From Tsuneonella dongtanensis (GTDB lineage: Bacteria; Pseudomonadota; Alphaproteobacteria; Sphingomonadales; Sphingomonadaceae): a stretch of DNA of 64,000 nucleotides. The notes under the pieces are model-generated. The model had not been told where the DNA came from. It ran no database searches and was given only the letters and a program-made list of their open reading frames with translations. Below, in pieces: positions 1-64,000 of the stretch. A program made the position numbers and the translations under genes. Numbering within the stretch: the stretch's first letter is position 1; each line of letters starts with the position of its first letter. The stretch covers positions 1,798,001 to 1,862,000 of the forward strand of contig NZ_CP016591.1 of assembly GCF_001698205.1 (NCBI RefSeq). Reading direction: 5' to 3'.

Positions 1-576
1 CTTTACGAGGCGAAGCTCTATTTCCTCGCCCGTTTCGTAAACCATCTGAGCCGCTTCCTGACCGCCATCGACATCCATCCCGGTGCCGAGATCGGCGAGA
101 ATTTCTTCATCGATCACGGCTTCACGGTCATCGGCGAGACCGCGAGGATCGGGAACAACGTGACGATCTACCAGTGCGTGACGCTGGGCGGAACGAACCC
201 GACCAACGGCGTCGGTGGAAAACGGCATCCGACGATCGGCGACAACGTGATCATCGGCTCGGGTGCACAGGTGATCGGACCCATCACCGTCGGCGAACGT
301 GCCCGCATCGGGGCCAACGCCGTCGTTACCGACGACGTGCCGGAGGGCGCGACGATGATCGGCCTCAAGGCCCGTTCGACGCTGGTGCCGGCGGAGGAAT
401 GGGTCCGTGAGTTCATCCCCTACGGAACCCCTTGCGACGAGCCCTGCGCGCCCAGTCGCGACTGCGTCGAGAAGCTGGAGAGCGAGCTCGCGGCGCTGCG
501 TGTTGAAATGGCCGAGCTCAAGGCCGCGATCCCGACCGCCGAAGTCGCCAGGCGCAGCGGAGCCAAGCGCGGATGA
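1..576 (+). CDS. cysE: Serine O-acetyltransferase, 5'-truncated by the window edge
   Basis: Transfers acetyl from acetyl-CoA to serine, making O-acetylserine for cysteine synthesis in the cytoplasm. The reading frame is open from base 1, so the N-terminus lies outside the window and 191 residues are visible. They include the left-handed beta-helix hexapeptide repeats ([28 protein letters not shown]) and the family stretch [20 protein letters not shown]. The C-terminal tail, with a CDEPC segment and a short coiled stretch, resembles EpsC/CysE enzymes of alphaproteobacteria. The stop overlaps the start of the next gene by four bases (ATGA), suggesting translational coupling. Confidence 0.93.
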
Positions 577-929
577 GCTTCGGCCCAGGGAGCGGCTCGA
601 TCGTCCCGTTTCCCGGTCGTGCTCCCAGTCAGGTCGGTTTCGAGCGTGAGGAGCTGTCGCGCATCCTCGACCTCTACGGCCGGATGGTCGCCGCCGGCGA
701 GTGGCGCGACTATGCGATGGACTTCACCCGCGATTTTGCTTCATTCGCGGCCTTCCGTCGCGCGGCGGAGCGTCCTCAGGCGCGGATAGAGAAACGCCCT
801 TCATTGAGGGCGCGGCAAGGGATGTGGACCCTTTTCGGGGAGCACGGACAGATCCTGAAACGCGGTCATGAGCTCGCCGGGGTCCTCGCCCCGGTCGAGC
901 GTCGTCTGGTCAAGGCAGTCGGCGACTAG
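573..929 (+). CDS. DUF2794 family protein
   Basis: A 118-residue soluble protein resembling the DUF2794 family, which is common in alphaproteobacteria and has no assigned function. Visible hallmarks are the N-terminal VPFPGR segment, the [25 protein letters not shown] helix region (shown here only as landmarks at about residues 24-48), and a basic core in which the protein reads [16 protein letters not shown]. The start ATG overlaps the cysE stop, so the two are probably co-transcribed. The stop overlaps by three bases the stop of the convergent SDR gene. The family assignment is from recalled sequence pattern; function is unknown. Confidence 0.75.
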
Positions 930-1858
930 CCGCGAGTGGAACTCGGCGCCGCGTCGCCCATCACCTTCTGCATGGCCTTGAGGATCGCACCCGATTGCTC
1001 GGCGCCCGAGTTGGGAGCGACGAGGTTGGTCTGAGAGGAGATTTCGGCCCAGTGGGCGGCGAAGCCCTCGACGGTGCGCTCGCCCTCGGGCAGCCACACG
1101 GCGTCGTTCATCATCACCCATGCCGAATGGTAGCCGCCGCCGCCCGCGCCGACGATGGCGTTGGTCGGTGCGTCCTCGCTGACGAGGTAGAGCGCGGCGG
1201 GGACGACGTTCTCGGGGGCGAACAGCTTAAAGGCCTGCTCCGGGAAGAGGTCCTCGGTCATCCGCGTGCCGGCGACCGGGCTCAGCGTGTTGACCTTGAT
1301 GTTGTACTTGCCGCCTTCGAGCTGCAGCGTCTTGGTCAGGCCCGCCAGACCCAGCTTTGCCGCGCCGTAGTTCGCCTGGCCGAAGTTGCCGAACAGGCCG
1401 GTCGACGACGCGGTCATCAGGATGCGTCCGTAGGCCTGCTCGCGCATCGTTTCCCAGCATGCCTTGGTGACGAAGGCCGAACCGGTCAGGTGCACCTTGA
1501 GGACAAACTCGAAGTCTTCGGGGCTCATCTTGGCGAAGGTCTTGTCGCGGAGGACGCCCGCGTTGTTGATGAGGACGTGCACGCCGCCCCACTTCTGCTT
1601 GGCGTCGGCGACCATCTTTTCCATCTGCTCGTAATCGGTGACCGAGCCGCCGTTCGACATGGCGGTGCCGCCGGCCGCCTCGATCTCCTCGACGACCTTC
1701 AGCGCCGCGTCCGAATGACCGGTACCGTCACGTGCGCCGCCGAGGTCGTTGACGACGACCTTCGCCCCGCGGCGGGCGAGTTCGAGCGCGTATTCGCGGC
1801 CCAGACCGCCGCCCGCACCGGTAACGATTGCGACCTTGTCCTTGAACGAGATGGTCAT
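926..1858 (-). CDS. SDR-family 3-hydroxyacyl-CoA dehydrogenase-like oxidoreductase
   Basis: A 310-residue short-chain dehydrogenase. It has the glycine-rich NAD(P) site TGAGGGLGREYA near residue 14, the NNAG motif, the catalytic serine in MTASS and the YGAAK catalytic pair. The sequence resembles the dehydrogenase domain of peroxisomal multifunctional enzyme type 2, so a role in fatty acyl-CoA beta-oxidation is likely but inferred. The frame is open 23 codons further upstream. I chose the ATG at 1858 because an AGGAG lies just before it and the protein then begins MTISFKDKVAIVTG as in relatives. It converges with the DUF2794 gene. Confidence 0.88.
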   Translation of the reverse strand: MTISFKDKVAIVTGAGGGLGREYALELARRGAKVVVNDLGGARDGTGHSDAALKVVEEIEAAGGTAMSNGGSVTDYEQMEKMVADAKQKWGGVHVLINNAGVLRDKTFAKMSPEDFEFVLKVHLTGSAFVTKACWETMREQAYGRILMTASSTGLFGNFGQANYGAAKLGLAGLTKTLQLEGGKYNIKVNTLSPVAGTRMTEDLFPEQAFKLFAPENVVPAALYLVSEDAPTNAIVGAGGGGYHSAWVMMNDAVWLPEGERTVEGFAAHWAEISSQTNLVAPNSGAEQSGAILKAMQKVMGDAAPSSTRG

Positions 1859-1975
1859 GGCGAATGTGCTCCTGCTGCTGGGGCGCGGTTTACGCGCGCG
1901 TAAAGTCTGGGTCGGCGTTGGCACCATCCGCGCTGCGATGCAACAGGGGCGAGGGCGGGGCGCGATGCCGTAACG

Positions 1976-2644
1976 TCAGAGCGACTCGAGCGCCGGGATC
2001 AGCTCAGGGAGCGAATCGATCACGGCGTCGGCGCCCATCTCGTGCGGGTGCAGGTCGTGGTACCCGAAGGTCACCGCAATAGTCGGTACGCCTGCGGCGC
2101 GACCCGCCCTTACGTCGTAGGAACTGTCTCCGACGAAGGCGATCCGTCCGCCGCCGCATCGCTCGCGCGCTTCCCAGATGGGGTCGGGTGCGGGTTTGGC
2201 CCTGCCTTTGCCCAGGGTATCGCCGCCAATCACGCAATCGAACCGATCGTGCATGTCGAGCGCCTTGAGGACCCCACGGGCGAACTCCTCGAACTTGTTC
2301 GTAACCACTGCCAGCCTGACCCCGCGTCCCCGCAGCGTGTCGAGCATGTCGACAGCGCCGGGAAACGGCTGAGTGTGGTCGGCGAAATGCTTGCCATAAT
2401 AGGCGAGCATCGCCTTGTAGAGCTCGCGAAACCGACCGTCTTCGCACCCCCCTTGATCGTCGATCGCGCGCCGCAGCATGATCTTGGCCCCGCCGCCGAT
2501 GAGGTCCGTCGCGCTTTCGATTGGCACCGCGAGGAAGCCGCCCAGGGTGAGGGCATGGTTGACTGCGGTGCCAAGGTCGCGATGGGTCTCGAGGAGCGTG
2601 CCGTCGAGGTCGAACGCGACGATGTCGAACTGAAAATCGGCCAT
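1976..2644 (-). CDS. gph: Phosphoglycolate phosphatase-like HAD hydrolase
   Basis: A 222-residue haloacid-dehalogenase-type phosphatase. The nucleophile motif FDLDGTLLET lies near residue 10, the VVTNK motif (threonine) near residue 115, the conserved lysine near KGRAKPAPDP, and the acidic motif GDSSYDVRAG near residue 175. A helical cap sits between motifs one and two. The set fits phosphoglycolate phosphatase (2-phosphoglycolate to glycolate), although other small phosphate esters cannot be excluded. It is divergent from glmU with 47 bases between the starts, a shared promoter region. Confidence 0.85.
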   Translation of the reverse strand: MADFQFDIVAFDLDGTLLETHRDLGTAVNHALTLGGFLAVPIESATDLIGGGAKIMLRRAIDDQGGCEDGRFRELYKAMLAYYGKHFADHTQPFPGAVDMLDTLRGRGVRLAVVTNKFEEFARGVLKALDMHDRFDCVIGGDTLGKGRAKPAPDPIWEARERCGGGRIAFVGDSSYDVRAGRAAGVPTIAVTFGYHDLHPHEMGADAVIDSLPELIPALESL

Positions 2645-2691
2645 GCGTCACGCGGTAGCGGGGATTCTTCCAACCGCAAGCAATCGGTGGC

Positions 2692-4083
2692 ATGGCGCCC
2701 GGCATGAACACACCACGCGAATTCGCCGCCGTCATCCTTGCCGCCGGCAAGGGCAGCCGACTCAAGAGCGGGCTGCACAAGGTTCTCCACCCCATCGCCG
2801 GACGTTCGATCATCGATCACCTGCTGGCATCGGTCGCAGCACTGGAACCCGCGCGCACGATCGTGATCGTGGGGGACGAACGGCAACAGGTGATCGACCG
2901 CGTCGGCGACAGGGCCGAATGCGTCGTCCAGGAGCCGCAACTGGGAACGGGTCACGCGGTCGCGCAGGCGAAGGACGCACTGTCGGGATTTACCGGGGAC
3001 GTTCTCATGCTCCTCGGCGACGCACCTTTCATCAAGACCGAAACGATGTCCGACATGCTGGCACGCCTTCGGGCGCCCGATGCGCCGGCCGTGGTGGTGC
3101 TTGGCTTCGAGCCGTCCGATCCGCTCCAATACGGCCGCGTGATCACGCACGCGGACATGACGATCGAGAAGATGGTCGAGTTCAAGGATGCGAACGAGGC
3201 AGAACGGGCGTGCCGCCTGTGCAACTCCGGCCTGATGGCCGCGCGCGCGGAAGACCTGTTCGATCTGCTCGGGCGCCTCGACAACGACAACGCCCAAGGG
3301 GAATTCTACCTGCCCGACATCGTCAACGTGGCAGTGCGCGACGGGCGAACCTGTGCGGCCGTGCGAACCGACCACCCCGACGAGGTAGCCGGCATCAACA
3401 GCCGGTCCGAACTCGCCCAAGCCGAGGCGCAGTGGCAGCAGCTCAAGCGCGCCGAAGCGATGGCGGCGGGTGTCACGCTTCGCGCGCCCGAAACGGTGTT
3501 CTTCAGCTACGATACCGAGCTCGCGGCCGATGTGACGGTCGAGCCGAACGTCGTCTTCGGTCCCGGAGTGACCGTGGCGAGCGGCGCGACGATCAAGGCG
3601 TTCTGCCACCTCGAGGGTGCGACAGTGGGCGAGGGTTGCGAAGTCGGGCCGTTCGCTCGCTTGCGACCCGGTGCGGTGATGGAGAAGCGCGCCAAGGTTG
3701 GCAATTTCGTCGAGATGAAGAAGGCCGTCTTAGGCGCGGGCGCCAAGGCCAGCCATCTCACCTACCTCGGCGATGCCGAGGTCGGCGCTGGCGCGAATAT
3801 CGGCGCGGGTACCATCACCTGCAACTACGACGGGTATTTCAAGCACAAGACGGTGATCGGGGAGCGGGCCTTCATCGGCTCGAACAGCGCGCTGATCGCG
3901 CCCGTGCGCATCGGGGCAGACGCCATCGTCGCGGCAGGAAGCGCGGTAAGCCGCGATGTGGACGACGGGGAATTGCGGATGGTCAGAGCCGAGCAACTCG
4001 TAAAGCCCGGCTGGGCGGACCGCTTCCACGACGCCATGAAAAAGAAGAAGGCGGCGGAGAAGAACAAGAGAGGCGGGCGTTGA
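2692..4083 (+). CDS. glmU: Bifunctional UDP-GlcNAc pyrophosphorylase / glucosamine-1-phosphate N-acetyltransferase
   Basis: Makes UDP-N-acetylglucosamine for peptidoglycan and lipopolysaccharide. The 463-residue protein has the N-terminal uridylyltransferase domain with LAAGKGSRLKSGLHKVLHP and LGDAPF, and a C-terminal left-handed beta-helix acetyltransferase domain with repeated IG-type hexapeptides and the GAGTITCNYDGYFKH segment. Two starts are possible, 2692 and 2704; neither has a clear Shine-Dalgarno sequence. The C-terminus ends in a very basic lysine-rich tail. Its TGA overlaps a TTG start of the HNH gene. Confidence 0.96.
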   Translation: MAPGMNTPREFAAVILAAGKGSRLKSGLHKVLHPIAGRSIIDHLLASVAALEPARTIVIVGDERQQVIDRVGDRAECVVQEPQLGTGHAVAQAKDALSGFTGDVLMLLGDAPFIKTETMSDMLARLRAPDAPAVVVLGFEPSDPLQYGRVITHADMTIEKMVEFKDANEAERACRLCNSGLMAARAEDLFDLLGRLDNDNAQGEFYLPDIVNVAVRDGRTCAAVRTDHPDEVAGINSRSELAQAEAQWQQLKRAEAMAAGVTLRAPETVFFSYDTELAADVTVEPNVVFGPGVTVASGATIKAFCHLEGATVGEGCEVGPFARLRPGAVMEKRAKVGNFVEMKKAVLGAGAKASHLTYLGDAEVGAGANIGAGTITCNYDGYFKHKTVIGERAFIGSNSALIAPVRIGADAIVAAGSAVSRDVDDGELRMVRAEQLVKPGWADRFHDAMKKKKAAEKNKRGGR

Positions 4084-4355
4084 GCGAACCTGCCACCTGC
4101 TGGCTCTGCGACCGTCCCCTGGGTGACCAGTTCGACTGGCACCATCCCGTGCCCAAGTCGAAGAAAGGAAGGGTGAAGGTGCCGGTTCACCCGATCTGCC
4201 ACCAGGCGATCCATGCGAACTTCACCAACGCCGTGCTCGCGCGGATCGGCGGGGACCGTGCCGTCCTGCTCGACAACGCGGCGCTGGCGAAATTCGTCAC
4301 GTGGGTAGCGGACAAGCCGCCCGACTTTCACGCCCCCACGCATCGCAAGGGCTAG
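4080..4355 (+). CDS. Small HNH-type (CxxC/HH) protein with TTG start
   Basis: A 91-residue protein whose frame has no ATG near its natural beginning. A TTG at 4080 overlaps the glmU stop (TTGA) and gives MSEPATCWLCDRPLG, followed by the WHHPVPKSKKG stretch and a later PICHQAIH. The CxxC plus HH plus HxxxH arrangement is that of compact HNH endonuclease folds that bind a metal ion. Whether it is a nuclease is unknown. Coupling to glmU suggests co-expression. The stop overlaps by four bases the stop of the convergent DUF1153 gene. Confidence 0.75.
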   Translation: MSEPATCWLCDRPLGDQFDWHHPVPKSKKGRVKVPVHPICHQAIHANFTNAVLARIGGDRAVLLDNAALAKFVTWVADKPPDFHAPTHRKG

Positions 4356-4579
4356 GCGATTTCCTTCGCCTCCTGCTGGTCGACCTTTTCTTCCCAGGTG
4401 CGGAACTCGCTCCGGCTGAGGAGATAGCGCCAACGCGCTTCGTCGAACGTGATCAGTTTGTCCCGCACCGCGCGGACGACGTCCGCCTTGCGCTGTTCGG
4501 ACCAGTGGACCTTGTGCGACTTGGGAAGGCCCGCTCGCTTGATAGCTGCAGAGACCGTGCTGTCATATGGGTACGCCAT
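4352..4579 (-). CDS. DUF1153 / SciP-like small DNA-binding protein
   Basis: A 75-residue basic protein. Its central part, RKADVVRAVRDKLITFDEARWRYLLSR followed by SEFRTWEEKVDQ (about residues 30-68), follows the helix-turn-helix pattern of the DUF1153 family. That family includes the Caulobacter CtrA inhibitor SciP. It lacks the longer N-terminal extension of Caulobacter SciP. The ATG is preceded by AGGAG. Two CtrA-like half-sites lie 48-80 bases upstream, consistent with the cell-cycle circuit, but a role here is an inference from family membership. Confidence 0.7.
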   Translation of the reverse strand: MAYPYDSTVSAAIKRAGLPKSHKVHWSEQRKADVVRAVRDKLITFDEARWRYLLSRSEFRTWEEKVDQQEAKEIA

Positions 4580-4626
4580 GCCAATTTACTCCTAGACGCC
4601 CCCCGTCTGAAGCAAATCTCACCGGC

Positions 4627-4659
4627 AACGGTTAATTACGGATTGTCGCGAATGGTTAC
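4627..4659 (-). promoter_or_regulatory. Two candidate CtrA half-sites upstream of the SciP-like gene
   Basis: On the reverse strand, GTAACCATT (4659-4651) and TTAACCGTT (4635-4627) resemble the CtrA half-site TTAACCAT. They are 24 bases apart and lie upstream of the SciP-like gene start at 4579. The motif is short and degenerate, so chance occurrence is possible. Confidence 0.35.
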
Positions 4660-4706
4660 TTTTCGGTTGAGCATCCCGACCGTGCGATACGAGCGACGAA
4701 CCGAAG

Positions 4707-5012
4707 TCACTGGCGCGGAAGGACGATCCTTACCGCAGCGATGGCCAGCGCAGCCGCCCCCATGTCGGCTATCCAGTCGTACCAATCGGCATCGCGGTGA
4801 AGGGCGGGAATCGCCTGGAAGACCTCGATCGCGCCCCCGAAAATCCCGAGGGAAGCAAACAGGAGCAGGGCCGGGGAGGCGCGCCAGCCCGCCGCGGCGA
4901 GTCCGCCCAGGGTGAAGAAGGCCAGCATGTGCATGACCTTGTCCCCCTGCTCGATCGGAATGGTTGGCGAGCGGGGGATGAGCGCCATGACGAACGAGAA
5001 TACGGCGCACAC
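4707..5012 (-). CDS. VanZ-like small membrane protein
   Basis: A 101-residue hydrophobic protein with about three transmembrane segments and the segment EQGDKVMHMLAFFTLG. That segment is typical of VanZ-like proteins, in which a K-x-x-H-x-x-x-F pattern recurs. The annotated start is a GTG at 5012. The frame stays open to 5087 and reads [19 protein letters not shown] directly upstream, so the true start may be an alternative codon that overlaps the end of atpC. It follows the ATP synthase operon on the same strand and may be read through from it. Function unknown. Confidence 0.6.
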   Translation of the reverse strand: MCAVFSFVMALIPRSPTIPIEQGDKVMHMLAFFTLGGLAAAGWRASPALLLFASLGIFGGAIEVFQAIPALHRDADWYDWIADMGAAALAIAAVRIVLPRQ

Positions 5013-5071
5013 GAAAAACGCGCGCCGCAGCCAGGGCTGCGCACGCGCGTCGTTCAGGAAATCGCGGATGG

Positions 5072-5329
5072 TCAGGCTTCGACGTGCTCAGCGAGCACCG
5101 TCAGCCCGTTTTCGCCGACCTCGGCGAACCCGCCGCGGATCTCGATGTTCTCCGGCTGGCCACCTTCGGTGCGGAACACCTGCAGCGCGCCGTCGCGGAT
5201 GGTCGACATCACGGGGGCGTGGCCCTCGAGCACACCGAAGTCGCCCTCGGTGCCGGGGACGACCACCATGTGGACGTCCTCGGACCGGACCAGCTTCGCC
5301 GGGGTCACCAGTTCGAAGTGGAGTGCCAT
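5072..5329 (-). CDS. atpC: F1 ATP synthase epsilon subunit
   Basis: An 85-residue protein, close to the short epsilon subunits of Sphingomonadales that keep the N-terminal beta-sandwich and lack most of the C-terminal helical domain. It begins [14 protein letters not shown] and contains [19 protein letters not shown], the family signature. In the complex it joins gamma to the c-ring and restrains ATP hydrolysis. It is the last gene of the atpHAGDC operon, four bases after atpD. Confidence 0.95.
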
Positions 5330-5333
5330 TCGC

Positions 5334-6815
<1,482 letters not shown>

Positions 6816-7688
6816 TTAGAGCGCTTCCGCGCCCGCAATGATTTCAATGAGTTCGGTGGTGATCGCGGCCTGGCGGCTGCGGTTGTACTGGATGGTCAGC
6901 TTGTTGATCAGCTCGCCTGCATTGCGCGTGGCGTTGTCCATCGCGGTCATCGAGGCGCCCTGTTCGGAGGCCTGGTTCTCGAGCAGCGCGCCGAAGACCT
7001 GGGTCTTGAGGTAACGGGGCAGCAGTTCGGCGAGGATTTCTTCCTCGTCGGGCTCGTACTCGACCGCGGCCTGGCTCGTGGTGGCCGTCTCGGGGGCGGG
7101 GACGGGGATGATCTGGAGCGTGGTCGGCTCCTGCGTCAGCGCCGACTTGAACTTGCTGTAGAACAGGTGCGCGACGTCGAACTTGCCGGCCTCGTACATC
7201 TCCATCAGCTCGGCGACGATACGCTCGGCCTCGGCGTAGCCGGGCTCGCGCACGTCGGTCGTATCGAACATCTGGGCGATGTTCTGCGGGTGCGCGCGGC
7301 GGATCGGCGCGCGGCCCTTGCGGCCGACGAGGTAGAAGTCGACGTCCTTGCCCGCGGCACGCAGCTCACGCGCCTTGGTCAGCGCGGCGCGGACGATGTT
7401 CGAGTTGAACGCGCCTGCGAGGCCCTTGTCGCTGTTCGCGACGACGAGCAGGTGACGCTGGTCCTTGCCGGTGCCGGCGAACAGCTTGGGCGCGCCTTCG
7501 GCGCCCGCGACCTTGCTTGCGAGCGAGGCCATCACCGCACCCAGCCGCTCGGCATAGGGGCGCGCGGCCTCGGCCGCCGCCTGCGCCTTGCGCAGTTTCG
7601 CGGCCGCAACCATCTGCTTGGCCTTGGTGATCTTCTGGGTCGACTTGACCGAGTTGATCCGACCCTTGAGTTCCTTCAGCGAGGCCAT
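6816..7688 (-). CDS. atpG: F1 ATP synthase gamma subunit
   Basis: The central rotor shaft of F1, 290 residues. It has the N-terminal helix [21 protein letters not shown] and the C-terminal helix pattern [14 protein letters not shown]-like (here [18 protein letters not shown]), which form the coiled coil inside the alpha3beta3 ring. Length is normal for the family. It lies 28 bases after atpA and 24 before atpD, on the same strand. Confidence 0.97.
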
Positions 7689-7716
7689 TTCGGCTCCCTA
7701 GCTAATCGTCTCGGGT

Positions 7717-9808
<2,092 letters not shown>

Positions 9809-10005
9809 GCGCGATGGTCCTCTTGGATCCGGGAAAAATCGGTTTTGCCGCCTCGCCGGAAAGTGGGGTGCCGCAAGGCTCCCCGGGCAAGGCTGGCGCG
9901 CCCCTATCACCGGGTTTGCTGCGATGCAACCGGAGTCGGGAAGGGATACTATGCCGAGGCCACTGGCTGAAGTATGATCGAGGAAAATCGAACGGGAGAG
10001 CGGTG

Positions 10006-10833
10006 ATGGAATGGACCCCGATGGCCGAGAAAATCGGCGCCGAGGTGAGTGGGATTCGGCTAGCGGATGTCGATGGCGCCGAGCTCGAGGCGCTGAAGCA
10101 ACTCGTCTACGACCGCGGGGTAGCGGTGCTGCGCGACCAGGAGCTCAGCCCGGAGGAGCACATTGCGCTCGCCGAGCGTTGGGGCGGGATCGACATCAAC
10201 AACTATTTCCCGCTGCAGGAAAAATACCCGCAGATCGCAATCGTGCGGAAGGCCGCGGACCAGCAGACCAACATCGGCGGTGCCTGGCATACCGACCATT
10301 CCTACGACCAGGTCCCGGCGATGGGCTCGATCCTGGTCGCACGCACTCTGCCGCCTTCAGGTGGCGACACGCACTTCGCGCACATGGGGGCAGCTTACGA
10401 TTCGCTGCCCGACGACCTCAAGGCCGAGATCGAGGACCTTAAGGCCTTCCACACCGCGGATCACGTCTACAAGGCCGACGGGATCTATGCGCAAACCGAT
10501 CAGGGCGCCGACTTGCGTGGCCATGACCTCAAGACGGGCGCAATCCACCCCGTCGTAATCCGGCACCCGCATACGGGTCGCAAGCTGCTCTACGTCAACG
10601 GCAGTTTCACGATCAATTTCGTCGGCAAGACGCGCGAAGAGAGCCTTCCTCTTCTGGCGAGGCTGATCAATGCCGCGCTGACCGAGGACAACCAGTGCAA
10701 GGTAGTCTGGCGGCCGGGTACGGTGACGATCTGGGACAACCGCACCACGTGGCACAACGCCATGAACGATTACCACGGCCACGCGCGCGAAATGCATCGC
10801 ATCACGCTGAGCGGAGAGGCGCTGGCCGCCTAG
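10006..10833 (+). CDS. TauD/TfdA-family 2-oxoglutarate-dependent dioxygenase
   Basis: A 275-residue Fe(II)/2-oxoglutarate oxygenase of the taurine dioxygenase family. The iron ligands are visible as H95 and D97 in WHTDHSY and H250 in [14 protein letters not shown]265, in the C-terminal MHR, would bind 2-oxoglutarate. The substrate (taurine, an alkylsulfate or another acid) cannot be read from the sequence, and no sulfonate transport genes lie nearby. The ATG at 10006 follows a GGGAGAG; the frame is open well upstream but that part has no family similarity. It converges with the protease gene, overlapping by four bases. Confidence 0.88.
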
Positions 10834-12377
10834 TCCCTCTTCGGCTGACAGGAATAGACCAGGCGCTCCGTCGCCTGCTGCGGCAGCATCGAGGCGACGC
10901 CGGACTGCATCTCGCCAAGCTCGCTGGCGGCATTCTGTGCGCCGCAAGTGGGTGCCTTGTACTGCGCCCGAGCCTCGCGGGCCCTGGCCATAGCGGACTG
11001 GGAGAGCGGGAAACGGTCGGTGCGGAAGACCCGCGTTTCGGGATCGAAGCTGTTTACCGAGATAGTGTCCTCGTCGTTGGGCACGAAGAGGCGGGTCCAC
11101 TTACCGTCGGCAAAGCCGTACTGGGTGCGGCCGTTGACGCAGCCGTCGGGGTTCCAGCCGAAATCGAGATCCTTGGGCGGCTGGCCGACGATGCGGCTGC
11201 GATCGGGTTGGATGGAGCAGCTGAGGTCGGCCGCGCCTGCGCTATCGGGGGCGACGCCCTGATCGCCTGATTCCGGTCTCTCAGCCATTGCGTCCGCAAC
11301 GCGGCGGTCGATCGCGTCCAGCCCCGGCCGGGTGAACCACACCGCCAGCGATGCCACCGCCGCCACCGCGGCAAGCGCGCCCGCGATCCGCATCTTCTTG
11401 CCGCCGTCATCGGCTGCCCGCAGGTTCCAGGAGGCGAAGCCCGATCCGGCAGCGAGCAGGAGAAGGATGCCGGCCAGCGCCATCGCGTTCTCGCGGTCAT
11501 CCATCACTGAAAGCTGCGCTTCGAGCCGTGCACGCTCGCGCCGCTCCCGGTCGGTCTCGGCACGCTGCGCGAGTTTGGCGCGCGCTGCGGCTTGTTCCGC
11601 TTCAAGTCGTTCACGCTCAGCCGCGTCGAGCTGCGCCATCGATCGGCAAGGCATCGCGTTGACGGCTGGTTCGATACCGGCGGACTTGAGAAACGGCAGG
11701 AGTTCTCTGTTCGACACTGCGAACGAGAATTCCGCGTCGGAGCCGTCGTCGGACGTCGTGCCGAAACTGTTCACTCCGACGACCCGGCCGCATCCGTCGA
11801 GCAAGGGACCGCCCGAGTTGCCGCGGGCGATCGGCGCTGTGTGCAGGACCGAATCGAAGTCGCGGCTCGGCCGTGTGCCCGAAACGAAACCCCGGCTCTT
11901 CACGGGCGGCTGTGGCCGGAAGAGGTCGGATAGGTCGAGCCCTTGGGCCCGGTCGACGTTCATCGGGTAGCCCACCGCGGCGACCTCGTCACCGTCGCTC
12001 GCAACACCGCCCGCAACCGTCAGGGCCGGCAAGCGCAGCGCCCCCGTGGTCTCGATTACCGCGAGATCCTTGGCGCTCGATACCGCGATCACCTTGCCAT
12101 AGTCCGCGCCGTCGCCATCGGGCGGGACGATGGCGATACGCAGGGTATCGTCCTGCAGCACTTCGCGAATCACGTGCGCATTGGTCACGATACGGTTGGG
12201 CCGGACGGCAAAGCCGGTGCCATGACTGACCGGAAACACCCGTTCGCCGTCGGTTCCCATGATGACTACGCGGACTACCCCGCGCGCGGCGGCGGCGATG
12301 TCCGCCGCTTCAGGCCGGACGGTGGCGGGAAGGATGAGGGCGGCAAACGCAGCCAGCAGCGCGAACAGGCGAAACAT
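10830..12377 (-). CDS. Membrane-tethered trypsin-like serine protease
   Basis: A 515-residue protein. A signal peptide (residues 1-25) is followed by a trypsin-like domain with the catalytic triad H68 (TNAHVI), D104 (KDLAVIE) and S188 (ARGNSGGPL), resembling the S1C/DegP fold. There is no PDZ domain. Instead come a charged coiled coil (about 248-290), two hydrophobic segments (about 300-320 and 332-350) and a C-terminal domain with several cysteines. The protease would sit in the periplasm with the tail anchored in the membrane. Substrate unknown. It is divergent from ada with about 110 bases between. Confidence 0.85.
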   Translation of the reverse strand: MFRLFALLAAFAALILPATVRPEAADIAAAARGVVRVVIMGTDGERVFPVSHGTGFAVRPNRIVTNAHVIREVLQDDTLRIAIVPPDGDGADYGKVIAVSSAKDLAVIETTGALRLPALTVAGGVASDGDEVAAVGYPMNVDRAQGLDLSDLFRPQPPVKSRGFVSGTRPSRDFDSVLHTAPIARGNSGGPLLDGCGRVVGVNSFGTTSDDGSDAEFSFAVSNRELLPFLKSAGIEPAVNAMPCRSMAQLDAAERERLEAEQAAARAKLAQRAETDRERRERARLEAQLSVMDDRENAMALAGILLLLAAGSGFASWNLRAADDGGKKMRIAGALAAVAAVASLAVWFTRPGLDAIDRRVADAMAERPESGDQGVAPDSAGAADLSCSIQPDRSRIVGQPPKDLDFGWNPDGCVNGRTQYGFADGKWTRLFVPNDEDTISVNSFDPETRVFRTDRFPLSQSAMARAREARAQYKAPTCGAQNAASELGEMQSGVASMLPQQATERLVYSCQPKRD

Positions 12378-12489
12378 CGCGGCGGCTTGTGCCTTGCCGC
12401 GACATTGACCGCAAGCGGCGGGACGCGCGCCTCATCTCACTGCGGTAGCTGTTCACCCGCACCGACATCTGGCACCAAGGAAAGCGACC

Positions 12490-13521
12490 ATGACATATGA
12501 ACTGACTGACGATGACCGCTGGCGCATCGCGCTGGCGAAGGACCGGCGGTTCGACGGACACTTCGTCACCGGGGTTCATTCGACCGGCATATATTGCCGG
12601 CCCAGTTGCGCCGCGCGCCCGCCCAAGCGCGAGAATGTGCGGTTTTACGCGTCACCCGCTGATGCTGAAGCTGCCGGCCTGCGCGCTTGCCTGCGCTGCA
12701 AGCCCGGCGACGTGGCACGCGACGAGGCCGCTGTCCGCGCCGCGATCGACGAGATCAAGGCGTCCGACGGACTGCCGAGACTGGAAGAACTGGCAGCGCT
12801 GACCGGCTATTCGCCGAGCCATTTCCAGCGCCTTTTCACCCGCGCGACTGGCCTGTCACCGGCTGCTTATGCCCGTGCGCTCAGGGAGGAAAAGGCGCGC
12901 TCCGCGCTGAGCGCAGGGGGCAAGGTGACCGATGCGATCTACGATGCAGGCTACGAGAGTCCCAGCCGGTTCTACGATGCGATGGAGGACAAGATGGGCA
13001 TGAACCCGTCGGCCTGGCGCGATGGAGGTCGCGGCACCAGAATTAGCTGGGCGGTCGTTTCGACGACGCTAGGGCCCATGCTGGTGGCCGCTACCGACAA
13101 GGGAGTCTGTCGTCTCTCGTTCGACGAGGGGCCGGAAGAGCTTTCCCGGCGCTTTCCCAACGCCGAGCTCGTCGAAGGCGGCACCGAATTCGAGCGGCTG
13201 CTTACGGACGTCGTGTCGTCGGTCGAGGAGCCCGGCCATAGCGCGCACATCCCGCTCGATGTGAAAGGGACCGCTTTCCAGGAAGCGTGCTGGAAGGCCC
13301 TGCGCGAGATTCCCCCCGGTGAGACGCGTACGTATGCCGAGATCGCCGCCGCGGCCGGCAATCCCAAGGCCGTACGCGCAGCGGGTAGCGCCAACGCGCG
13401 CAACAACGTCGCGGTTCTCATCCCGTGTCATCGGGTGATCCGGACAGGAGGCGATCTTGGCGGATATGCCTACGGGCTCGACATCAAGCGCGAGCTCCTC
13501 AAGCGTGAGGGATTGAAATGA
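12490..13521 (+). CDS. ada: Ada-type methylphosphotriester / O6-methylguanine-DNA methyltransferase and regulator
   Basis: Repairs alkylated DNA and, in the Ada family, activates the adaptive response after self-methylation. The 343-residue protein has the zinc domain with Cys36, Cys40, Cys67 and Cys70 (YCRPSC and CLRC), then an AraC-type helix-turn-helix region (about 85-175), then the methyltransferase domain with the acceptor cysteine in IPCHRVIR near residue 306 and the GYAYG segment. All parts are present, so it is a full-length Ada. It couples to the next gene through an ATGA overlap. Confidence 0.93.
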   Translation: MTYELTDDDRWRIALAKDRRFDGHFVTGVHSTGIYCRPSCAARPPKRENVRFYASPADAEAAGLRACLRCKPGDVARDEAAVRAAIDEIKASDGLPRLEELAALTGYSPSHFQRLFTRATGLSPAAYARALREEKARSALSAGGKVTDAIYDAGYESPSRFYDAMEDKMGMNPSAWRDGGRGTRISWAVVSTTLGPMLVAATDKGVCRLSFDEGPEELSRRFPNAELVEGGTEFERLLTDVVSSVEEPGHSAHIPLDVKGTAFQEACWKALREIPPGETRTYAEIAAAAGNPKAVRAAGSANARNNVAVLIPCHRVIRTGGDLGGYAYGLDIKRELLKREGLK

Positions 13522-14282
13522 TGGACAAGGTCAAAGCTTTTCGCGCGCTGCACGTGCCTGGAAATCCCCTCATTCTGTTCAACATCTGGGACCCGGGCAG
13601 CGCCCGTGCGGTGGCCGAGGCCGGAGCCCATGCGCTTGCCACCGGCAGTCACGGTGTCGCGGAAGCAAGTGGGTATCTGGACGGAGAGAAATTCCCGCTC
13701 GGGTCCGTGCTCGAGAACCTGCGCCGCATCGTCTCGGTCAGCGAACTCCCTGTGACGCTCGACCTCGAAGCCGGCTACGGTTCCAATCCCGACGAGGTTG
13801 GTCGTTCGGTCGCAGCGGCACGCGACGCCGGTGCAATCGGTATCAACATGGAAGACAGGCTTCCCGGCGAAGCTGGCGTCCTGCCTGTCGCCGAGGCTTC
13901 CGCGCGTATCGCCGCGGCAGCCGCGAGCGGGCTCCATGTGAATGCGCGGACCGACGTCTATCGGGACATCAAGCCGGCGGACTATGCTCCGTCGCTGGTG
14001 GAGTCCGCGATCGAACGGTCCAAGGCCTACGCCGATGCCGGGGCCGGCAGCCTCTTCGTACCGTTCCTGGGCGACCATTCCACCATCGCCCGCATCTGTA
14101 AGTCGTCCGCACTCCCGGTGAACATCATGTGGGCGCCTGGCCGCGGAACTCGCGACGAGCTCGCTGGGCTGGGTGTCGCAAGGATCAGCTATGGCGGAGG
14201 ACCCTGGCGGGCGGCGATGGATTGGCTGACCGCTCAGGCGCGGGTTGTCTTTTCGGGGGGCACACCGCCTTACGCCGGTTGA
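13518..14282 (+). CDS. Isocitrate lyase / PEP mutase superfamily protein
   Basis: A 254-residue TIM-barrel enzyme of the isocitrate lyase/phosphoenolpyruvate mutase superfamily. It begins MMDKVKAFRALHVPGNPLILFN, with NIWDPGSARAVAEAG, the LDLEAGYG metal-binding strand near residue 78 and the INMEDR segment. The KKCGH motif of true isocitrate lyases is absent, and its place reads differently, so it is likely a lyase or mutase on a small 2-oxo or phosphono acid. The start overlaps the stop of ada, so it may be induced together with it, which is odd for a metabolic enzyme. Confidence 0.82.
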   Translation: MMDKVKAFRALHVPGNPLILFNIWDPGSARAVAEAGAHALATGSHGVAEASGYLDGEKFPLGSVLENLRRIVSVSELPVTLDLEAGYGSNPDEVGRSVAAARDAGAIGINMEDRLPGEAGVLPVAEASARIAAAAASGLHVNARTDVYRDIKPADYAPSLVESAIERSKAYADAGAGSLFVPFLGDHSTIARICKSSALPVNIMWAPGRGTRDELAGLGVARISYGGGPWRAAMDWLTAQARVVFSGGTPPYAG

Positions 14283-14331
14283 CTAGCCCGACCGCTCGTG
14301 CCCCTTTAAATGTAATTGAGAAGGGGGCGAA

Positions 14332-15255
14332 ATGACGGGAGCGAGTGTCGGCAACGCTGGAAATCGTCCTTCCATGCGGCGGCGAGTGCTGGCGTTTCCG
14401 CTGGTTGCCATGATCCTGGCACTGATCGCGGTGATCGGACCGATCTTCGCGTTTGCGCTGACCATGCAGACCCTCCCGCTGGATGTCTTTCCGGAGGACG
14501 TGGCGCTTTCGCTGGTGCTGATCGGTGCGACGTTGATCTCGATCGTGATGTACAAGATCGTCGTCACGCGCCTCGGCGAAAGTCCGCGCGATGACCTGCC
14601 GTTCGATGTCCGGATGCACGACGGCTGGCTTGGTGCGGTCTATGCCGCGCTCCTGATGAGCGCGATCGTGGGCGTGGTAGCGCTGCTCGGCGGGTATGCG
14701 ATCCTGGGCTGGGGCGGCAGTACCAGCTGGCCGATGCTTCTTTTCGGGGCGGGCCTTCAGGCTGCCTTTGTGGAGGAAATCGTCGCCCGGGGTATCCTCT
14801 TCCGGTTCCTCGAGGAATTCGGGGGCAGCTGGTTCGCGCTCGCGGCGAGCTCCGCGCTCTTCGGGTTCGCCCACGCATCGAACGACAACGCGTCGACCTT
14901 CAGCTCGCTCGCGATTTCGCTGGAAGCAGGGGTTCTGCTCGGGGGTGCCTACATGCTCACGCGGGACCTGTGGCTACCGATCGGGATCCACTTTGGCTGG
15001 AATGTCACGCAGGGATACTTGTGGGACGTGCCGGTCTCCGGCGCTGCAGTCGACGGTCTCGTCGAAGCGGAGACAAGGGGGCCCGAGCTCATTTCGGGCG
15101 GTGCGTTCGGGGTCGAGGCGTCGATTGTCGCGATCGTGGTCGCAACCGCGGTGGGCCTGTGGCTCGTAGTGCTTGCCGCTCGACGCGGCCATGTCGTCAG
15201 GCCCTGGTGGGTGCGCCGACGGTTGGCGCGAGCAGGGGAGGCGAAGCGACCCTAG
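14332..15255 (+). CDS. CPBP family intramembrane glutamic endopeptidase
   Basis: A 307-residue polytopic membrane protein with about seven or eight hydrophobic segments. The CPBP (Abi/Rce1-like) motifs are all present: E148-E149 with R153 (FVEEIVARG), H181 in FGFAH, and H220 with N224 in HFGWN. Relatives cleave prenylated or membrane proteins or process peptides; the substrate here is unknown. A short spacer with a weak purine stretch (GAAGGGGGCGAA) serves as ribosome-binding site. Its stop overlaps that of the convergent GST gene. Confidence 0.9.
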   Translation: MTGASVGNAGNRPSMRRRVLAFPLVAMILALIAVIGPIFAFALTMQTLPLDVFPEDVALSLVLIGATLISIVMYKIVVTRLGESPRDDLPFDVRMHDGWLGAVYAALLMSAIVGVVALLGGYAILGWGGSTSWPMLLFGAGLQAAFVEEIVARGILFRFLEEFGGSWFALAASSALFGFAHASNDNASTFSSLAISLEAGVLLGGAYMLTRDLWLPIGIHFGWNVTQGYLWDVPVSGAAVDGLVEAETRGPELISGGAFGVEASIVAIVVATAVGLWLVVLAARRGHVVRPWWVRRRLARAGEAKRP

Positions 15256-15887
15256 TCTAGCTTGGGCGGCATCCCCGGCTCGGCTTTTGCCATCGCGCGC
15301 TGGTAGGCGGGCCGCTCGCCGATCCGCCTGAGATAGGCCTGCAGGTTGGGCATGCCCTCGATCGATTGCCCGCTCATGGCGCGGCTGGTGGTGAGCTGGA
15401 AGCCCATCATGATATCGGCCGTCGTCAGCTGCGCACCGCCGAAATAGTCTGCCTCGCCGAGGCGCTTCTCCACGATGGCCCAGCTCTTCGCCATGCGGTC
15501 GGCCACGAAGGGCGGCGGTTGCTGCTGGAGCATCCGCGCGGCGACCAGCGCCATCATCCCGTTGGTCATGAATGTTCCGTTCGCCCAGTGATAGAAGAAC
15601 AGGTGGTCGGCGAAGTCGGGATGGTCGGGGCCGGGCACGAGAGGAGTGCCCGGCGCATACATTGCAATTATCCAGTCGATGATTGCACCGCTTTCCCCGA
15701 GCACCAGGTCGCCGTCGGTGATGACCGGCGCGATCCCCATGGGATGCAGAGCCTTGTACTCGTCGGGTGCGAGATTGTTGTCTGCCCGGCGCATGTAGAG
15801 CTTCAGCTCGTAGTCGAGACCGAGCTCCTCGCAGAGCCAGACGATGCGTTCGGACTGCGAGAGACGCAGATGGTGGACTGTCAGCAT
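15252..15887 (-). CDS. Glutathione S-transferase family protein
   Basis: A 211-residue protein with an N-terminal thioredoxin-like domain (MLTVHHLRLSQSERIVWLCEELG), a cis-proline in MGIAPV, the glutathione gamma-Glu motif GESGAI, and an all-helical C-terminal domain including LTTADIMM, the N-capping box region of GSTs. A serine (SQS) sits near the usual catalytic position. The frame is open 29 codons upstream, but that extension is basic and has no family similarity, so the start at 15887 is preferred. Detoxification or bacterial beta-etherase-like roles are possible. Confidence 0.87.
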   Translation of the reverse strand: MLTVHHLRLSQSERIVWLCEELGLDYELKLYMRRADNNLAPDEYKALHPMGIAPVITDGDLVLGESGAIIDWIIAMYAPGTPLVPGPDHPDFADHLFFYHWANGTFMTNGMMALVAARMLQQQPPPFVADRMAKSWAIVEKRLGEADYFGGAQLTTADIMMGFQLTTSRAMSGQSIEGMPNLQAYLRRIGERPAYQRAMAKAEPGMPPKLD

Positions 15888-15903
15888 GGACAAGCTGTTA
15901 GCA

Positions 15904-17295
15904 TCAAACCTCGCAACCGTAACTCTTGATCTCCTCTCGCGTCTTTTCGCGTTCCGCCTTGCGGGCCGCTTCATCGCGATAAATTCCCGGATGTTCGGGT
16001 TTTACCTCCTCGAGCAACGAGTCCTTCTGACCCTTCTCGAACGCCTCGAACTTCTTGCGCAGCATGCAGGCATAGCCGCCGTTGCCGGCGAGGTAGCTCG
16101 CACCCACGATCTTCGCTTCGGCGGCGCGGTCTTCGGTCAGGAGCATGTGGATCAGCGCGCGTCGGACGTCCTGATCGAAAGGAGCGTAAGCAAAGGCGCT
16201 CTGGAGCGCAGCCTTGGCCGCGTCGGGCACCTCGGCGATGCTCTCATCCAAGAGGTGCGTCATGTAGTAGCCGTAGAGCGGGAAGGCATGGTCGTTGCGC
16301 ATGTTGTTGGCCGCGACGAATTCGCGCCGTGCTTCGGCAAGCTTGGCAGGGCTGTCCAAGGATCGCATCAAGTCGACCTGCGCGCGGTAGATCGCGGCGT
16401 CTACCGACGTGGGATCGATCGCCAGGACGCGGTCGGCAAGGCTTTCGGCTTCCGCAAAGTTGCGCGCGTCGAACTCCGCTTCGGTCGCCGCAAGCAGCAC
16501 TGCGGCGCTGTTGGGATAGCTCTGCACCAGCGCCCGAGCGGTCGCGACGAGCTTCTTGGCCTCGTCCTCGTCCACGCCGCGCTTCGCCCGGATCATCATG
16601 TCCATTCGCGCGGCTTCGTCCGCGGCCAGTTCGCTGATCGCGACGTCAGGCACCTTCTTCTGGGCGTAAGGCACCTTGAGCAGGAAAGCACGGCCCTTGC
16701 GGAACGCTTCGAGCTCCGACGTGAGTTTGTCGAGATCGCCGAAGGCAAGTTTGGCAGCATCCATCGGTGCCTTGCCCTCGGCGACGGCCTGGAGGTACTT
16801 GGCAATCTGGCCACGACGTTCCGGCTTGAGGTTCAGATGGCTCGCGATCAGCCAGCCGTGCGCATAGTTTCGACCGGTGGTTTCCCGATCCGGCTTTGCG
16901 GGCGGGTCGAACGTCTTCTCAAGATCGACCTTGATCGTCGCGAGGGCCGGGCTGCGCCACGGCGGAACCTCGCCGATGACGAAATGGTCGGAATTGAACT
17001 GAACGTTCGAAAACAGCTCGGCGAAGCCCTCGCTGTACCACAGCGGATAGGGAGCGTCGGCGTGCTGGAACATGAAGTAATGCACATACTCGTGCATCAA
17101 TGTCGCTTTGGGATCGAGATCCAGGTTCGTATCGTAAGCGGTCTGGAAACCGCGTTCGCGGCGCAAGTCCTTCTTGATCGGAACGAACGCGACTGCGCCT
17201 GAAGCGCGGGGGATAAAAAATCCTCCGATGCCGCTGCCAGGCGCACCGGCGAGCGCTGCCATGTCGCTGGTTTCGCCGAACCGGAATACCGTCAC
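15904..17295 (-). pseudogene. Gluzincin-like (HExxH) protein with TPR-like tail, part after in-frame stop
   Basis: The main part (463 codons) of a secreted metallopeptidase-like protein. It has HEYVH at residues 68-72 and WYSEGFAELF with a candidate third ligand glutamate, followed by a long helical region with TPR-like helices (residues about 150-420). The natural N-terminus, including the signal peptide, lies immediately upstream in the same frame but is separated by one TAG at 17298-17296. A GTG directly after the stop could restart translation, but the product would lack export. It is probably a recent nonsense pseudogene, a sequencing error or a readthrough case. Confidence 0.75.
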
Positions 17296-17520
17296 CTAGA
17301 TGGATTCGGGCGTATCCTCCTTGGAAGGCCCGATCCCGCTGATGATCCGCAACGCTTCGTCCAAACGCTCCAGTTCGCGCGCGAACTCTGCGGTCGCTTC
17401 GCGCGTATCTTCCGAATAGATATTGAAATGCTCGGTCCTGGCGAGGTGCCATTCGGCGGCCGCGACAGGCGTGGCGAATGCGGCAGCGACAGCTGCGAAC
17501 AGCGATATCGAAATTTTCAT
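17296..17520 (-). pseudogene. Signal-peptide part of the interrupted gluzincin-like gene
   Basis: These 74 codons begin MKISISLFAAVAAAFATPVAAAEWH, a clean signal peptide, then the start of the family domain (EHFNIYSEDTREATAEFARELERLDEALRI). The frame stops at TAG (17298-17296) and continues without any shift as VTVFRFGETSDMAAL in the downstream part, exactly where a beta strand of the domain would run on. A single-base change at that codon would give one 538-residue protein. Confidence 0.75.
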
Positions 17521-17585
17521 CTAAAGATCCCCGTAAGGCCCCTGCGCAGGCCCTGGACGCCTGCCTAAACGATTGTCCGCAGATT

Positions 17586-19751
17586 TCAAACGAAGCTGTA
17601 AGGATCGATGTCGATCGTGACCCTGACACCCGGCGCGAGGCGCTGAGGCGCAAGCCATTCCCGGATCACGTCCTGAACCTGAGCGCTTCGGCGTGCATTG
17701 AGGAGCAGGCGATACCGATAGCGACCACGCAGGAGAGCGAGCGGCGCGGGAGCGGGGCCGAGTATCGCCACATCCTCGAGATGCGGACGGGTATCGCCGA
17801 TCCGGTTTGCCGCCTCGCGCGCTTCGGCTTCATCCTCCGATGATACGATGATCGCCGCCCAACGACCGAAGGGCGGGGCGCCGGCGTGGCGGCGGGCGTC
17901 GGTTTCCGCCTGATAGAAGGCGTCGCGGTCGCCGGCGGCCAGCGCGGCGATGACCAAGGCGGTCGGATGCCGTGTCTGGATCAGCACCTCGCCGGGCTTC
18001 GCTCCCCGCCCCGCCCGCCCGGCGACCTGCGCGATCTGCTGGTAAGTTCGCTCGGCCGCGCGCAAGTCTCCGCCTTCGAGGCCCAGGTCGGCGTCGACGA
18101 CGCCCACCAGCGTCAACTCTGGAAAGTGAAAGCCCTTTGTGACGAGCTGGGTGCCGACGATCACATCGATGGCCCCGGCTTCGGTCCGGGCGACGAACTC
18201 GACCGCTTTTTCCGGAGAGGTGATCGTATCGGAGGTCACGACCGCGACCCGTGCCTCGGGCAGGATCTCGGCCACCTCGTCGGCGATGCGCTCGACCCCG
18301 GGGCCGCAGGCGACAAGGCAATCGGGCTCGCCGCATTCGGGACATGCGGGCGGGGGCGGGGTTTCGTGCCCGCAGTGGTGGCAGGCCAGCCGACGGGACA
18401 GGCGGTGCTCGACCAGCCAGGCCGTACAATTCGGGCACTGGAAGCGAAAACCGCAATTCCGGCAGAGGGTTAGCGGAGCATACCCGCGGCGATTGAGGAA
18501 CAGCAGCGACTGCTCCCCCCGCGCAAGCCGCTCCTCCATCTGCGCAACCAGCCGCGGGGCCAGCCAGCGGCCGCGTTCGGGCTTTTCCTCGGTGAGATCG
18601 ATGGTGTCGATGGTGGGCAGGCGCGCGCCGCCGTAGCGATCCTCCAGCACGAGCCGCTGATAGACGCCGCTCTCGGCCATTTGCAGGCTTTCGAGCGCTG
18701 GGGTGGCGCTGGCGAGCACCACCGGGATCGATTCGAATCGCGCGCGCATCACCGCCACGTCGCGTGCGTTGTAGCGCACCCCGTCGTCCTGCTTGAAGCT
18801 CACCTCGTGCGCCTCGTCGACAACAATGAGGCCTAAGTTCTTGTAAGGCAGGAACAATGCCGAGCGCGCGCCGACGACGACCTGGGCTTCGCCGGCGGCG
18901 ATCGCCCTCCATGCCCGGCGGCGCTCGGTCGACTTGAGGCTGGAATGCCAGACCACCGGCGGGGTACCGAAGCGATCTTCGAACCGGCGCAGGAATGCCT
19001 CGGTCAGCGCGATCTCGGGCAGCAGAACGAGCGTCTGGCGACCCATCTCGAGCGTTCTGGCGACCGCTTCGAGGTAGACTTCGGTCTTCCCCGATCCGGT
19101 CACTCCGTCGAGCAGGAACGGGGCGAATTGCCGCGCTTCGACCGCCGAGATGATGATTTTCGACACCTCTTCCTGCGCCGAATTCAGCACCGGCACCGAA
19201 AAATCAGCACGCGCGGAGGGGTAGGGCCGGTCGCAATCGACCAGGACCGGTTCGAGCACACCCTGGTTGACGAGTCCGCGCAGGACTCCTTCGCTCACCC
19301 CGGCGATTCCGGCGAGCTCGCGGATCGTCGCCTGCTCTCCCTCCAGCGCCTCGATGGCCGCCAGCCGCTGCGGCGTGAGGCGTTCGGGCAGGCCGCCCGA
19401 CAGCCGGTATTCGGTCATCGTGGCGGGGCCGCGGAGCGCGCCGCCACTGGACAGGACCATCCGGGCGACGGCTGCCAGAGGAGCGCAATAGTAGTCGGCG
19501 GTCCATTCGATCAGCCGCCGAAGTTCGGCCCTGAGCGGAGGAACCGGCAGGACGTCGATCAAGGGCCTTAGCTTGGCTTCCGGAACCTCGCTCGCGGGCA
19601 GCCGTTCAGCCTCCCAGACGATCCCGACGATCTGGCGGGGACCGAGAGGCGCGACGACGACCGAACCCGGCTCGACGTGCATCCCGTCCGGGACGCGGTA
19701 GTCGAGCGGGCCGAGCGCGGCGTTGAATATGACCAGTCGGGCGCGGTTCAT
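17586..19751 (-). CDS. priA: Primosomal protein N' (replication restart helicase)
   Basis: Restarts collapsed replication forks by loading the replisome. From the ATG at 19751 the protein has 721 residues: an N-terminal DNA-binding domain, helicase Walker A GVTGSGKTEVYLE, the DEAH box VDEAHEVSFK, SATPALES, and the two zinc sites CRNCGFRFQCPNC and CHHCG with CPECG. The frame is open 160 codons upstream without family similarity, and MNRARLVIFNAALGPLDYRVP is the usual N-terminus. It is divergent from the DUF4197 gene; a priA near fsa is a familiar order in this group. Confidence 0.96.
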   Translation of the reverse strand: MNRARLVIFNAALGPLDYRVPDGMHVEPGSVVVAPLGPRQIVGIVWEAERLPASEVPEAKLRPLIDVLPVPPLRAELRRLIEWTADYYCAPLAAVARMVLSSGGALRGPATMTEYRLSGGLPERLTPQRLAAIEALEGEQATIRELAGIAGVSEGVLRGLVNQGVLEPVLVDCDRPYPSARADFSVPVLNSAQEEVSKIIISAVEARQFAPFLLDGVTGSGKTEVYLEAVARTLEMGRQTLVLLPEIALTEAFLRRFEDRFGTPPVVWHSSLKSTERRRAWRAIAAGEAQVVVGARSALFLPYKNLGLIVVDEAHEVSFKQDDGVRYNARDVAVMRARFESIPVVLASATPALESLQMAESGVYQRLVLEDRYGGARLPTIDTIDLTEEKPERGRWLAPRLVAQMEERLARGEQSLLFLNRRGYAPLTLCRNCGFRFQCPNCTAWLVEHRLSRRLACHHCGHETPPPPACPECGEPDCLVACGPGVERIADEVAEILPEARVAVVTSDTITSPEKAVEFVARTEAGAIDVIVGTQLVTKGFHFPELTLVGVVDADLGLEGGDLRAAERTYQQIAQVAGRAGRGAKPGEVLIQTRHPTALVIAALAAGDRDAFYQAETDARRHAGAPPFGRWAAIIVSSEDEAEAREAANRIGDTRPHLEDVAILGPAPAPLALLRGRYRYRLLLNARRSAQVQDVIREWLAPQRLAPGVRVTIDIDPYSFV

Positions 19752-19809
19752 GTGTTCATGCCCATATGGGCGCCGCCGGGGTGGAGCGGCAAGGTGAGGA
19801 CCCGATAGA

Positions 19810-20511
19810 ATGACCGAATTGATTGACACCCCGACCGTTTTCCACCGCCGCAAGTTCCTTGCGGGCATTGGAGTCGCCGGCGGCGCGCTCGTGCTGCCCG
19901 CCTGTTCCAGCCTCGGCGGATTCAGCTTTACCGACGCTATCGCGCGGCTGCTTTTCCTTTCGACCGGCCGCGCGTTCGACCGGATGACCGCCCCTGGCGG
20001 GTTCTGGGACCAGCAGGTCGCCTCGATCGGCTTCGACCAGTTCCTCGGCGCACGCGGCGGGACGCTGGGGCGGATCCTGACCTCGAGCCTTTTCAAGGAT
20101 CGTCTCGCCCGCGCGCTCGCCCCGGTGGCCTTCGACGCGGCGGAGCGGGCTGCGCCTGTCGTGGCCGACACTATCCGCGTGGTGGGCTTCCAGAACGCGG
20201 TCGACCTCGTCCGCGGCGGTCCGCGCGCGGCCACCAGCTTCCTGCGACAGGAAATGGGCTATCGCCTCGTCGATGCCATGCTTCCGGGTATCGGACAGGG
20301 GCTGCGCGTCGCCAGCGATCCGCTGGTCGGTGAAGCGCTCGCCGCGCTCACGGGTGTCGACGTGCCGCAGGTCGCGCGCACCTTCAGCACCACGGTCGAC
20401 AACGTCATCTGGGACCAGATCGGCTTCGAGGAAGAAGCGATCCGCCGCGATCCCGCGAGCACCCGCGATCCGCTGATCATCGGCGTGTTTGGCGCAGGGA
20501 ACGCGTTCTAG
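19810..20511 (+). CDS. DUF4197 family exported lipoprotein
   Basis: A 233-residue protein resembling DUF4197. The N-terminus carries a twin-arginine-like HRRKFLAGIG motif and a lipobox LPACSS (cysteine about residue 32), so it is probably exported and lipid-anchored. The rest is helical with FSFTDAIARLLFLSTGRAF, GFDQFLG and the closing IIGVFGAGNAF. Function is unknown for the family. A perfect hairpin with a T-tract follows 21 bases after the stop and should end its transcript. Confidence 0.8.
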   Translation: MTELIDTPTVFHRRKFLAGIGVAGGALVLPACSSLGGFSFTDAIARLLFLSTGRAFDRMTAPGGFWDQQVASIGFDQFLGARGGTLGRILTSSLFKDRLARALAPVAFDAAERAAPVVADTIRVVGFQNAVDLVRGGPRAATSFLRQEMGYRLVDAMLPGIGQGLRVASDPLVGEALAALTGVDVPQVARTFSTTVDNVIWDQIGFEEEAIRRDPASTRDPLIIGVFGAGNAF

Positions 20512-20532
20512 CCACCGCCGGACCCACAAGCT

Positions 20533-20570
20533 AAGGCTCTCCGGGAATCGCCATCCCGGAGAGCCTTTTT
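20533..20570 (+). terminator. Intrinsic terminator whose 3' arm holds the fsa ribosome-binding site
   Basis: A 13-bp perfect stem (AGGCTCTCCGGGA at 20534-20546 with TCCCGGAGAGCCT at 20554-20566), a 7-nt loop and a TTTTT tract form a textbook intrinsic terminator. It ends two bases before the fsa ATG at 20572. The only good Shine-Dalgarno sequence for fsa, GGAG at 20558-20561, is in the 3' arm. Confidence 0.85.
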
Positions 20571-20571
20571 C

Positions 20572-21225
20572 ATGAAATTCTTCGCCGACACCGCCGAGAT
20601 CGCCGACATCCGCGAACTGAACGACGCGGGGCTGCTCGACGGGGTGACCACCAACCCGTCACTGATCCACAAGTCGGGCCGCGACTTCATAGAAGTGACG
20701 AAGGAAATCTGCGGCATCGTCGACGGGCCGGTTTCGGCCGAAGTCGTCGCGCTCGATCACGAGACGATGATGAAGGAGGCCGAAGTCCTCCGGAAGATCG
20801 CCGACAACGTCTGCATCAAGGTGCCGCTGACGATCGACGGGCTGAAGACCTGCCGCGCGCTGACCAATGACGGCACCATGGTCAACGTGACGCTGTGCTT
20901 CAGCGCCAACCAGGCGCTGCTGGCGGCCAAGGCGGGGGCGACCTTCATTTCGCCCTTCGTGGGCCGGCACGACGACAACGGGTTCGACGGCATGGACCTG
21001 ATCCGCGACATCCGCCTGATCTACGACAACTACGACTTCCGCACCGAAATCCTCGTCGCCAGCGTGCGCCACGTGGTCCACGTACTCGAAAGCGCGCGGA
21101 TCGGTGCGGACGTGATGACCGCGCCGCCCGCGGTGATCCGCAACCTTGCCAAGCACGTGCTCACCGACAAGGGCATCGAAGGCTTCCTCGCCGACTGGGC
21201 GAAGACCGGGCAGACGATCGGCTAG
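20572..21225 (+). CDS. fsa: Fructose-6-phosphate aldolase / transaldolase-like protein
   Basis: A 217-residue short transaldolase (TalC/Fsa type), with [32 protein letters not shown] as landmarks at the N-terminus and the Schiff-base lysine in NVCIKVPLT (about residue 84). It either cleaves fructose 6-phosphate or acts as a transaldolase; the two activities cannot be told apart by eye. The start sits directly behind a strong terminator hairpin, so its expression must rely on a promoter or readthrough within the hairpin region. It is followed by a palindromic repeat. Confidence 0.93.
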
Positions 21226-21238
21226 CGTTGGCGAAGCA

Positions 21239-21304
21239 TCCTTCGACAGGCTCAGGATGAGCGGATGTTTTTGCCAGGTCCGCTCAGCCTAAGCTTGTCG
21301 AAGG
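21239..21304. repeat. Imperfect palindromic intergenic repeat (TTCGACA...TGTCGAA type)
   Basis: Two arms of about 26 bases, beginning CCTTCGACAGGCTCAGGATG (from 21240) and ending CTAAGCTTGTCGAAGG (to 21304), are inverted copies with a few mismatches around a 13-base centre. Palindromes of this kind recur between genes in many sphingomonad genomes. Lying just after fsa and before cobT, it probably acts as a transcript end. Confidence 0.7.
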
Positions 21305-21332
21305 CCACGCACTGCCGCTAGCCCAGCAATTG

Positions 21333-23153
21333 ATGGCCGACGAAACCCCTCTAGATCGTTTCAAGCACGCGCTGACCGGCGCCAGCCGTGCGGTCGCGCA
21401 CGAGCCTGAGGTCGAGGTCGCGTGGAGCGCGGATGCGCCAACGGTGCGCGGCAAGCAGATGCGCGTGCCGCTTCCGGGGCGCTCGCTGCCGGCCGACCAG
21501 GTGCGCGAGGCGCGCGGCGTGGCTGACGGGTTCGCGCTGCGCCTGCTTCATCACAACGAGGCGCTCCACGCGCGCGGCGCTCCGACGGAGCCGGTCGCGC
21601 GGGCGTGCTACGATGTCGCCGAGATGATCCGCTACGAGGCGCTGGGTTCGAACAGCTACGGCGGGATGCGCGACAACCTCGACGCGGCGATGCAACTGCG
21701 CACCGCGGGCGACCCGATCACGCGGGCGATCCGCAAGGAAGACGTGCCGCTGCCGACCGCGCTCGGCCTCATCCTGCGCGAGAAGCTGACCGGGCAAGCC
21801 GTCCCCGAGCGGGCGAGTGCCGGGGTCGAGATGGTGCGCGACTGGATCGAGGACCGCGCGCTCGGCGATTTCGATGCGCTGGCGTTGACGCTCGACGACC
21901 AGAAGGCGTTCCAGAACCTTACGCTCGACCTGCTGCGCCACCTCGAACTGACGCTGCCCGACGATCTCGACCAGACCCCCGACGACAGCGACGACGGCGA
22001 CGAGCCCGAGGGCGAGCAGGAAGACGAGGGCGAGGACGACAACGAGGGGCAGGGCGACCCGCAGGCTACCGAGATGGCCGGCGAGATGTCCGAGGGCGAC
22101 GACGACGGCGAGGGTGAGACCGAAATGTCCTCCGAAGAGGACATGCAGGACGGCGAGCCGGGGGACGAGGGCGAGGAGGGCATGATGCCCGTCCGGCCCA
22201 ACCGTCCGTGGACCGATATCCCCGAAGGCTTCGACTACAAGGCCTGGACCACGAAGTTCGACGAGGTGATCGAGGCGCCCGAGCTGTGCGACAGCGAGGA
22301 ACTCGACCGGCTGCGCGCCTATCTCGATAGCCAGCTGACCGGCCTGCAAGGCGTCGTCACTCGCCTCGCCAACCGCCTCCAGCGCCGGCTGATGGCGCAG
22401 CAGAACCGCTCATGGGACTTCGACCAGGAAGAGGGCCTGCTCGATGCCGCCCGGCTCGCCAGGGTCATCATTAGTCCGGGCCACTCGCTGTCCTACAAGG
22501 TCGAGCGCGACGTCGAGTTCAAGGACACCGTCGTTACCCTGCTGATCGACAACTCGGGCTCGATGCGCGGGCGGCCGATCTCGATCGCCGCGATCAGCGC
22601 CGACATCCTCGGCCGTACGCTGGAGCGCGTGGGCGTGAAGACCGAAGTGCTCGGCTTCACCACCCGCGCGTGGAAGGGCGGGCAGAGCCGCGAGCAATGG
22701 CTGGCCGAGGGCAAGCCCGCACAGCCGGGCCGCCTCAACGACTTGCGCCATATCATTTACAAGAAGGCTGACGAACCGTGGCGCCGCGCGCGCCGCAACC
22801 TCGGCCTGATGATGCGCGAGGGGCTGCTCAAGGAGAACATCGACGGCGAGGCGCTGCTCTGGGCGCACGAGCGCCTGCTCGCCCGCAGCGAGGACCGCCG
22901 CATCCTGATGGTGATTTCCGACGGCGCGCCGGTGGACGATTCGACCCTGAGCGTGAACAGCGCAGGCTACCTCGAACAGCACCTCCGCAAGGTGATCGAC
23001 TGGATCGAGAAGCAGTCGCCGGTGCAGCTCGTCGCCATCGGCATCGGCCACGACGTGACCCGCTACTACAAGCGTGCGGTGACGATTATGGACGTCGAGC
23101 AACTCGGCGGCACGATCACCGAGCAATTGGCCGAACTGTTCGAGGTTGAATGA
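21333..23153 (+). CDS. cobT: Aerobic cobaltochelatase subunit CobT
   Basis: With CobN and CobS, inserts cobalt into hydrogenobyrinate a,c-diamide in aerobic vitamin B12 synthesis. The 606-residue protein has an N-terminal helical part, a very acidic stretch (about 212-290, runs of D and E) and a C-terminal von Willebrand A domain with the MIDAS motif [15 protein letters not shown] directly before the ATG would add one residue. No cobS or cobN lies in the window, although cobS is often adjacent. It overlaps the nitroreductase start. Confidence 0.92.
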
Positions 23154-23827
23154 TGAACGTCTCCGAAGCCGTTGCCACGCGCCGCTCCATCCGAGCTTTC
23201 CTCGATAAGCCGGTCGATCGCGCCGTGCTCGAGCGCATTCTCGAGAAGGCCCAGCGCACGGCGTCGGGCGGGAACACCCAGCCGTGGCACGGGATCGTGC
23301 TCACCGGCGATCCGCTCCGGCGGCTGCTGGACCGTGTGGCGGAGGATGTACCGAAGGGGCGCGCGGCGTTCGCGCCCGAGTACCACGTCTATCCGCCCGA
23401 GCTCGACCGCAACTACGAGGCGCGGCGCTTCGGGGTGGGCGAGGCGCTCTACGCCGCGCTCGGTATCCCGCGCGAGGACAAGATGGCGCGGCTGATGTGG
23501 TTCGCGCGCAACTTCCAGGCCTTCGGCGCGCCGGTGCTGATGTTGGCCCACACGCCGAAATACATGGGGCCGCCGCAGTGGTCGGACATCGGCATGTGGC
23601 TGCAGACTATCGCGCTGCTCCTGCGCGAGGAGGGAATGGACTCTTGCTTCCAGGAGGCGTGGGCGGTCTATTCCCCGCAGATCCGCGAGGTGGTCGACAT
23701 TCCCGAGGATCACATCTTTTTCTGCGGCATGGCGATCGGCTGGGGCGATCGCGAGGACCCGGTCAACACGTTCCCCGTCCCCCGCGCGCCCCTCGACGAG
23801 GCGGTGCGCTGGGAAGGTTGGGATTGA
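23150..23827 (+). CDS. Nitroreductase family protein
   Basis: A 225-residue FMN-dependent oxidoreductase. The N-terminal [16 protein letters not shown] and the SGGNTQPWH segment bind the FMN phosphate and ring, and a C-terminal MAIGWGD stretch closes the fold. The set fits NAD(P)H nitroreductases acting on nitroaromatics or quinones; the natural substrate is unknown. The first ATG overlaps the cobT stop (ATGATG), so translation is coupled to cobT, but a link to B12 is not implied. Confidence 0.9.
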
Positions 23828-23858
23828 CGCTTGGCCGCGTGCCGCTAACCCGCCGCGC

Positions 23859-25331
23859 ATGGCCGACCTGAAGCTCTTCAACTCGCTGACCCGCAGCCTG
23901 GAAACCTTCCAGCCGATCCACCCCGGCGAGGCGCGGGTCTATTCGTGCGGACCGACGGTCTACAACTACCAGCACGTCGGCAACATGCGCGCCTATGTCT
24001 TCGCCGACACGCTGGGACGGGTGCTGAGCTTCAAGGGGTATCGCCTCACCCACGTGATCAACATCACCGACGTCGGCCACCTCACTAGCGACGCCGACGC
24101 GGGCGACGACAAGATGGAGAAGGCCGCGGCGTCGCAGGGCAAGTCGGCGTGGGACATCGCGCGGCACTACCAGGAGGTGTTCGAGGCGGACCTGCGGCGG
24201 CTGAACATCCGCGAGGTCCAGCACCCCAGGGCGACCGACTACGTCGAGAAGATGGTCGAGTGGGGCAAGGCCATCGAGGGTAAGCACGCCTATCGCCTCG
24301 ACGGCGGGCTCTATTTCGATGTTTCGACCGTGCCCGACTACGGCCGCCTTGCGCGCGCCTCGACCGATGAGGGCGAGGGCCGGATCGAGACGGTCGAGGG
24401 CAAGCGCCACGCCGCCGACTTCGCGCTCTGGCGCACAACGCCGCCGGGCGAGAGCCGCCAGATGGAATGGGATTCGCCCTGGGGCCGCGGCGCGCCCGGC
24501 TGGCACATCGAATGCTCGGTGATGAGCGCCGAGCTGCTCGGCCATCCGTTCGACATTCACACCGGGGGGATCGACCACCGCGAAATCCACCACCCGAACG
24601 AGATCGCCCAAAATCAGGCGCACAGCTGCGGCCCGGACACCGGCGCGCGGATCTGGATGCACAACAACTTCCTCGTTGACCGGCGGGGGAAGATGAGCAA
24701 ATCCACCGGCGATTTCTTGACACTGCAGGCACTCGTCGACCGCGGCTACCACCCACTTGCCTATCGCCTGCTGTGCCTTCAGGCGCACTATCGCAGCGAA
24801 CTGGAGTTCACCTGGGAGGGGCTGGGCGCTGCGCTGGTGCGGCTGAAGCGGCTCGTCGCAATGATAGAAAAGCATCGGGCATCCACAGACGTCAGCGAGG
24901 TGCAGGACCGACTTGCAAATGACAGAGCTGCAGCGATCGCTGGCTTGGGACCGAACATTCGAGAACTATTCGATGACTTTGAAGGTTTTGTAAGCGACGA
25001 CTTAAATACTCCAGCGGCGTTGGTCGCGCTTGAACGTGCTGTTGGCGTTGCAGGCACAGAAGCGGCGTGGATAGTCGACGTGCTCGCTGTCGTGACCGAG
25101 ATGGACAGGGTGTTCGGATTGCAACTTAGCACCGTGTCGAGAGCTGATCTCCGCATCCGCCCCGCCAACGCCACCATCACCGAAGACGAAATCGAGGCCG
25201 CGCTCGCCCGCCGCAAGGAGGCGCGCGCCGCAAAGGACTTCACCGAATCCGACGCCATCCGCGATGAACTCGCGGCACAGGGCGTCGAGGTGATGGACGG
25301 CGACCCACTGGGTTGGGAGTGGAAGCTATGA
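23859..25331 (+). CDS. cysS: Cysteinyl-tRNA synthetase
   Basis: Charges tRNA-Cys. The 490-residue protein has the zinc-binding first cysteine in YSCGPTVYNYQHVGNMR (HIGH-type motif HVGN), WHIECSVM with further zinc ligands, HHPNEIAQ and the KMSKST motif near residue 280. The stretch 24858-25150 (residues about 334-430, the DALR and linker region) has visibly lower GC and different codon use from the rest, while the frame is intact. It couples by ATGA to the following dehydrogenase. Confidence 0.96.
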   Translation: MADLKLFNSLTRSLETFQPIHPGEARVYSCGPTVYNYQHVGNMRAYVFADTLGRVLSFKGYRLTHVINITDVGHLTSDADAGDDKMEKAAASQGKSAWDIARHYQEVFEADLRRLNIREVQHPRATDYVEKMVEWGKAIEGKHAYRLDGGLYFDVSTVPDYGRLARASTDEGEGRIETVEGKRHAADFALWRTTPPGESRQMEWDSPWGRGAPGWHIECSVMSAELLGHPFDIHTGGIDHREIHHPNEIAQNQAHSCGPDTGARIWMHNNFLVDRRGKMSKSTGDFLTLQALVDRGYHPLAYRLLCLQAHYRSELEFTWEGLGAALVRLKRLVAMIEKHRASTDVSEVQDRLANDRAAAIAGLGPNIRELFDDFEGFVSDDLNTPAALVALERAVGVAGTEAAWIVDVLAVVTEMDRVFGLQLSTVSRADLRIRPANATITEDEIEAALARRKEARAAKDFTESDAIRDELAAQGVEVMDGDPLGWEWKL

Positions 25332-26266
25332 CCATCGCCGTCCTTTCGGGCCTCGTGCGCCCCCTTGTCGAACCGCACCTGCCGCCGGAGATCGAGCCGC
25401 GCTGGTTCACTTCGCTCGAGGAGCTTGCCGCCCTGGCGCCGGATGCGGAGATCGGCTGGTTCGATCTCGACAGGAAGGAGCCGATGGTCGCGGCGGTGCG
25501 CGCCGCCGAAAACCTCAGGTGGTTCAATTCGATCTACGCCGGGCTCGATTTCCTGCCGCTCGACGTGTTGGCGGAACGCAAGGTGACGATCACCAACGGC
25601 GCCGGGATCAATGCCATCACCATCGCCGAATACGTCGTGATGCTGATGCTGGTCCACGCCAAGGGCTACCGCGAGGTGGTCCGCGCGCAGGAGCGCCACG
25701 AATGGCTGCTCGATTCGCCCGGCAAGCTGGAGCTGGCGGGCACTCGCGCGCTGCTGCTGGGCATGGGGGCGATCGGCGGGCTGGTGAAGACCCGGCTCGA
25801 GGCCTTCGACGTCGAGGTGGTGCCGGTGCGGCGCTCCGCGTCGGAGGGGGCACTGGGCCCCGATGAATGGCGCGACCGGCTCGGCGACTTCGACTGGCTC
25901 ATCCTCGCGGTCCCCGCCACGCCAGAGACCGACGGAATGATCGGCCGCGCGGAGCTGGCCGCGATGAAGGACAGCGCCGTGCTGGTGAACATCGCCCGCG
26001 GCGCGGTGGTCGACCAGGATGCGCTGGTCGAAGCCTTGCAGGCCAAGGCGATCGGCGGCGCCTTGCTCGACGTGACCACGCCCGAGCCGTTGCCCGCGGA
26101 TCACGCGCTCTGGTCGCTCGACAACGCGCAGGTCACGATGCACCTTTCGGGACGCGCGCAGTCGAAGATGTTCGTGCGCTCTGCCCAGCGCTTCGTGGAG
26201 AACTGCCGCCGCTACGTCGCCGGCGAGCCGCTGGCGCCGATTTTCGATCCGGCGCGCGGATACTGA
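25328..26266 (+). CDS. D-2-hydroxyacid dehydrogenase
   Basis: A 312-residue NAD(P)-dependent dehydrogenase of the D-isomer family. The Rossmann motif is LLGMGAIGG (about 140), the catalytic arginine lies in NIARGAVVDQDALVEAL (about 225), and the histidine in MHLSGRAQS near residue 280. The substrate could be glyoxylate, hydroxypyruvate or another 2-oxo acid. The ATG at 25328 overlaps the cysS stop and gives the family-like MTIAVLSG; an upstream in-frame extension was rejected. Confidence 0.88.
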   Translation: MTIAVLSGLVRPLVEPHLPPEIEPRWFTSLEELAALAPDAEIGWFDLDRKEPMVAAVRAAENLRWFNSIYAGLDFLPLDVLAERKVTITNGAGINAITIAEYVVMLMLVHAKGYREVVRAQERHEWLLDSPGKLELAGTRALLLGMGAIGGLVKTRLEAFDVEVVPVRRSASEGALGPDEWRDRLGDFDWLILAVPATPETDGMIGRAELAAMKDSAVLVNIARGAVVDQDALVEALQAKAIGGALLDVTTPEPLPADHALWSLDNAQVTMHLSGRAQSKMFVRSAQRFVENCRRYVAGEPLAPIFDPARGY

Positions 26267-26290
26267 AAAAAGAGCCGATTGATACAAGAC

Positions 26291-26344
26291 TCCTGCCACT
26301 CCGCTTGATAGGCTCCCCCTTTCCGAACTGGGGGGAGTGGCGGA
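26291..26344 (+). promoter_or_regulatory. Leader with two mutually exclusive hairpins over the ribosome-binding site
   Basis: The Shine-Dalgarno GGAG (26334-26337) of the ThDP-enzyme gene can pair with either of two upstream strands: TCCTGCCACTCC (26291-26302) with GGAGTGGCGGA (26334-26344), or CTCCCCC (26313-26319) with GGGGGAG (26331-26337). Both hide the ribosome-binding site. This resembles a translational switch, but purine-rich sites pair easily, so it may be fortuitous. Confidence 0.4.
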
Positions 26345-28002
26345 ATGGCCGAAGCCGGCAAGCGCAAAGCATCCGATCTTTTCATCGAGTGTCTCGAGGC
26401 GGAGGGGTGTGAATACATCTTCGGCGTTCCGGGCGAGGAGAACCTCGATTTCCTCGACAGCCTCAGCCGGTCGGACAAGATCAAGCTGATCCTGACCCGG
26501 CACGAACAGGGCGCCGGCTTCATGGCAGCGACCTATGGCCGGCACACGGGCAAGACCGGCGTCTGCATCGCCACGCTCGGCCCCGGCGCGACCAACTTCG
26601 TGACGGCCGCCGCCTATGCCCAGCTCGGCGGAATGCCGATGATGATGATCACCGGGCAGAAGCCGATCAAGAAGTCGAAGCAGGGCCGGTTCCAGATCCT
26701 CGACGTCGTCGCGATGATGGGCCCGATCACCAAGTACACACACCAGCTGGCCGCGGGCGATAACATCCCCAGCCGCGTGCGAGAGGCTTATCGCCTCGCC
26801 GAAGAGGAAAAGCCCGGCGCGGTTCACCTCGAATTCCCCGAGGACATCGCCGAGGAAAAGACCGACGCCCAGCCGATCCCGCGCTCCACAGCGCGGCGCC
26901 CGTCGGCCGAGCCCAAAGCGGTGCGCCAGGCGGTCGAGATGATCGAAAAGGCCAAGGCGCCTGTCCTCGTCATCGGTGCGGGCGCGAACCGCAAGATGAC
27001 CGGGCGCATGCTGGAACAGTTCGTCGAGAAGACCGGCATACCGTTCCTGACGACCCAGATGGGCAAGGGCGTGATCGACGAGCGTCACCCCAAGTTCCTC
27101 GGTTGCGCCGCGCTCTCCGCCGGGGACTTCGTCCACCGCGCGGTGGAAGACAGCGACTGCATCATCAATGTCGGCCATGACGTGATCGAGAAGCCGCCCT
27201 TCTTCATGAAGGCGGGCGGGGCGAAGGTGATCCACGTCTCCAACCGCACCGCGGAGGTCGACCCGGTCTATTTCCCGCAGGTCGAGGTGATTGGCGACAT
27301 CGCCAACGCCATCTGGCAGATCAAGGAAGACATCAGCCCCAACCGTAGCTGGAGCTTCGACCACATGCTCGCGTATCACGCGGCCGAACTCGAGCACACC
27401 GGCAAGCTGGCCAAGGATGCGCGTTTCCCGATCTTCCCGCCGCACCTCGTGCAGCAGGTCCGCGACGCGATGCCCCACGACGGGATCATCTGCCTCGACA
27501 ACGGGGTCTACAAGATCTGGTTCGCGCGCGGATATACCGCGTACCTGCCAAACACCGTACTGCTCGACAACGCGCTGGCGACGATGGGCGCGGGTCTGCC
27601 GAGCGCGATGATGAGCGCGATGCTCTATCCCGAGCGCAAGGTCATGGCGATCTGCGGCGACGGCGGCTTCATGATGAACGACCAGGAGATGGAGACCGCG
27701 GTGCGCCTCGGCCTCAATCTCACCGTCCTCATCCTGCGCGACGATGCTTATGGCATGATCCGCTGGAAGCAGGCGAACATGGGCTTTGCCGATTTCGGCC
27801 TGACCTACGGCAACCCCGACTTCGTCAAGTTCGCCGAGAGCTTCGGGGCGACCGGCCACCGGATCACCAGCAGCGACCACCTGCGCGAGACGCTGCGGCA
27901 CTGCAACGAGACGCCCGGCGTCCACCTGATCGACTGCCCGGTCGACTACTCCGAGAACGACCGCATTCTCAACAAGGACATCAAGGAGCTGAGCAAGGCG
28001 CT

Positions 28003-28006
<4 letters not shown>
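26345..28006 (+). CDS. Acetolactate synthase large-subunit-like ThDP enzyme
   Basis: A 553-residue thiamine-diphosphate enzyme: N-terminal pyrimidine-binding domain with IFGVPGEENLDFLDSL and catalytic glutamate in TRHEQGAGFMA, a central domain, and a C-terminal pyrophosphate-binding domain with GDGGFMMNDQEM (ThDP motif about residue 440). It resembles catabolic acetolactate synthases and related 2-oxo acid decarboxylases/carboligases. No regulatory small subunit gene is adjacent, and it is coupled to an aldehyde dehydrogenase, so a peripheral pathway is more likely than branched-chain amino acid synthesis. The substrate is unknown. Confidence 0.85.
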
Positions 28007-29448
<1,442 letters not shown>

Positions 29449-29487
29449 GCGCGAAAGGCGACACTAAGTACACACCAAAACCGGCTG

Positions 29488-29844
29488 TCACGCGTCCTTC
29501 AGCAGCAGCAGTTCGCACGTCACCACCATGCGCGGTTCGGGGGCGAGGGTGTGATCGACCGCGGTGACGGTCGCCTCGGCGACGAGCTGGCCGGGGATCG
29601 CGAATTCGTGATCCGGCAGGCCATCGATGAAGCTCTCTCCGGCGGCCACGGCCTGCGGGCCGGAAAAGGCCAGGTCGAACGCGTGCCGCGCGCCCTCGAA
29701 GGTCACGCTCGCCCACGGCCGCTCTGACTGGCGCAGCACCTGTCCATGACCTTCGGTCAGCGCGACGAGCGCTTCGCGCACGCGGCCGGCGGTTCCGACC
29801 GGCGCGCGCCGGGCCGGGGGAGGGGTGTGGCCGGGCTCAAACAC
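29488..29844 (-). CDS. Conserved hypothetical protein
   Basis: A 118-residue soluble protein that I do not recognise beyond a general resemblance to hypothetical proteins of sphingomonads. It has an N-terminal proline-rich part, then a helix and a mixed alpha/beta region ending VTCELLLLKDA. No signal peptide, membrane segment or cysteine pair is seen. Its start overlaps by eight bases the end of the small HTH-like gene upstream on the same strand, so both form an operon running away from the S24 repressor gene. Confidence 0.65.
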   Translation of the reverse strand: MFEPGHTPPPARRAPVGTAGRVREALVALTEGHGQVLRQSERPWASVTFEGARHAFDLAFSGPQAVAAGESFIDGLPDHEFAIPGQLVAEATVTAVDHTLAPEPRMVVTCELLLLKDA

Positions 29845-30022
29845 GGGCGGTCTCCCGATAAGTGTTCATGAAATGTTCCACCCGTGATACCAGCGCGCGG
29901 CGGGGTTCGCGCCCCATGCGCAGGTCCAGCACGAAGCGCGGATCGTTGGTGGCCAGGCGGCCGAACTTGGTGGGCGGCATGTCGTGCTCCCTCAGGAATT
30001 TCTCGACGGTGCGAATGAGCAT
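29837..30022 (-). CDS. Small helix-turn-helix-like protein
   Basis: A 61-residue basic protein: MLIRTVEKFLREHDMPPTKFG, then RLATNDPRFVLDLRMGREPR and VEHFMNTYRE. The alternation of helices with a P-x-x-x-F-G-x-x-A turn and a basic R-x-G-R-x-P-R stretch resembles compact repressor-type DNA-binding proteins. The ATG at 30022 has AGGGGA in front; an upstream in-frame extension of 15 residues looks artificial. It is divergent from the S24 repressor, with twin operators between, an arrangement like cro/cI. A DNA-binding role is an inference. Confidence 0.65.
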   Translation of the reverse strand: MLIRTVEKFLREHDMPPTKFGRLATNDPRFVLDLRMGREPRRALVSRVEHFMNTYRETARV

Positions 30023-30081
30023 TGGTGCGGTTCCCCTGCGACTCGGAACGGGCGATCGAGCTGCCAAACCACCACCGGAAA

Positions 30082-30115
30082 TCCTACTTGTCTAGGAAAA
30101 ATCCTACGTGTAGGA
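30082..30115. promoter_or_regulatory. Twin TCCTA...TAGGA operators between divergent small HTH and S24 genes
   Basis: Two inverted-repeat sites: TCCTACTTGTCTAGGA (30082-30097) and TCCTACGTGTAGGA (30102-30115). Their left ends are 20 bases apart, about two helical turns. The second abuts the ribosome-binding site (AGGAAGGA) of the S24 gene. This is a likely autoregulatory operator pair for the S24 repressor. Confidence 0.6.
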
Positions 30116-30122
30116 AGGAATA

Positions 30123-30776
30123 ATGGTAAATCCTCCCGACGATCCCACGCGCGTCCGCCTGCTCGATCTGGCGCAGCGCCGGGGCGTGAGCCTGGCTGGG
30201 CTGTCCGAAATGATCGGGCGTAATTCCAGCTACTTGCAGCAGTTCATTCGCAAGGGGTCTCCGCGCAAGCTGGAGGAAGGCGACCGGCGCGTCCTCGCGC
30301 AGTTCTTCGGCGTCGCCGAATCGGAGCTTGGCGGATCGGAGGAAAATTCCTCGTCGGGCGCGCCCATGCGTGGCGACTGGATCGAGGTCCCGCGGCTCGC
30401 GCTCGGCGCGGCGGCCGGGCCCGGAGCCCTCGGCACGGACGAGCGCCCGTTCGATTCGTTCCGCTTCAGTCGCCGCTGGCTGAAGGAGCAGGGCCTCGGC
30501 AACGGGCAGCTCTCGACCATCCGCGTCCAGGGCGATTCGATGGAGCCGCTGCTTCACGACGGCGACGAAATCCTCGTCGACCGCGCCCAGCGCAGCTTGC
30601 GCGACGGCATCCACGTGGTCCGCCTGGGCGATGCGCTGATGGTCAAGCGCCTCGCCGCCGCGGGGCCGGGGCGCGCCACGCTGCTCAGCCAGAACTACGC
30701 CTATCCCCCGCTCGAGGTGGCGCTGGAAGAGCTCGAGATCGTCGGCCGCGTGGTATGGAAAAGCGGGCGGTTGTGA
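30123..30776 (+). CDS. S24-family LexA/CI-like repressor
   Basis: A 217-residue protein with an N-terminal helix-turn-helix (about 10-65, SLAGLSEMIGRNSSYLQQFIRK-like landmarks) and a C-terminal S24 peptidase domain. The catalytic serine is S139 in VQGDSMEP and the lysine K175 in ALMVKRL. An Ala-Gly at 98-99 (GAAAGP) could be the self-cleavage site. LexA/CI relatives are inactivated by RecA-stimulated self-cleavage after DNA damage; that holds here only by analogy. Twin operators lie directly upstream, suggesting it represses itself and the divergent operon. Confidence 0.88.
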   Translation: MVNPPDDPTRVRLLDLAQRRGVSLAGLSEMIGRNSSYLQQFIRKGSPRKLEEGDRRVLAQFFGVAESELGGSEENSSSGAPMRGDWIEVPRLALGAAAGPGALGTDERPFDSFRFSRRWLKEQGLGNGQLSTIRVQGDSMEPLLHDGDEILVDRAQRSLRDGIHVVRLGDALMVKRLAAAGPGRATLLSQNYAYPPLEVALEELEIVGRVVWKSGRL

Positions 30777-30803
30777 CACTTTTCCATCTTGGGGTCCAAG
30801 CCG

Positions 30804-30827
30804 TGAAAGCGGGCAATTCCGCTTTCA
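30804..30827 (+). terminator. Hairpin after the S24 gene, no T-tract
   Basis: TGAAAGCGG (30804-30812) and CCGCTTTCA (30819-30827) form a 9-bp perfect stem with a 6-nt loop, 28 bases after the S24 stop. It lacks a T-run, so termination is uncertain. Confidence 0.4.
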
Positions 30828-30914
30828 TCGGCAAATCATCAGGTTTCCATCATTCCCTTTCGTGGGTGAATCCGGCTAAATCAGCCGTGTCTCTTCGCGA
30901 GAAACGGGTGTTAA

Positions 30915-31868
30915 ATGAATGGATTACCGAGGGCTGCGGTCCTTTCCGCCGCGGTAGTTGCCCTCTGCCTTACGGGGTGCGGAGGCGGCGGGTCGAGTTC
31001 GTCCGGCGGCGCTCCGCCTACGGGTTCGGCACCGAGCCCCGCACCTTCGCCTAGTCCCTCGCCGTCACCGTCTCCGGGCCCGGACAACGGCACCGGCACG
31101 ATATCGACATATGCCCCGTTCGCGGTGACCGCGGATACCGAAATGGATGTGATCGGCTGGCTCGAAGAGGCCAGCGGATCGCGCTGGCTTGAGCCGGGCG
31201 ACGTGGCGCTGAGGTGGCTGGCCGGTCCGCGAACCTTTGCCGCGACCTTCCCGGTCTATGGCAGCGGGCAACTGGTCGACGATCCCGACAACCTGGCCCG
31301 TTCCGCGAATTACCTCGTCGACTCCGGCAACCGGCGCCTGGCGGCCACTCATTTTTACATTCCCGGCGTACCCAACGCCATTTCTCAGCTGACGCTGCTG
31401 GGATCGTTCTTTGGCGCGGATCGGAAGAGCAAACCCTTCGGGACTTTCGTGTACTTCCCCCGCAGCGCGATACGTGCCCCGACGACGGGTCAGGTCACCT
31501 ACACCATTCCGGAGCGCTACACGGACGGGACCCGGTTGAGCAACGCGACGCTTGCGGTCGATTTCGGCACGGGCACGGTCTTCGGCAAGGTCTCCGTGAC
31601 GTACACCGATGCATTCGGGCCCTATCCGGAAACGCTCTACGATATCGAGAACGGGCGCGTCGACCGATCGACCGGGCGCATCACCGGGACCTTCCGTATT
31701 CCCGGGAGCGGTTTCGACGGGACTGTGCGCGGCCAGGTCCTCGGCGCGCAAGGTCAGGTGGCCGCGGTTGTCGCGCGCGGGGCCGTCCGCGACCCGTACG
31801 AAGGACAGTGGCGCGAATCCTTTCAGATCGCCGGCTTCCTCAACGAGCAGTCGACGCCGATAAGCTGA
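30915..31868 (+). CDS. Lipoprotein with Pro/Ser linker and transferrin-binding-protein-like barrel
   Basis: A 317-residue protein with a signal peptide and lipobox LTGCGG (cysteine about residue 22), a low-complexity linker of G, S and repeated PS pairs (about 23-58), then a beta-rich domain. The final part, alternating strands ITGTFRIPGSGFDGTVRGQV and QVAAVVARGAV, resembles the C-terminal eight-stranded barrel of transferrin-binding-protein-like and slam-dependent lipoproteins. It is likely in the outer membrane. Ligand unknown. Preceding bases show no obvious strong Shine-Dalgarno sequence. Confidence 0.75.
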   Translation: MNGLPRAAVLSAAVVALCLTGCGGGGSSSSGGAPPTGSAPSPAPSPSPSPSPSPGPDNGTGTISTYAPFAVTADTEMDVIGWLEEASGSRWLEPGDVALRWLAGPRTFAATFPVYGSGQLVDDPDNLARSANYLVDSGNRRLAATHFYIPGVPNAISQLTLLGSFFGADRKSKPFGTFVYFPRSAIRAPTTGQVTYTIPERYTDGTRLSNATLAVDFGTGTVFGKVSVTYTDAFGPYPETLYDIENGRVDRSTGRITGTFRIPGSGFDGTVRGQVLGAQGQVAAVVARGAVRDPYEGQWRESFQIAGFLNEQSTPIS

Positions 31869-31917
31869 CCGTTCAGGCCGCCTTGATTTAGCGGGAATCG
31901 CCCGCCATCTCGCTTTC

Positions 31918-32586
31918 ATGCCTGACGCCCCCAGCCACCCCCCCATGCGCGCCGCGATCATTCCGGTGACGCCGCTACAGCAGAATTGCTCGCTGATCTG
32001 GTGCACGAAGACGATGAAGGGCGCGCTGGTCGATCCGGGCGGCGATCTCGACAAGCTCAAGCTCGGGGTCGAGCGGGCGGGGGTTACGCTGGAGAAGCTG
32101 CTCGTCACGCACGGTCACCTCGACCACTGCGGCCAGACGGGTATGCTGGCGAAGGAGCTCGGCCTCAAGATCGAGGGCCCGCACGAGGCCGACCGGTTCT
32201 GGATCAGCCGCCTCGACGAGGACGGCGGCAAGTACGGGATGCAGGCGCAGGTGTTCGAGCCCGACCGCTGGCTGGAGGACGGCGACACCGTCACCGTGGG
32301 CGAACTGACGCTCGAAGTGATCCACTGCCCGGGCCACACGCCGGGCCACGTCGTGTTCTTCCACCGCCCGAGCAAGTTCGCGATCGTCGGCGACGTGCTG
32401 TTCCAGGGCAGCATCGGCCGCACCGACTTTCCTATGGGCAACCACCAGGACCTGATCGACGCTATCACCCAGAAGCTCTGGCCGCTCGGCAACGATGTGA
32501 CTTTCATCCCCGGCCACGGCCCCACGAGCACTTTCGGGCGGGAGCGGCAGACGAACGCCTTCGTGAGCGATTACGCGCTGAGGTGA
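31918..32586 (+). CDS. Metallo-beta-lactamase-fold hydrolase (glyoxalase II-like)
   Basis: A 222-residue protein with the metal-binding motif THGHLDHCG (H65, H67, D69, H70), HCPGHTPGHV carrying a further histidine and the GDVLF aspartate, and a closing FIPGHGP. This pattern is shared by glyoxalase II-like and persulfide dioxygenase-like hydrolases; the glutathione-thioester role is a guess. A second start (MRAAIIPVTPLQQN, 31945) is equally plausible. It is the last core gene before the accessory segment. Confidence 0.88.
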   Translation: MPDAPSHPPMRAAIIPVTPLQQNCSLIWCTKTMKGALVDPGGDLDKLKLGVERAGVTLEKLLVTHGHLDHCGQTGMLAKELGLKIEGPHEADRFWISRLDEDGGKYGMQAQVFEPDRWLEDGDTVTVGELTLEVIHCPGHTPGHVVFFHRPSKFAIVGDVLFQGSIGRTDFPMGNHQDLIDAITQKLWPLGNDVTFIPGHGPTSTFGRERQTNAFVSDYALR

Positions 32587-32643
32587 TGTCCGGTTTTCGA
32601 CCCCAGAACCGGCCTGACGGCTAACGACCCCATTGCGGGCGTT
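32586..32643. repeat. TGTCCG/CGGACA-type intergenic repeat, copy A
   Basis: Begins ATGTCCGGTTTTCGACCCCA and ends AACGACCCCATTGCGGGCGT. Related copies lie at 36421, 36732-36856 and 37361. The core AACGACCCCATTGCGG is shared exactly with copy C. Confidence 0.6.
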
Positions 32644-32679
32644 GGCGTGACGGTAAGAGTTGGCGGCTAAGATGATCCG

Positions 32680-32753
32680 ATGGACGCGATTGCCGCTTTG
32701 TCAGACAAGCTCGGGAAACACTCTGAGCTCAAGTTCAATCGAGGTGAAAATTG
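32680..32753 (+). pseudogene. 5' fragment of a hypothetical gene split by the IS element
   Basis: From ATG at 32680 the frame reads MDAIAALSDKLGKHSELKFN, then RGENW, up to the IS end. The codons GAA-AAT-TGG at the junction are repeated at 36077-36085 on the other side of the element, where the same frame runs on for 108 more codons. The intact gene would encode 132 residues. Function unknown. Confidence 0.8.
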
Positions 32754-32774
32754 GGTAGTGTCTCAGTTTGAAAT
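32754..32774 (+). repeat. Left terminal inverted repeat of the IS element
   Basis: GGTAGTGTCTCAGTTTGAAA plus T, matching the reverse complement of 36056-36076 at every position. Preceded by the target duplication GAAAATTG. Confidence 0.92.
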
Positions 32775-32830
32775 TTGACGAGCGGCCCTTGCGTTTCCAT
32801 AGTATGCTTAGCGCAAAGCATGGAGGCGAT

Positions 32831-33022
32831 ATGGCTGTTCAAGATAATCCCCGTTATGCCGCGTGGTCCGCCGCTCTCGATAGGCTGCATGATGCCAACG
32901 CCCGGTATAGAAGCGCAACCGACGGGAGTTCGAATCTCGCGCCAAGTCTCGTGGCGGCTGCGGCACGGAACCTGGACCAAGCGAAGGCTGATTATGATGC
33001 AGTCAGCGCGGAGTTGGATTGA
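32831..33022 (+). CDS. IS passenger: 63-residue hypothetical protein
   Basis: A short helical protein (MAVQDNPRYAAWSAALDRLH then DANARYRSATDG and NLDQAKADYDAVSAELD), probably two long helices. I do not recognise the family. The ATG at 32831 has a strong GGAGG seven bases upstream; an in-frame ATG at 32768 lies in the terminal repeat region and is less likely. Its stop overlaps the start of the next passenger gene (TGATG), so the two are co-translated. Confidence 0.65.
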   Translation: MAVQDNPRYAAWSAALDRLHDANARYRSATDGSSNLAPSLVAAAARNLDQAKADYDAVSAELD

Positions 33023-33246
33023 TGCCTAAAGGTCCACGCGGAGAGAAGCGACCAGCCGATGCGATCGGGCGTGCGGTGATGATCGGTAAGATCGCTACTG
33101 GCGAGATTGAAGACGACCGCGCGGAGCTTTCCAGTGCCGCCGCTCAGCTTGGCAGCAAAGGCGGGAAGGCGCGCGCCAAGGCCATATCCCCTGAGCGGCG
33201 GGCCGAAATCGCCCGCGAAGCCGCAAAGGCACGTTGGAAGGACTAA
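33022..33246 (+). CDS. IS passenger: small basic protein with KARW tail
   Basis: A 74-residue protein beginning MPKGPRGEKRPADAIGRAVM and ending PERRAEIAREAAKARWKD. Glycine-lysine-rich and alanine-rich stretches (LGSKGGKARAKAI) give a strongly basic character, suggestive of nucleic-acid binding. Similar proteins with this head and tail occur in many proteobacteria without known function, from recall. It follows the 63-residue gene with a one-base overlap. Confidence 0.7.
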   Translation: MPKGPRGEKRPADAIGRAVMIGKIATGEIEDDRAELSSAAAQLGSKGGKARAKAISPERRAEIAREAAKARWKD

Positions 33247-33601
33247 GACAGACCGCCGCCCTGCAAATCCGCTGCCTGAATTATTTTTCCCCACATACCA
33301 TGCACCGCTATTGCGCGGTGTAGGGCAATCCTTTAAAGCTGGAATCGCGACGGGACCGAATCCTCGCCAGAGGACCGGTCCCGCGCTGGTGAGCCTGCCC
33401 TCGCGAGCGGGGCCCTTGTCTGTCCACCACGGCCATCCTGCCAGATGGCCCAAGTCGAGAGGAGGTTACGAAGATGGGTCCGAAATTCTAGACCCGGCCC
33501 TTCGGTCACACTCCAACCCGGAACCCGGAGGGTGCCGTCCCGGATGCGCGCGAAGCGTCTCCGGGACGGCCATTGTCTGGCACAAATGAGGACAAATGGC
33601 A
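33247..33601 (+). ncRNA. Structured non-coding block in the IS element, candidate RNA or leader
   Basis: No long reading frame fits this 355-bp gap. Four stem-loops stand out: CGGGACC/GGTCCCG (33351-33383, with an inner CCTC/GAGG), GGCCATC/GATGGCC (33431-33450), GGGTC/GACCC (33476-33495) and GCCGTCCCGGA/TCCGGGACGGC (33534-33570, with inner CGC-GAA-GCG). Between the second and third lies AGGAGG (33460-33465) followed at good distance by a five-codon frame ATG-GGT-CCG-AAA-TTC-TAG (33474-33491). It may be a leader RNA controlling the downstream HARE-HTH and transposase genes, or a free small RNA. Confidence 0.45.
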
Positions 33602-34174
33602 ATGGAAAACGACGCTGGTGCTGACGCCTACGCGGTTGTTTTGGCTGATCTCCGTCGCCAACGCGATGAAATTGAAACCGCAATTGCAGCGATTGAGCGG
33701 CTGACCGGAGTCAAGGCCGGGGTATCCGCCGCGCCGACTAAGGCCCCCGCCGAGCGCACCGCACCCGCTGGCGGTTCGTTGCTCGGCATGTCGATCGCCG
33801 ATGCCGCGCGGAAGGTTCTCGAGGCGAAGCGTAACAAGGCTTCTACTGCGGAAATCGTTTCCGCCCTTGAGGCTGGTGGTGTGGAACTAACTTCCGCCGA
33901 CAAGAACAACACGGTTGGATCGATCCTACTCCGTCGTTTCTACAACGTCGGGGACATCGTGCGCGTCAATCGCGGTGTCTGGGGTCTCCAAGAGTGGTAT
34001 CCTGGCCGCAAGTTTGCGAAGGGCAGTAAGGTTGGCGAGGTCAAGGAAACTGCTGTTTCCAAAGAGAATTCCGATGAGCGCGTAGAAGAACAAGAAGAGA
34101 CCAATTTCGACTTGAGGGATTTGGGCCTTGAACCCAACATCACAGATTCAGAGGACGACGACATTCCGTTTTGA
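33602..34174 (+). CDS. IS passenger: HARE-HTH-like winged-helix protein
   Basis: A 190-residue protein. An N-terminal coiled coil (about 8-40) is followed by a domain at about 62-130 reading IADAARKVLEAKRNKASTAE, then IVSALEAGGVEL, SILLRRFYNVGD and VRVNRGVWGLQEW. This follows the HARE-HTH (HB1-ASXL-restriction endonuclease) winged-helix pattern. The C-terminal tail is highly acidic and ends DSEDDDIPF. GAGGA (33588-33592) suits the ATG at 33602 better than the one at 33596. Probably a DNA-binding regulator of the element; this is an inference. Confidence 0.7.
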   Translation: MENDAGADAYAVVLADLRRQRDEIETAIAAIERLTGVKAGVSAAPTKAPAERTAPAGGSLLGMSIADAARKVLEAKRNKASTAEIVSALEAGGVELTSADKNNTVGSILLRRFYNVGDIVRVNRGVWGLQEWYPGRKFAKGSKVGEVKETAVSKENSDERVEEQEETNFDLRDLGLEPNITDSEDDDIPF

Positions 34175-34217
34175 TGCATGATTGTGCTTGACGGTAAGCA
34201 AAAAAGTTCATATTAAA

Positions 34218-35102
34218 ATGAGCATGAACAAGCTGCCTCTCGCCAAGCGCACTCAAATCCTCGCCATGCTGTGCGAGGGATCGTCCATGCGGTCGATCAG
34301 CCGCATTGCGGACGTGTCGATCAACACGGTGAGCAAGCTGCTCGTCGAGGCCGGTGAGGCTTGCCTCTCTATCCATGACGAGACGGTCCGCGATGTGAAG
34401 GCGAGCCGCATCCAGTGCGACGAAATCTGGTCGTTCTGCTACGCGAAGGCTGCGAACGTCGCGACCGCGAAGGACGCCCCGGAGGGCGCTGGCGACGTGT
34501 GGACCTGGACCGCTATCGACGCCGACACAAAGCTGATGGTGTCCTATTTCGTCGGCGACCGTGGCGCGGAAAGCGCGATGGTCCTGATGGACGATCTACG
34601 CGCCCGCCTTGCCAACCGCGTCCAGCTTACCACTGACGGGCATCGCGCCTATCTTGAAGCGGTCGAAGGCGCGTTCGGCGCTGACGTGGACTACGCACAG
34701 CTTGTGAAGCTGTATGGCGAACTCGGCGGCAAGAGCCCTGATCGCCGCTACAGCCCCGCCATATGCACCGGCGCGAAGAAGGTCCGCCGCGAAGGCAATC
34801 CCGATTACGCCCATGTCAGCACGTCGCACGTCGAGCGCATGAACCTTTCGATCCGGATGCAGAACCGCCGCTTCACGCGCCTGACGAACGCTTTCAGCAA
34901 GAAGCTGGACAACCATATTCACGCGCTGGCGCTCTACTTCGCGTTCTACAATTTCTGCCGCATCCATAAGACGCTGCGCGTGACCCCGGCGATGGCCGCT
35001 GGCATTACCGACCGCCTCTGGACGCTGGACGATATCGTTGCGAAGATCGATGGGATGGCCCCGGCACCTAAGCCGCGCGGTCCCTACAAGAAGCGCGGCT
35101 AA
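34218..35102 (+). CDS. IS1-family transposase
   Basis: A 294-residue single-frame transposase. It has an N-terminal helix-turn-helix (LAKRTQILAMLCEGSSMRSI then SRIADVSINTVSKLL) and an RNase H-like core with D68 (QCDEIWSF), D140 (LTTDGHRAY) and E206 (HVERMNLSIR) as likely catalytic residues. The segment after E206, RMQNRRFTRLTNAFSKK, parallels the ERHNLNLRQHLARL...FSKS stretch of IS1 InsB. It catalyses cut or copy of the element between its inverted repeats. Unlike IS1 no frameshift is needed. An AT-rich spacer precedes the start. Confidence 0.9.
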   Translation: MSMNKLPLAKRTQILAMLCEGSSMRSISRIADVSINTVSKLLVEAGEACLSIHDETVRDVKASRIQCDEIWSFCYAKAANVATAKDAPEGAGDVWTWTAIDADTKLMVSYFVGDRGAESAMVLMDDLRARLANRVQLTTDGHRAYLEAVEGAFGADVDYAQLVKLYGELGGKSPDRRYSPAICTGAKKVRREGNPDYAHVSTSHVERMNLSIRMQNRRFTRLTNAFSKKLDNHIHALALYFAFYNFCRIHKTLRVTPAMAAGITDRLWTLDDIVAKIDGMAPAPKPRGPYKKRG

Positions 35103-35335
35103 GCCGCCGAGACGCGCAGTCCGAATATGTCCATCATGCGATAACCGGCTTCAAGACAAGGCACCGACGCCAAAACGCGGATGCCGAAACTGCCCGGCGC
35201 GTTCTCCGCTTCATAAAGATACAATCCACCGATTGCATCGGACATGCCGTTGTCCGCCAATGTCTTTCGGGATAGTTCGGACAAGTATATTTCTTGTCCC
35301 GTCGGAGTTGTCCCCACCGCAAGGAACTCATCCAT
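35099..35335 (-). CDS. IS passenger: 78-residue hypothetical protein, reverse strand
   Basis: MDEFLAVGTTPTGQEIYLSE, SRKTLADNGMSDAIGGLYLY and a mixed alpha/beta remainder. It looks like a real small globular protein, though such a frame could arise by chance. It converges with the transposase (stops overlap by four bases). Its start codon shares a CATG palindrome with the start of the forward-strand neighbour, so the two genes are back to back with overlapping start codons. I do not recognise the family. Confidence 0.5.
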   Translation of the reverse strand: MDEFLAVGTTPTGQEIYLSELSRKTLADNGMSDAIGGLYLYEAENAPGSFGIRVLASVPCLEAGYRMMDIFGLRVSAA

Positions 35336-36056
35336 GGCTCGACCTCCTGCCCCGCGCGTGAATCCCCGACTTTCGGCGTCTCAATTGGCAGACTATCTCA
35401 GCGCTGCCACACCTGTAGGCCAGCTGGGAATCTTGAGGCAAGCGAAAAACCCCGGGCCCAACCGTCCGATCATCATCCAGTACCATCATGCGCGCAGAAC
35501 GATTGCTGAATGCCTAAGGGATCGCGGCGGGCTTAATCGTATCGTGGCCCAAGCGAACGCACTTCTTGAAGATCGACGCGACGACGGCACAAATGGCCCG
35601 CTCGTGCGTGATGATGCGCAGCGTTGCATTGATGTGATCGAGGCCTTCCAGCGCGCCTCGAACGCGCTGGATGTGTGGGGGCCAGAGTATCGTGAAGCCC
35701 GACAACCATCGCCCCCGCTCAACATCAACGGCGTCGAGGTATCAGTAGCACCCGACGCTCTAGTGATCGACAACCGGCGCGCTCGGGTGGGCCAGGCGTT
35801 CATCCGCTGCACAATCGGCGGGGCTGGCGAAGCCGCCGAGAACCGTAGGGCAGAGGCAAACGTGAATCTTGCAACGTTGGCGCACATGCACGCGACCCAA
35901 TACCTCGCCGATCTTGGCGAGCCGCACCCTCAAACATCAATGGTGATCGACGTATCCCGGGAGAACGTCTTTCGCGCCCCTGCGAACTCCGCTCGACGTA
36001 TTGCGAACATCGAAGCGGCCTGCACGATGATCGCCGCAATCTGGCCGACCGTCTGA
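35334..36056 (+). CDS. IS passenger: 240-residue hypothetical protein
   Basis: Starts MARPPAPRVNPRLSASQLAD with AAGGA eight bases upstream. The sequence is mostly helical: a central part with RPIIIQYHHARRTIAECL, a segment NGPLVRDDAQRCIDVIEAFQ and a long C-terminal half with VSVAPDALVIDNRRARVGQA. No membrane segment, signal peptide or known catalytic motif is seen. The stop lies exactly at the inner edge of the right inverted repeat, showing that the gene belongs to the element. Unrecognised family; a cargo function is possible. Confidence 0.7.
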   Translation: MARPPAPRVNPRLSASQLADYLSAATPVGQLGILRQAKNPGPNRPIIIQYHHARRTIAECLRDRGGLNRIVAQANALLEDRRDDGTNGPLVRDDAQRCIDVIEAFQRASNALDVWGPEYREARQPSPPLNINGVEVSVAPDALVIDNRRARVGQAFIRCTIGGAGEAAENRRAEANVNLATLAHMHATQYLADLGEPHPQTSMVIDVSRENVFRAPANSARRIANIEAACTMIAAIWPTV

Positions 36057-36076
36057 TTTCAAACTGAGACACTACC
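36056..36076 (-). repeat. Right terminal inverted repeat of the IS element
   Basis: Perfect reverse complement of 32754-32774. Followed by the target duplication GAAAATTG at 36077-36084. Confidence 0.92.
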
Positions 36077-36409
36077 GAAAATTGGCTTAGGATTGACCAG
36101 CCCATCTCATCCGGTTTTGCTGTCGAGCTTCGTCAACAAGGAGGCGAGTGGACCATCTATTTGGGTCAGGGTGGATGGCACCAGCACTTTGATGACGCTG
36201 AGGAAGCACTGGATTTCATCGCGTGGTGCTACTCGGGCGAGGCGAGGGTTCGCGAAATTTGGCGCGGTAATTTGCTTCAAAAGGCAGTTCTTGAAGCTCG
36301 CGAGGATGGAGCGTGGCGAGCGGTATCTGAGACAGGACTAATCCTCTTCCCGTTCTGGCGGAAGCGCCGCGAGGTTGTGCTGGACAACCCGAATCTTCTT
36401 ACAAATTGA
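36077..36409 (+). pseudogene. 3' fragment of the hypothetical gene split by the IS element
   Basis: Continues the frame of the 5' fragment: ENWLRIDQPISSGFAVELRQ, then GGEWTIYLGQGGWHQHFDDA and EEALDFIAWCYSGEARVREI, ending VVLDNPNLLTN. Rich in tryptophan and acidic residues, it looks like a small cytoplasmic protein of the kind found among mobile or immunity-type genes; I do not recognise the family. An internal ATG at 36161 could allow a shortened product. Confidence 0.75.
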
Positions 36410-36420
36410 GCGATTAGAAG

Positions 36421-36475
36421 GTCCGCTTCCCACCCCGCAACCCGACGATCCGGAAACGACCTCATTGTGGACATT
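36421..36475. repeat. TGTCCG/CGGACA-type intergenic repeat, copy B
   Basis: Begins GTCCGCTTCCCACCCCGCAA and ends AACGACCTCATTGTGGACAT, a diverged version of the core shared with copies A and C. Confidence 0.55.
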
Positions 36476-36507
36476 GACCACTCTTCAGATTCTGGCGACT
36501 GTGAAGC

Positions 36508-36732
36508 ATGTTCTGGTTGAAAGCCTACAATCGGCGCGAAAGCCTCTCGGACGCCCAGCTAGAGAGACTGTTGTCGGAGTTGAAGGACCAAGTGGAGCGG
36601 TATCGCATCGCAATCCGCAACTATCCTCCAGACCGAATGGAGCAGTACGGTCGACCGTTTCTCGACGACCTTGAAGGACGGGTGACAAAGGTTGCGCAGA
36701 TAATAAACGAACGAGCGGCATCGCGGAATTGA
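36508..36732 (+). CDS. Small helical hypothetical protein
   Basis: Seventy-four residues, MFWLKAYNRRESLSDAQLER then LLSELKDQVERYRIAIRNY and a final helical part ending INERAASRN. Heptad-like leucines suggest a coiled coil. No strong ribosome-binding site is seen, and the frame lies between two copies of the intergenic repeat. It may be real or spurious. Confidence 0.4.
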   Translation: MFWLKAYNRRESLSDAQLERLLSELKDQVERYRIAIRNYPPDRMEQYGRPFLDDLEGRVTKVAQIINERAASRN

Positions 36733-36856
36733 TGTCCGCTAACCATCCCAAATCGGACACTCGCTAGGCTAATCGGCGATCCGCAAGCGGACCGGCCGCT
36801 ATCGCGAGATTCCCTAAGAAAGCGGTCCAGCCGGTAACGACCCCATTGCGGACATT
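36732..36856. repeat. TGTCCG/CGGACA-type intergenic repeat, copy C (long)
   Basis: Starts ATGTCCGCTAACCATCCCAA, then ATCGGACACT, and ends AACGACCCCATTGCGGACAT (36836-36856). The ATGTCCG and CGGACAT ends are inverted copies. An inner pair GCGGACCGGCCGCT / AGCGGTCCAGCCGG adds a second hairpin. Confidence 0.6.
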
Positions 36857-36858
36857 CC

Positions 36859-37335
36859 TCAATCGGGAGTGATGGCCCGCTCACAAGCAACGATGGCGTC
36901 AGCAATTTCTCTGTTCATCCATTCCTTCTTGGCGGTCCCCTGACACCGTCGAAGTGCTCCGAGAAGCGACGGATCAGCCAAGAGCTCGGCTGCCTCGAAA
37001 GTTGGGCTGCCCCACTCATCCCCTTCCAACTCTCGCCTAACTAATGGAAGCGCGAGGTCACGGTCTCGCATAGCCAAACCCAGCAGAGCTTCGCCTCTAA
37101 CTACCGCATCGACGTCTTTGGTCGCAGCCATCAACGCGGTGCGAACCTCGTCGCCATCGACCTCTGCAAGTGCCAGTATGAAAGTTGCCCAGTCCCTATT
37201 CGCGGTCTGCGCATCGTTCATGAGCGCGATGACACGACGGAGGTTGGTCTCGGCAAACGGCGAGCCGGTAAGTGGAGCATCGCCCGATAGGACCCAAGTT
37301 AGAAACTCGGCTTGTGGCTCGTATATATCCGTCAT
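36859..37335 (-). CDS. HEAT-repeat-like hypothetical protein
   Basis: A 158-residue helical protein (MTDIYEPQAEFLTWVLSGDA, RDWATFILALAEVDGDEVRT, DAVVRGEALLGLAMRDRDLA). Repeated R-x-x-A/L helices with VDGDEVRTALMAATKDVDAVVRGEA fit HEAT or armadillo-type repeats. Base composition is lower in GC than the flanking core genes. It probably mediates protein binding and belongs to the accessory segment. No partner is visible. Confidence 0.7.
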   Translation of the reverse strand: MTDIYEPQAEFLTWVLSGDAPLTGSPFAETNLRRVIALMNDAQTANRDWATFILALAEVDGDEVRTALMAATKDVDAVVRGEALLGLAMRDRDLALPLVRRELEGDEWGSPTFEAAELLADPSLLGALRRCQGTAKKEWMNREIADAIVACERAITPD

Positions 37336-37360
37336 GAGTGGGTTCTATCTGGCGAAAGCT

Positions 37361-37391
37361 AATTTCCGCTTTCCACCCCACATCGGACATT
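37361..37391. repeat. TGTCCG/CGGACA-type intergenic repeat, copy D
   Basis: AATTTCCGCTTTCCACCCCA then CATCGGACATT. It resembles the left part of copy C and marks the right edge of the accessory segment. Confidence 0.5.
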
Positions 37392-37424
37392 CGTGGCAAT
37401 TGACGATTGCCCCGAAAGCCGACG

Positions 37425-37817
37425 CTATATCACTCCAAGCGCCACCAGCACTGCGACCACCGCCAACCCCAGCTGCGTCAGCATCGTGATGAGCGTGCCG
37501 ATCATCCGTCCGGTCTTGAACGCGCCGCCGTCCATTCCCATCCCGTGGGCCACGCGGCCGAGCATGTAGATCGCCGCGACCCAGGCGAGCCAGGGCTGGC
37601 CTTTTCCGGCGATCTCGATCGCGGCGATCAGGATGAGCACGAAGGCGGTGTTCTCGACGAAATTGAGCTGCGCGCGCATGCGCGCGGTGAGCGGGCCGCC
37701 GGCGTCGTCGCCGATCGAGACCTTGGTGCGCCCACGCATCTGGCCGATGCGCATGCTGAGCCAGAGGTTGATGATGGCCGCGGCGGCTGCCGCGCACAGG
37801 GTAACCGGAAGGATCAT
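37425..37817 (-). CDS. MAPEG family membrane protein
   Basis: A 130-residue integral membrane protein of the MAPEG family (membrane-associated proteins in eicosanoid and glutathione metabolism), with four hydrophobic segments. Seen are the first helix MILPVTLCAAAAAAIINLWL, the loop RTKVSIGDD, the RMRAQLNFVENTAFVLIL segment (ERAQxNxxE-type signature) and GRVAHGMGMDGG. Substrate or binding role unknown. The start is the ATG at 37817 with GGAG ten bases upstream; a longer upstream frame was rejected. Confidence 0.85.
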   Translation of the reverse strand: MILPVTLCAAAAAAIINLWLSMRIGQMRGRTKVSIGDDAGGPLTARMRAQLNFVENTAFVLILIAAIEIAGKGQPWLAWVAAIYMLGRVAHGMGMDGGAFKTGRMIGTLITMLTQLGLAVVAVLVALGVI

Positions 37818-38027
37818 TCGTGCCCCACTCCTCTTGCGATCCGAGGTGTGTGGGCTAGCACACCCGGGGCCGCTTGCAACGGACGCGTTTTTCGCTATAG
37901 GGCGCGCCTTCCCGCCACTGCCGGGTCCGTTCGCCGCGTCCCCGGCCCGCATGGGTTGTGCGCCGAATGGCCTTGGCCTAGGGCGAACCGCAATCGCTTT
38001 TGAATTATATACGGAACAGGTGCCACG

Positions 38028-38207
38028 ATGGCCGTCCCAAAAAGAAAAGTTTCGCCCAGCCGCCGCGGTATGCGCCGGAGCCACGATTCGCTGAAGGTCG
38101 AGGCGTTCCACGAATGCTCGAACTGCGGCGAGCTCAAGCGCCCGCACAACCTCTGCTCGCACTGCGGACACTACAACGGCCGCGAAGTCGTCGCCGTCGG
38201 CCTCTGA
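38028..38207 (+). CDS. rpmF: Ribosomal protein L32
   Basis: Fifty-nine residues, [20 protein letters not shown] then [20 protein letters not shown] and [19 protein letters not shown]. The CxxC and CxxC pair forms a zinc site typical of L32. It is too short for a standard long-frame search but is a clear gene. It precedes plsX with a 23-base spacer, the normal rpmF-plsX-fabH order. Confidence 0.95.
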
Positions 38208-38230
38208 CGGCCGCTTAGGGTAGTTCGGTC

Positions 38231-39289
38231 ATGACCCTCCCGCGTATCGCCGTCGACGCGATGGGCGGGGACGAGGGCGTGCAGACGATGGTCTCCGGCG
38301 CGGCACTGGCCCGTCGGCGCCACGACAAGTTCAAGTTCCTCCTCGTGGGCGACGAGTCGCGGATCAAGGCCGCGCTCGACGCGCACCCGAACATGCGCGG
38401 CGCGTCCGAGATCCTCCACTGCGAGGACGTCGTCGGCGGCGACGAAAAGCCGACCCAGGCGCTGCGCCGTGCCAAGACCACCAGCATGGGCCTGGCCGTC
38501 GGTGCGGTGAAGGCGGGAGACGCCGGCGCCGCCGTGAGCGCGGGCAACACCGGCGCGCTGATGGCGATGAGCAAGCTCGCGCTGCGCACGATGCCGGGGA
38601 TCGACCGGCCGGCGCTCGCCGCGCTGCTGCCGACCCTTGGCGACAACGACGTCATCATGCTCGACCTCGGCGCCAATACCGAGTGCGATGCGCGCAACCT
38701 CGTCCAGTTCGCCGTGATGGGCGCGGCCTATTCGCGAATCGTCACGGGGCGCGAGGAACCGCGGGTGCGGCTGCTCAACATCGGGACCGAGGAGCTCAAG
38801 GGCACCGAGGAACTGCAGCAGGCCGCCAGCACCCTGAGGGCGGCGACCGGCCTTTCGCTGAGCTTCGACGGCTTCATCGAGGCCGACAAGATCAACCGGG
38901 GCACGTGCGACGTCGTCGTGACCGACGGCTTTTCCGGGAACATCGCCCTGAAGGCGATCGAGGGCGCGGCGCGCTTCGTGACCGATCTTCTCCGCAGCGC
39001 CTTCACCAGTTCCCTCCGCTCGAAGTTCGGCTTCCTCGTGAGCCGCCCGGCGACCGAGCTGCTGCGCCACCACCTCGATCCCAACAACCACAACGGGGCG
39101 GTCTTCCTCGGCCTCAACGGCGTCGTGGTGAAGAGCCACGGCAGCGCTACTGCCGCCGGCGTCGCCAACGCGGTCGACGTGGCCGCGCGGCTGCTCGAGA
39201 ACGAACTGACCCAGCGCATCACCGCCGATCTCGCCGAGCTCGGCGGAACGCGCCTGCGCACCAACGGGGCCGAGGGCGAAGCCGCGTGA
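38231..39289 (+). CDS. plsX: Phosphate acyltransferase PlsX
   Basis: Makes acyl-phosphate from acyl-ACP for phospholipid synthesis. The 352-residue protein begins [20 protein letters not shown], with [21 protein letters not shown], the [11 protein letters not shown] segment and a C-terminal helix region. The stop overlaps the fabH GTG start by four bases (GTGA), so both enzymes of lipid initiation are translated together. Confidence 0.97.
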
Positions 39290-40251
39290 TTCGCTCGGTC
39301 GTGCTCGGAAGCGGATCGGCCCTCCCCAAGCGGGCGGTACCGAACGCCGAGATGGCGGCGATGGTCGACACGAGCGACGAATGGATCGTCGAGCGCACCG
39401 GCATCCGCAACCGCTTCATCGCGGGCGAGGGCGAGACGACCGCGACGCTTGCCGCCGAAGCGGCATCCACGGCCCTGCAGGCCGCCGGGCTTTCCCCGGC
39501 CGACATCGGGCTTATCGTGCTGGCGACCGCAACGCCGGACCAGACGTTTCCGGCCACCGCGACGAAGGTGCAGGACATCCTCGGCTGCCACGGCGGCATC
39601 GCGTTCGATGTCGCGGCGGTCTGCTCCGGCTTCCTCTATGCGCTTGCCACCGCCGATTCGATGCTCCGCGCAGGCATGGCCCGGCGCGCGCTGGTGATCG
39701 GGGCGGAAACGTTCAGCCGCATCCTCGACTGGGAGGATCGCACGACCTGCGTCCTGTTCGGCGACGGTGCTGGTGCGCTCGTGCTCGAGGCGCAGGACGT
39801 CGCCGAGGACGGTCCGGGCGTGATCTACACCCAGCTCCACGCCGACGGGGCGCACAACGAGCTGCTCTACGTCGATGGCGGCCCATCGACCACCGGCACC
39901 GTCGGCAAGCTGCGGATGCGGGGGAAGGAAGTGTTCCGCCACGCGGTGACCAACCTGGCGAGCGTGCTCGAGACAGTGCTCGCGGAGACCGGCTTCACCG
40001 CGGACGAGATCGACTGGGTCGTGCCGCACCAGGCCAACGCTCGCATCCTCGACGCGACCGCGCGCAAGCTCGGACTGCCGGCCGAGAAGGTCGTGGTCAC
40101 GGTCGATCGCCACGCCAACACCTCGGCCGCGTCGGTTCCGCTGGCATTCGACGTCGCGGTGCGCGATGGCCGGATCAAGCCCGGCGACCTCGTTATGTTC
40201 GAAGCGATGGGCGGCGGGTTCACCTGGGGCGCCAGTCTCGTCCGTATGTAA
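39286..40251 (+). CDS. fabH: 3-oxoacyl-ACP synthase III (KAS III)
   Basis: Starts fatty acid synthesis by condensing acetyl-CoA with malonyl-ACP. The 321-residue protein begins (V)[19 protein letters not shown] from a GTG. The active-site cysteine is in [10 protein letters not shown] (about residue 110), the histidine in VPHQANARI and the asparagine in [10 protein letters not shown], the Cys-His-Asn triad. The GTG at 39286 overlaps the plsX stop. Confidence 0.96.
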
Positions 40252-40359
40252 CGGGCCCGTCTGGAAAATTTCCGGACGCGCATTGCGGCAGAACGCCAAG
40301 TTCGTTAGCATTGTTCCCGGACATCGGGTCGCGCCGATGGAGAGGGGAGGACCCCGCGT

Positions 40360-40659
40360 ATGATGCGTTCGGTGGGCACGCTGACTCGCGCAGACCTGGC
40401 AGACACGATCAACCGCAAGCTCGGCTTCAGCAGGGCCGAGTCGCTCGATCTGGTCGAATCCATTCTGCGCCACATGTGCGAGGCGATGTCGAAGGGTGAG
40501 AACGTCAAGATCTCGGGCTTCGGCACCTTCGTTCTGCGCGACAAGAAGGAACGGATCGGCCGCAATCCCAAGACGGGGATCGAAGTGCCGATCACACCGC
40601 GGCGGGTGATGACCTTCCGCGCCAGCCAGCTGCTCAAGGAGCGGGTGGCCAAGGGTTAG
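40360..40659 (+). CDS. ihfA: Integration host factor alpha subunit
   Basis: A 99-residue DNA-bending protein of the HU/IHF fold, with [20 protein letters not shown], the [20 protein letters not shown] arm and the RNPKTGIEV prolinetype intercalation loop. It partners with IhfB (not in the window) in bending DNA for replication, recombination and transcription. It sits between fabH and the MerR regulator, a common order in alphaproteobacteria. Confidence 0.96.
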
Positions 40660-40670
40660 GAAATGCGCGC

Positions 40671-41081
40671 ATGGTAGCCAGCTTCGACGACGGCAAGGAC
40701 GAGGGCGCACTGCGCACGATCGGCGAAGTGGGCGACGCGCTCGGCATCAAGTCGCACGTGCTGCGGTACTGGGAAGGCCAGTTCCCGATGCTCCAGCCGC
40801 TCAAGCGCAGCGGCGGAAGGCGGTATTACCGCCCGGAAGACGTGGCCCTGCTCGAAGAGATCGACCGGCTGGTGAACAAGGAAGGCTATACCCTCCGCGG
40901 TGCCAAGGCGGCGTTGAAGGGATTCAAGCCGGACACTGGGTCGGGGGTGGAAGTGCCACGGACCGAACCGCAGTCCGAAACGCAGAGCCTGCCCCGCGCC
41001 GAGACTTCCGGCATTCCCGGTGAGGCGGTCGACCGTCTCAAGGCAATCCGCCGAACACTAGCCGCTGCGCTGGAGAGTTGA
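40671..41081 (+). CDS. MerR-family transcriptional regulator
   Basis: A 136-residue protein with the MerR helix-turn-helix near the N-terminus (TIGEVGDALGIKSHVLRYWE, GQFPMLQPLKRSGGRRYYRP) and a C-terminal helical part. No metal-binding cysteines are seen, so it is not a mercury or copper sensor. It follows ihfA by 11 bases and may be co-transcribed. Ligand and targets unknown. Confidence 0.93.
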   Translation: MVASFDDGKDEGALRTIGEVGDALGIKSHVLRYWEGQFPMLQPLKRSGGRRYYRPEDVALLEEIDRLVNKEGYTLRGAKAALKGFKPDTGSGVEVPRTEPQSETQSLPRAETSGIPGEAVDRLKAIRRTLAAALES

Positions 41082-41179
41082 TCGTGCCCTGCTCATCCCG
41101 GGCCGGGGCGAGCATGTGACCGTCGATCCCGCCCGGTAGTCTCGGTGCTGGAGTTTGCTTTCTAGCGCTCGTGATTGAG

Positions 41180-44100
41180 CTACTCGGCCGCGAGGAGCTC
41201 CGCCTCGCCGAGGTCCACGCTGACCAGGCGGCTGACGCCGCGTTCGACCATCGTCACGCCGAACAGGCGGTGCATGCGGCTCATCGTCACCGCGTTGTGG
41301 GTCACGATCAGGTACCGGGTCTGGGTTTCGGCGACCATCGAATCGAGCAGGTCGCAGAAGCGGTCGATGTTGGCATCGTCGAGCGGGGCGTCGACTTCGT
41401 CGAGCACGCAGATCGGCGCGGGATTGGTCAGGAACAGCGCGAAGATCAGCGCGATCGCGGTAAGCGCCTGCTCGCCGCCCGACAGCAGGGTGAGCGACTG
41501 CAGCCGCTTGCCCGGCGGCTGGGCGTAGATCTCGAGCCCCGCCTCGAGCGGATCGTCGCTGTCGATCAGCGCAAGGTGCGCCTGCCCGCCCTCGAACAGC
41601 CGAGTGAACAGCCGGCGGAAGTGCGTGTCGACCTGCTCGAATGCGGCGCGCAGGCGCTCGCGCCCTTCGCGGTTGAGGTTGCCGATCGATCCGCGCAGGC
41701 GATTGACCGCCTCGGTCAGCTCGGCCTGCTCCGCGGCGCTCGATCCGTGCTCGGCCTCGATCCGCTCGAGCTCGTCCGCGGCAACCAGGTTGACCGGGCC
41801 GATCCGCTCGCGACTGGCGGTAAGGCGTTCCATTTCCTCGCCCTCGAGCCCGGCATTCTTCACAGCTTCGGCATCGAAACCGATGCGATCGGACAGGAGC
41901 GGCGGCGAGCACTGGAACCGCTCGCCCGAGATGCGCGCCATCTCCTCGCGGCGCTGCTCTTCGTTGTCGGCACGGGCGGCAAGTCCGGCGCGCAATTCGC
42001 GGGCGGTGGCGAGCGCCTCGGTGACGTCGGCCAGCGCGTGGTCGGCGGCGGTCGCGGCCGTCTGCGCTTCCACCACCGCCTTCTCCGCTTCGGCAAGTTC
42101 GGAGGTCAGGCGCGCCCGAACCTCGTCGCCGCGCTCGATTTCGCGCAGGAGGCCTTCGGGCTTGGCGGCGACGACGGCGCGTTCCTGCTCGATCTCTTCG
42201 AACCGGCGGCTCATGTCCGACAGTCGCCGCGCGGCCTCGCCCGAGCGGGCCTGCCAGCTCGCGATATCCGACCTCTGGGCAGCGGTACGCTCGCGCGCGA
42301 CCGCGAGGCCCTGATCGTGGGCGGCGAGCTCCGCGGTCGCCGCCTGCAGTGCCGAGCGCGCCGCCTCGTTCTTCGCCTGGGCCGCTTCGAGAGTGGCACG
42401 CCCGGCATCGGGCGGGGGCAGGGCATCCCGCTTTGCCAGTGCCGAAGCCATGTCGGTCTCGGCGGCGTTGCGCTGTTCGGCGAGATCCGTTTCGCTCGAC
42501 GCCAGTTCCGCCAGCCGCGCGGCATGGCGCTCGCGTGCGGCCTCGGCCTGGTCGAGCGCCCGGAGCGCGCCGCGCTCGGCTTCGATCGTCTCCTGAACCC
42601 CGCGCTCGTCGGCAACCAGCTCGCGTTGCAGCGTGGCGAGTTCGTCCTGGGCGCGCGCCTGTGCGGCTTCCGCGGTGGCAAGCGCCTCGCGCCGGGGCGG
42701 CAGGAGCGACTCCAGCTCGGCGAGCCGGTTCTCGGCCTCGAGACGGGCCGCTTCGGCAGCGCCTTCACCGCGCGCAATGAAACCGTCCCAGCGCCGCAGC
42801 GCACCGGCCCGGGTCACGAGCCACTCGCCCGGTTTCAGCGCTCGCCCGTCATCGCTGTCCGCGACGTGGACGAGCGCGAGCCGCGCAGCGAGCTCTTGCG
42901 GGCAATCGGTGACGTGCCGTGCCAGCGAATCGGCGACCGGGGCAGGGGCGGTCGATCCGGTCCAGTAGCGTCCCTCGCCATCGCCTTGCGGCGTGCCAAG
43001 GGGAGAGCGGGCATCGCGCCCGAGCACGGCGGCGACCGCGCGCTCGTATCCCGAAGCCGCGCGGACGCGGTCGAGCGCAGTGGGCAGGCCCTGCCGCCCC
43101 GCTGCGGCCTTCGCGCGCGCCTGGCGGTCGCGGTCGAGACCCTGGAATTCGCGTTCGAGCCCGGCGACTTCCGCCCGGGCTGCCGAAAGCGCGGACGCAG
43201 CTTCGTCGCGTGCTGACTGCAGCGCTTCCTTGCGCGATCGCTTGGCATCGAGCGCGTCACGCAGGGCGAGGACGGCCTTCGCAGCATCCTCGGTGTCGCG
43301 CTGTGCCGCGTTCACCGCAGCTTCGGGATCGCCCGCCTGGGACAGCGCCATGCGCGCCTCCGCATGGCGCCGGGCCTCGCTTTCGAGCCGCGCGAGCCGG
43401 GCCTCGGCTTGCGCCACTTCCGCCTCGGCGACACGCCATTCCGCCTCGACCCCGGCCTGGTCCGCGGTAGCCTTGGCGAGGGCGAGTTCCGCCGCGCGCC
43501 CGGCGCGCTCGGCATCCTCGAGCTTCCTCGCCAGTGCAGGGCGGCGCGCCTCGTCGGCCTCGAGCGCGGCGGCATTGGCGGCCAGTTCCTTCTCCAGCCG
43601 GGCGAGCGCTTCGGCGGCATCCCGGGTCAACCGGTCGGCATCGCCGCGATCCTCCTCGAGCCGCGTCTTCTGCCGGTCGAGGTCGGCGAGGCGCTGCTCG
43701 GCGGCTTCCAGCTGGCTCGACAGCGCGGCCATCCGGTGGCCGTGCGCACTGGCATCGTCGCGCCGGTCGGCGAGCTCGTCGCGCGCTGCGGCTAGCGCCT
43801 GGGCCGCGGCGGCCTGCGCCTTCTGTGCTTCGCTCGAAGCCTGCTGGGCAGCGGCGACGCGCTCGTCCGCCGCCTTCGCTTCGGCGCGCGCGGCCGTCGC
43901 CGCCGCCGCCGCGTCGCGCCAGCGGGCGAACAGCAACCGCGCCTCGGCGACGCGGATCTGCTCGGAGAGCGCCTTGTAGCGCTCGGCCTGCTTGGCCTGC
44001 CGGCGGAGCGAGGCGATCTGGCTGTCGAGGCCCGCCATCAGGTCTTCGAGCCGGGCCAGGTTGGCCTCGGTCTGGCGCAGCTTGCTCTCGGCATCGCGGC

Positions 44101-44602
44101 GACGGACGTGGAGGCCGGCGATGCCTGCCGCCTCTTCCAGCATCATGCGGCGCTCGGCCGGCTTGGCGGCGATGACCTGCGCGATCTTGCCCTGGCTGAC
44201 TAGCGCCGGGGAGTGCGCCCCCGTCGCCGCGTCGGCGAAGGTCAGGGCGACGTCCTTGGCGCGCACGTCGCGCCCGTTCACGCGGTACGCGCTGCCCGCG
44301 CCGCGTTCGATCCGGCGGACGACCTCAAGCTCCTCGCCGTCGTCGCCCTGGCCGGTGAGTACCACTTCGGCAAAGTCGCGCTGCGGACGGCTGGCGGTGC
44401 CGGCGAAGATGACATCGTCCATCCCGCCCGAGCGCATCGACTTGGGCGAGTTTTCGCCCATGACCCACCGGATCGCCTCGAGCAGGTTGGACTTTCCGCA
44501 ACCGTTGGGGCCGACCACCCCGGTCAGGCCCGGCTCGATGCGCAGCTCGGACGGCTCTACGAAGCTCTTGAAACCGCTGAGCTTGAGCCGCCTGATGAGC
44601 AT
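41180..44602 (-). CDS. smc: Chromosome segregation ATPase SMC
   Basis: Compacts and segregates the chromosome with ScpA and ScpB. The 1140-residue protein has an N-terminal Walker A GPNGCGKSNLLEAIRW, long coiled coils rich in A, E and R, a hinge near residues 500-620 (GLPTALDRVRAASGYERAVA region) and a C-terminal ABC signature LSGGEQALTAIALIFA with Walker B CVLDEVDAPLDD. Length is normal for alphaproteobacteria. It is convergent with the MerR gene and is the last gene of a reverse-strand group with two DsbA-like proteins and DUF721. Confidence 0.97.
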   Translation of the reverse strand: MLIRRLKLSGFKSFVEPSELRIEPGLTGVVGPNGCGKSNLLEAIRWVMGENSPKSMRSGGMDDVIFAGTASRPQRDFAEVVLTGQGDDGEELEVVRRIERGAGSAYRVNGRDVRAKDVALTFADAATGAHSPALVSQGKIAQVIAAKPAERRMMLEEAAGIAGLHVRRRDAESKLRQTEANLARLEDLMAGLDSQIASLRRQAKQAERYKALSEQIRVAEARLLFARWRDAAAAATAARAEAKAADERVAAAQQASSEAQKAQAAAAQALAAARDELADRRDDASAHGHRMAALSSQLEAAEQRLADLDRQKTRLEEDRGDADRLTRDAAEALARLEKELAANAAALEADEARRPALARKLEDAERAGRAAELALAKATADQAGVEAEWRVAEAEVAQAEARLARLESEARRHAEARMALSQAGDPEAAVNAAQRDTEDAAKAVLALRDALDAKRSRKEALQSARDEAASALSAARAEVAGLEREFQGLDRDRQARAKAAAGRQGLPTALDRVRAASGYERAVAAVLGRDARSPLGTPQGDGEGRYWTGSTAPAPVADSLARHVTDCPQELAARLALVHVADSDDGRALKPGEWLVTRAGALRRWDGFIARGEGAAEAARLEAENRLAELESLLPPRREALATAEAAQARAQDELATLQRELVADERGVQETIEAERGALRALDQAEAARERHAARLAELASSETDLAEQRNAAETDMASALAKRDALPPPDAGRATLEAAQAKNEAARSALQAATAELAAHDQGLAVARERTAAQRSDIASWQARSGEAARRLSDMSRRFEEIEQERAVVAAKPEGLLREIERGDEVRARLTSELAEAEKAVVEAQTAATAADHALADVTEALATARELRAGLAARADNEEQRREEMARISGERFQCSPPLLSDRIGFDAEAVKNAGLEGEEMERLTASRERIGPVNLVAADELERIEAEHGSSAAEQAELTEAVNRLRGSIGNLNREGRERLRAAFEQVDTHFRRLFTRLFEGGQAHLALIDSDDPLEAGLEIYAQPPGKRLQSLTLLSGGEQALTAIALIFALFLTNPAPICVLDEVDAPLDDANIDRFCDLLDSMVAETQTRYLIVTHNAVTMSRMHRLFGVTMVERGVSRLVSVDLGEAELLAAE

Positions 44603-44632
44603 CCCGGTGTGTGTCCCCCCTCCGCGACCGGT

Positions 44633-45370
44633 CTAGCGGGCGCCGGCCCGCTGGAGCATCGGTTCGAGCGTCTCCCAGCTCTGGGTGCCGACGTTGCTGC
44701 CGTTGACGAAGAAGGTCGGGGTGCCGGTGACGTTGAGTTCCTCGGACTGCTTGTCCGATCGTTCGGCGATTGCCTCGACCGACTTGGCATCCGCCAGGCA
44801 GGTCCGCGCCTGGTCTTCGCTGATGCCGCGGCTGGCGAAGAAGGGAAGCAGTCCGCTCGCTTGCGCCACCGCGACGAAACGCTGGCTCTCCGGCAGGGCC
44901 ATCGCGGCCTCGAGCTGGGGCCCTGCGGCCTGCGCACCGGTCATTATCGTGTCGAAGTTCATCCAGACCTGCTCCGACAGCGGCACCATGGCATCGGGCG
45001 TCGAGCAGCGCACGAGCCGCGCGAGAACCAGGTCGATGCCGTTATGGACCTGGTTGCGCAGTTCGAAGCTGACCTTGCCAGTGTTGATGTACTTGTCGCG
45101 AAGGGTCTCGAAGCCGGTCTGCGTGAAGTTGGCGCACGCGCCGCAGGTCAGCGAGCCGTATTCCATCAGCTTGATCGGGGCATCGGGGTTGCCGACCATG
45201 TATCCGCCGTCCGGAGTGACCGAGGCCACGTCGATCCACGCCTGTCCGGTCGGAGCGGCGACGGCGGCGACCGGTGCGCCTTCCGCGACTTCGCCGTCGG
45301 CGGCATTGTTCGATCCGCAGGAGGCGAGCGCGAGTGCGGCGACGAGGGCAAAAGAGGCGGTACGCAGCAT
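44633..45370 (-). CDS. DsbA-family lipoprotein, thioredoxin fold
   Basis: A 245-residue exported thiol-disulfide protein. It has a lipobox LASCGSN (cysteine about residue 18) and a thioredoxin-fold domain with the CGAC active site (GSLTCGACANF) and a cis-proline in VTGTPTFFVNG. It is probably tethered in the periplasm. The first in-frame ATG (45376) would lie right behind the GAAAGG site, so 45370 is preferred. A second paralogue follows upstream on the same strand, then DUF721, and smc is downstream, an order seen in related genomes. Confidence 0.85.
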   Translation of the reverse strand: MLRTASFALVAALALASCGSNNAADGEVAEGAPVAAVAAPTGQAWIDVASVTPDGGYMVGNPDAPIKLMEYGSLTCGACANFTQTGFETLRDKYINTGKVSFELRNQVHNGIDLVLARLVRCSTPDAMVPLSEQVWMNFDTIMTGAQAAGPQLEAAMALPESQRFVAVAQASGLLPFFASRGISEDQARTCLADAKSVEAIAERSDKQSEELNVTGTPTFFVNGSNVGTQSWETLEPMLQRAGAR

Positions 45371-45461
45371 GATCATCCTTTCGGGTGGGCCTAGAGGGTA
45401 TACGAGGGTGGGCGGACGGTGAAGCGCGACGGGGCGCTTTCCACAGCTATGCCCATGGCGT

Positions 45462-46136
45462 TCAGAAACGGGCGTCGAGCTGGGGCTGCAGCAGCGACCA
45501 GGCATGCGTCCCCGTAAGGAGCACACCGTCGATGGCGAAGCTCGGGGTGGCGCGTACCTTCCACTTGTCGGCATCGGCCTTCGTCTGCTCGGCCAGGCGC
45601 GTTGCCAGCGCCTCGTCCGATAGGCAGCGATCGAGCGCGGTGCGCTCGTACCCGCGGCCGATCATGATGTCGTAGAACTTCAGGTCGTTGGCGATCGCCC
45701 GGCGGCGCGCGGGTCCGGCGCCCGTGTACCAGCGCTGCTGCTGGCCCTGCGTCGCACGCTCGGCAATGGGGAGCCACTTGGGCTGGGCAAGGATCAGGGC
45801 CTTGTGGTTGCCCGGAAATTTCGCTGCCGGGCCGCAGTTCGCGAGCATCGTGGCTGTCAGGTCCACCGGATCGCGCACGACATGGCGGATGTCGAGCTGG
45901 ACCTTGCCCGTGGACACGTAGACATCGATCGCGCCCGTCGCCTGCTGCGCGAAGTCTCCGCAATGACTGCAGGTGTAGCTGACGAACTCGGTCAGCTTGA
46001 TCTTCGCGGCAGGGTTGCCGACCTTGTGTCCTCCACCCGCGGTATCGACCACGGTGAGCCAGTTCGTGGACGCCGCCACTGCCGCCGACGCAGCCAGGGC
46101 GACGGTCGCCGCCAGGATCGGTCGAAACAACTTCAC
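45462..46136 (-). CDS. DsbA-family thiol-disulfide protein
   Basis: A 224-residue protein with a Sec signal peptide (MKLFRPILAATVALAASAAV, cleavage after AVA) and the DsbA-like core with CSHC (SYTCSHCGDF) and a C-terminal cis-proline ATPSFAIDG. The extra cysteines (CGPA, CLSD) may form a structural disulfide. It is the second of two paralogues before smc; their partner oxidant or reductant is not in the window. Oxidative folding or reduction of envelope proteins is the likely role. Confidence 0.88.
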   Translation of the reverse strand: MKLFRPILAATVALAASAAVAASTNWLTVVDTAGGGHKVGNPAAKIKLTEFVSYTCSHCGDFAQQATGAIDVYVSTGKVQLDIRHVVRDPVDLTATMLANCGPAAKFPGNHKALILAQPKWLPIAERATQGQQQRWYTGAGPARRRAIANDLKFYDIMIGRGYERTALDRCLSDEALATRLAEQTKADADKWKVRATPSFAIDGVLLTGTHAWSLLQPQLDARF

Positions 46137-46142
46137 GCCATG

Positions 46143-46667
46143 CTACTCCTTCGCGCCCAGCGTCCGGGCAAGGGATTCCAGGACCGCGCGCAGCTCCGGA
46201 TCGCCCACGTCGCGCAGCGAATCTCCCAGCTCGATCGGCACGGGCTTCAGCGAAGGCGGCGCGGCGGGCCGCGCTTCTACCCGGGGCGGCTGAACGGCGC
46301 CTTGACGCAGCTTTACCCGCGCGACGGCCTTGTAGCCGAAGAAACGGTTCACCCGTTCCATGATCTCGGGGATCACATGCTGGATCAGGGGCGCGTGCGC
46401 GGGCAACACCACGAGTTGCAGGATGCCGTCGGCCTTTTCGCCCGGCGGAAAGCGGATCGCCTCGGGCGTGCAGACCTTGGCGTGGTGTTCGCCGACGATC
46501 TCCGGCCAGCGGGTGACGACGCTCGACTGGACGAAGCCGAAGCGGCGAAACGCCGTGCGGCCGACTTGCGGGGTCAGCTCCGCGATCGATCGCGCGGGCC
46601 CGCCGCGCGGCCGTTCGTACTGGCGCGCCCTGGGCTTGGGCGGAGGTGGCGGAGCGTCCCGTTCCAT
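46143..46667 (-). CDS. DUF721 family protein
   Basis: A 174-residue protein resembling DUF721. The N-terminus is proline-rich (MERDAPPPPPKPRARQYERP), then ARSIAELTPQVGRTAFRRFG, WPEIVGEHHAKVCTPEAIRF (the W-x-x-I-V-G-x-x-x-A/H signature) and LQLVVLPAHAPLIQHVIPEI. The family is of unknown function, sometimes linked to nucleic-acid ends. Two ATGs are possible (46667 and 46682). It is divergent from mutY with about 30 bases between the starts. Confidence 0.8.
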   Translation of the reverse strand: MERDAPPPPPKPRARQYERPRGGPARSIAELTPQVGRTAFRRFGFVQSSVVTRWPEIVGEHHAKVCTPEAIRFPPGEKADGILQLVVLPAHAPLIQHVIPEIMERVNRFFGYKAVARVKLRQGAVQPPRVEARPAAPPSLKPVPIELGDSLRDVGDPELRAVLESLARTLGAKE

Positions 46668-46696
46668 CGTCGCCGCGCCCATGCCATAGGCGCGCC

Positions 46697-47719
46697 ATGA
46701 GCGCCAGCGACGACGACATTCCGGCAAGGTTGCTGGCCTGGTACGATCGCCACGCGCGCACCCTCCCGTGGCGCAGCCCGCCGGGTGCGGCTGCGCCCGA
46801 GCCCTATCGCGTCTGGCTCTCGGAGGTCATGCTGCAGCAGACGACGACGGCTGCCGTTGCGCCGTATTATGCGAAGTTCCTTGCGCGCTGGCCCACGGTG
46901 GAAGCGCTGGCGGCGGCCGACGATGGCGACGTGATGGCCGCGTGGGCGGGGCTGGGATATTACTCGCGGGCGCGAAACCTGCTCGCGGCGGCGCGTATGG
47001 TGGTCGAGCGCGGCGGCTTTCCCGACACCGAGGAGGGCCTGCGTCAGTTGCCGGGCGTGGGCGCGTATATCGCAGCGGCCGTCGCGGCGATCGCTTTTGG
47101 GCGGCGTGCGGTCGTGGTCGATGCCAACGTGGAGCGGGTGGTTTCGCGCCTGTTCGCGATCGCCGAGCCGCTGCCGGCTTCACGAAAGGCAATTTACGAG
47201 CGGACCGGCGCGATCACCCCCGCATCGCGCGCAGGCGACTTCGCGCAGGCGATGATGGACCTCGGCGCGACGGTCTGCACGCCGCGCGAACCGCGCTGCC
47301 TGCTATGCCCCTTATCCGCCGATTGCGCCGCGCGGGCCGAAGGCGAGCCGGGGCGTTACCCGGTCAAGGCGGCCAAGAGGGCAAAGCCCACGCGGCGCGG
47401 CGCGGCGCTGTGGATCGAGCGGGAGAGGGCCGTCTGGCTGGTCCGGCGCGAAGGGACGGGGATGCTAGGCGGAATGCGCGCCTTGCCCGACGACGGCTGG
47501 TCGGCGCGCAGCGACGGCAGCGGGGTTCCGGACGGCGAATGGGAGGACGCGGGCGTGGTGCGCCACGGCTTCACCCACTTCGACCTGGAGCTGGCCGTGC
47601 ACGTGTCCCGCACCGCCACGCCCGTCGGCGACGGCGAATGGTGGCCGCTGGACAAGCTCGAGGAGGCAGGGCTGCCGACGCTGTTCGCGAAGGCCGCGGC
47701 GCGCGCCGGTGCTAGATGA
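46697..47719 (+). CDS. mutY: A/G-specific adenine glycosylase MutY
   Basis: Removes adenine mispaired with 8-oxoguanine. The 340-residue protein has the catalytic glutamate in WLSEVMLQQTTTAAV, a helix-hairpin-helix LPGVGAYIAAAVAAIAFG with the following aspartate VVDANVERV, the [4Fe-4S] cluster cysteines C-x6-C-x2-C-x5-C (CTPREPRCLLCPLSADC) and a C-terminal NUDIX-like domain. The ATG at 46697 fits the family; an upstream frame start was rejected. It converges with a small membrane gene, overlapping by eight bases. Confidence 0.94.
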   Translation: MSASDDDIPARLLAWYDRHARTLPWRSPPGAAAPEPYRVWLSEVMLQQTTTAAVAPYYAKFLARWPTVEALAAADDGDVMAAWAGLGYYSRARNLLAAARMVVERGGFPDTEEGLRQLPGVGAYIAAAVAAIAFGRRAVVVDANVERVVSRLFAIAEPLPASRKAIYERTGAITPASRAGDFAQAMMDLGATVCTPREPRCLLCPLSADCAARAEGEPGRYPVKAAKRAKPTRRGAALWIERERAVWLVRREGTGMLGGMRALPDDGWSARSDGSGVPDGEWEDAGVVRHGFTHFDLELAVHVSRTATPVGDGEWWPLDKLEEAGLPTLFAKAAARAGAR

Positions 47720-47936
47720 CCCCGCCGCCCAGGCTCAGCCGCACGACCGCGACGAGCAGGACGATCAGGCAGAAATTGCGCCCCGCCTTGCTTGAAGACG
47801 AAAGCTGGCCCGCGATGATCCCGATCACGATCAGGGGAAGCGCCAGCCAGTTGGCCCAGCCGAGGAAGGGAATCGTCGCTGGGATCACGATCACCAGCGA
47901 GATGAGGCCGAGGATGAATGCGATGATGTTGCCCAT
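47712..47936 (-). CDS. Small two-to-three-helix membrane protein
   Basis: Seventy-four residues of mostly hydrophobic sequence: MGNIIAFILGLISLVIVIPA, TIPFLGWANWLALPLIVIGI and a final CLIVLLVAVVRLSLGGGVI. About three membrane segments. Conserved small proteins of this kind are found in sphingomonads without known function. The start at 47936 gives a normal membrane N-terminus; longer upstream frames were rejected. Confidence 0.65.
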   Translation of the reverse strand: MGNIIAFILGLISLVIVIPATIPFLGWANWLALPLIVIGIIAGQLSSSSKAGRNFCLIVLLVAVVRLSLGGGVI

Positions 47937-48035
47937 GTGTCCTACATGGATAGGACACTCGGGGATTGCAAGCCCGATTGACCGCGCAGCCACCATGTCG
48001 CACATCCTCATTTGAAACCGATCACGGAGTAATCG

Positions 48036-49349
48036 ATGGCTTTCAGGGATTTCGCCACGCCGCAGATGTCGCGTCGTTCGTTGCTGCGGTCGAGTGCACT
48101 GCTGGGAGCCGGCGCGACGATGGCGGGTTGGCCGCTGCGCGCGCTTGCGCAGGGCACCACCGCGTGGCCGGCGGTGGAGGCCATGGTCAAGTCGTACATC
48201 GACAGTCGGAAGGTCGCGAGCATGGTCGCCACGCTCGGCTGGGGGCAGGCCGCGCCGACGATGATCGGAGGGGGAACGCTCGCGCTGGGACACGCGTCGG
48301 TAGCCGGGCCCGACACGCTCTACCGGATCTATTCGATGACCAAGCCTGTCACCGGCATGGCGGCGATGCAGCTGATCGCTGATGGCAAGCTCGGTCTGGA
48401 TCAGCCGATTGCCGACTTGCTGCCGGCCTTCGCAAACATGACCGTGCAGAAGACCTACGACGGGTCGCTCACCGACGTCGAGCCGGCCGTGCGTCCGATC
48501 ACCGTGCGCCACCTTCTCACCCACACCGCAGGTATCGGTTACGGAATCATCCAGAAGGGGCCGATCAAGACGGCCTACGAAGATGCCGGGATCATCGCCG
48601 GACAGGTGACCAAGGTCCCGGCGCTCGCCGCGATGTTCGGGCGGGGCGTGCCGGTGCGCAGCCTTGCCGCGTTTGCCGACGGGCTCGCCAAGTTGCCGCT
48701 GGTCGCGCAGCCCGGCACGCGCTGGTCCTATTCGATGAGCCTCGACCTGCTGGGCCGCGTGATCGAGGTCGCGAGCGGTATGACCTTCGATGCCTACCTG
48801 CACGAGGCGATTTTCGGACCCGCGGGCATGGACAGCACCTATTTCCAGGTTCCGGCCGAGGACGTGGCCCGCCTCTCGACGAACTACGGCGTCGTGGGTG
48901 GAAATCTCATCCCGATCGATCCGGGCGCCGCGTCGGTCTATGCCGATGCACCACCGTTTCCGACGGGAGGTGCGGGGCTCGTCAGCTCACCGGCCGACTA
49001 CGACAGGTTCCTCAAGATGATCGCGGGGTACGGCAAGATCGACGGCAAGCGCGTGCTGAACGAACTGGCGGTGCGCGTCGGTACCTCGAACCTGCTGCCC
49101 GATGGGGTCGAGACGAAGGGGACGTTCGCTGCGGGATCGGGTTTCGGCGCCGGTGGCCGCGTGGGTCTGGGCGAACAGGCCGGCACCTACGGCTGGGGCG
49201 GCGCTGCAGGGACGGTCGCGCTGGTCGACCTCAAGCGGGGTCTGCGGGCCAATCTGATGACGCAGTACATGCCGTCCGATGCCTACCCGGTCCATGCAGA
49301 GTTTCCCGCGGCGGTGCTGAAGGATCTCGCCGCGATGGCGGGCAAGTGA
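48036..49349 (+). CDS. Exported beta-lactamase-class-C-like serine hydrolase
   Basis: A 437-residue serine hydrolase. A twin-arginine-like signal (MSRRSLLRSSALLGAG, about 11-26) ends near ALAQ. The catalytic S100-x-x-K103 is in YSMTKPV. The Y-x-N position is occupied by a tyrosine (Y232) in WSYSMSLDLLG without asparagine, as in many esterase-like members. The GWGGAAG box near the C-terminus stands in for K-T-G. It probably acts on ester or D-amino acid substrates in the periplasm rather than on beta-lactams. Confidence 0.87.
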   Translation: MAFRDFATPQMSRRSLLRSSALLGAGATMAGWPLRALAQGTTAWPAVEAMVKSYIDSRKVASMVATLGWGQAAPTMIGGGTLALGHASVAGPDTLYRIYSMTKPVTGMAAMQLIADGKLGLDQPIADLLPAFANMTVQKTYDGSLTDVEPAVRPITVRHLLTHTAGIGYGIIQKGPIKTAYEDAGIIAGQVTKVPALAAMFGRGVPVRSLAAFADGLAKLPLVAQPGTRWSYSMSLDLLGRVIEVASGMTFDAYLHEAIFGPAGMDSTYFQVPAEDVARLSTNYGVVGGNLIPIDPGAASVYADAPPFPTGGAGLVSSPADYDRFLKMIAGYGKIDGKRVLNELAVRVGTSNLLPDGVETKGTFAAGSGFGAGGRVGLGEQAGTYGWGGAAGTVALVDLKRGLRANLMTQYMPSDAYPVHAEFPAAVLKDLAAMAGK

Positions 49350-49353
49350 CGGC

Positions 49354-50226
49354 GTGATCGCCTTCAGCGGCTCGCCGCTCGACCGCGCGGATCACTTGCG
49401 CACCGACCCGGACGCGCTCGCCGGGTTGATGGACTGGCGGGCGCGGCTGCTTCGGCTCGACGGCCTGCTACCGACGTTCGACAACACGACCGGTGCGCTG
49501 GGCTGGGGCAGTCTCGCCGAAGTGCCCGAGGATGCCGATCTCGTGTTCCTCGGCCTTCTCGACGGCAAGGCCTGCTTTGCCGCGGTGCCCGACCAGGGAG
49601 CGGAAGGGCCCGCCTACGCGCAGCCGCAGGTGTGGCAGGCGATGCAGGTGCTGAGCCCGCAGGACCTTGCGGTGTACGGCGGGGCGCGCAGCCTCGTCGA
49701 CTGGCACGCGCGGCACCGCTTCTGTGCGCGCTGCGGCGCGCGGACCCGCGTAGCGAAGGGCGGTTGGCAGCGCGATTGCCCGGAATGCAGCGCAGCGCAT
49801 TTCCCGCGCACCGATCCGGTCACGATCATGCTGGTCGAGTACGAAGACAAGCTTCTGCTTGGCCGCCAGCCTCGTTTTCCGCCGCGTATCTTCTCTGCCC
49901 TCGCAGGGTTCGTCGAGCCCGGCGAAACGATCGAGGAAGCGGTGGCGCGCGAGGTGTTCGAGGAAGCCGGCGTCCGGGTCCGCGAGGTAACGTACATCGC
50001 CAGCCAGCCGTGGCCGTTCCCCAGCCAGCTGATGATCGGGTGCCACTCGGTCGCGGAGGACGATGCACTGACCATCGATCGCACCGAGCTGGAGGAAGCC
50101 CGGTGGTTCACCCGCGCCGAACTGATCGAGGCGCGCGCCGCGGGACCGGAGGGCAACGAGAACCTGATCTTTCCGCGCTCGTTCGCGATCGCGCACCATC
50201 TGGTAACCTGGTGGCTCGACCGATGA
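49354..50226 (+). CDS. nudC: NAD(+) diphosphatase NudC (NADH pyrophosphatase)
   Basis: Hydrolyses NAD(H) and removes NAD caps from RNA in relatives. The 290-residue protein has a zinc ribbon (CARCGARTR ... CPECSA, about residues 125-147), the Nudix box GFVEPGETIEEAVAREVFEEAG as landmark near residue 190 and the NudC signature SQPWPFPSQLM. It begins with a GTG four bases after the serine hydrolase stop, so the two genes are probably co-transcribed. Confidence 0.93.
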   Translation: MIAFSGSPLDRADHLRTDPDALAGLMDWRARLLRLDGLLPTFDNTTGALGWGSLAEVPEDADLVFLGLLDGKACFAAVPDQGAEGPAYAQPQVWQAMQVLSPQDLAVYGGARSLVDWHARHRFCARCGARTRVAKGGWQRDCPECSAAHFPRTDPVTIMLVEYEDKLLLGRQPRFPPRIFSALAGFVEPGETIEEAVAREVFEEAGVRVREVTYIASQPWPFPSQLMIGCHSVAEDDALTIDRTELEEARWFTRAELIEARAAGPEGNENLIFPRSFAIAHHLVTWWLDR

Positions 50227-50236
50227 GGAGAAGGGG

Positions 50237-50914
50237 ATGACCCAGCACGTCACCATAGACATCTGGTCCGACGTCATGTGCCCGTGGTGCGTGATCGGTT
50301 ACAAGCACCTCGAGACGGCGCTGGCCTCGCTCGAAGGCGAGATCGACGCCGAGATCCGCTGGCTGCCGTTCGAACTCAATCCCGACATGCCGCCCGAAGG
50401 CGAGGAAAGCCGCGCGCACATCGCCCGCAAGTACGGGCGCACGCCCGAGCAGGCAGAGGCCGGACGGACGATGATGGCGGAGCGCGCCGCCGCGGCCGGC
50501 TTTCCGTTCGACTATATCGGCGAAGGCGATCCGCCGCCGTCGATGCTCTGGAACACGTTCGACGCGCACAAGCTTCTGCTCTGGGCGCGCGAGACCGCGG
50601 GAGCGCAAGCGCAGACCAGGCTGAAGCTGGCGCTGTTCGCGGCGCACTTCCAGCAGCGCCGCAAGGTGGGCGAGCGCGACGTGTTGCTCGACATCGCCGG
50701 GGAGGTCGGGCTCGACCGTGAGGACGCAAGAGCGGCGCTGGACGATCCGGGGATCGCCGACGCGGTGCGGGCCGAAGAGCGCATGGCGTGGGACAACAAC
50801 GTCTCCGGCGTCCCGGCGATGGTGATCGATCGAAAATTCATCGTACCCGGCGCGCAGGAGCCGGAGACTTACGTGAATGTGCTCCGCAAGGTCGTAGCGA
50901 AGCGGGGCGGCTAG
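50237..50914 (+). CDS. DsbA-family oxidoreductase (FrnE-like)
   Basis: A 225-residue cytoplasmic thioredoxin-fold protein with the CPWC active site (DVMCPWCVIGYKHL) near the N-terminus, the helical insertion and a cis-proline in VSGVPAMVIDRKF. FrnE relatives act in disulfide chemistry, for example under oxidative stress. AGGAG lies just before the ATG (ten bases after nudC). It converges with DUF1489, overlapping by four bases. Confidence 0.9.
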   Translation: MTQHVTIDIWSDVMCPWCVIGYKHLETALASLEGEIDAEIRWLPFELNPDMPPEGEESRAHIARKYGRTPEQAEAGRTMMAERAAAAGFPFDYIGEGDPPPSMLWNTFDAHKLLLWARETAGAQAQTRLKLALFAAHFQQRRKVGERDVLLDIAGEVGLDREDARAALDDPGIADAVRAEERMAWDNNVSGVPAMVIDRKFIVPGAQEPETYVNVLRKVVAKRGG

Positions 50915-51303
50915 ATAAGCCCCAGCTTCGTCAGGCGCCCTGCCAGCCGGCCGGGGATTGCATCGCCCGGTTCCTCGCCCTCTTCGAGGTCGCGCGGGGC
51001 CTGTCGCTCGGTCAGGTAGCGCCAGCCCTGGTGCGCGCGCTTGTGTTTCGGCTGGACCAGGATGAGCTTGGGTGCGAGGCGGATCGTCCAGTGTCCGTCG
51101 GGCCGTTCGGCGAAGCCCAGGATTTCGCTCCGCGCCACGATCGCGTGGTCGAGGATCCAGTAGAGCGATCCGCCGATCATCTCGGCATGACGGGTGGGGC
51201 GATAGCGCGTGCGCATGTGCGCCTCTTCGCCTGCCTCGACCCACGCCCGCAGGTTGTCGATGCTGCCCGAACGATAGGCGATCTTGGTCATGCTCAGCGG
51301 CAT
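50911..51303 (-). CDS. DUF1489 family protein
   Basis: A 130-residue protein resembling DUF1489, known from alphaproteobacteria. The segments TRHAEMIGGSLYWILDHAIV and SEILGFAERPDGHWTIRLAP and the later LTERQAPRDL fit the family as recalled. Function unknown. The first ATG (51303) is four bases after the mgtE stop; the second (51291) is also possible. It is co-transcribed with mgtE. Confidence 0.8.
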   Translation of the reverse strand: MPLSMTKIAYRSGSIDNLRAWVEAGEEAHMRTRYRPTRHAEMIGGSLYWILDHAIVARSEILGFAERPDGHWTIRLAPKLILVQPKHKRAHQGWRYLTERQAPRDLEEGEEPGDAIPGRLAGRLTKLGLI

Positions 51304-51307
51304 GGCG

Positions 51308-52750
51308 TCACCCGGCGAGGCCCGCCGCGACCGCCAGCCCGAGAAACGCGAAGAAGCCCATAGAATCGGTGATCATCGTCACGAAAACGCTGGATGCCAC
51401 GGCGGGGTCCTGGTCGAGCCTTTCGAAGATGACGGGGACCGCCACTCCTGCGAGACCGGCGACGAGAATGTTGATCATCATGGCCGCGGCGATCACGCCG
51501 CCCAGCTGGGGCTCGAACAGCAAGGCGACCGCAACCCCGATCAGCACCGCGACGGTCGCCCCGTTGAGCAGGGCGACGCGCAGCTCGCGCCAGATCATCC
51601 GGCGGGTATTGGCACGGGTCAGCTGGTTCATCGCGATCGCGCGCACCGTCACCGCCATCGTCTGCGTGCCGGCGTTGCCCCCGATGCTGGCGACGATCGG
51701 CATCAGCACGGCAAGTGCCACCAGCTGTTCGATCGCAGCGCCGAACATCGCGATGATCGCGCTCGCGACCACTGCGGTGCCGAGGTTGGCCACCAGCCAG
51801 CGCACCCGCGCAACATAGGCGTCGCGGATGGGCTCGTTGATGTCGCCATCGCCTGCGCCCGAAAGCAGGAGAACGTCCTCACCGGCTTCCTCGGACACGA
51901 TGTGGACCACGTCGTCCGCCGTCATCTGGCCGACCAGACGCCCGTTCTCGTCGACCACCGCGGCCGAGATCAGGGCGTATTTCTGGAACATGTTGCCGAC
52001 CTCTTCCTGGTCCATCGTGACCGGGATGAGGGTCTGGTCGCGCTTCATTACCTCGACGAGCGGCGTCGATCGGGGAGCGCGCATGATCCACGAAAGCTGG
52101 CATGTGCCGACCGGTTTGTGCGCCAGGTCGACGACGAAGACTTCCCAGAACTCCGTCGGCAGTTCGTCGGCATCGGCATCGCGCAGGTAGTCGATGATGT
52201 CGCCAACCGTCATGTGCTCGGGCGCCGCGACGAATTCGCGGCTCATCAATCGGCCGGCGGTCTCTTCCGGATAGGCTAGCGCGCTCTCGATCGCCGCGCG
52301 GTCCTCGGGCTCCATCTCGGCGAGGATCGCCGCCTGGTCCTCGGGCTCGAGATCCTCAAGCAGCTGCACCGCGTCGTCGGTGTCGAGCTGCTCGGCAATC
52401 TCTGCGACCGCTTCGGGAGGGAGAGCCTCCATCATGTCGTCGCGGACGTAGTCGTTGAGCTCGGCGATCACTTCGCCGGTCATGAGGTCCGGGATGGCCG
52501 CGGCGAGCAGCGGGCGGTCGCCCGCATCGAGGATTTCGAACAGGTCGGCGACGTCTGCCTCGTGCAGCGGCTCGACGAGGTTGTGGACCCGCCCGGTATC
52601 ACCGTCGTCGAGCGCGTCGATCACGCTGCGGACGAATTCCGGCTTCAGCCGGTTGTCCTCGTCGTGACGCTCGTCATCGACGCGATCGTCGGGACGCTCT
52701 TCGAGCGGTGCCGCCAGTGCGTCGTCGTCGAGGATCGTCTCGTCCACCAT
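51308..52750 (-). CDS. mgtE: Magnesium transporter MgtE
   Basis: A 480-residue channel for magnesium. It has an acidic N-terminal MgtE domain (HEAT-like, about 40-145), two CBS domains (MSREFVAAPEHMTVGDIIDY near 150 and later SAAVVDENGRLVGQM) and a C-terminal five-helix membrane domain containing VASIGGNAGTQT. The cytoplasmic domains sense magnesium. The ATG at 52750 is preferred over a GTG at 52774. It is divergent from the cyclophilin gene. Confidence 0.95.
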   Translation of the reverse strand: MVDETILDDDALAAPLEERPDDRVDDERHDEDNRLKPEFVRSVIDALDDGDTGRVHNLVEPLHEADVADLFEILDAGDRPLLAAAIPDLMTGEVIAELNDYVRDDMMEALPPEAVAEIAEQLDTDDAVQLLEDLEPEDQAAILAEMEPEDRAAIESALAYPEETAGRLMSREFVAAPEHMTVGDIIDYLRDADADELPTEFWEVFVVDLAHKPVGTCQLSWIMRAPRSTPLVEVMKRDQTLIPVTMDQEEVGNMFQKYALISAAVVDENGRLVGQMTADDVVHIVSEEAGEDVLLLSGAGDGDINEPIRDAYVARVRWLVANLGTAVVASAIIAMFGAAIEQLVALAVLMPIVASIGGNAGTQTMAVTVRAIAMNQLTRANTRRMIWRELRVALLNGATVAVLIGVAVALLFEPQLGGVIAAAMMINILVAGLAGVAVPVIFERLDQDPAVASSVFVTMITDSMGFFAFLGLAVAAGLAG

Positions 52751-52850
52751 GCGCGAGGCCTTAGGCGCGGGCACCGGAAACGCAAGCGCACGGGTGACTT
52801 CGCGGCGGCGGTGCCTATATCGGCCCGCGACTCAATTACAGGAGACTTTG

Positions 52851-53312
52851 ATGGCCGATACCCTGACCTTCACCCTCGACACCGGAAATGGCGAAGGCGG
52901 CGACGTCGTCATCAAGTTGCGGCCCGACCTGGCGCCCGGCCACGTCGCGCGCATCACCGAGCTTGCCAACGAAGGCTTCTACGACGGCGTCGTGTTCCAC
53001 CGGGTCATCCCCGGCTTCATGGCGCAGGGCGGCGATCCGACCGGCACCGGCATGAGCGGTAGCGACAAGCCCGACCTCAAGCAGGAATTCAACGCCGAGC
53101 CGCACGTGCGCGGCACCTGCTCGATGGCGCGGACCAACAATCCTGACAGCGCCAACAGCCAGTTCTTCATCTGCTTCGACGACGCGCGCTTCCTCGACCG
53201 CCAGTATACGGTGTGGGGCCAGGTCGAGAGCGGCATGGAGCACGTCGACGCGCTGCCGAAGGGCGAGCCGCCGCGGCAGCCGGGCAAGATCGTGAAGGCG
53301 ACCGTCTCCTAG
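52851..53312 (+). CDS. Cyclophilin-type peptidyl-prolyl isomerase
   Basis: A 153-residue cytoplasmic cyclophilin with VVFHRVIPGFMAQGGDPTGT (catalytic arginine), CSMARTNNPDSANSQFFICF and a final WGQVESGMEHVDALPKG. It isomerises X-Pro bonds in protein folding. No signal peptide, so it is a PpiB-type protein. A CAGGAG lies nine bases before the ATG. Its stop overlaps the convergent EcsC gene. Confidence 0.95.
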   Translation: MADTLTFTLDTGNGEGGDVVIKLRPDLAPGHVARITELANEGFYDGVVFHRVIPGFMAQGGDPTGTGMSGSDKPDLKQEFNAEPHVRGTCSMARTNNPDSANSQFFICFDDARFLDRQYTVWGQVESGMEHVDALPKGEPPRQPGKIVKATVS

Positions 53313-54031
53313 GGCATCGTCTTCAAGCGCCGTTCCTGGAAGGCGAACCGGGCCGCCTTGGCCACGTCTTCCTGGAACGAGCGGTTCACCAGCAGTCCGA
53401 CCGCCGATCCGGCGATGGGCACAACCATGCCCAGCCGGCGGCGGAACGTGGCAAAGGCCATCGCGCGGCTGATCCGCTCGATCGCGGCATCGACCATCGG
53501 GGTGGCGGCGTCGCCTGTCACCGGTTTCAGCGAGCCGTCCTCCGCGATGGCCTGCTCGATGCCAGCAATGCGCTGCGCGCGAAGTTCTGGATCGTCGAGC
53601 GCCGCCAGTTCGAGGATCTGGAGGCGGAACAGCTTTTCGGCTTCGCCCTTGCCGTCGAAGCCGTAAGCGCGGCCGGTGTCGCGGATGCTCCTGAGGGCGA
53701 TTCCGAGCGACGCCGGAATGTCGAGACCGGCTGAGATCGCTCCGCCGAAACCGGCCGCGGCGCCGGTCGCGCCGTTCACGTTCTTCGCCAGGCGTTCGAT
53801 TTTTCGAGCCGCTTCGCGCGCGGCGTCCAGATCGGCCGGATCGTGCCGCATCGCGGCAAGCGACGGCGCGCCCGCCGCGGCATCGATGCCTTTCACGACC
53901 GATTCGACGACCGAGTTAGGGACGACGCTGGCTATGGCCTTGCCGAACGGATTGGTCAGGCGCTCGATGCCCCGGCCCAGGCGGGAAGGCTTGGCGTTGC
54001 GATAGGCGGCTTGCTCTTTGCGAATGTCCAC
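53309..54031 (-). CDS. EcsC family protein
   Basis: A 240-residue helical protein resembling EcsC, with RHDPADLDAAREAARKIERLA, a glycine-rich GATGAAAGFGGAISAGLDIP segment, GEAEKLFRLQILELAALDDPE and MVVPIAGSAVGLLVNRSFQE. The glycine/alanine stretches look membrane-associated. EcsC accompanies an ABC transporter in Bacillus; no transporter is adjacent here. Function unknown. It is the last gene of the reverse-strand run. Confidence 0.8.
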   Translation of the reverse strand: MDIRKEQAAYRNAKPSRLGRGIERLTNPFGKAIASVVPNSVVESVVKGIDAAAGAPSLAAMRHDPADLDAAREAARKIERLAKNVNGATGAAAGFGGAISAGLDIPASLGIALRSIRDTGRAYGFDGKGEAEKLFRLQILELAALDDPELRAQRIAGIEQAIAEDGSLKPVTGDAATPMVDAAIERISRAMAFATFRRRLGMVVPIAGSAVGLLVNRSFQEDVAKAARFAFQERRLKTMP

Positions 54032-54085
54032 TGAGATGCTCCCTAGGTGTATTCCGGAAACACTCGAGACCGAGCTGGCGTTCCG

Positions 54086-54967
54086 TCAGAGTTCGGCCTT
54101 CACCAGCCAGTCGTGAAACAGCCGCACCGGCCGCTGGTCGAGGTCGCGCGGTCGGCATACGAACCAGTATGAGTACGGACTTTCGACATCGATGTCGAAC
54201 AGCCGCGCCAGCCGTCCGTCGCGTGCGCGCGTGAAGTGATCGTCATGCATGATCGCGATGCCGAGGCCCTGGGCTGCGGCTTCGAGGATGAGCTGGCCCG
54301 AATCGTAATGGTCGACCGCGGCCGGTTCGAACCCTTGCAGTCCCACTGCCTCGCGCCAGGCGACGAAGCTGTCGGGCAGTTCGTTGTGGACGAGGAAGGT
54401 CTGCTTCGACAGCTTCGTCCTGTCGGGCACTCCGCCAACTTCGGCCGCCAGTTCCGTCGAGGCGATCGCATAGACGCGGTTGTGATCGAGGCGGACGGAA
54501 TGGAGCGAAGGATCCGGTTCGTGGGTCAGGATGATCGCAGCGTCCAGCGTGTCGCCGACCCGATCGAGCAGGTGCGGACCGGTATCGATGTCGATGTGCA
54601 GGCGCGGGTGGAGCTTGCGCAGTTCGGGCAAGCGGGGAAACAGCCTCTGCCCGCCGAACAGGGGCAGCACGCCTAGGTGCAGGCGCATGACGCCGACGGT
54701 GTCCGACTGCGATTCGACCGCCGCCGCGAGCGCCTCGATGTGCGGCGCAACCGCATCGTGAAACGCGCGCCCGTCGTCGGTCAGCTGCATCGCCTGGTGG
54801 GCGCGGGTGAACAGCTTCCTGCCGACGAAATCCTCGAGCGTCCCGATACGGCGCGAGAGAGCCGACGGGCTGAGACCCAACTCGGTCGCCGCCGCGCGCG
54901 CGGAGCCGAGGCGGACGACGCGCAGGAAAGCCTCGAGCGCGCGAAGGGGAGGAAGGCGCCTTGACAT
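54086..54967 (-). CDS. LysR-family transcriptional regulator
   Basis: A 293-residue LysR-type regulator with the N-terminal winged helix-turn-helix (PPLRALEAFLRVVRLGSARA then ATELGLSPSALSRRIGTLE) and a C-terminal substrate-binding domain of the periplasmic-binding type. No divergent target gene is adjacent; the neighbours are co-directional corC and ecsC. Ligand and targets unknown. Confidence 0.93.
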   Translation of the reverse strand: MSRRLPPLRALEAFLRVVRLGSARAAATELGLSPSALSRRIGTLEDFVGRKLFTRAHQAMQLTDDGRAFHDAVAPHIEALAAAVESQSDTVGVMRLHLGVLPLFGGQRLFPRLPELRKLHPRLHIDIDTGPHLLDRVGDTLDAAIILTHEPDPSLHSVRLDHNRVYAIASTELAAEVGGVPDRTKLSKQTFLVHNELPDSFVAWREAVGLQGFEPAAVDHYDSGQLILEAAAQGLGIAIMHDDHFTRARDGRLARLFDIDVESPYSYWFVCRPRDLDQRPVRLFHDWLVKAEL

Positions 54968-55038
54968 AAAGCAAAGATGATTACTGCCGCGACCCTTGTC
55001 GAGCCGAATTTTTCCGCAAGTGCGAAATAGCGTGAGGG

Positions 55039-55950
55039 CTAGCCCTCGTCCTCCGAAGGAGGATGAAGGCGCATCCGCTTGACGTGGGTCTCGTCGGCCT
55101 CCGTGACTTCGATCCGCCAGCCGCTGGGATGGGTCAGGATCGTGCCGACCTCCGGTACGGCTTCCGCCAAGACGAATGCCAGCCCGCCGAGTGTGTCGAC
55201 TGCCTCTTCAACCTCGCCGAGGCGCGGATCGATCGTTTCGGCGACATCGTCGAGCTCGGCCCGCGCGTCGCAATCCCAGATTCCGTCGGGCAGGGGGACG
55301 ATCCAGTCGGGTTCCTCGTCGTCGTGCTCGTCCTCGATCTCTCCGACGATCTCCTCGACCAGGTCCTCGATGGTGATGATCCCGTCGGTGCCCGAATATT
55401 CGTCGAGCACAACGGCGAGGTGAATGCGCTGCTGTCGCATGTCGGCGAGCACGTCGAGCGCGTTGCGCGCCTGCGGCACGAACAGCGGCTGGCGCATCAG
55501 GCTCGTCCAGTCCTCGGGCGGGGCTGCGCCCGTCGCGATGATCGGGAACACGTCCTTGATGTGCATCATCCCGATCACGCTATCGAGGGTGTCGCGGTAG
55601 ACCGGCAGGCGGGAATGCCCGTGCTCCGCGAATGCCGCCACGACCTCGTCCCAGGTTGCCGCCGCGCTCAGCGCGATGATCTGGCCCCTGGGAATGGCGA
55701 CGTCGTCGGCATCGTGCTCGGAGAAATGAAGCAGGTTGCGCAGCATCTGCCGCTCGACCTGGGACAGGTCGCCGTTGGCCGGCGACGCGACGCCGTCTTC
55801 GGCTTCCGCCGCATCATGTTCGTCGATCGCTTCCTCGAGCTGTTCGCGCAAGGAGCGTTCGCCGTCGTCGGTTTCGAAGAACTTGCGGATCGCGAGCCAG
55901 AGCCCGCGGTTACTGTCCGCTTCTCCCGGTTGGGAATCGGTATCGGGCAT
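55039..55950 (-). CDS. corC: CorC-type CBS-domain and transporter-associated-domain protein
   Basis: A 303-residue cytoplasmic protein with two CBS domains (about 85-210, DVAIPRGQIIALSAAATWDE then SRLPVYRDTLDSVIGMMHIKD) and a C-terminal CorC/HlyC domain (DDVAETIDPRLGEVEEAVDT, PEVGTILTHPSGWRIEV). No transmembrane DUF21 part is present, so it is the soluble CorC/YbeX type, often placed next to ybeY. A role in ion efflux or ribosome-linked stress has been proposed for the family. Confidence 0.88.
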   Translation of the reverse strand: MPDTDSQPGEADSNRGLWLAIRKFFETDDGERSLREQLEEAIDEHDAAEAEDGVASPANGDLSQVERQMLRNLLHFSEHDADDVAIPRGQIIALSAAATWDEVVAAFAEHGHSRLPVYRDTLDSVIGMMHIKDVFPIIATGAAPPEDWTSLMRQPLFVPQARNALDVLADMRQQRIHLAVVLDEYSGTDGIITIEDLVEEIVGEIEDEHDDEEPDWIVPLPDGIWDCDARAELDDVAETIDPRLGEVEEAVDTLGGLAFVLAEAVPEVGTILTHPSGWRIEVTEADETHVKRMRLHPPSEDEG

Positions 55951-55976
55951 GGCCCTGTCTAATAAGCCCCTGTGGT

Positions 55977-56459
55977 TCAGACGTTCCCATATGGGTTGTC
56001 GATGCCCATAGATGCAAGGGCCTTGATCTCAAGCGCTTCCATCGCGTCGGCGTCGTCCGGATCGATGTGGTCGTGACCGGCGAGATGGAGCAGGCCATGA
56101 ACGATGAGGTGCGCGGCATGGTGCTCCACCGCGATGCCCTTGTCGTCCGCCTCGTGGCGACAGGTTTCCCAGGCGAGGGCGATATCGCCCAGCAGCTCGT
56201 GCGGCCCGTCGGGGGCTCGCGACAGCAGGGTCTCCCGGTCGATCATGGGGAAGGACAGCACGTTCGTCGGCTTGTCCTTCTCGCGCCACTCGCGATTGAG
56301 GGCGTGAACTTCCTCGTCGCTGGTGAACAGCAGGCTCGCCGACAGGCGATCACTGGCGAGTTCGGGCGCCACCTTGCTTGCCGCCTCGCTGGCGCGTGAG
56401 GCCACCTCCGTCCAGTCAGGCGGGGCTGGCCAGCCGTCGATCTCGATATCGAGCGTCAG
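55977..56459 (-). CDS. ybeY: Endoribonuclease YbeY (probable non-AUG start)
   Basis: A metal-dependent nuclease for 16S rRNA maturation and ribosome quality control. The signature HGLLHLAGHDHI binds zinc near the C-terminus. The first conventional start in the frame is a GTG at 56405, but the sequence upstream reads LTLDIEIDGWPAPPDWTEVA, the usual YbeY N-terminus, beginning at a CTG (56459-56457) that overlaps the phoH stop. I therefore start the gene there, giving 160 residues. Confidence 0.85.
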   Translation of the reverse strand: MTLDIEIDGWPAPPDWTEVASRASEAASKVAPELASDRLSASLLFTSDEEVHALNREWREKDKPTNVLSFPMIDRETLLSRAPDGPHELLGDIALAWETCRHEADDKGIAVEHHAAHLIVHGLLHLAGHDHIDPDDADAMEALEIKALASMGIDNPYGNV

Positions 56460-57478
56460 CTTGAAGGGCCCTCGTACGCCTCGACGATGCGCCCAACGAT
56501 CGGGTGACGCACCACGTCGGCCGCGGTGAAGCGGCTGACTGCAATTCCCTCGACGCCCTCGAGCTTGTCGACCGCGTCGGCGAGGCCGCTCATCCGGTCG
56601 CCGCCCGGTATGTCGACCTGCCTGGGATCGCCGCAGACCACCATCCGGCTGTTCTGGCCGAACCGGGTGAGAAACATCTTCATCTGCTCCCGCGTCGTGT
56701 TCTGCGCTTCGTCGAGGATGATGAAGGCGTCGCTCAGCGTGCGCCCGCGCATGAAGGCGATCGGGGCGACCTCGATCACACCGCTAGCGAGGTGCCGTTC
56801 GACCTGTTCGGGCGGCAGGCAGTCGTAGAGCGCATCGTAAAGCGGGCGGAGATAGGGATCGACCTTTTCCTTCATATCGCCCGGAAGGAAACCAAGCTTC
56901 TCACCCGCTTCGACCGCGGGCCGCGACAAAATCAGCCGCTGGACGCTGCCGCTGATGAGCTGGCTGACCGCCTGCGCCACGGCAAGGTAGGTCTTCCCGG
57001 TGCCAGCAGGGCCGAGCGCGAAGATGATCTCGTCCTTCGCCAGCTGCTGCATGTAGGGGATCTGGCCCGCGCTGCGCGGGACGATCGTCTTACGGCGGGT
57101 GCGGATCATGATGGGCGGAGCGTTCTCGCCCCCGCGCACGATTCCTTCGAGCGTTGGCTCGACCGACATGGCGATCAGTCCCTCGATCGCACCGGCATCG
57201 AGCTCCTGCCCGGTGGCAAGCCGGTCGTACATCGCTTTCAGCGTGTCGCGGGCGCGGGCGACGGCATCGTCGCTGCCTTCGATCTGGACGCGGTCCCCGC
57301 GGGCCGAAATAAACACGCCAAGGCGATTTTCGACCTGCACGAGATTGGCATCGAACTGCCCGAAGAGGGGCCCCAGAAGGCGCTGGTCCTCGAAGGTTAT
57401 CTCGGTCCTTGCGCGCCGTGGAGGCGCGGAGGGAGAAAACGGAATGGCGCCGTCGGCGCGGGCAGGTTTGCGAGCCAT
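56456..57478 (-). CDS. PhoH-like ATPase
   Basis: A 340-residue P-loop ATPase of the PhoH family. Seen are the nucleotide-binding GPAGTGKTYLAVAQAVSQL near the middle, RPAVEAGEKLGFLPGDMKEK, and the DEAQNTTREQMKMFLTRFG Walker B/sensor region. The N-terminal part has a KH-like RNA-binding segment (RLGVFISARGDRVQIEGSDD). It is coupled to ybeY through an overlap. The phoH-ybeY-corC order is common, suggesting a shared RNA or ribosome role. Confidence 0.9.
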   Translation of the reverse strand: MARKPARADGAIPFSPSAPPRRARTEITFEDQRLLGPLFGQFDANLVQVENRLGVFISARGDRVQIEGSDDAVARARDTLKAMYDRLATGQELDAGAIEGLIAMSVEPTLEGIVRGGENAPPIMIRTRRKTIVPRSAGQIPYMQQLAKDEIIFALGPAGTGKTYLAVAQAVSQLISGSVQRLILSRPAVEAGEKLGFLPGDMKEKVDPYLRPLYDALYDCLPPEQVERHLASGVIEVAPIAFMRGRTLSDAFIILDEAQNTTREQMKMFLTRFGQNSRMVVCGDPRQVDIPGGDRMSGLADAVDKLEGVEGIAVSRFTAADVVRHPIVGRIVEAYEGPSS

Positions 57479-57644
57479 GAAAGCCTGATGGGCCCTCCCT
57501 TGCTGTATCGAGTCGGGAATCTAGGCACGCTTCGGCACATGGCAAGCGAAGGGGATCAAGGTTGTCGGGGAAATCGGGCGACTTGCCAGCGAAATGCGCC
57601 GGGCGCATCGTGACGACGTAGGTTCATCTGCGTGGAGTCGCGCC

Positions 57645-58223
57645 ATGAGAAAGTCGCTTCTTGTCGTGTCGTTGCTGGCTCTTGCCGCGTGCACGGAAAA
57701 AGCACCGTCGGATTCCGAGGAGGCTGCGGCACCCGCCACGACTGCCGCGACGTCGCCCGCGCCCGCCGATCGCGAGGAGGAGGACATCCGCCAATTCCTG
57801 TTGCAGGAGTATCCCGACGCGACACCGATGCAGTATGCCCTGGCATGGAGGGACTTGAACGGGGACGGTGCCGAGGAGGCCATAGTCCATCTCGTCTCGA
57901 GCTATTTCTGCGGCACAGGCGGCTGCAACACTCTTGTCCTGACCCCCGCTGGTCCCATGTGGAGCAAGGTCGCCGAGATCAGCGTGTCCCGCACCCCGGT
58001 GACCGTCCTCGACAGCAAGACCAACGGCTGGAATGACCTCACCGTATCGATTGCGGGCGGCGGCGGGCCGGCGGGCATCGCGCTGCTCAAACATGACGGA
58101 AAAAGCTATCCGTCTAACCCGACCGTTCCCCCGGCCGAGATCGTGGCCGAGGCAGGCACCGAAGTGATCACCGAAGACCCGGTGTTGGTGAAACTGGAGG
58201 GCGAAAAGCCTTCAGGCGGGTAG
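57645..58223 (+). CDS. Putative lipoprotein with acidic Ca-type loop
   Basis: A 192-residue protein with a signal peptide and lipobox LAACTEK (cysteine about residue 16), a Thr/Ala/Pro-rich linker, then a domain with [15 protein letters not shown] (an EF-hand-like DxNxDG loop seen in VCBS/FG-GAP-like repeats) and a CGTGGCN segment with a likely disulfide. It is the only forward-strand gene among reverse-strand neighbours and converges with miaB, overlapping by 12 bases. Function unknown. Confidence 0.75.
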
Positions 58224-59561
58224 CGCTTCCAGCGTCAACGGGCGCGCCGCAAGCGAGTTGGGGCCCGCCTCGACGAGTTCGACGTCCACCATGTCGCCGA
58301 TGGCGTAGTCTCCCTCGAACCAGACCGACTGGAGCCAGGGCGACTTGCCGAGCCACTGGCCGGGCTTCTTTCCCTTGCGCTCGACGAGGACCGGGCACCG
58401 TTTGCCGACCGAAGCCGCATTGAACGCCAGCTGGTCGCGGTTGAGGGCCGCCTGAAGGCGCTGCAGGCGCTCGTCCATGACCTCCGGGGCAATCTGGCCA
58501 TCCATCGTCGCGGCGGGCGTGCCGGGGCGGGGCGAGTACTTGAAACTGAAGCACTGCGAGTATCCCACGGCATCGACGAGACGCAGCGTTTCTTCGAATT
58601 CGGCATCGCTCTCGCCGGGGAAACCGACGATGAAATCGCCCGACAGCGCGATGTCGGATCGCGCGGCGCGGAAGCGTTCCAGGAGGCGAAGATACTGGTC
58701 GGCGGTGTGGCTGCGATTCATTGCCCGCAGCACGCGGTCGCTGCCGCTCTGCACCGGCAGATGGAGAAACGGCATCAGCTTCTCCACCTCGCCGTGCGCC
58801 GCGATCAGTCCATCGGTGACGTCCGACGGGTGGCTCGTCGTGTACCGGATACGAACCAGGCCGGGCAGTTCGGCGAGGGACCGGATCAGTCCGTCGAGCC
58901 CGATGGCGCGCCCCTTTTCGTCCGTGCCTGTCCAGGCGTTGACGTTCTGGCCCAGCAGCGTGATCTCGCGGGCCCCGGCATCGACCAGTTTCTCGGCTTC
59001 ACGAACCAGATCACTGTAAGGACGCGATATTTCGGCCCCGCGCGTGTAAGGGACGACGCAATAGGTGCAGAACTTGTCGCAACCTTCCTGCACTGTCAGG
59101 AACGCGCTCGGCCCGATCCTGCGGCGCGCGGGGAGGGCATCGAACTTGGCGATCGCGGGCATGTCGGTATCGGTCGCGCGGTGGCCTTGCACGGCGGCGT
59201 CGAGCATCTGCGGCAGCCGGTGGTAGGCTTGCGGGCCGACGACCATGCTGACCCCGGGCGCGCGGGCCATGATCTCTTCTCCTTCGGCCTGGGCCACGCA
59301 TCCGGCGACGGCGATCAGAGGCGCCTTGCCGGCTTTCTCCCCGTCCTTCACCAGGCGCCCGATGTCGGAATAGACCTTCTCGGCCGCCTTCTCGCGAATA
59401 TGGCAGGTGTTGAGCACGACGAGGTCCGCGTGCTCGCCGTCCGCCGCAGGCGCGATGCCCTGTGCCGCGAGCAGTTCGGCCATGCGCTCGCCGTCGTAGA
59501 CGTTCATCTGACAGCCGAAGCTCTTGACCCGGTAGGTCCTGGGGGGCGGGGTAGGGCGCAT
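58212..59561 (-). CDS. miaB: tRNA methylthiotransferase MiaB
   Basis: Adds the 2-methylthio group to N6-isopentenyladenosine-37 of tRNAs. The 449-residue radical-SAM enzyme has the first cluster cysteines C17, C53 and C88, and the radical-SAM motif C161-x3-C165-x2-C168 ([11 protein letters not shown]). A C-terminal TRAM domain ends the protein. The three conserved N-terminal cysteines and TRAM tail distinguish MiaB/MtaB-type enzymes. It lies between plsC and the lipoprotein gene. Confidence 0.96.
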
Positions 59562-59610
59562 GGGGCCGGCCCGTTAGCCGAAAACGCCGGGAAGGGCTAG
59601 GGTCCGGGTC

Positions 59611-60363
59611 CTAGCGCGCCATCGCGGAAGCGATCTCGCTGCGTGCGGTTGCCGAGATGGTCTTGCGATCGGTAAGCGCCTCGCCCGACAGCGGTTCGAG
59701 GAACACCATCGTCAACCTGATCGGTCGCAACCGGGCGAGGATGCGCTTGAAGTTGTCGAGCCCGTGTTCCTCCCCGACCCAGGCGATCCGCGCCGCGTCC
59801 TCGTAGGCGAGGAGAACCGGCTGGACTGCGACCCCCGCAGGTAGCGGAACGAGGGCGGACAGAAGCGAGGACTTGAACGGCAGCAGCCCGGTGCCGTCGC
59901 TCGTCGTCCCCTCCGGGAACAGAGTGAGCGAACCGCGCGAATCCATCGCGAGGCGGACCTGTTCGACCTGATCGGCGATGCTCGTCCGGCTGTGCCGCGC
60001 GATGAACACCGTCTCGTTCATCTCGCAGAGCCACTTGAGAACAGGGAAGGCGGTGAGCCCGTCATGCGCGACGAATGCGCTGCCTGTCGCATGGGCGAGT
60101 GCTGGGATGTCGAGCCAGCTGACGTGGTTGGCCAGCAGGAGCGCGCCGCGGCGGGGTTGACCCTCAATCCTGATGTGGAGCCCGGCGATCATTCCGATCG
60201 CGGCCAGGAACACGCGCGGCCACCAGCGGCCAGCTCCCACGAGTTTCCACAGGAGGTGAAGCGGCGCGCACAGCACCAGCATCAGGATCATCAGAAGGAG
60301 TCGAAAGACGATGAGCGCCCAGCCCAGCGGGCGAATCCGCGGAGCGGGCAGCGCGTGCGCCAT
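59611..60363 (-). CDS. plsC: 1-acyl-sn-glycerol-3-phosphate acyltransferase
   Basis: Makes phosphatidic acid from lysophosphatidic acid at the inner membrane. The 250-residue protein has a hydrophobic N-terminal helix, the NHVSWLD block (H-x4-D catalytic motif) near residue 80 and the FPEGTTSDG substrate block near residue 150. Its ATG overlaps the fur stop by one base (TGATG). Confidence 0.93.
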   Translation of the reverse strand: MAHALPAPRIRPLGWALIVFRLLLMILMLVLCAPLHLLWKLVGAGRWWPRVFLAAIGMIAGLHIRIEGQPRRGALLLANHVSWLDIPALAHATGSAFVAHDGLTAFPVLKWLCEMNETVFIARHSRTSIADQVEQVRLAMDSRGSLTLFPEGTTSDGTGLLPFKSSLLSALVPLPAGVAVQPVLLAYEDAARIAWVGEEHGLDNFKRILARLRPIRLTMVFLEPLSGEALTDRKTISATARSEIASAMAR

Positions 60364-60785
60364 CAGCTCTCGCGGTCGAGACGGACCCCGTAGAGTTCCA
60401 TCCGGTGGTCGACGAGCCTGTAGCCGAGCTTCTCGGCAATCTGGCGCTGCAACGCCTCGAGCTCCGGATCGACGAACTCGACGACCTTGCCGGTCTCGAC
60501 GTCGATCAGGTGATCGTGATGCGCTTCGGGGGCGGCCTCGTAGCGAGCCCGCCCGTCCCCGAAATCATGGCGGTCGAGAATGCCGGCTTCTTCGAACAGC
60601 CGGACGGTGCGGTACACCGTGGCGATCGAGATCTTCGGATCGATGGCCGACGCGCGCTTGTGCAGCATCTCGACATCGGGATGGTCTTCGCTGGCCGAGA
60701 GAACCTGCGCGATGACCCGGCGCTGTTCGGTAATGCGCAGTCCGCGCTCTGCACACAGTGCTTCAAGATCGATGGTCTGGTGCAA
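60363..60785 (-). CDS. fur: Fur-family metal-responsive regulator
   Basis: A 140-residue metalloregulator with the winged helix (LRITEQRRVIAQVLSASEDH then IATVYRTVRLFEEAGILDRH) and the metal-binding stretch EAHHDHLIDVETGKVVEF. The cysteine pair of some Fur proteins is absent, as in several alphaproteobacteria. Which metal is sensed (iron or manganese) cannot be seen. It lies between mucR and plsC, a common place for fur/mur in this class. Confidence 0.88.
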   Translation of the reverse strand: MHQTIDLEALCAERGLRITEQRRVIAQVLSASEDHPDVEMLHKRASAIDPKISIATVYRTVRLFEEAGILDRHDFGDGRARYEAAPEAHHDHLIDVETGKVVEFVDPELEALQRQIAEKLGYRLVDHRMELYGVRLDRES

Positions 60786-60847
60786 GCCCGGCTCCGAATT
60801 GGTGTCGCGCCGCGGAACCTAGGGCTCCGCGGCGCGACTGCCAAGTG

Positions 60848-61288
60848 TCAGGCGGATTTCTTGCGGCGTCCGCGCTTTTGCGTCGGGTTCCGGCCCAGGC
60901 CGATTTTCTTCGCAAGGTCGCGGCGCGTTTCCGCATAGTCGGGAGCGACCATCGGATAGTCCGCACCCAGGCCCCAGCGTGCGCGATACTCGTCGGGCGT
61001 CATGCCGTGTTCGGTCATGAGGTGCCGCTTGAGCATCTTCATCTTCTTGCCGTCTTCAAGGCAGACCAGGTGGTCCTTCTTGACCGAAGAGCGGATCGAG
61101 ACAGCCGGCTCCGGCTTCTCTTCCGCAACGGGAGCGGAACCCCCGAGACCTGCAAGTGCACCATAAACGGCAGTGATGAGCGAAGGGACATCCTCCACGG
61201 AGACATTATTGTTGCTGACATGTGCAGCGACGATGTCGGACGTGAGTGTAATCAACGTCTCCGACAAGTCGGTTTCCATATTATCCAT
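60848..61288 (-). CDS. MucR/Ros-family zinc-finger regulator
   Basis: A 146-residue transcriptional regulator with a single bacterial C2H2-type zinc finger (CLEDGKKMKMLKRHLMTEH), the following HGMTPDEYRARWGLGADYPM segment and a basic C-terminus. MucR proteins bind AT-rich DNA and silence or tune genes for exopolysaccharide, virulence and the cell cycle. In some relatives MucR and SciP act on ctrA; a SciP-like gene lies elsewhere in this window. No partner gene is adjacent. Confidence 0.92.
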   Translation of the reverse strand: MDNMETDLSETLITLTSDIVAAHVSNNNVSVEDVPSLITAVYGALAGLGGSAPVAEEKPEPAVSIRSSVKKDHLVCLEDGKKMKMLKRHLMTEHGMTPDEYRARWGLGADYPMVAPDYAETRRDLAKKIGLGRNPTQKRGRRKKSA

Positions 61289-61429
61289 TTGAACCTCGTG
61301 CGATCGAAAGTCCGCAGGTTCGCCGACCCAACTCCCCCGCGTGGATCAGCTTAAGCATTTTTCTTACGCCCGAACAAGTCGAGCCCGAATCGTTCGTTCT
61401 GAATCTGCGCGGTTTTAAAGATCGAGGAT

Positions 61430-61885
61430 TCAAATCCGCAGTGCGAAAGTGATCGCGTCGAGTTTCTGCCCGTCGGATGTCTGGTAATAATCCTTGCGCT
61501 GCCCGATCGCTTCGAAACCCATCCTGCGATAAAGTGCGATAGCCGGGTTGTTGTGCCTTGCCTCGAGGAACAGGCGCTCCGCCCGGCGCGTCCGTGCATC
61601 GGCGACCGCCTGCGTGATCAGAGCGTGTCCCAGGCCGCGACCGCGCGCTTCGGGCACGACCGCGACGAGCAGCAGTTCCTCTTCGCCCGGCGCCGCCCTG
61701 ACGAGGGTGAAGCCCGCCGCCTGCTCGTCGCTTCGCGGCTCGACGGCATCGCGGGTAAGCAAGCGATAATGCGTGTGCGGGAATGTCAGCGAGTCGCCGA
61801 CCTGGCGGCGCGTCCACGCTTCGCCCCACAGCGGATCGAAAGCCGCCTCCATCACCGCCATGATCCGGTCCAGATCGTCCATCAT
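61430..61885 (-). CDS. rimI: Ribosomal-protein-alanine N-acetyltransferase RimI-like
   Basis: A 151-residue GNAT acetyltransferase with the acetyl-CoA site VVPEARGRGLGHALI near residue 85 and LEARHNNPAIALYRRMGFEA. In the tsaB-rimI pair it is probably RimI, which acetylates ribosomal protein S18; other targets remain possible. The ATG at 61885 overlaps the tsaB stop (ATGATG region). A longer upstream frame is out of the family range. Confidence 0.88.
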   Translation of the reverse strand: MMDDLDRIMAVMEAAFDPLWGEAWTRRQVGDSLTFPHTHYRLLTRDAVEPRSDEQAAGFTLVRAAPGEEELLLVAVVPEARGRGLGHALITQAVADARTRRAERLFLEARHNNPAIALYRRMGFEAIGQRKDYYQTSDGQKLDAITFALRI

Positions 61886-62496
61886 GCGGGGAGGCGGGCG
61901 TCTGGGCCGCGGCCGTAGATCGGCGCTATCGTGTCCGTGAATGATGCCGCGCGGAGCAGGCTTGCATGGCGTGCATCGGGAAGCATGGGGCGAGCGGAGA
62001 AACCTGTCCCCAACAACTCCGCAAGTTCCGCGGCGCGGGTTCCTGCGATCGCATGTGCAGCGCCACGATTTCTGGCCGCATCGGGCGTGAGCGAGGCGAG
62101 CGGGGTGAGGGGCTCGCCTGCCGGACCGAAGTCCTGCACGAACCATTCGCCGTGACCGCCGGCCATGCAGACCGTCAGGCGATCGGCCGGCTCCCCGGCG
62201 AGTGCCATCGCGGCGACGAGGTCCAGCGTGGGGTATCCCGTGACCTCCGCCCCCCAGGCGATCGCCAGCGCGTTGGCCACCGCCATGCCGATGCGGACGC
62301 CCGTGAAGCTGCCGGGGCCGAGCGACACCATGATCCGCTCTGCCCGGCCGCGACCGGGCAGCGATGCGATCATCGGCACGAGGTGTTCGGCGTGGCCGCG
62401 GCCGAGGACGCGATGGTCCGCGGCGACGAGATGGTCACCGTCGCTGAGCGCGATCGAACAGGCTTCGGTCGCGCATTCGATCGCCAGGGTTCGCAT
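61882..62496 (-). CDS. tsaB: tRNA threonylcarbamoyladenosine synthesis protein TsaB
   Basis: A 204-residue partner of TsaD in the synthesis of t6A37 on tRNAs. It has the N-terminal MRTLAIECATEACSIALSDG fold of the ASKHA superfamily and SLGPGSFTGVRIGMAVANAL in the middle, the usual TsaB signature. The ATG at 62496 suits the family; an upstream start was rejected. It is co-transcribed with rimI. Confidence 0.93.
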   Translation of the reverse strand: MRTLAIECATEACSIALSDGDHLVAADHRVLGRGHAEHLVPMIASLPGRGRAERIMVSLGPGSFTGVRIGMAVANALAIAWGAEVTGYPTLDLVAAMALAGEPADRLTVCMAGGHGEWFVQDFGPAGEPLTPLASLTPDAARNRGAAHAIAGTRAAELAELLGTGFSARPMLPDARHASLLRAASFTDTIAPIYGRGPDARLPA

Positions 62497-62538
62497 CCCG
62501 CGACCCAAGACTATCGGGGGCTCACGCGCAAGAGCGCA

Positions 62539-63147
62539 TCAGGCGATGCGGTTGAACTTCGCGAATTCGGGGCGCGGACTGCGACCGAAAATGGAGGTGG
62601 CATCCCCGTAACCGATGGAGCAGATCCAGTCGGCCTTCACCCTGGGCTCGTCGGCGAAGAATTCCGCGGTGACCTTGTCGAGATCGACTCCGGACATCGG
62701 GCCGCAGTCGAGGCCGAGCGAGCGGGCCGCCAGCATCAGGTATGCGCCCTGCAACGCCGAATTCCGCGCGGCACCTTCCTTGCGCAGCGCTTCGTTGCCT
62801 TCGAACCAGCTTTTCGCATCGGTGTGCGGGAACAGCCAGGGCAACTCCTCGTGAAAGTCGATGTCGTAACCGATGATCACGCAGACGGGCGCAGTGCGGA
62901 TCTTCTTCTTGTTGTTCTCGGAAGCGAACTCGGCGAGCTTGTCCTTCGCCTCCTGCGACTTGCACCAGACCAGGCGCGCCGGCTGCATGTTGGCCGAAGT
63001 CGGTCCCATCTTGGCCAGCTCGTAGATGGCCTCGATCTGTGCCTCGCTTACCGGCTTGTCGAGCCATCCGTTGTAGCTGCGCGCTTCGCGGAAAATCTGG
63101 TCGAGCGCTTCGTCGCCCAAGGGGCGGTCGTGGAACTGCTTGGTCAT
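62539..63147 (-). CDS. RutE/HadB-type nitroreductase-fold reductase
   Basis: A 202-residue FMN-dependent reductase of the malonic semialdehyde reductase (RutE)/NADH dehydrogenase-like subgroup. It begins MTKQFHDRPLGDEALDQIFR, with SYNGWLDKPVSEAQIEAIYE, AKMGPTSANMQPARLVWCKS and DWICSIGYGDATSIFGRSPR. The exact substrate is not visible, and no rut operon is adjacent. It lies eight bases after the NifU-like gene and is co-directional with tsaB. Confidence 0.87.
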   Translation of the reverse strand: MTKQFHDRPLGDEALDQIFREARSYNGWLDKPVSEAQIEAIYELAKMGPTSANMQPARLVWCKSQEAKDKLAEFASENNKKKIRTAPVCVIIGYDIDFHEELPWLFPHTDAKSWFEGNEALRKEGAARNSALQGAYLMLAARSLGLDCGPMSGVDLDKVTAEFFADEPRVKADWICSIGYGDATSIFGRSPRPEFAKFNRIA

Positions 63148-63155
63148 GGGAATCC

Positions 63156-63731
63156 TTACGCGGCGCGAACTTCGGTGACTTCGGGGATGTAGTGCTTGAG
63201 CAGTCCCTCGATGCCGTGCTTGAGTGTGGCGGTCGAGGAAGGACAGCCCGAGCAGGCGCCCTGCATCTGCAGATGCACCACGCCGTCGCGATATCCCCGG
63301 TAGACGATGTCGCCGCCGTCGTTGGCGACAGCGGGACGGATGCGGGTTTCGAGAAGCTCGTGGATCTGGGCGACGATGTCGGCGTCTGCCGGGTCATCAT
63401 CGACGACCGGCTGGTCTTCGGGCGGGACCGAGAAACCGGCTGCTCCTCCCGCGAAAAGGGGCGCGCCGCTGACGAAATGGTCGAGCAGGACCGCGACCAC
63501 CTGCGGCTTCAGCTGGGACCAGTCGGCCCCGGGACCGGCGGTGACGGATACGAAGTCTGAACCGTAGAACACGCCCGTGACTTCACCGGTATCGAACAAC
63601 GCTTCGGCGAGCGGGCTGGCCTCGGCGGCTTCGGGCGAAGCGAATTCGCGGGTGCCGGCGGGCATGACCTGTCGGCCGGGGAGGAACTTGAGCGTCGCCG
63701 GGTTCGGCGTGGTTTCCGTCTCGATGAACAT
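63156..63731 (-). CDS. NifU-like iron-sulfur cluster carrier (Nfu)
   Basis: A 191-residue scaffold or carrier for iron-sulfur clusters: an N-terminal Nfu domain (MFIETETTPNPATLKFLPGR, then FASPEAAEASPLAEALFDTG) and a C-terminal NifU domain with the cluster-binding CSGC (GACSGCPSSTATLKHGIEG). It delivers clusters to apo-enzymes. The ATG at 63731 gives the family N-terminus. It is divergent from the next gene with 109 bases between. Confidence 0.92.
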   Translation of the reverse strand: MFIETETTPNPATLKFLPGRQVMPAGTREFASPEAAEASPLAEALFDTGEVTGVFYGSDFVSVTAGPGADWSQLKPQVVAVLLDHFVSGAPLFAGGAAGFSVPPEDQPVVDDDPADADIVAQIHELLETRIRPAVANDGGDIVYRGYRDGVVHLQMQGACSGCPSSTATLKHGIEGLLKHYIPEVTEVRAA

Positions 63732-63840
63732 ATCCGAAGATGTAGGGATGGGCGCGGTGCGCGGCAAGGACGGCGCGCCCAGAGCGTTTCTTCGCCCACA
63801 TTCACTATCCCTTCACTTGGGGACCCACTATAGCGTCTTC

Positions 63841-64000
63841 ATGAGCCTTTTTCCGCGTGCCTTGCGGCACCTTGCGCCGATCCTCCCGCTTTTCCTGATC
63901 TCCTCGCCGGTACCGGCGCAGGAGAAAACCGGGGCACTGGCGCCCCAGCATCTCCAGACGGGCGCGCAAACGCCGTGGATCTATCGGGGAAGCGACGTCC
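63841..64000 (+). CDS. Secreted protein, probably M16 peptidase, 3'-truncated
   Basis: Fifty-three codons are visible before the window ends: MSLFPRALRHLAPILPLFLI is a signal peptide ending near SSPVPAQ, then EKTGALAPQHLQTGAQTPWI and YRGSDV. Segments of this kind (PW-x-Y-x-GSDV) precede the peptidase domain in M16-family zinc proteases of sphingomonads, from recall. The call is therefore tentative. Confidence 0.6.
   Translation, partial: MSLFPRALRHLAPILPLFLISSPVPAQEKTGALAPQHLQTGAQTPWIYRGSDV

Follow-up and report, generated by a model that had tools for sequence, protein, structure and literature searches.

A candidate structured 5′ leader of a HARE-HTH gene in the cargo of an IS1-type element of Tsuneonella dongtanensis

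Introduction

Riboregulatory 5′ leaders, such as the autoregulatory leaders of ribosomal-protein genes and the riboswitches, are structured RNAs, and elements of the IS1 and IS1595 types that carry passenger genes are also known. Two further systems place a structured RNA with an insertion sequence (IS): OMEGA RNAs, which adjoin TnpB or IscB (PMC10278001), and IStrons, which combine a group I intron with an IS (PMC4227781).

Here we analyze a structured block at positions 33247-33601 (+) of the window, by which we mean the whole 64-kb stretch of the Tsuneonella dongtanensis contig NZ_CP016591.1. A first-pass annotation, made from the letters alone, had placed this block inside an IS element and read it as a leader-peptide attenuator of the HARE-HTH and transposase genes, or as a small RNA.

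Results and discussion

The host element and its genes

The features of the locus are collected in Table 1. The gene order is 63-aa ORF, KGG protein, structured block, HARE-HTH, transposase and 270-aa ORF, enclosed by an inverted repeat (32751-32787 / 36043-36079, 86%) and by an 8-bp target duplication, GAAAATTG, at 32746-32753 and 36077-36084. These terminal repeats and the duplication bear out the placement of the block inside an IS element, and since both copies of the duplication are intact, the insertion looks recent. The assignment to the IS1 family follows from the transposase match, which scores 26.6 bits against PF03400 (cut-off 24.1) and 66 bits against NF033558, below its cut-off of 100, together with the short target duplication. 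Both the block and the transposase are single-copy in the 3.0-Mb genome. The element splits a reading frame whose start is at 32680 (MDAIAALSDKLGKHSELKFNRGENW) and which resumes in frame past the right duplication, up to 36409.

Just within the left end of the element lies a promoter-like site (32775-32803, +; 0.5 expected in shuffles), and the block may therefore be intercistronic in the window.

Table 1. Features of the IS1-type element and of the structured block, in window coordinates.
Feature	Position	Strand	Remarks
IS1-type transposon with cargo	32754..36076	+	inverted repeats at the ends are imperfect, GGTAGTGTCTCAG...
63-aa ORF, first gene of the element	32831..33022	+	DUF4398 E 0.021, below cut-off
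74-aa basic KGG protein, SKGGKARA stretch	33022..33246	+	backbone gene common to sibling elements
Structured block	33247..33601	+	homologous to L090 ~2630-3000 and L103 ~790-1032 (5′ part absent in L103)
Hairpin P0	33303..33320	+	in window and L090, absent from L103; GTAGGG follows
Hairpin P1	33347..33386	+	3/3 homologues, sequences differ; also in whole-block folds
Invariant motif TGGTGAGCC	33387..33395	+	alignment of homologues
Invariant motif GGGGCCC	33409..33415	+	alignment of homologues
Invariant motif AAGTCGAGAGG	33452..33462	+	last three bases shared with the AGGAGG of the first-pass annotation
Five-codon mini-ORF MGPKF	33474..33491	+	not conserved
Hairpin P4, surrounds mini-ORF	33476..33495	+	2/3 homologues (window, L090)
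Possible helix P5	33498..33532	+	C-G, U-G, U-A at one pair; 3/3 as separate segment
Long hairpin P6	33534..33570	+	11-bp stem of the first-pass annotation; 3/3, whole-block folds included; G-C, C-G, U-A at one pair
Weak hairpin P7	33573..33595	+	3′ strand contains part of likely HARE-HTH Shine-Dalgarno (GAGGA 33588-33592)
HARE-HTH protein, 190 aa	33602..34174	+	PF05066 E 2.7e-7; start ATGGAAAACGA
IS1-type transposase	34218..35102	+	PF03400 E 8.4e-6; NF033558 E 3.9e-18
270-aa ORF, second cargo position	35244..36056	+	27% identical relative in L013

Homologues of the block and of the HARE-HTH gene

Two homologues were recovered. The first, L090, is a contig of a viral collection found by searching with the HARE-HTH protein; its block stands directly upstream of the HARE gene, and inverted repeats (2565-2591/4708-4734) flank the two. 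An IS1595-family transposase of the opposite strand (PF12762, E 1.1e-29) falls within these repeats as well, and by eye no clear direct duplication adjoins them. The second, L103, is a phage contig, likewise of the viral collection, found by motif search; in it the block is followed by MENENKPDPY, the start of HARE-HTH only, and then by unrelated sequence up to a P22-like portal gene (PF16510, E 2e-107) that runs on the opposite strand. The distance from P6 to the HARE ATG of ATGGAAAACGA is 31-33 bases in all three homologues, and the alignment of this start makes 33602 likelier than the listed 33596. A partial tRNA-like sequence with a GCA anticodon (2265-2318, 16 bits, below the Rfam cut-off) separates the IS1595 element of L090 from an integrase-like gene and is perhaps an attachment site; its CTGCAAATCCGCT recurs at window positions 33261-33273, perhaps by chance.

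The HARE-HTH proteins of the window and of L090 score 31.3 and 43.1 bits against PF05066, exceeding its curated cut-off of 25.9 bits, and are 52% identical in alignment and 45% in the tblastn segment. The libraries searched gave no nuclease match, the defence and phage libraries no useful match, and the solved structures no convincing one; the predicted structure has a mean pLDDT of 45. The window protein ends in EDDDIPF (34151-34171), which resembles the extreme C terminus of the single-stranded DNA-binding protein of bacteria, and its L090 relative ends otherwise.

Further searches gave no additional true homologue. Block DNA matched 3 of 296 order genomes, namely itself and two short matches (25 and 26 bases; sources L002 and L003), of which the one in L002 lies in an unrelated stretch, and no plasmid record. 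The HARE-HTH protein was found in 1 of 396 order genomes (itself only), in the 385 class genomes as itself and one weak match of 27%, in plasmids not at 1e-5 (two weak matches at E up to 5), in phages not at 0.01, and in none of the 196 pattern matches among genome contigs. A two-sequence HARE profile returned from the viral contigs the L090 contig again and nothing else; the L090 block had no match in phages and plasmids, nor the L090 HARE protein in plasmids. The motif pattern gave 8 matches among the genome contigs, all without the block's flanking motifs, and in the viral searches (1, 13, 61 and 6 stretches) the only real ones were the L090 contig, again recovered as L091, and L103. A covariance model restricted to the 3′ part of the block (R1, 165 positions) matched 2 of 396 order genomes and 3 of 88 sources; the second order-genome match (20.5 bits) lies inside a gene reading as alanyl-tRNA synthetase. 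The motif pattern also occurred in 5 of the 385 class genomes, with no full R1 match at those loci.

Rfam 15 gave no match in the window at the gathering score, and weak unrelated matches only, for the block and for L090, at E up to 10. With no such RNA found in the searchable text of open-licence papers either, the block is probably a new family of structured RNA.

Folding strength and conservation of the fold

The first-pass annotation had described several stem-loops, among them an 11-bp stem with a nested stem, and had named random sequence as their control. The stem-loops and their positions were confirmed, the 11-bp stem being P6, and the block folds far better than its shuffles: its RNA fold has an energy of -161 kcal/mol (z -5.14), and 0 of 100 dinucleotide shuffles were as low. 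When 24 shuffles were used per stretch, its z of -4.16 was the lowest among 91 sampled 355-base stretches of the window, the 90 others having a mean z of -0.28 (plus strand, sd 1.1, minimum -3.6); the structure thus exceeds chance. Besides P6, the hairpins P1 (strong), P0, P5 and P4 fold as separate segments.

This folding strength bears on the idea that the block is degenerate coding sequence folding by GC-rich chance. A mechanical listing does give overlapping ORFs of 116-160 aa on both strands, but the homologues differ by indels (14, 6, 5 and 1 bases, and others), and these, together with the z of -5.1, make a coding remnant very improbable.

The fold is retained among the homologues in its main parts. 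Whole-block minimum-energy folds keep P1 and P6 in all three, whereas P5 appears there in L090 only, and P7, which forms as a segment in all three with an energy of -4.5 to -7.2 kcal/mol, is present in the whole-block folds of the window and L103 and absent in that of L090. Whole-block z values were -5.14 for the window, -4.05 for L103 and -2.51 for L090 (1 of 100 shuffles as low). The consensus fold reached a z of -4.26 for the three homologues and of -5.13 for the window and L090, with 0 of 300 column shuffles as good in either case.

Covariation was less clear. In a hand-made register, which is partly circular and excludes bulged bases, 9 columns showed paired changes on both sides (five in P1, two in P6, one each in P5 and P0), and native strands paired at 109 of 112 positions, as against 168 of 202 when the strands were swapped between homologues. 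In the automatic register of the same three sequences, the number of both-sided pairs was reached by 62 of 500 shuffles, and the covariation term of the automatic alignments by 133 of 300 and 251 of 300, none of which is significant. The covariance check proposed in the first-pass annotation thus yielded a conserved fold and, in the automatic register of three homologues, no significant covariation; stability and conservation support the fold, and covariation does no more than suggest it.

The minus strand of the block folds as well (z -4.08, 0 of 100 shuffles as low), which weighs against a leader acting as RNA and would fit a structure that acts as DNA, whether as a site of recombination, replication or transposition or as the remnant of another element. 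The location within mobile elements, and in L103 as a fragment in a phage contig, points the same way. Against this, strand and spacing to the coding start are constant in the three homologues, the block lies away from the ends of the window element, and P5 and P7 contain G-U pairs, which suit RNA; we regard a DNA role as improbable.

The sibling elements and their cargo slot

The transposase has relatives in 31 plasmid records and at 77 loci of the viral collection. At 41 sibling loci, a few of them near-copies, a KGG gene precedes the transposase in the same orientation with a readable gap between the two, and the contents of this gap vary from element to element. The HARE-HTH protein was detected by tblastn in 0 of 87 records, the whole block was not found beyond short chance matches by blastn (87 records, 41 readable gaps), and its 3′ part was not detected at the sibling loci by R1. 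The gap therefore reads as a cargo slot, and on this comparison of gene content the block together with HARE-HTH is one cargo of it.

Since the block was detected in none of the 41 readable sibling gaps, it does not appear to serve the transposase. Control of the transposase by the block, part of the first-pass proposal, was rejected on this absence, and the transposase of L090 moreover lies on the opposite strand.

Other contents of the slot were recorded in passing. In 13 of the 41 loci (within the range L005-L087) it holds a pair of ORFs of ~160-225 and 357-397 aa, the larger of which, where annotated, is XRE-type or helix-turn-helix; in L006 a pair annotated as RES/Xre lies 3′ of the transposase. 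L016, a sibling whose KGG protein is 79% identical, has at 1403-1672 a structured stretch (z -4.5) that is unrelated to the block, consists largely of a long inverted repeat and has no R1 match; it precedes a 194-aa protein that is 28% identical to the HARE protein in alignment and has no Pfam match. At 4181-4672 of the sibling L032, a protein with no Pfam match above cut-off seems by its sequence to combine a coiled coil with a winged helix, in a layout resembling the HARE-HTH cargo.

The mini-ORF and leader-peptide attenuation

The first-pass annotation had proposed that translation of a five-codon ORF switches the hairpins and so controls HARE-HTH and the transposase. Its reading of the letters is exact: AGGAGG (33460-33465) is followed after 8 bases by ATG GGT CCG AAA TTC TAG, a perfect Shine-Dalgarno (SD) sequence before MGPKF, and the corresponding parts of L090 (MKG) and L103 (MKD) happen to contain tiny ORFs as well. 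The peptide, however, differs in each homologue, the ATG takes a different place with respect to the conserved motif, and the window copy alone has a strong SD at a workable spacing, L090 and L103 having no AGGAGG-like SD close upstream. P4, which surrounds the mini-ORF, is absent in L103 when segments are folded separately, and the scan's rule detected no terminator-like T-run after P6. Within the 64 kb, 9 ATG sites on both strands stand behind AGGAGG, GGAGGT or AAGGAG at a spacing of 4-10; besides the present one, two of them, at 43641 and 46141 on the minus strand, open tiny ORFs (4 and 2 codons), so that the combination of SD and mini-ORF is unremarkable and not beyond chance. Neither blastn with the whole block nor R1 with its 3′ part detected it in sibling elements that have related transposases. 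Leader-peptide attenuation was consequently rejected on conservation: a conserved leader peptide is excluded so far as three sequences permit, and the attenuator as a whole is very improbable.

Proposed role of the block

What stands of the regulatory layout first suggested is a conserved structured RNA before the HARE-HTH gene, with neither a leader peptide nor control of the transposase. We hold with moderate confidence that the block is a structured cis-acting 5′ leader of HARE-HTH, and that the two form a cassette carried as cargo by at least two insertion sequences. The conserved fold stands directly upstream of the same gene in three of three independent loci, the third with the first HARE codons only, and the pair is carried by an IS1-type element in the window, while in L090 it lies within the repeats that surround an IS1595-type transposase. 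The leader would be transcribed together with the HARE-HTH gene; its folded upstream domain would govern the opening of P7, which pairs part of the SD, and this opening would set HARE-HTH translation. The likeliest signal, we propose, is the HARE-HTH protein itself, in an autogenous control. Certain findings speak against such a leader: the homologues number three, one of them incomplete, and the L090 block alone folds moderately. For the switch in particular, P7 is weak and missing from the whole-block fold of L090, while P5 is present in that fold only.

A simple SD switch would, moreover, need less conservation than the motifs between P1 and P4 show, and a ribonucleoprotein (RNP) or ligand site would suit them equally. 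The main rival to the leader is a free-standing non-coding RNA, binding the HARE-HTH protein as one half of a two-part RNA-protein cargo that would aid the element or the host. It would account for long invariant motifs amid variable hairpins, for the same protein accompanying the RNA on two kinds of IS, for a very stable hairpin (P6) close to the 3′ end, and for a layout resembling that of RNAs adjoining TnpB or IscB. Yet no terminator-like T-run follows P6 under the scan's rule, no promoter-like site immediately precedes the block, either in the window or in L090 (where the scan also found no counterpart of the left-end site), the homology extends into the HARE start codon, and HARE-HTH is a domain of DNA-binding type whose library searches returned no nuclease. 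We consider a free RNA possible and clearly less probable than the leader. The broader proposal of a mobile RNP module is more doubtful still: in it the new RNA and the HARE-HTH protein would act jointly, having spread as one on IS1-type and IS1595-type elements and into phages. If true, such a module would parallel, with no nuclease, the pairs of RNA and protein in IS200/IS605-type elements.

Comparison with known systems

The RNA stays with one protein gene while the carrier transposon changes. If it controls or works with HARE-HTH, it would offer a direct test of the role of small HARE-HTH cargo proteins for mobile elements.

Among the described systems, the block is like the OMEGA RNAs in being structured, beside a protein gene and within an IS-type element. 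It is unlike them in that its HARE-HTH partner has no nuclease match, and HEARO, the Rfam family of the IscB RNA, is not among the Rfam matches. With IStrons it shares a structured RNA inside an IS; it differs in having no group I intron match in the Rfam results, and splicing of the block from the portal transcript of L103 is impossible because the portal gene lies on the opposite strand. The IS1 and IS1595 passenger elements resemble the present ones in transposase, terminal repeats and cargo genes, with an 8-bp duplication in the window copy, and differ in that a structured RNA without coding function, common to both families, forms part of the cargo here. Finally, as in riboregulatory leaders, the block is a multi-hairpin structure directly 5′ of one gene, at a fixed spacing and with a hairpin touching the SD; unlike them, it matches no Rfam 15 family and travels as the cargo of insertion sequences.
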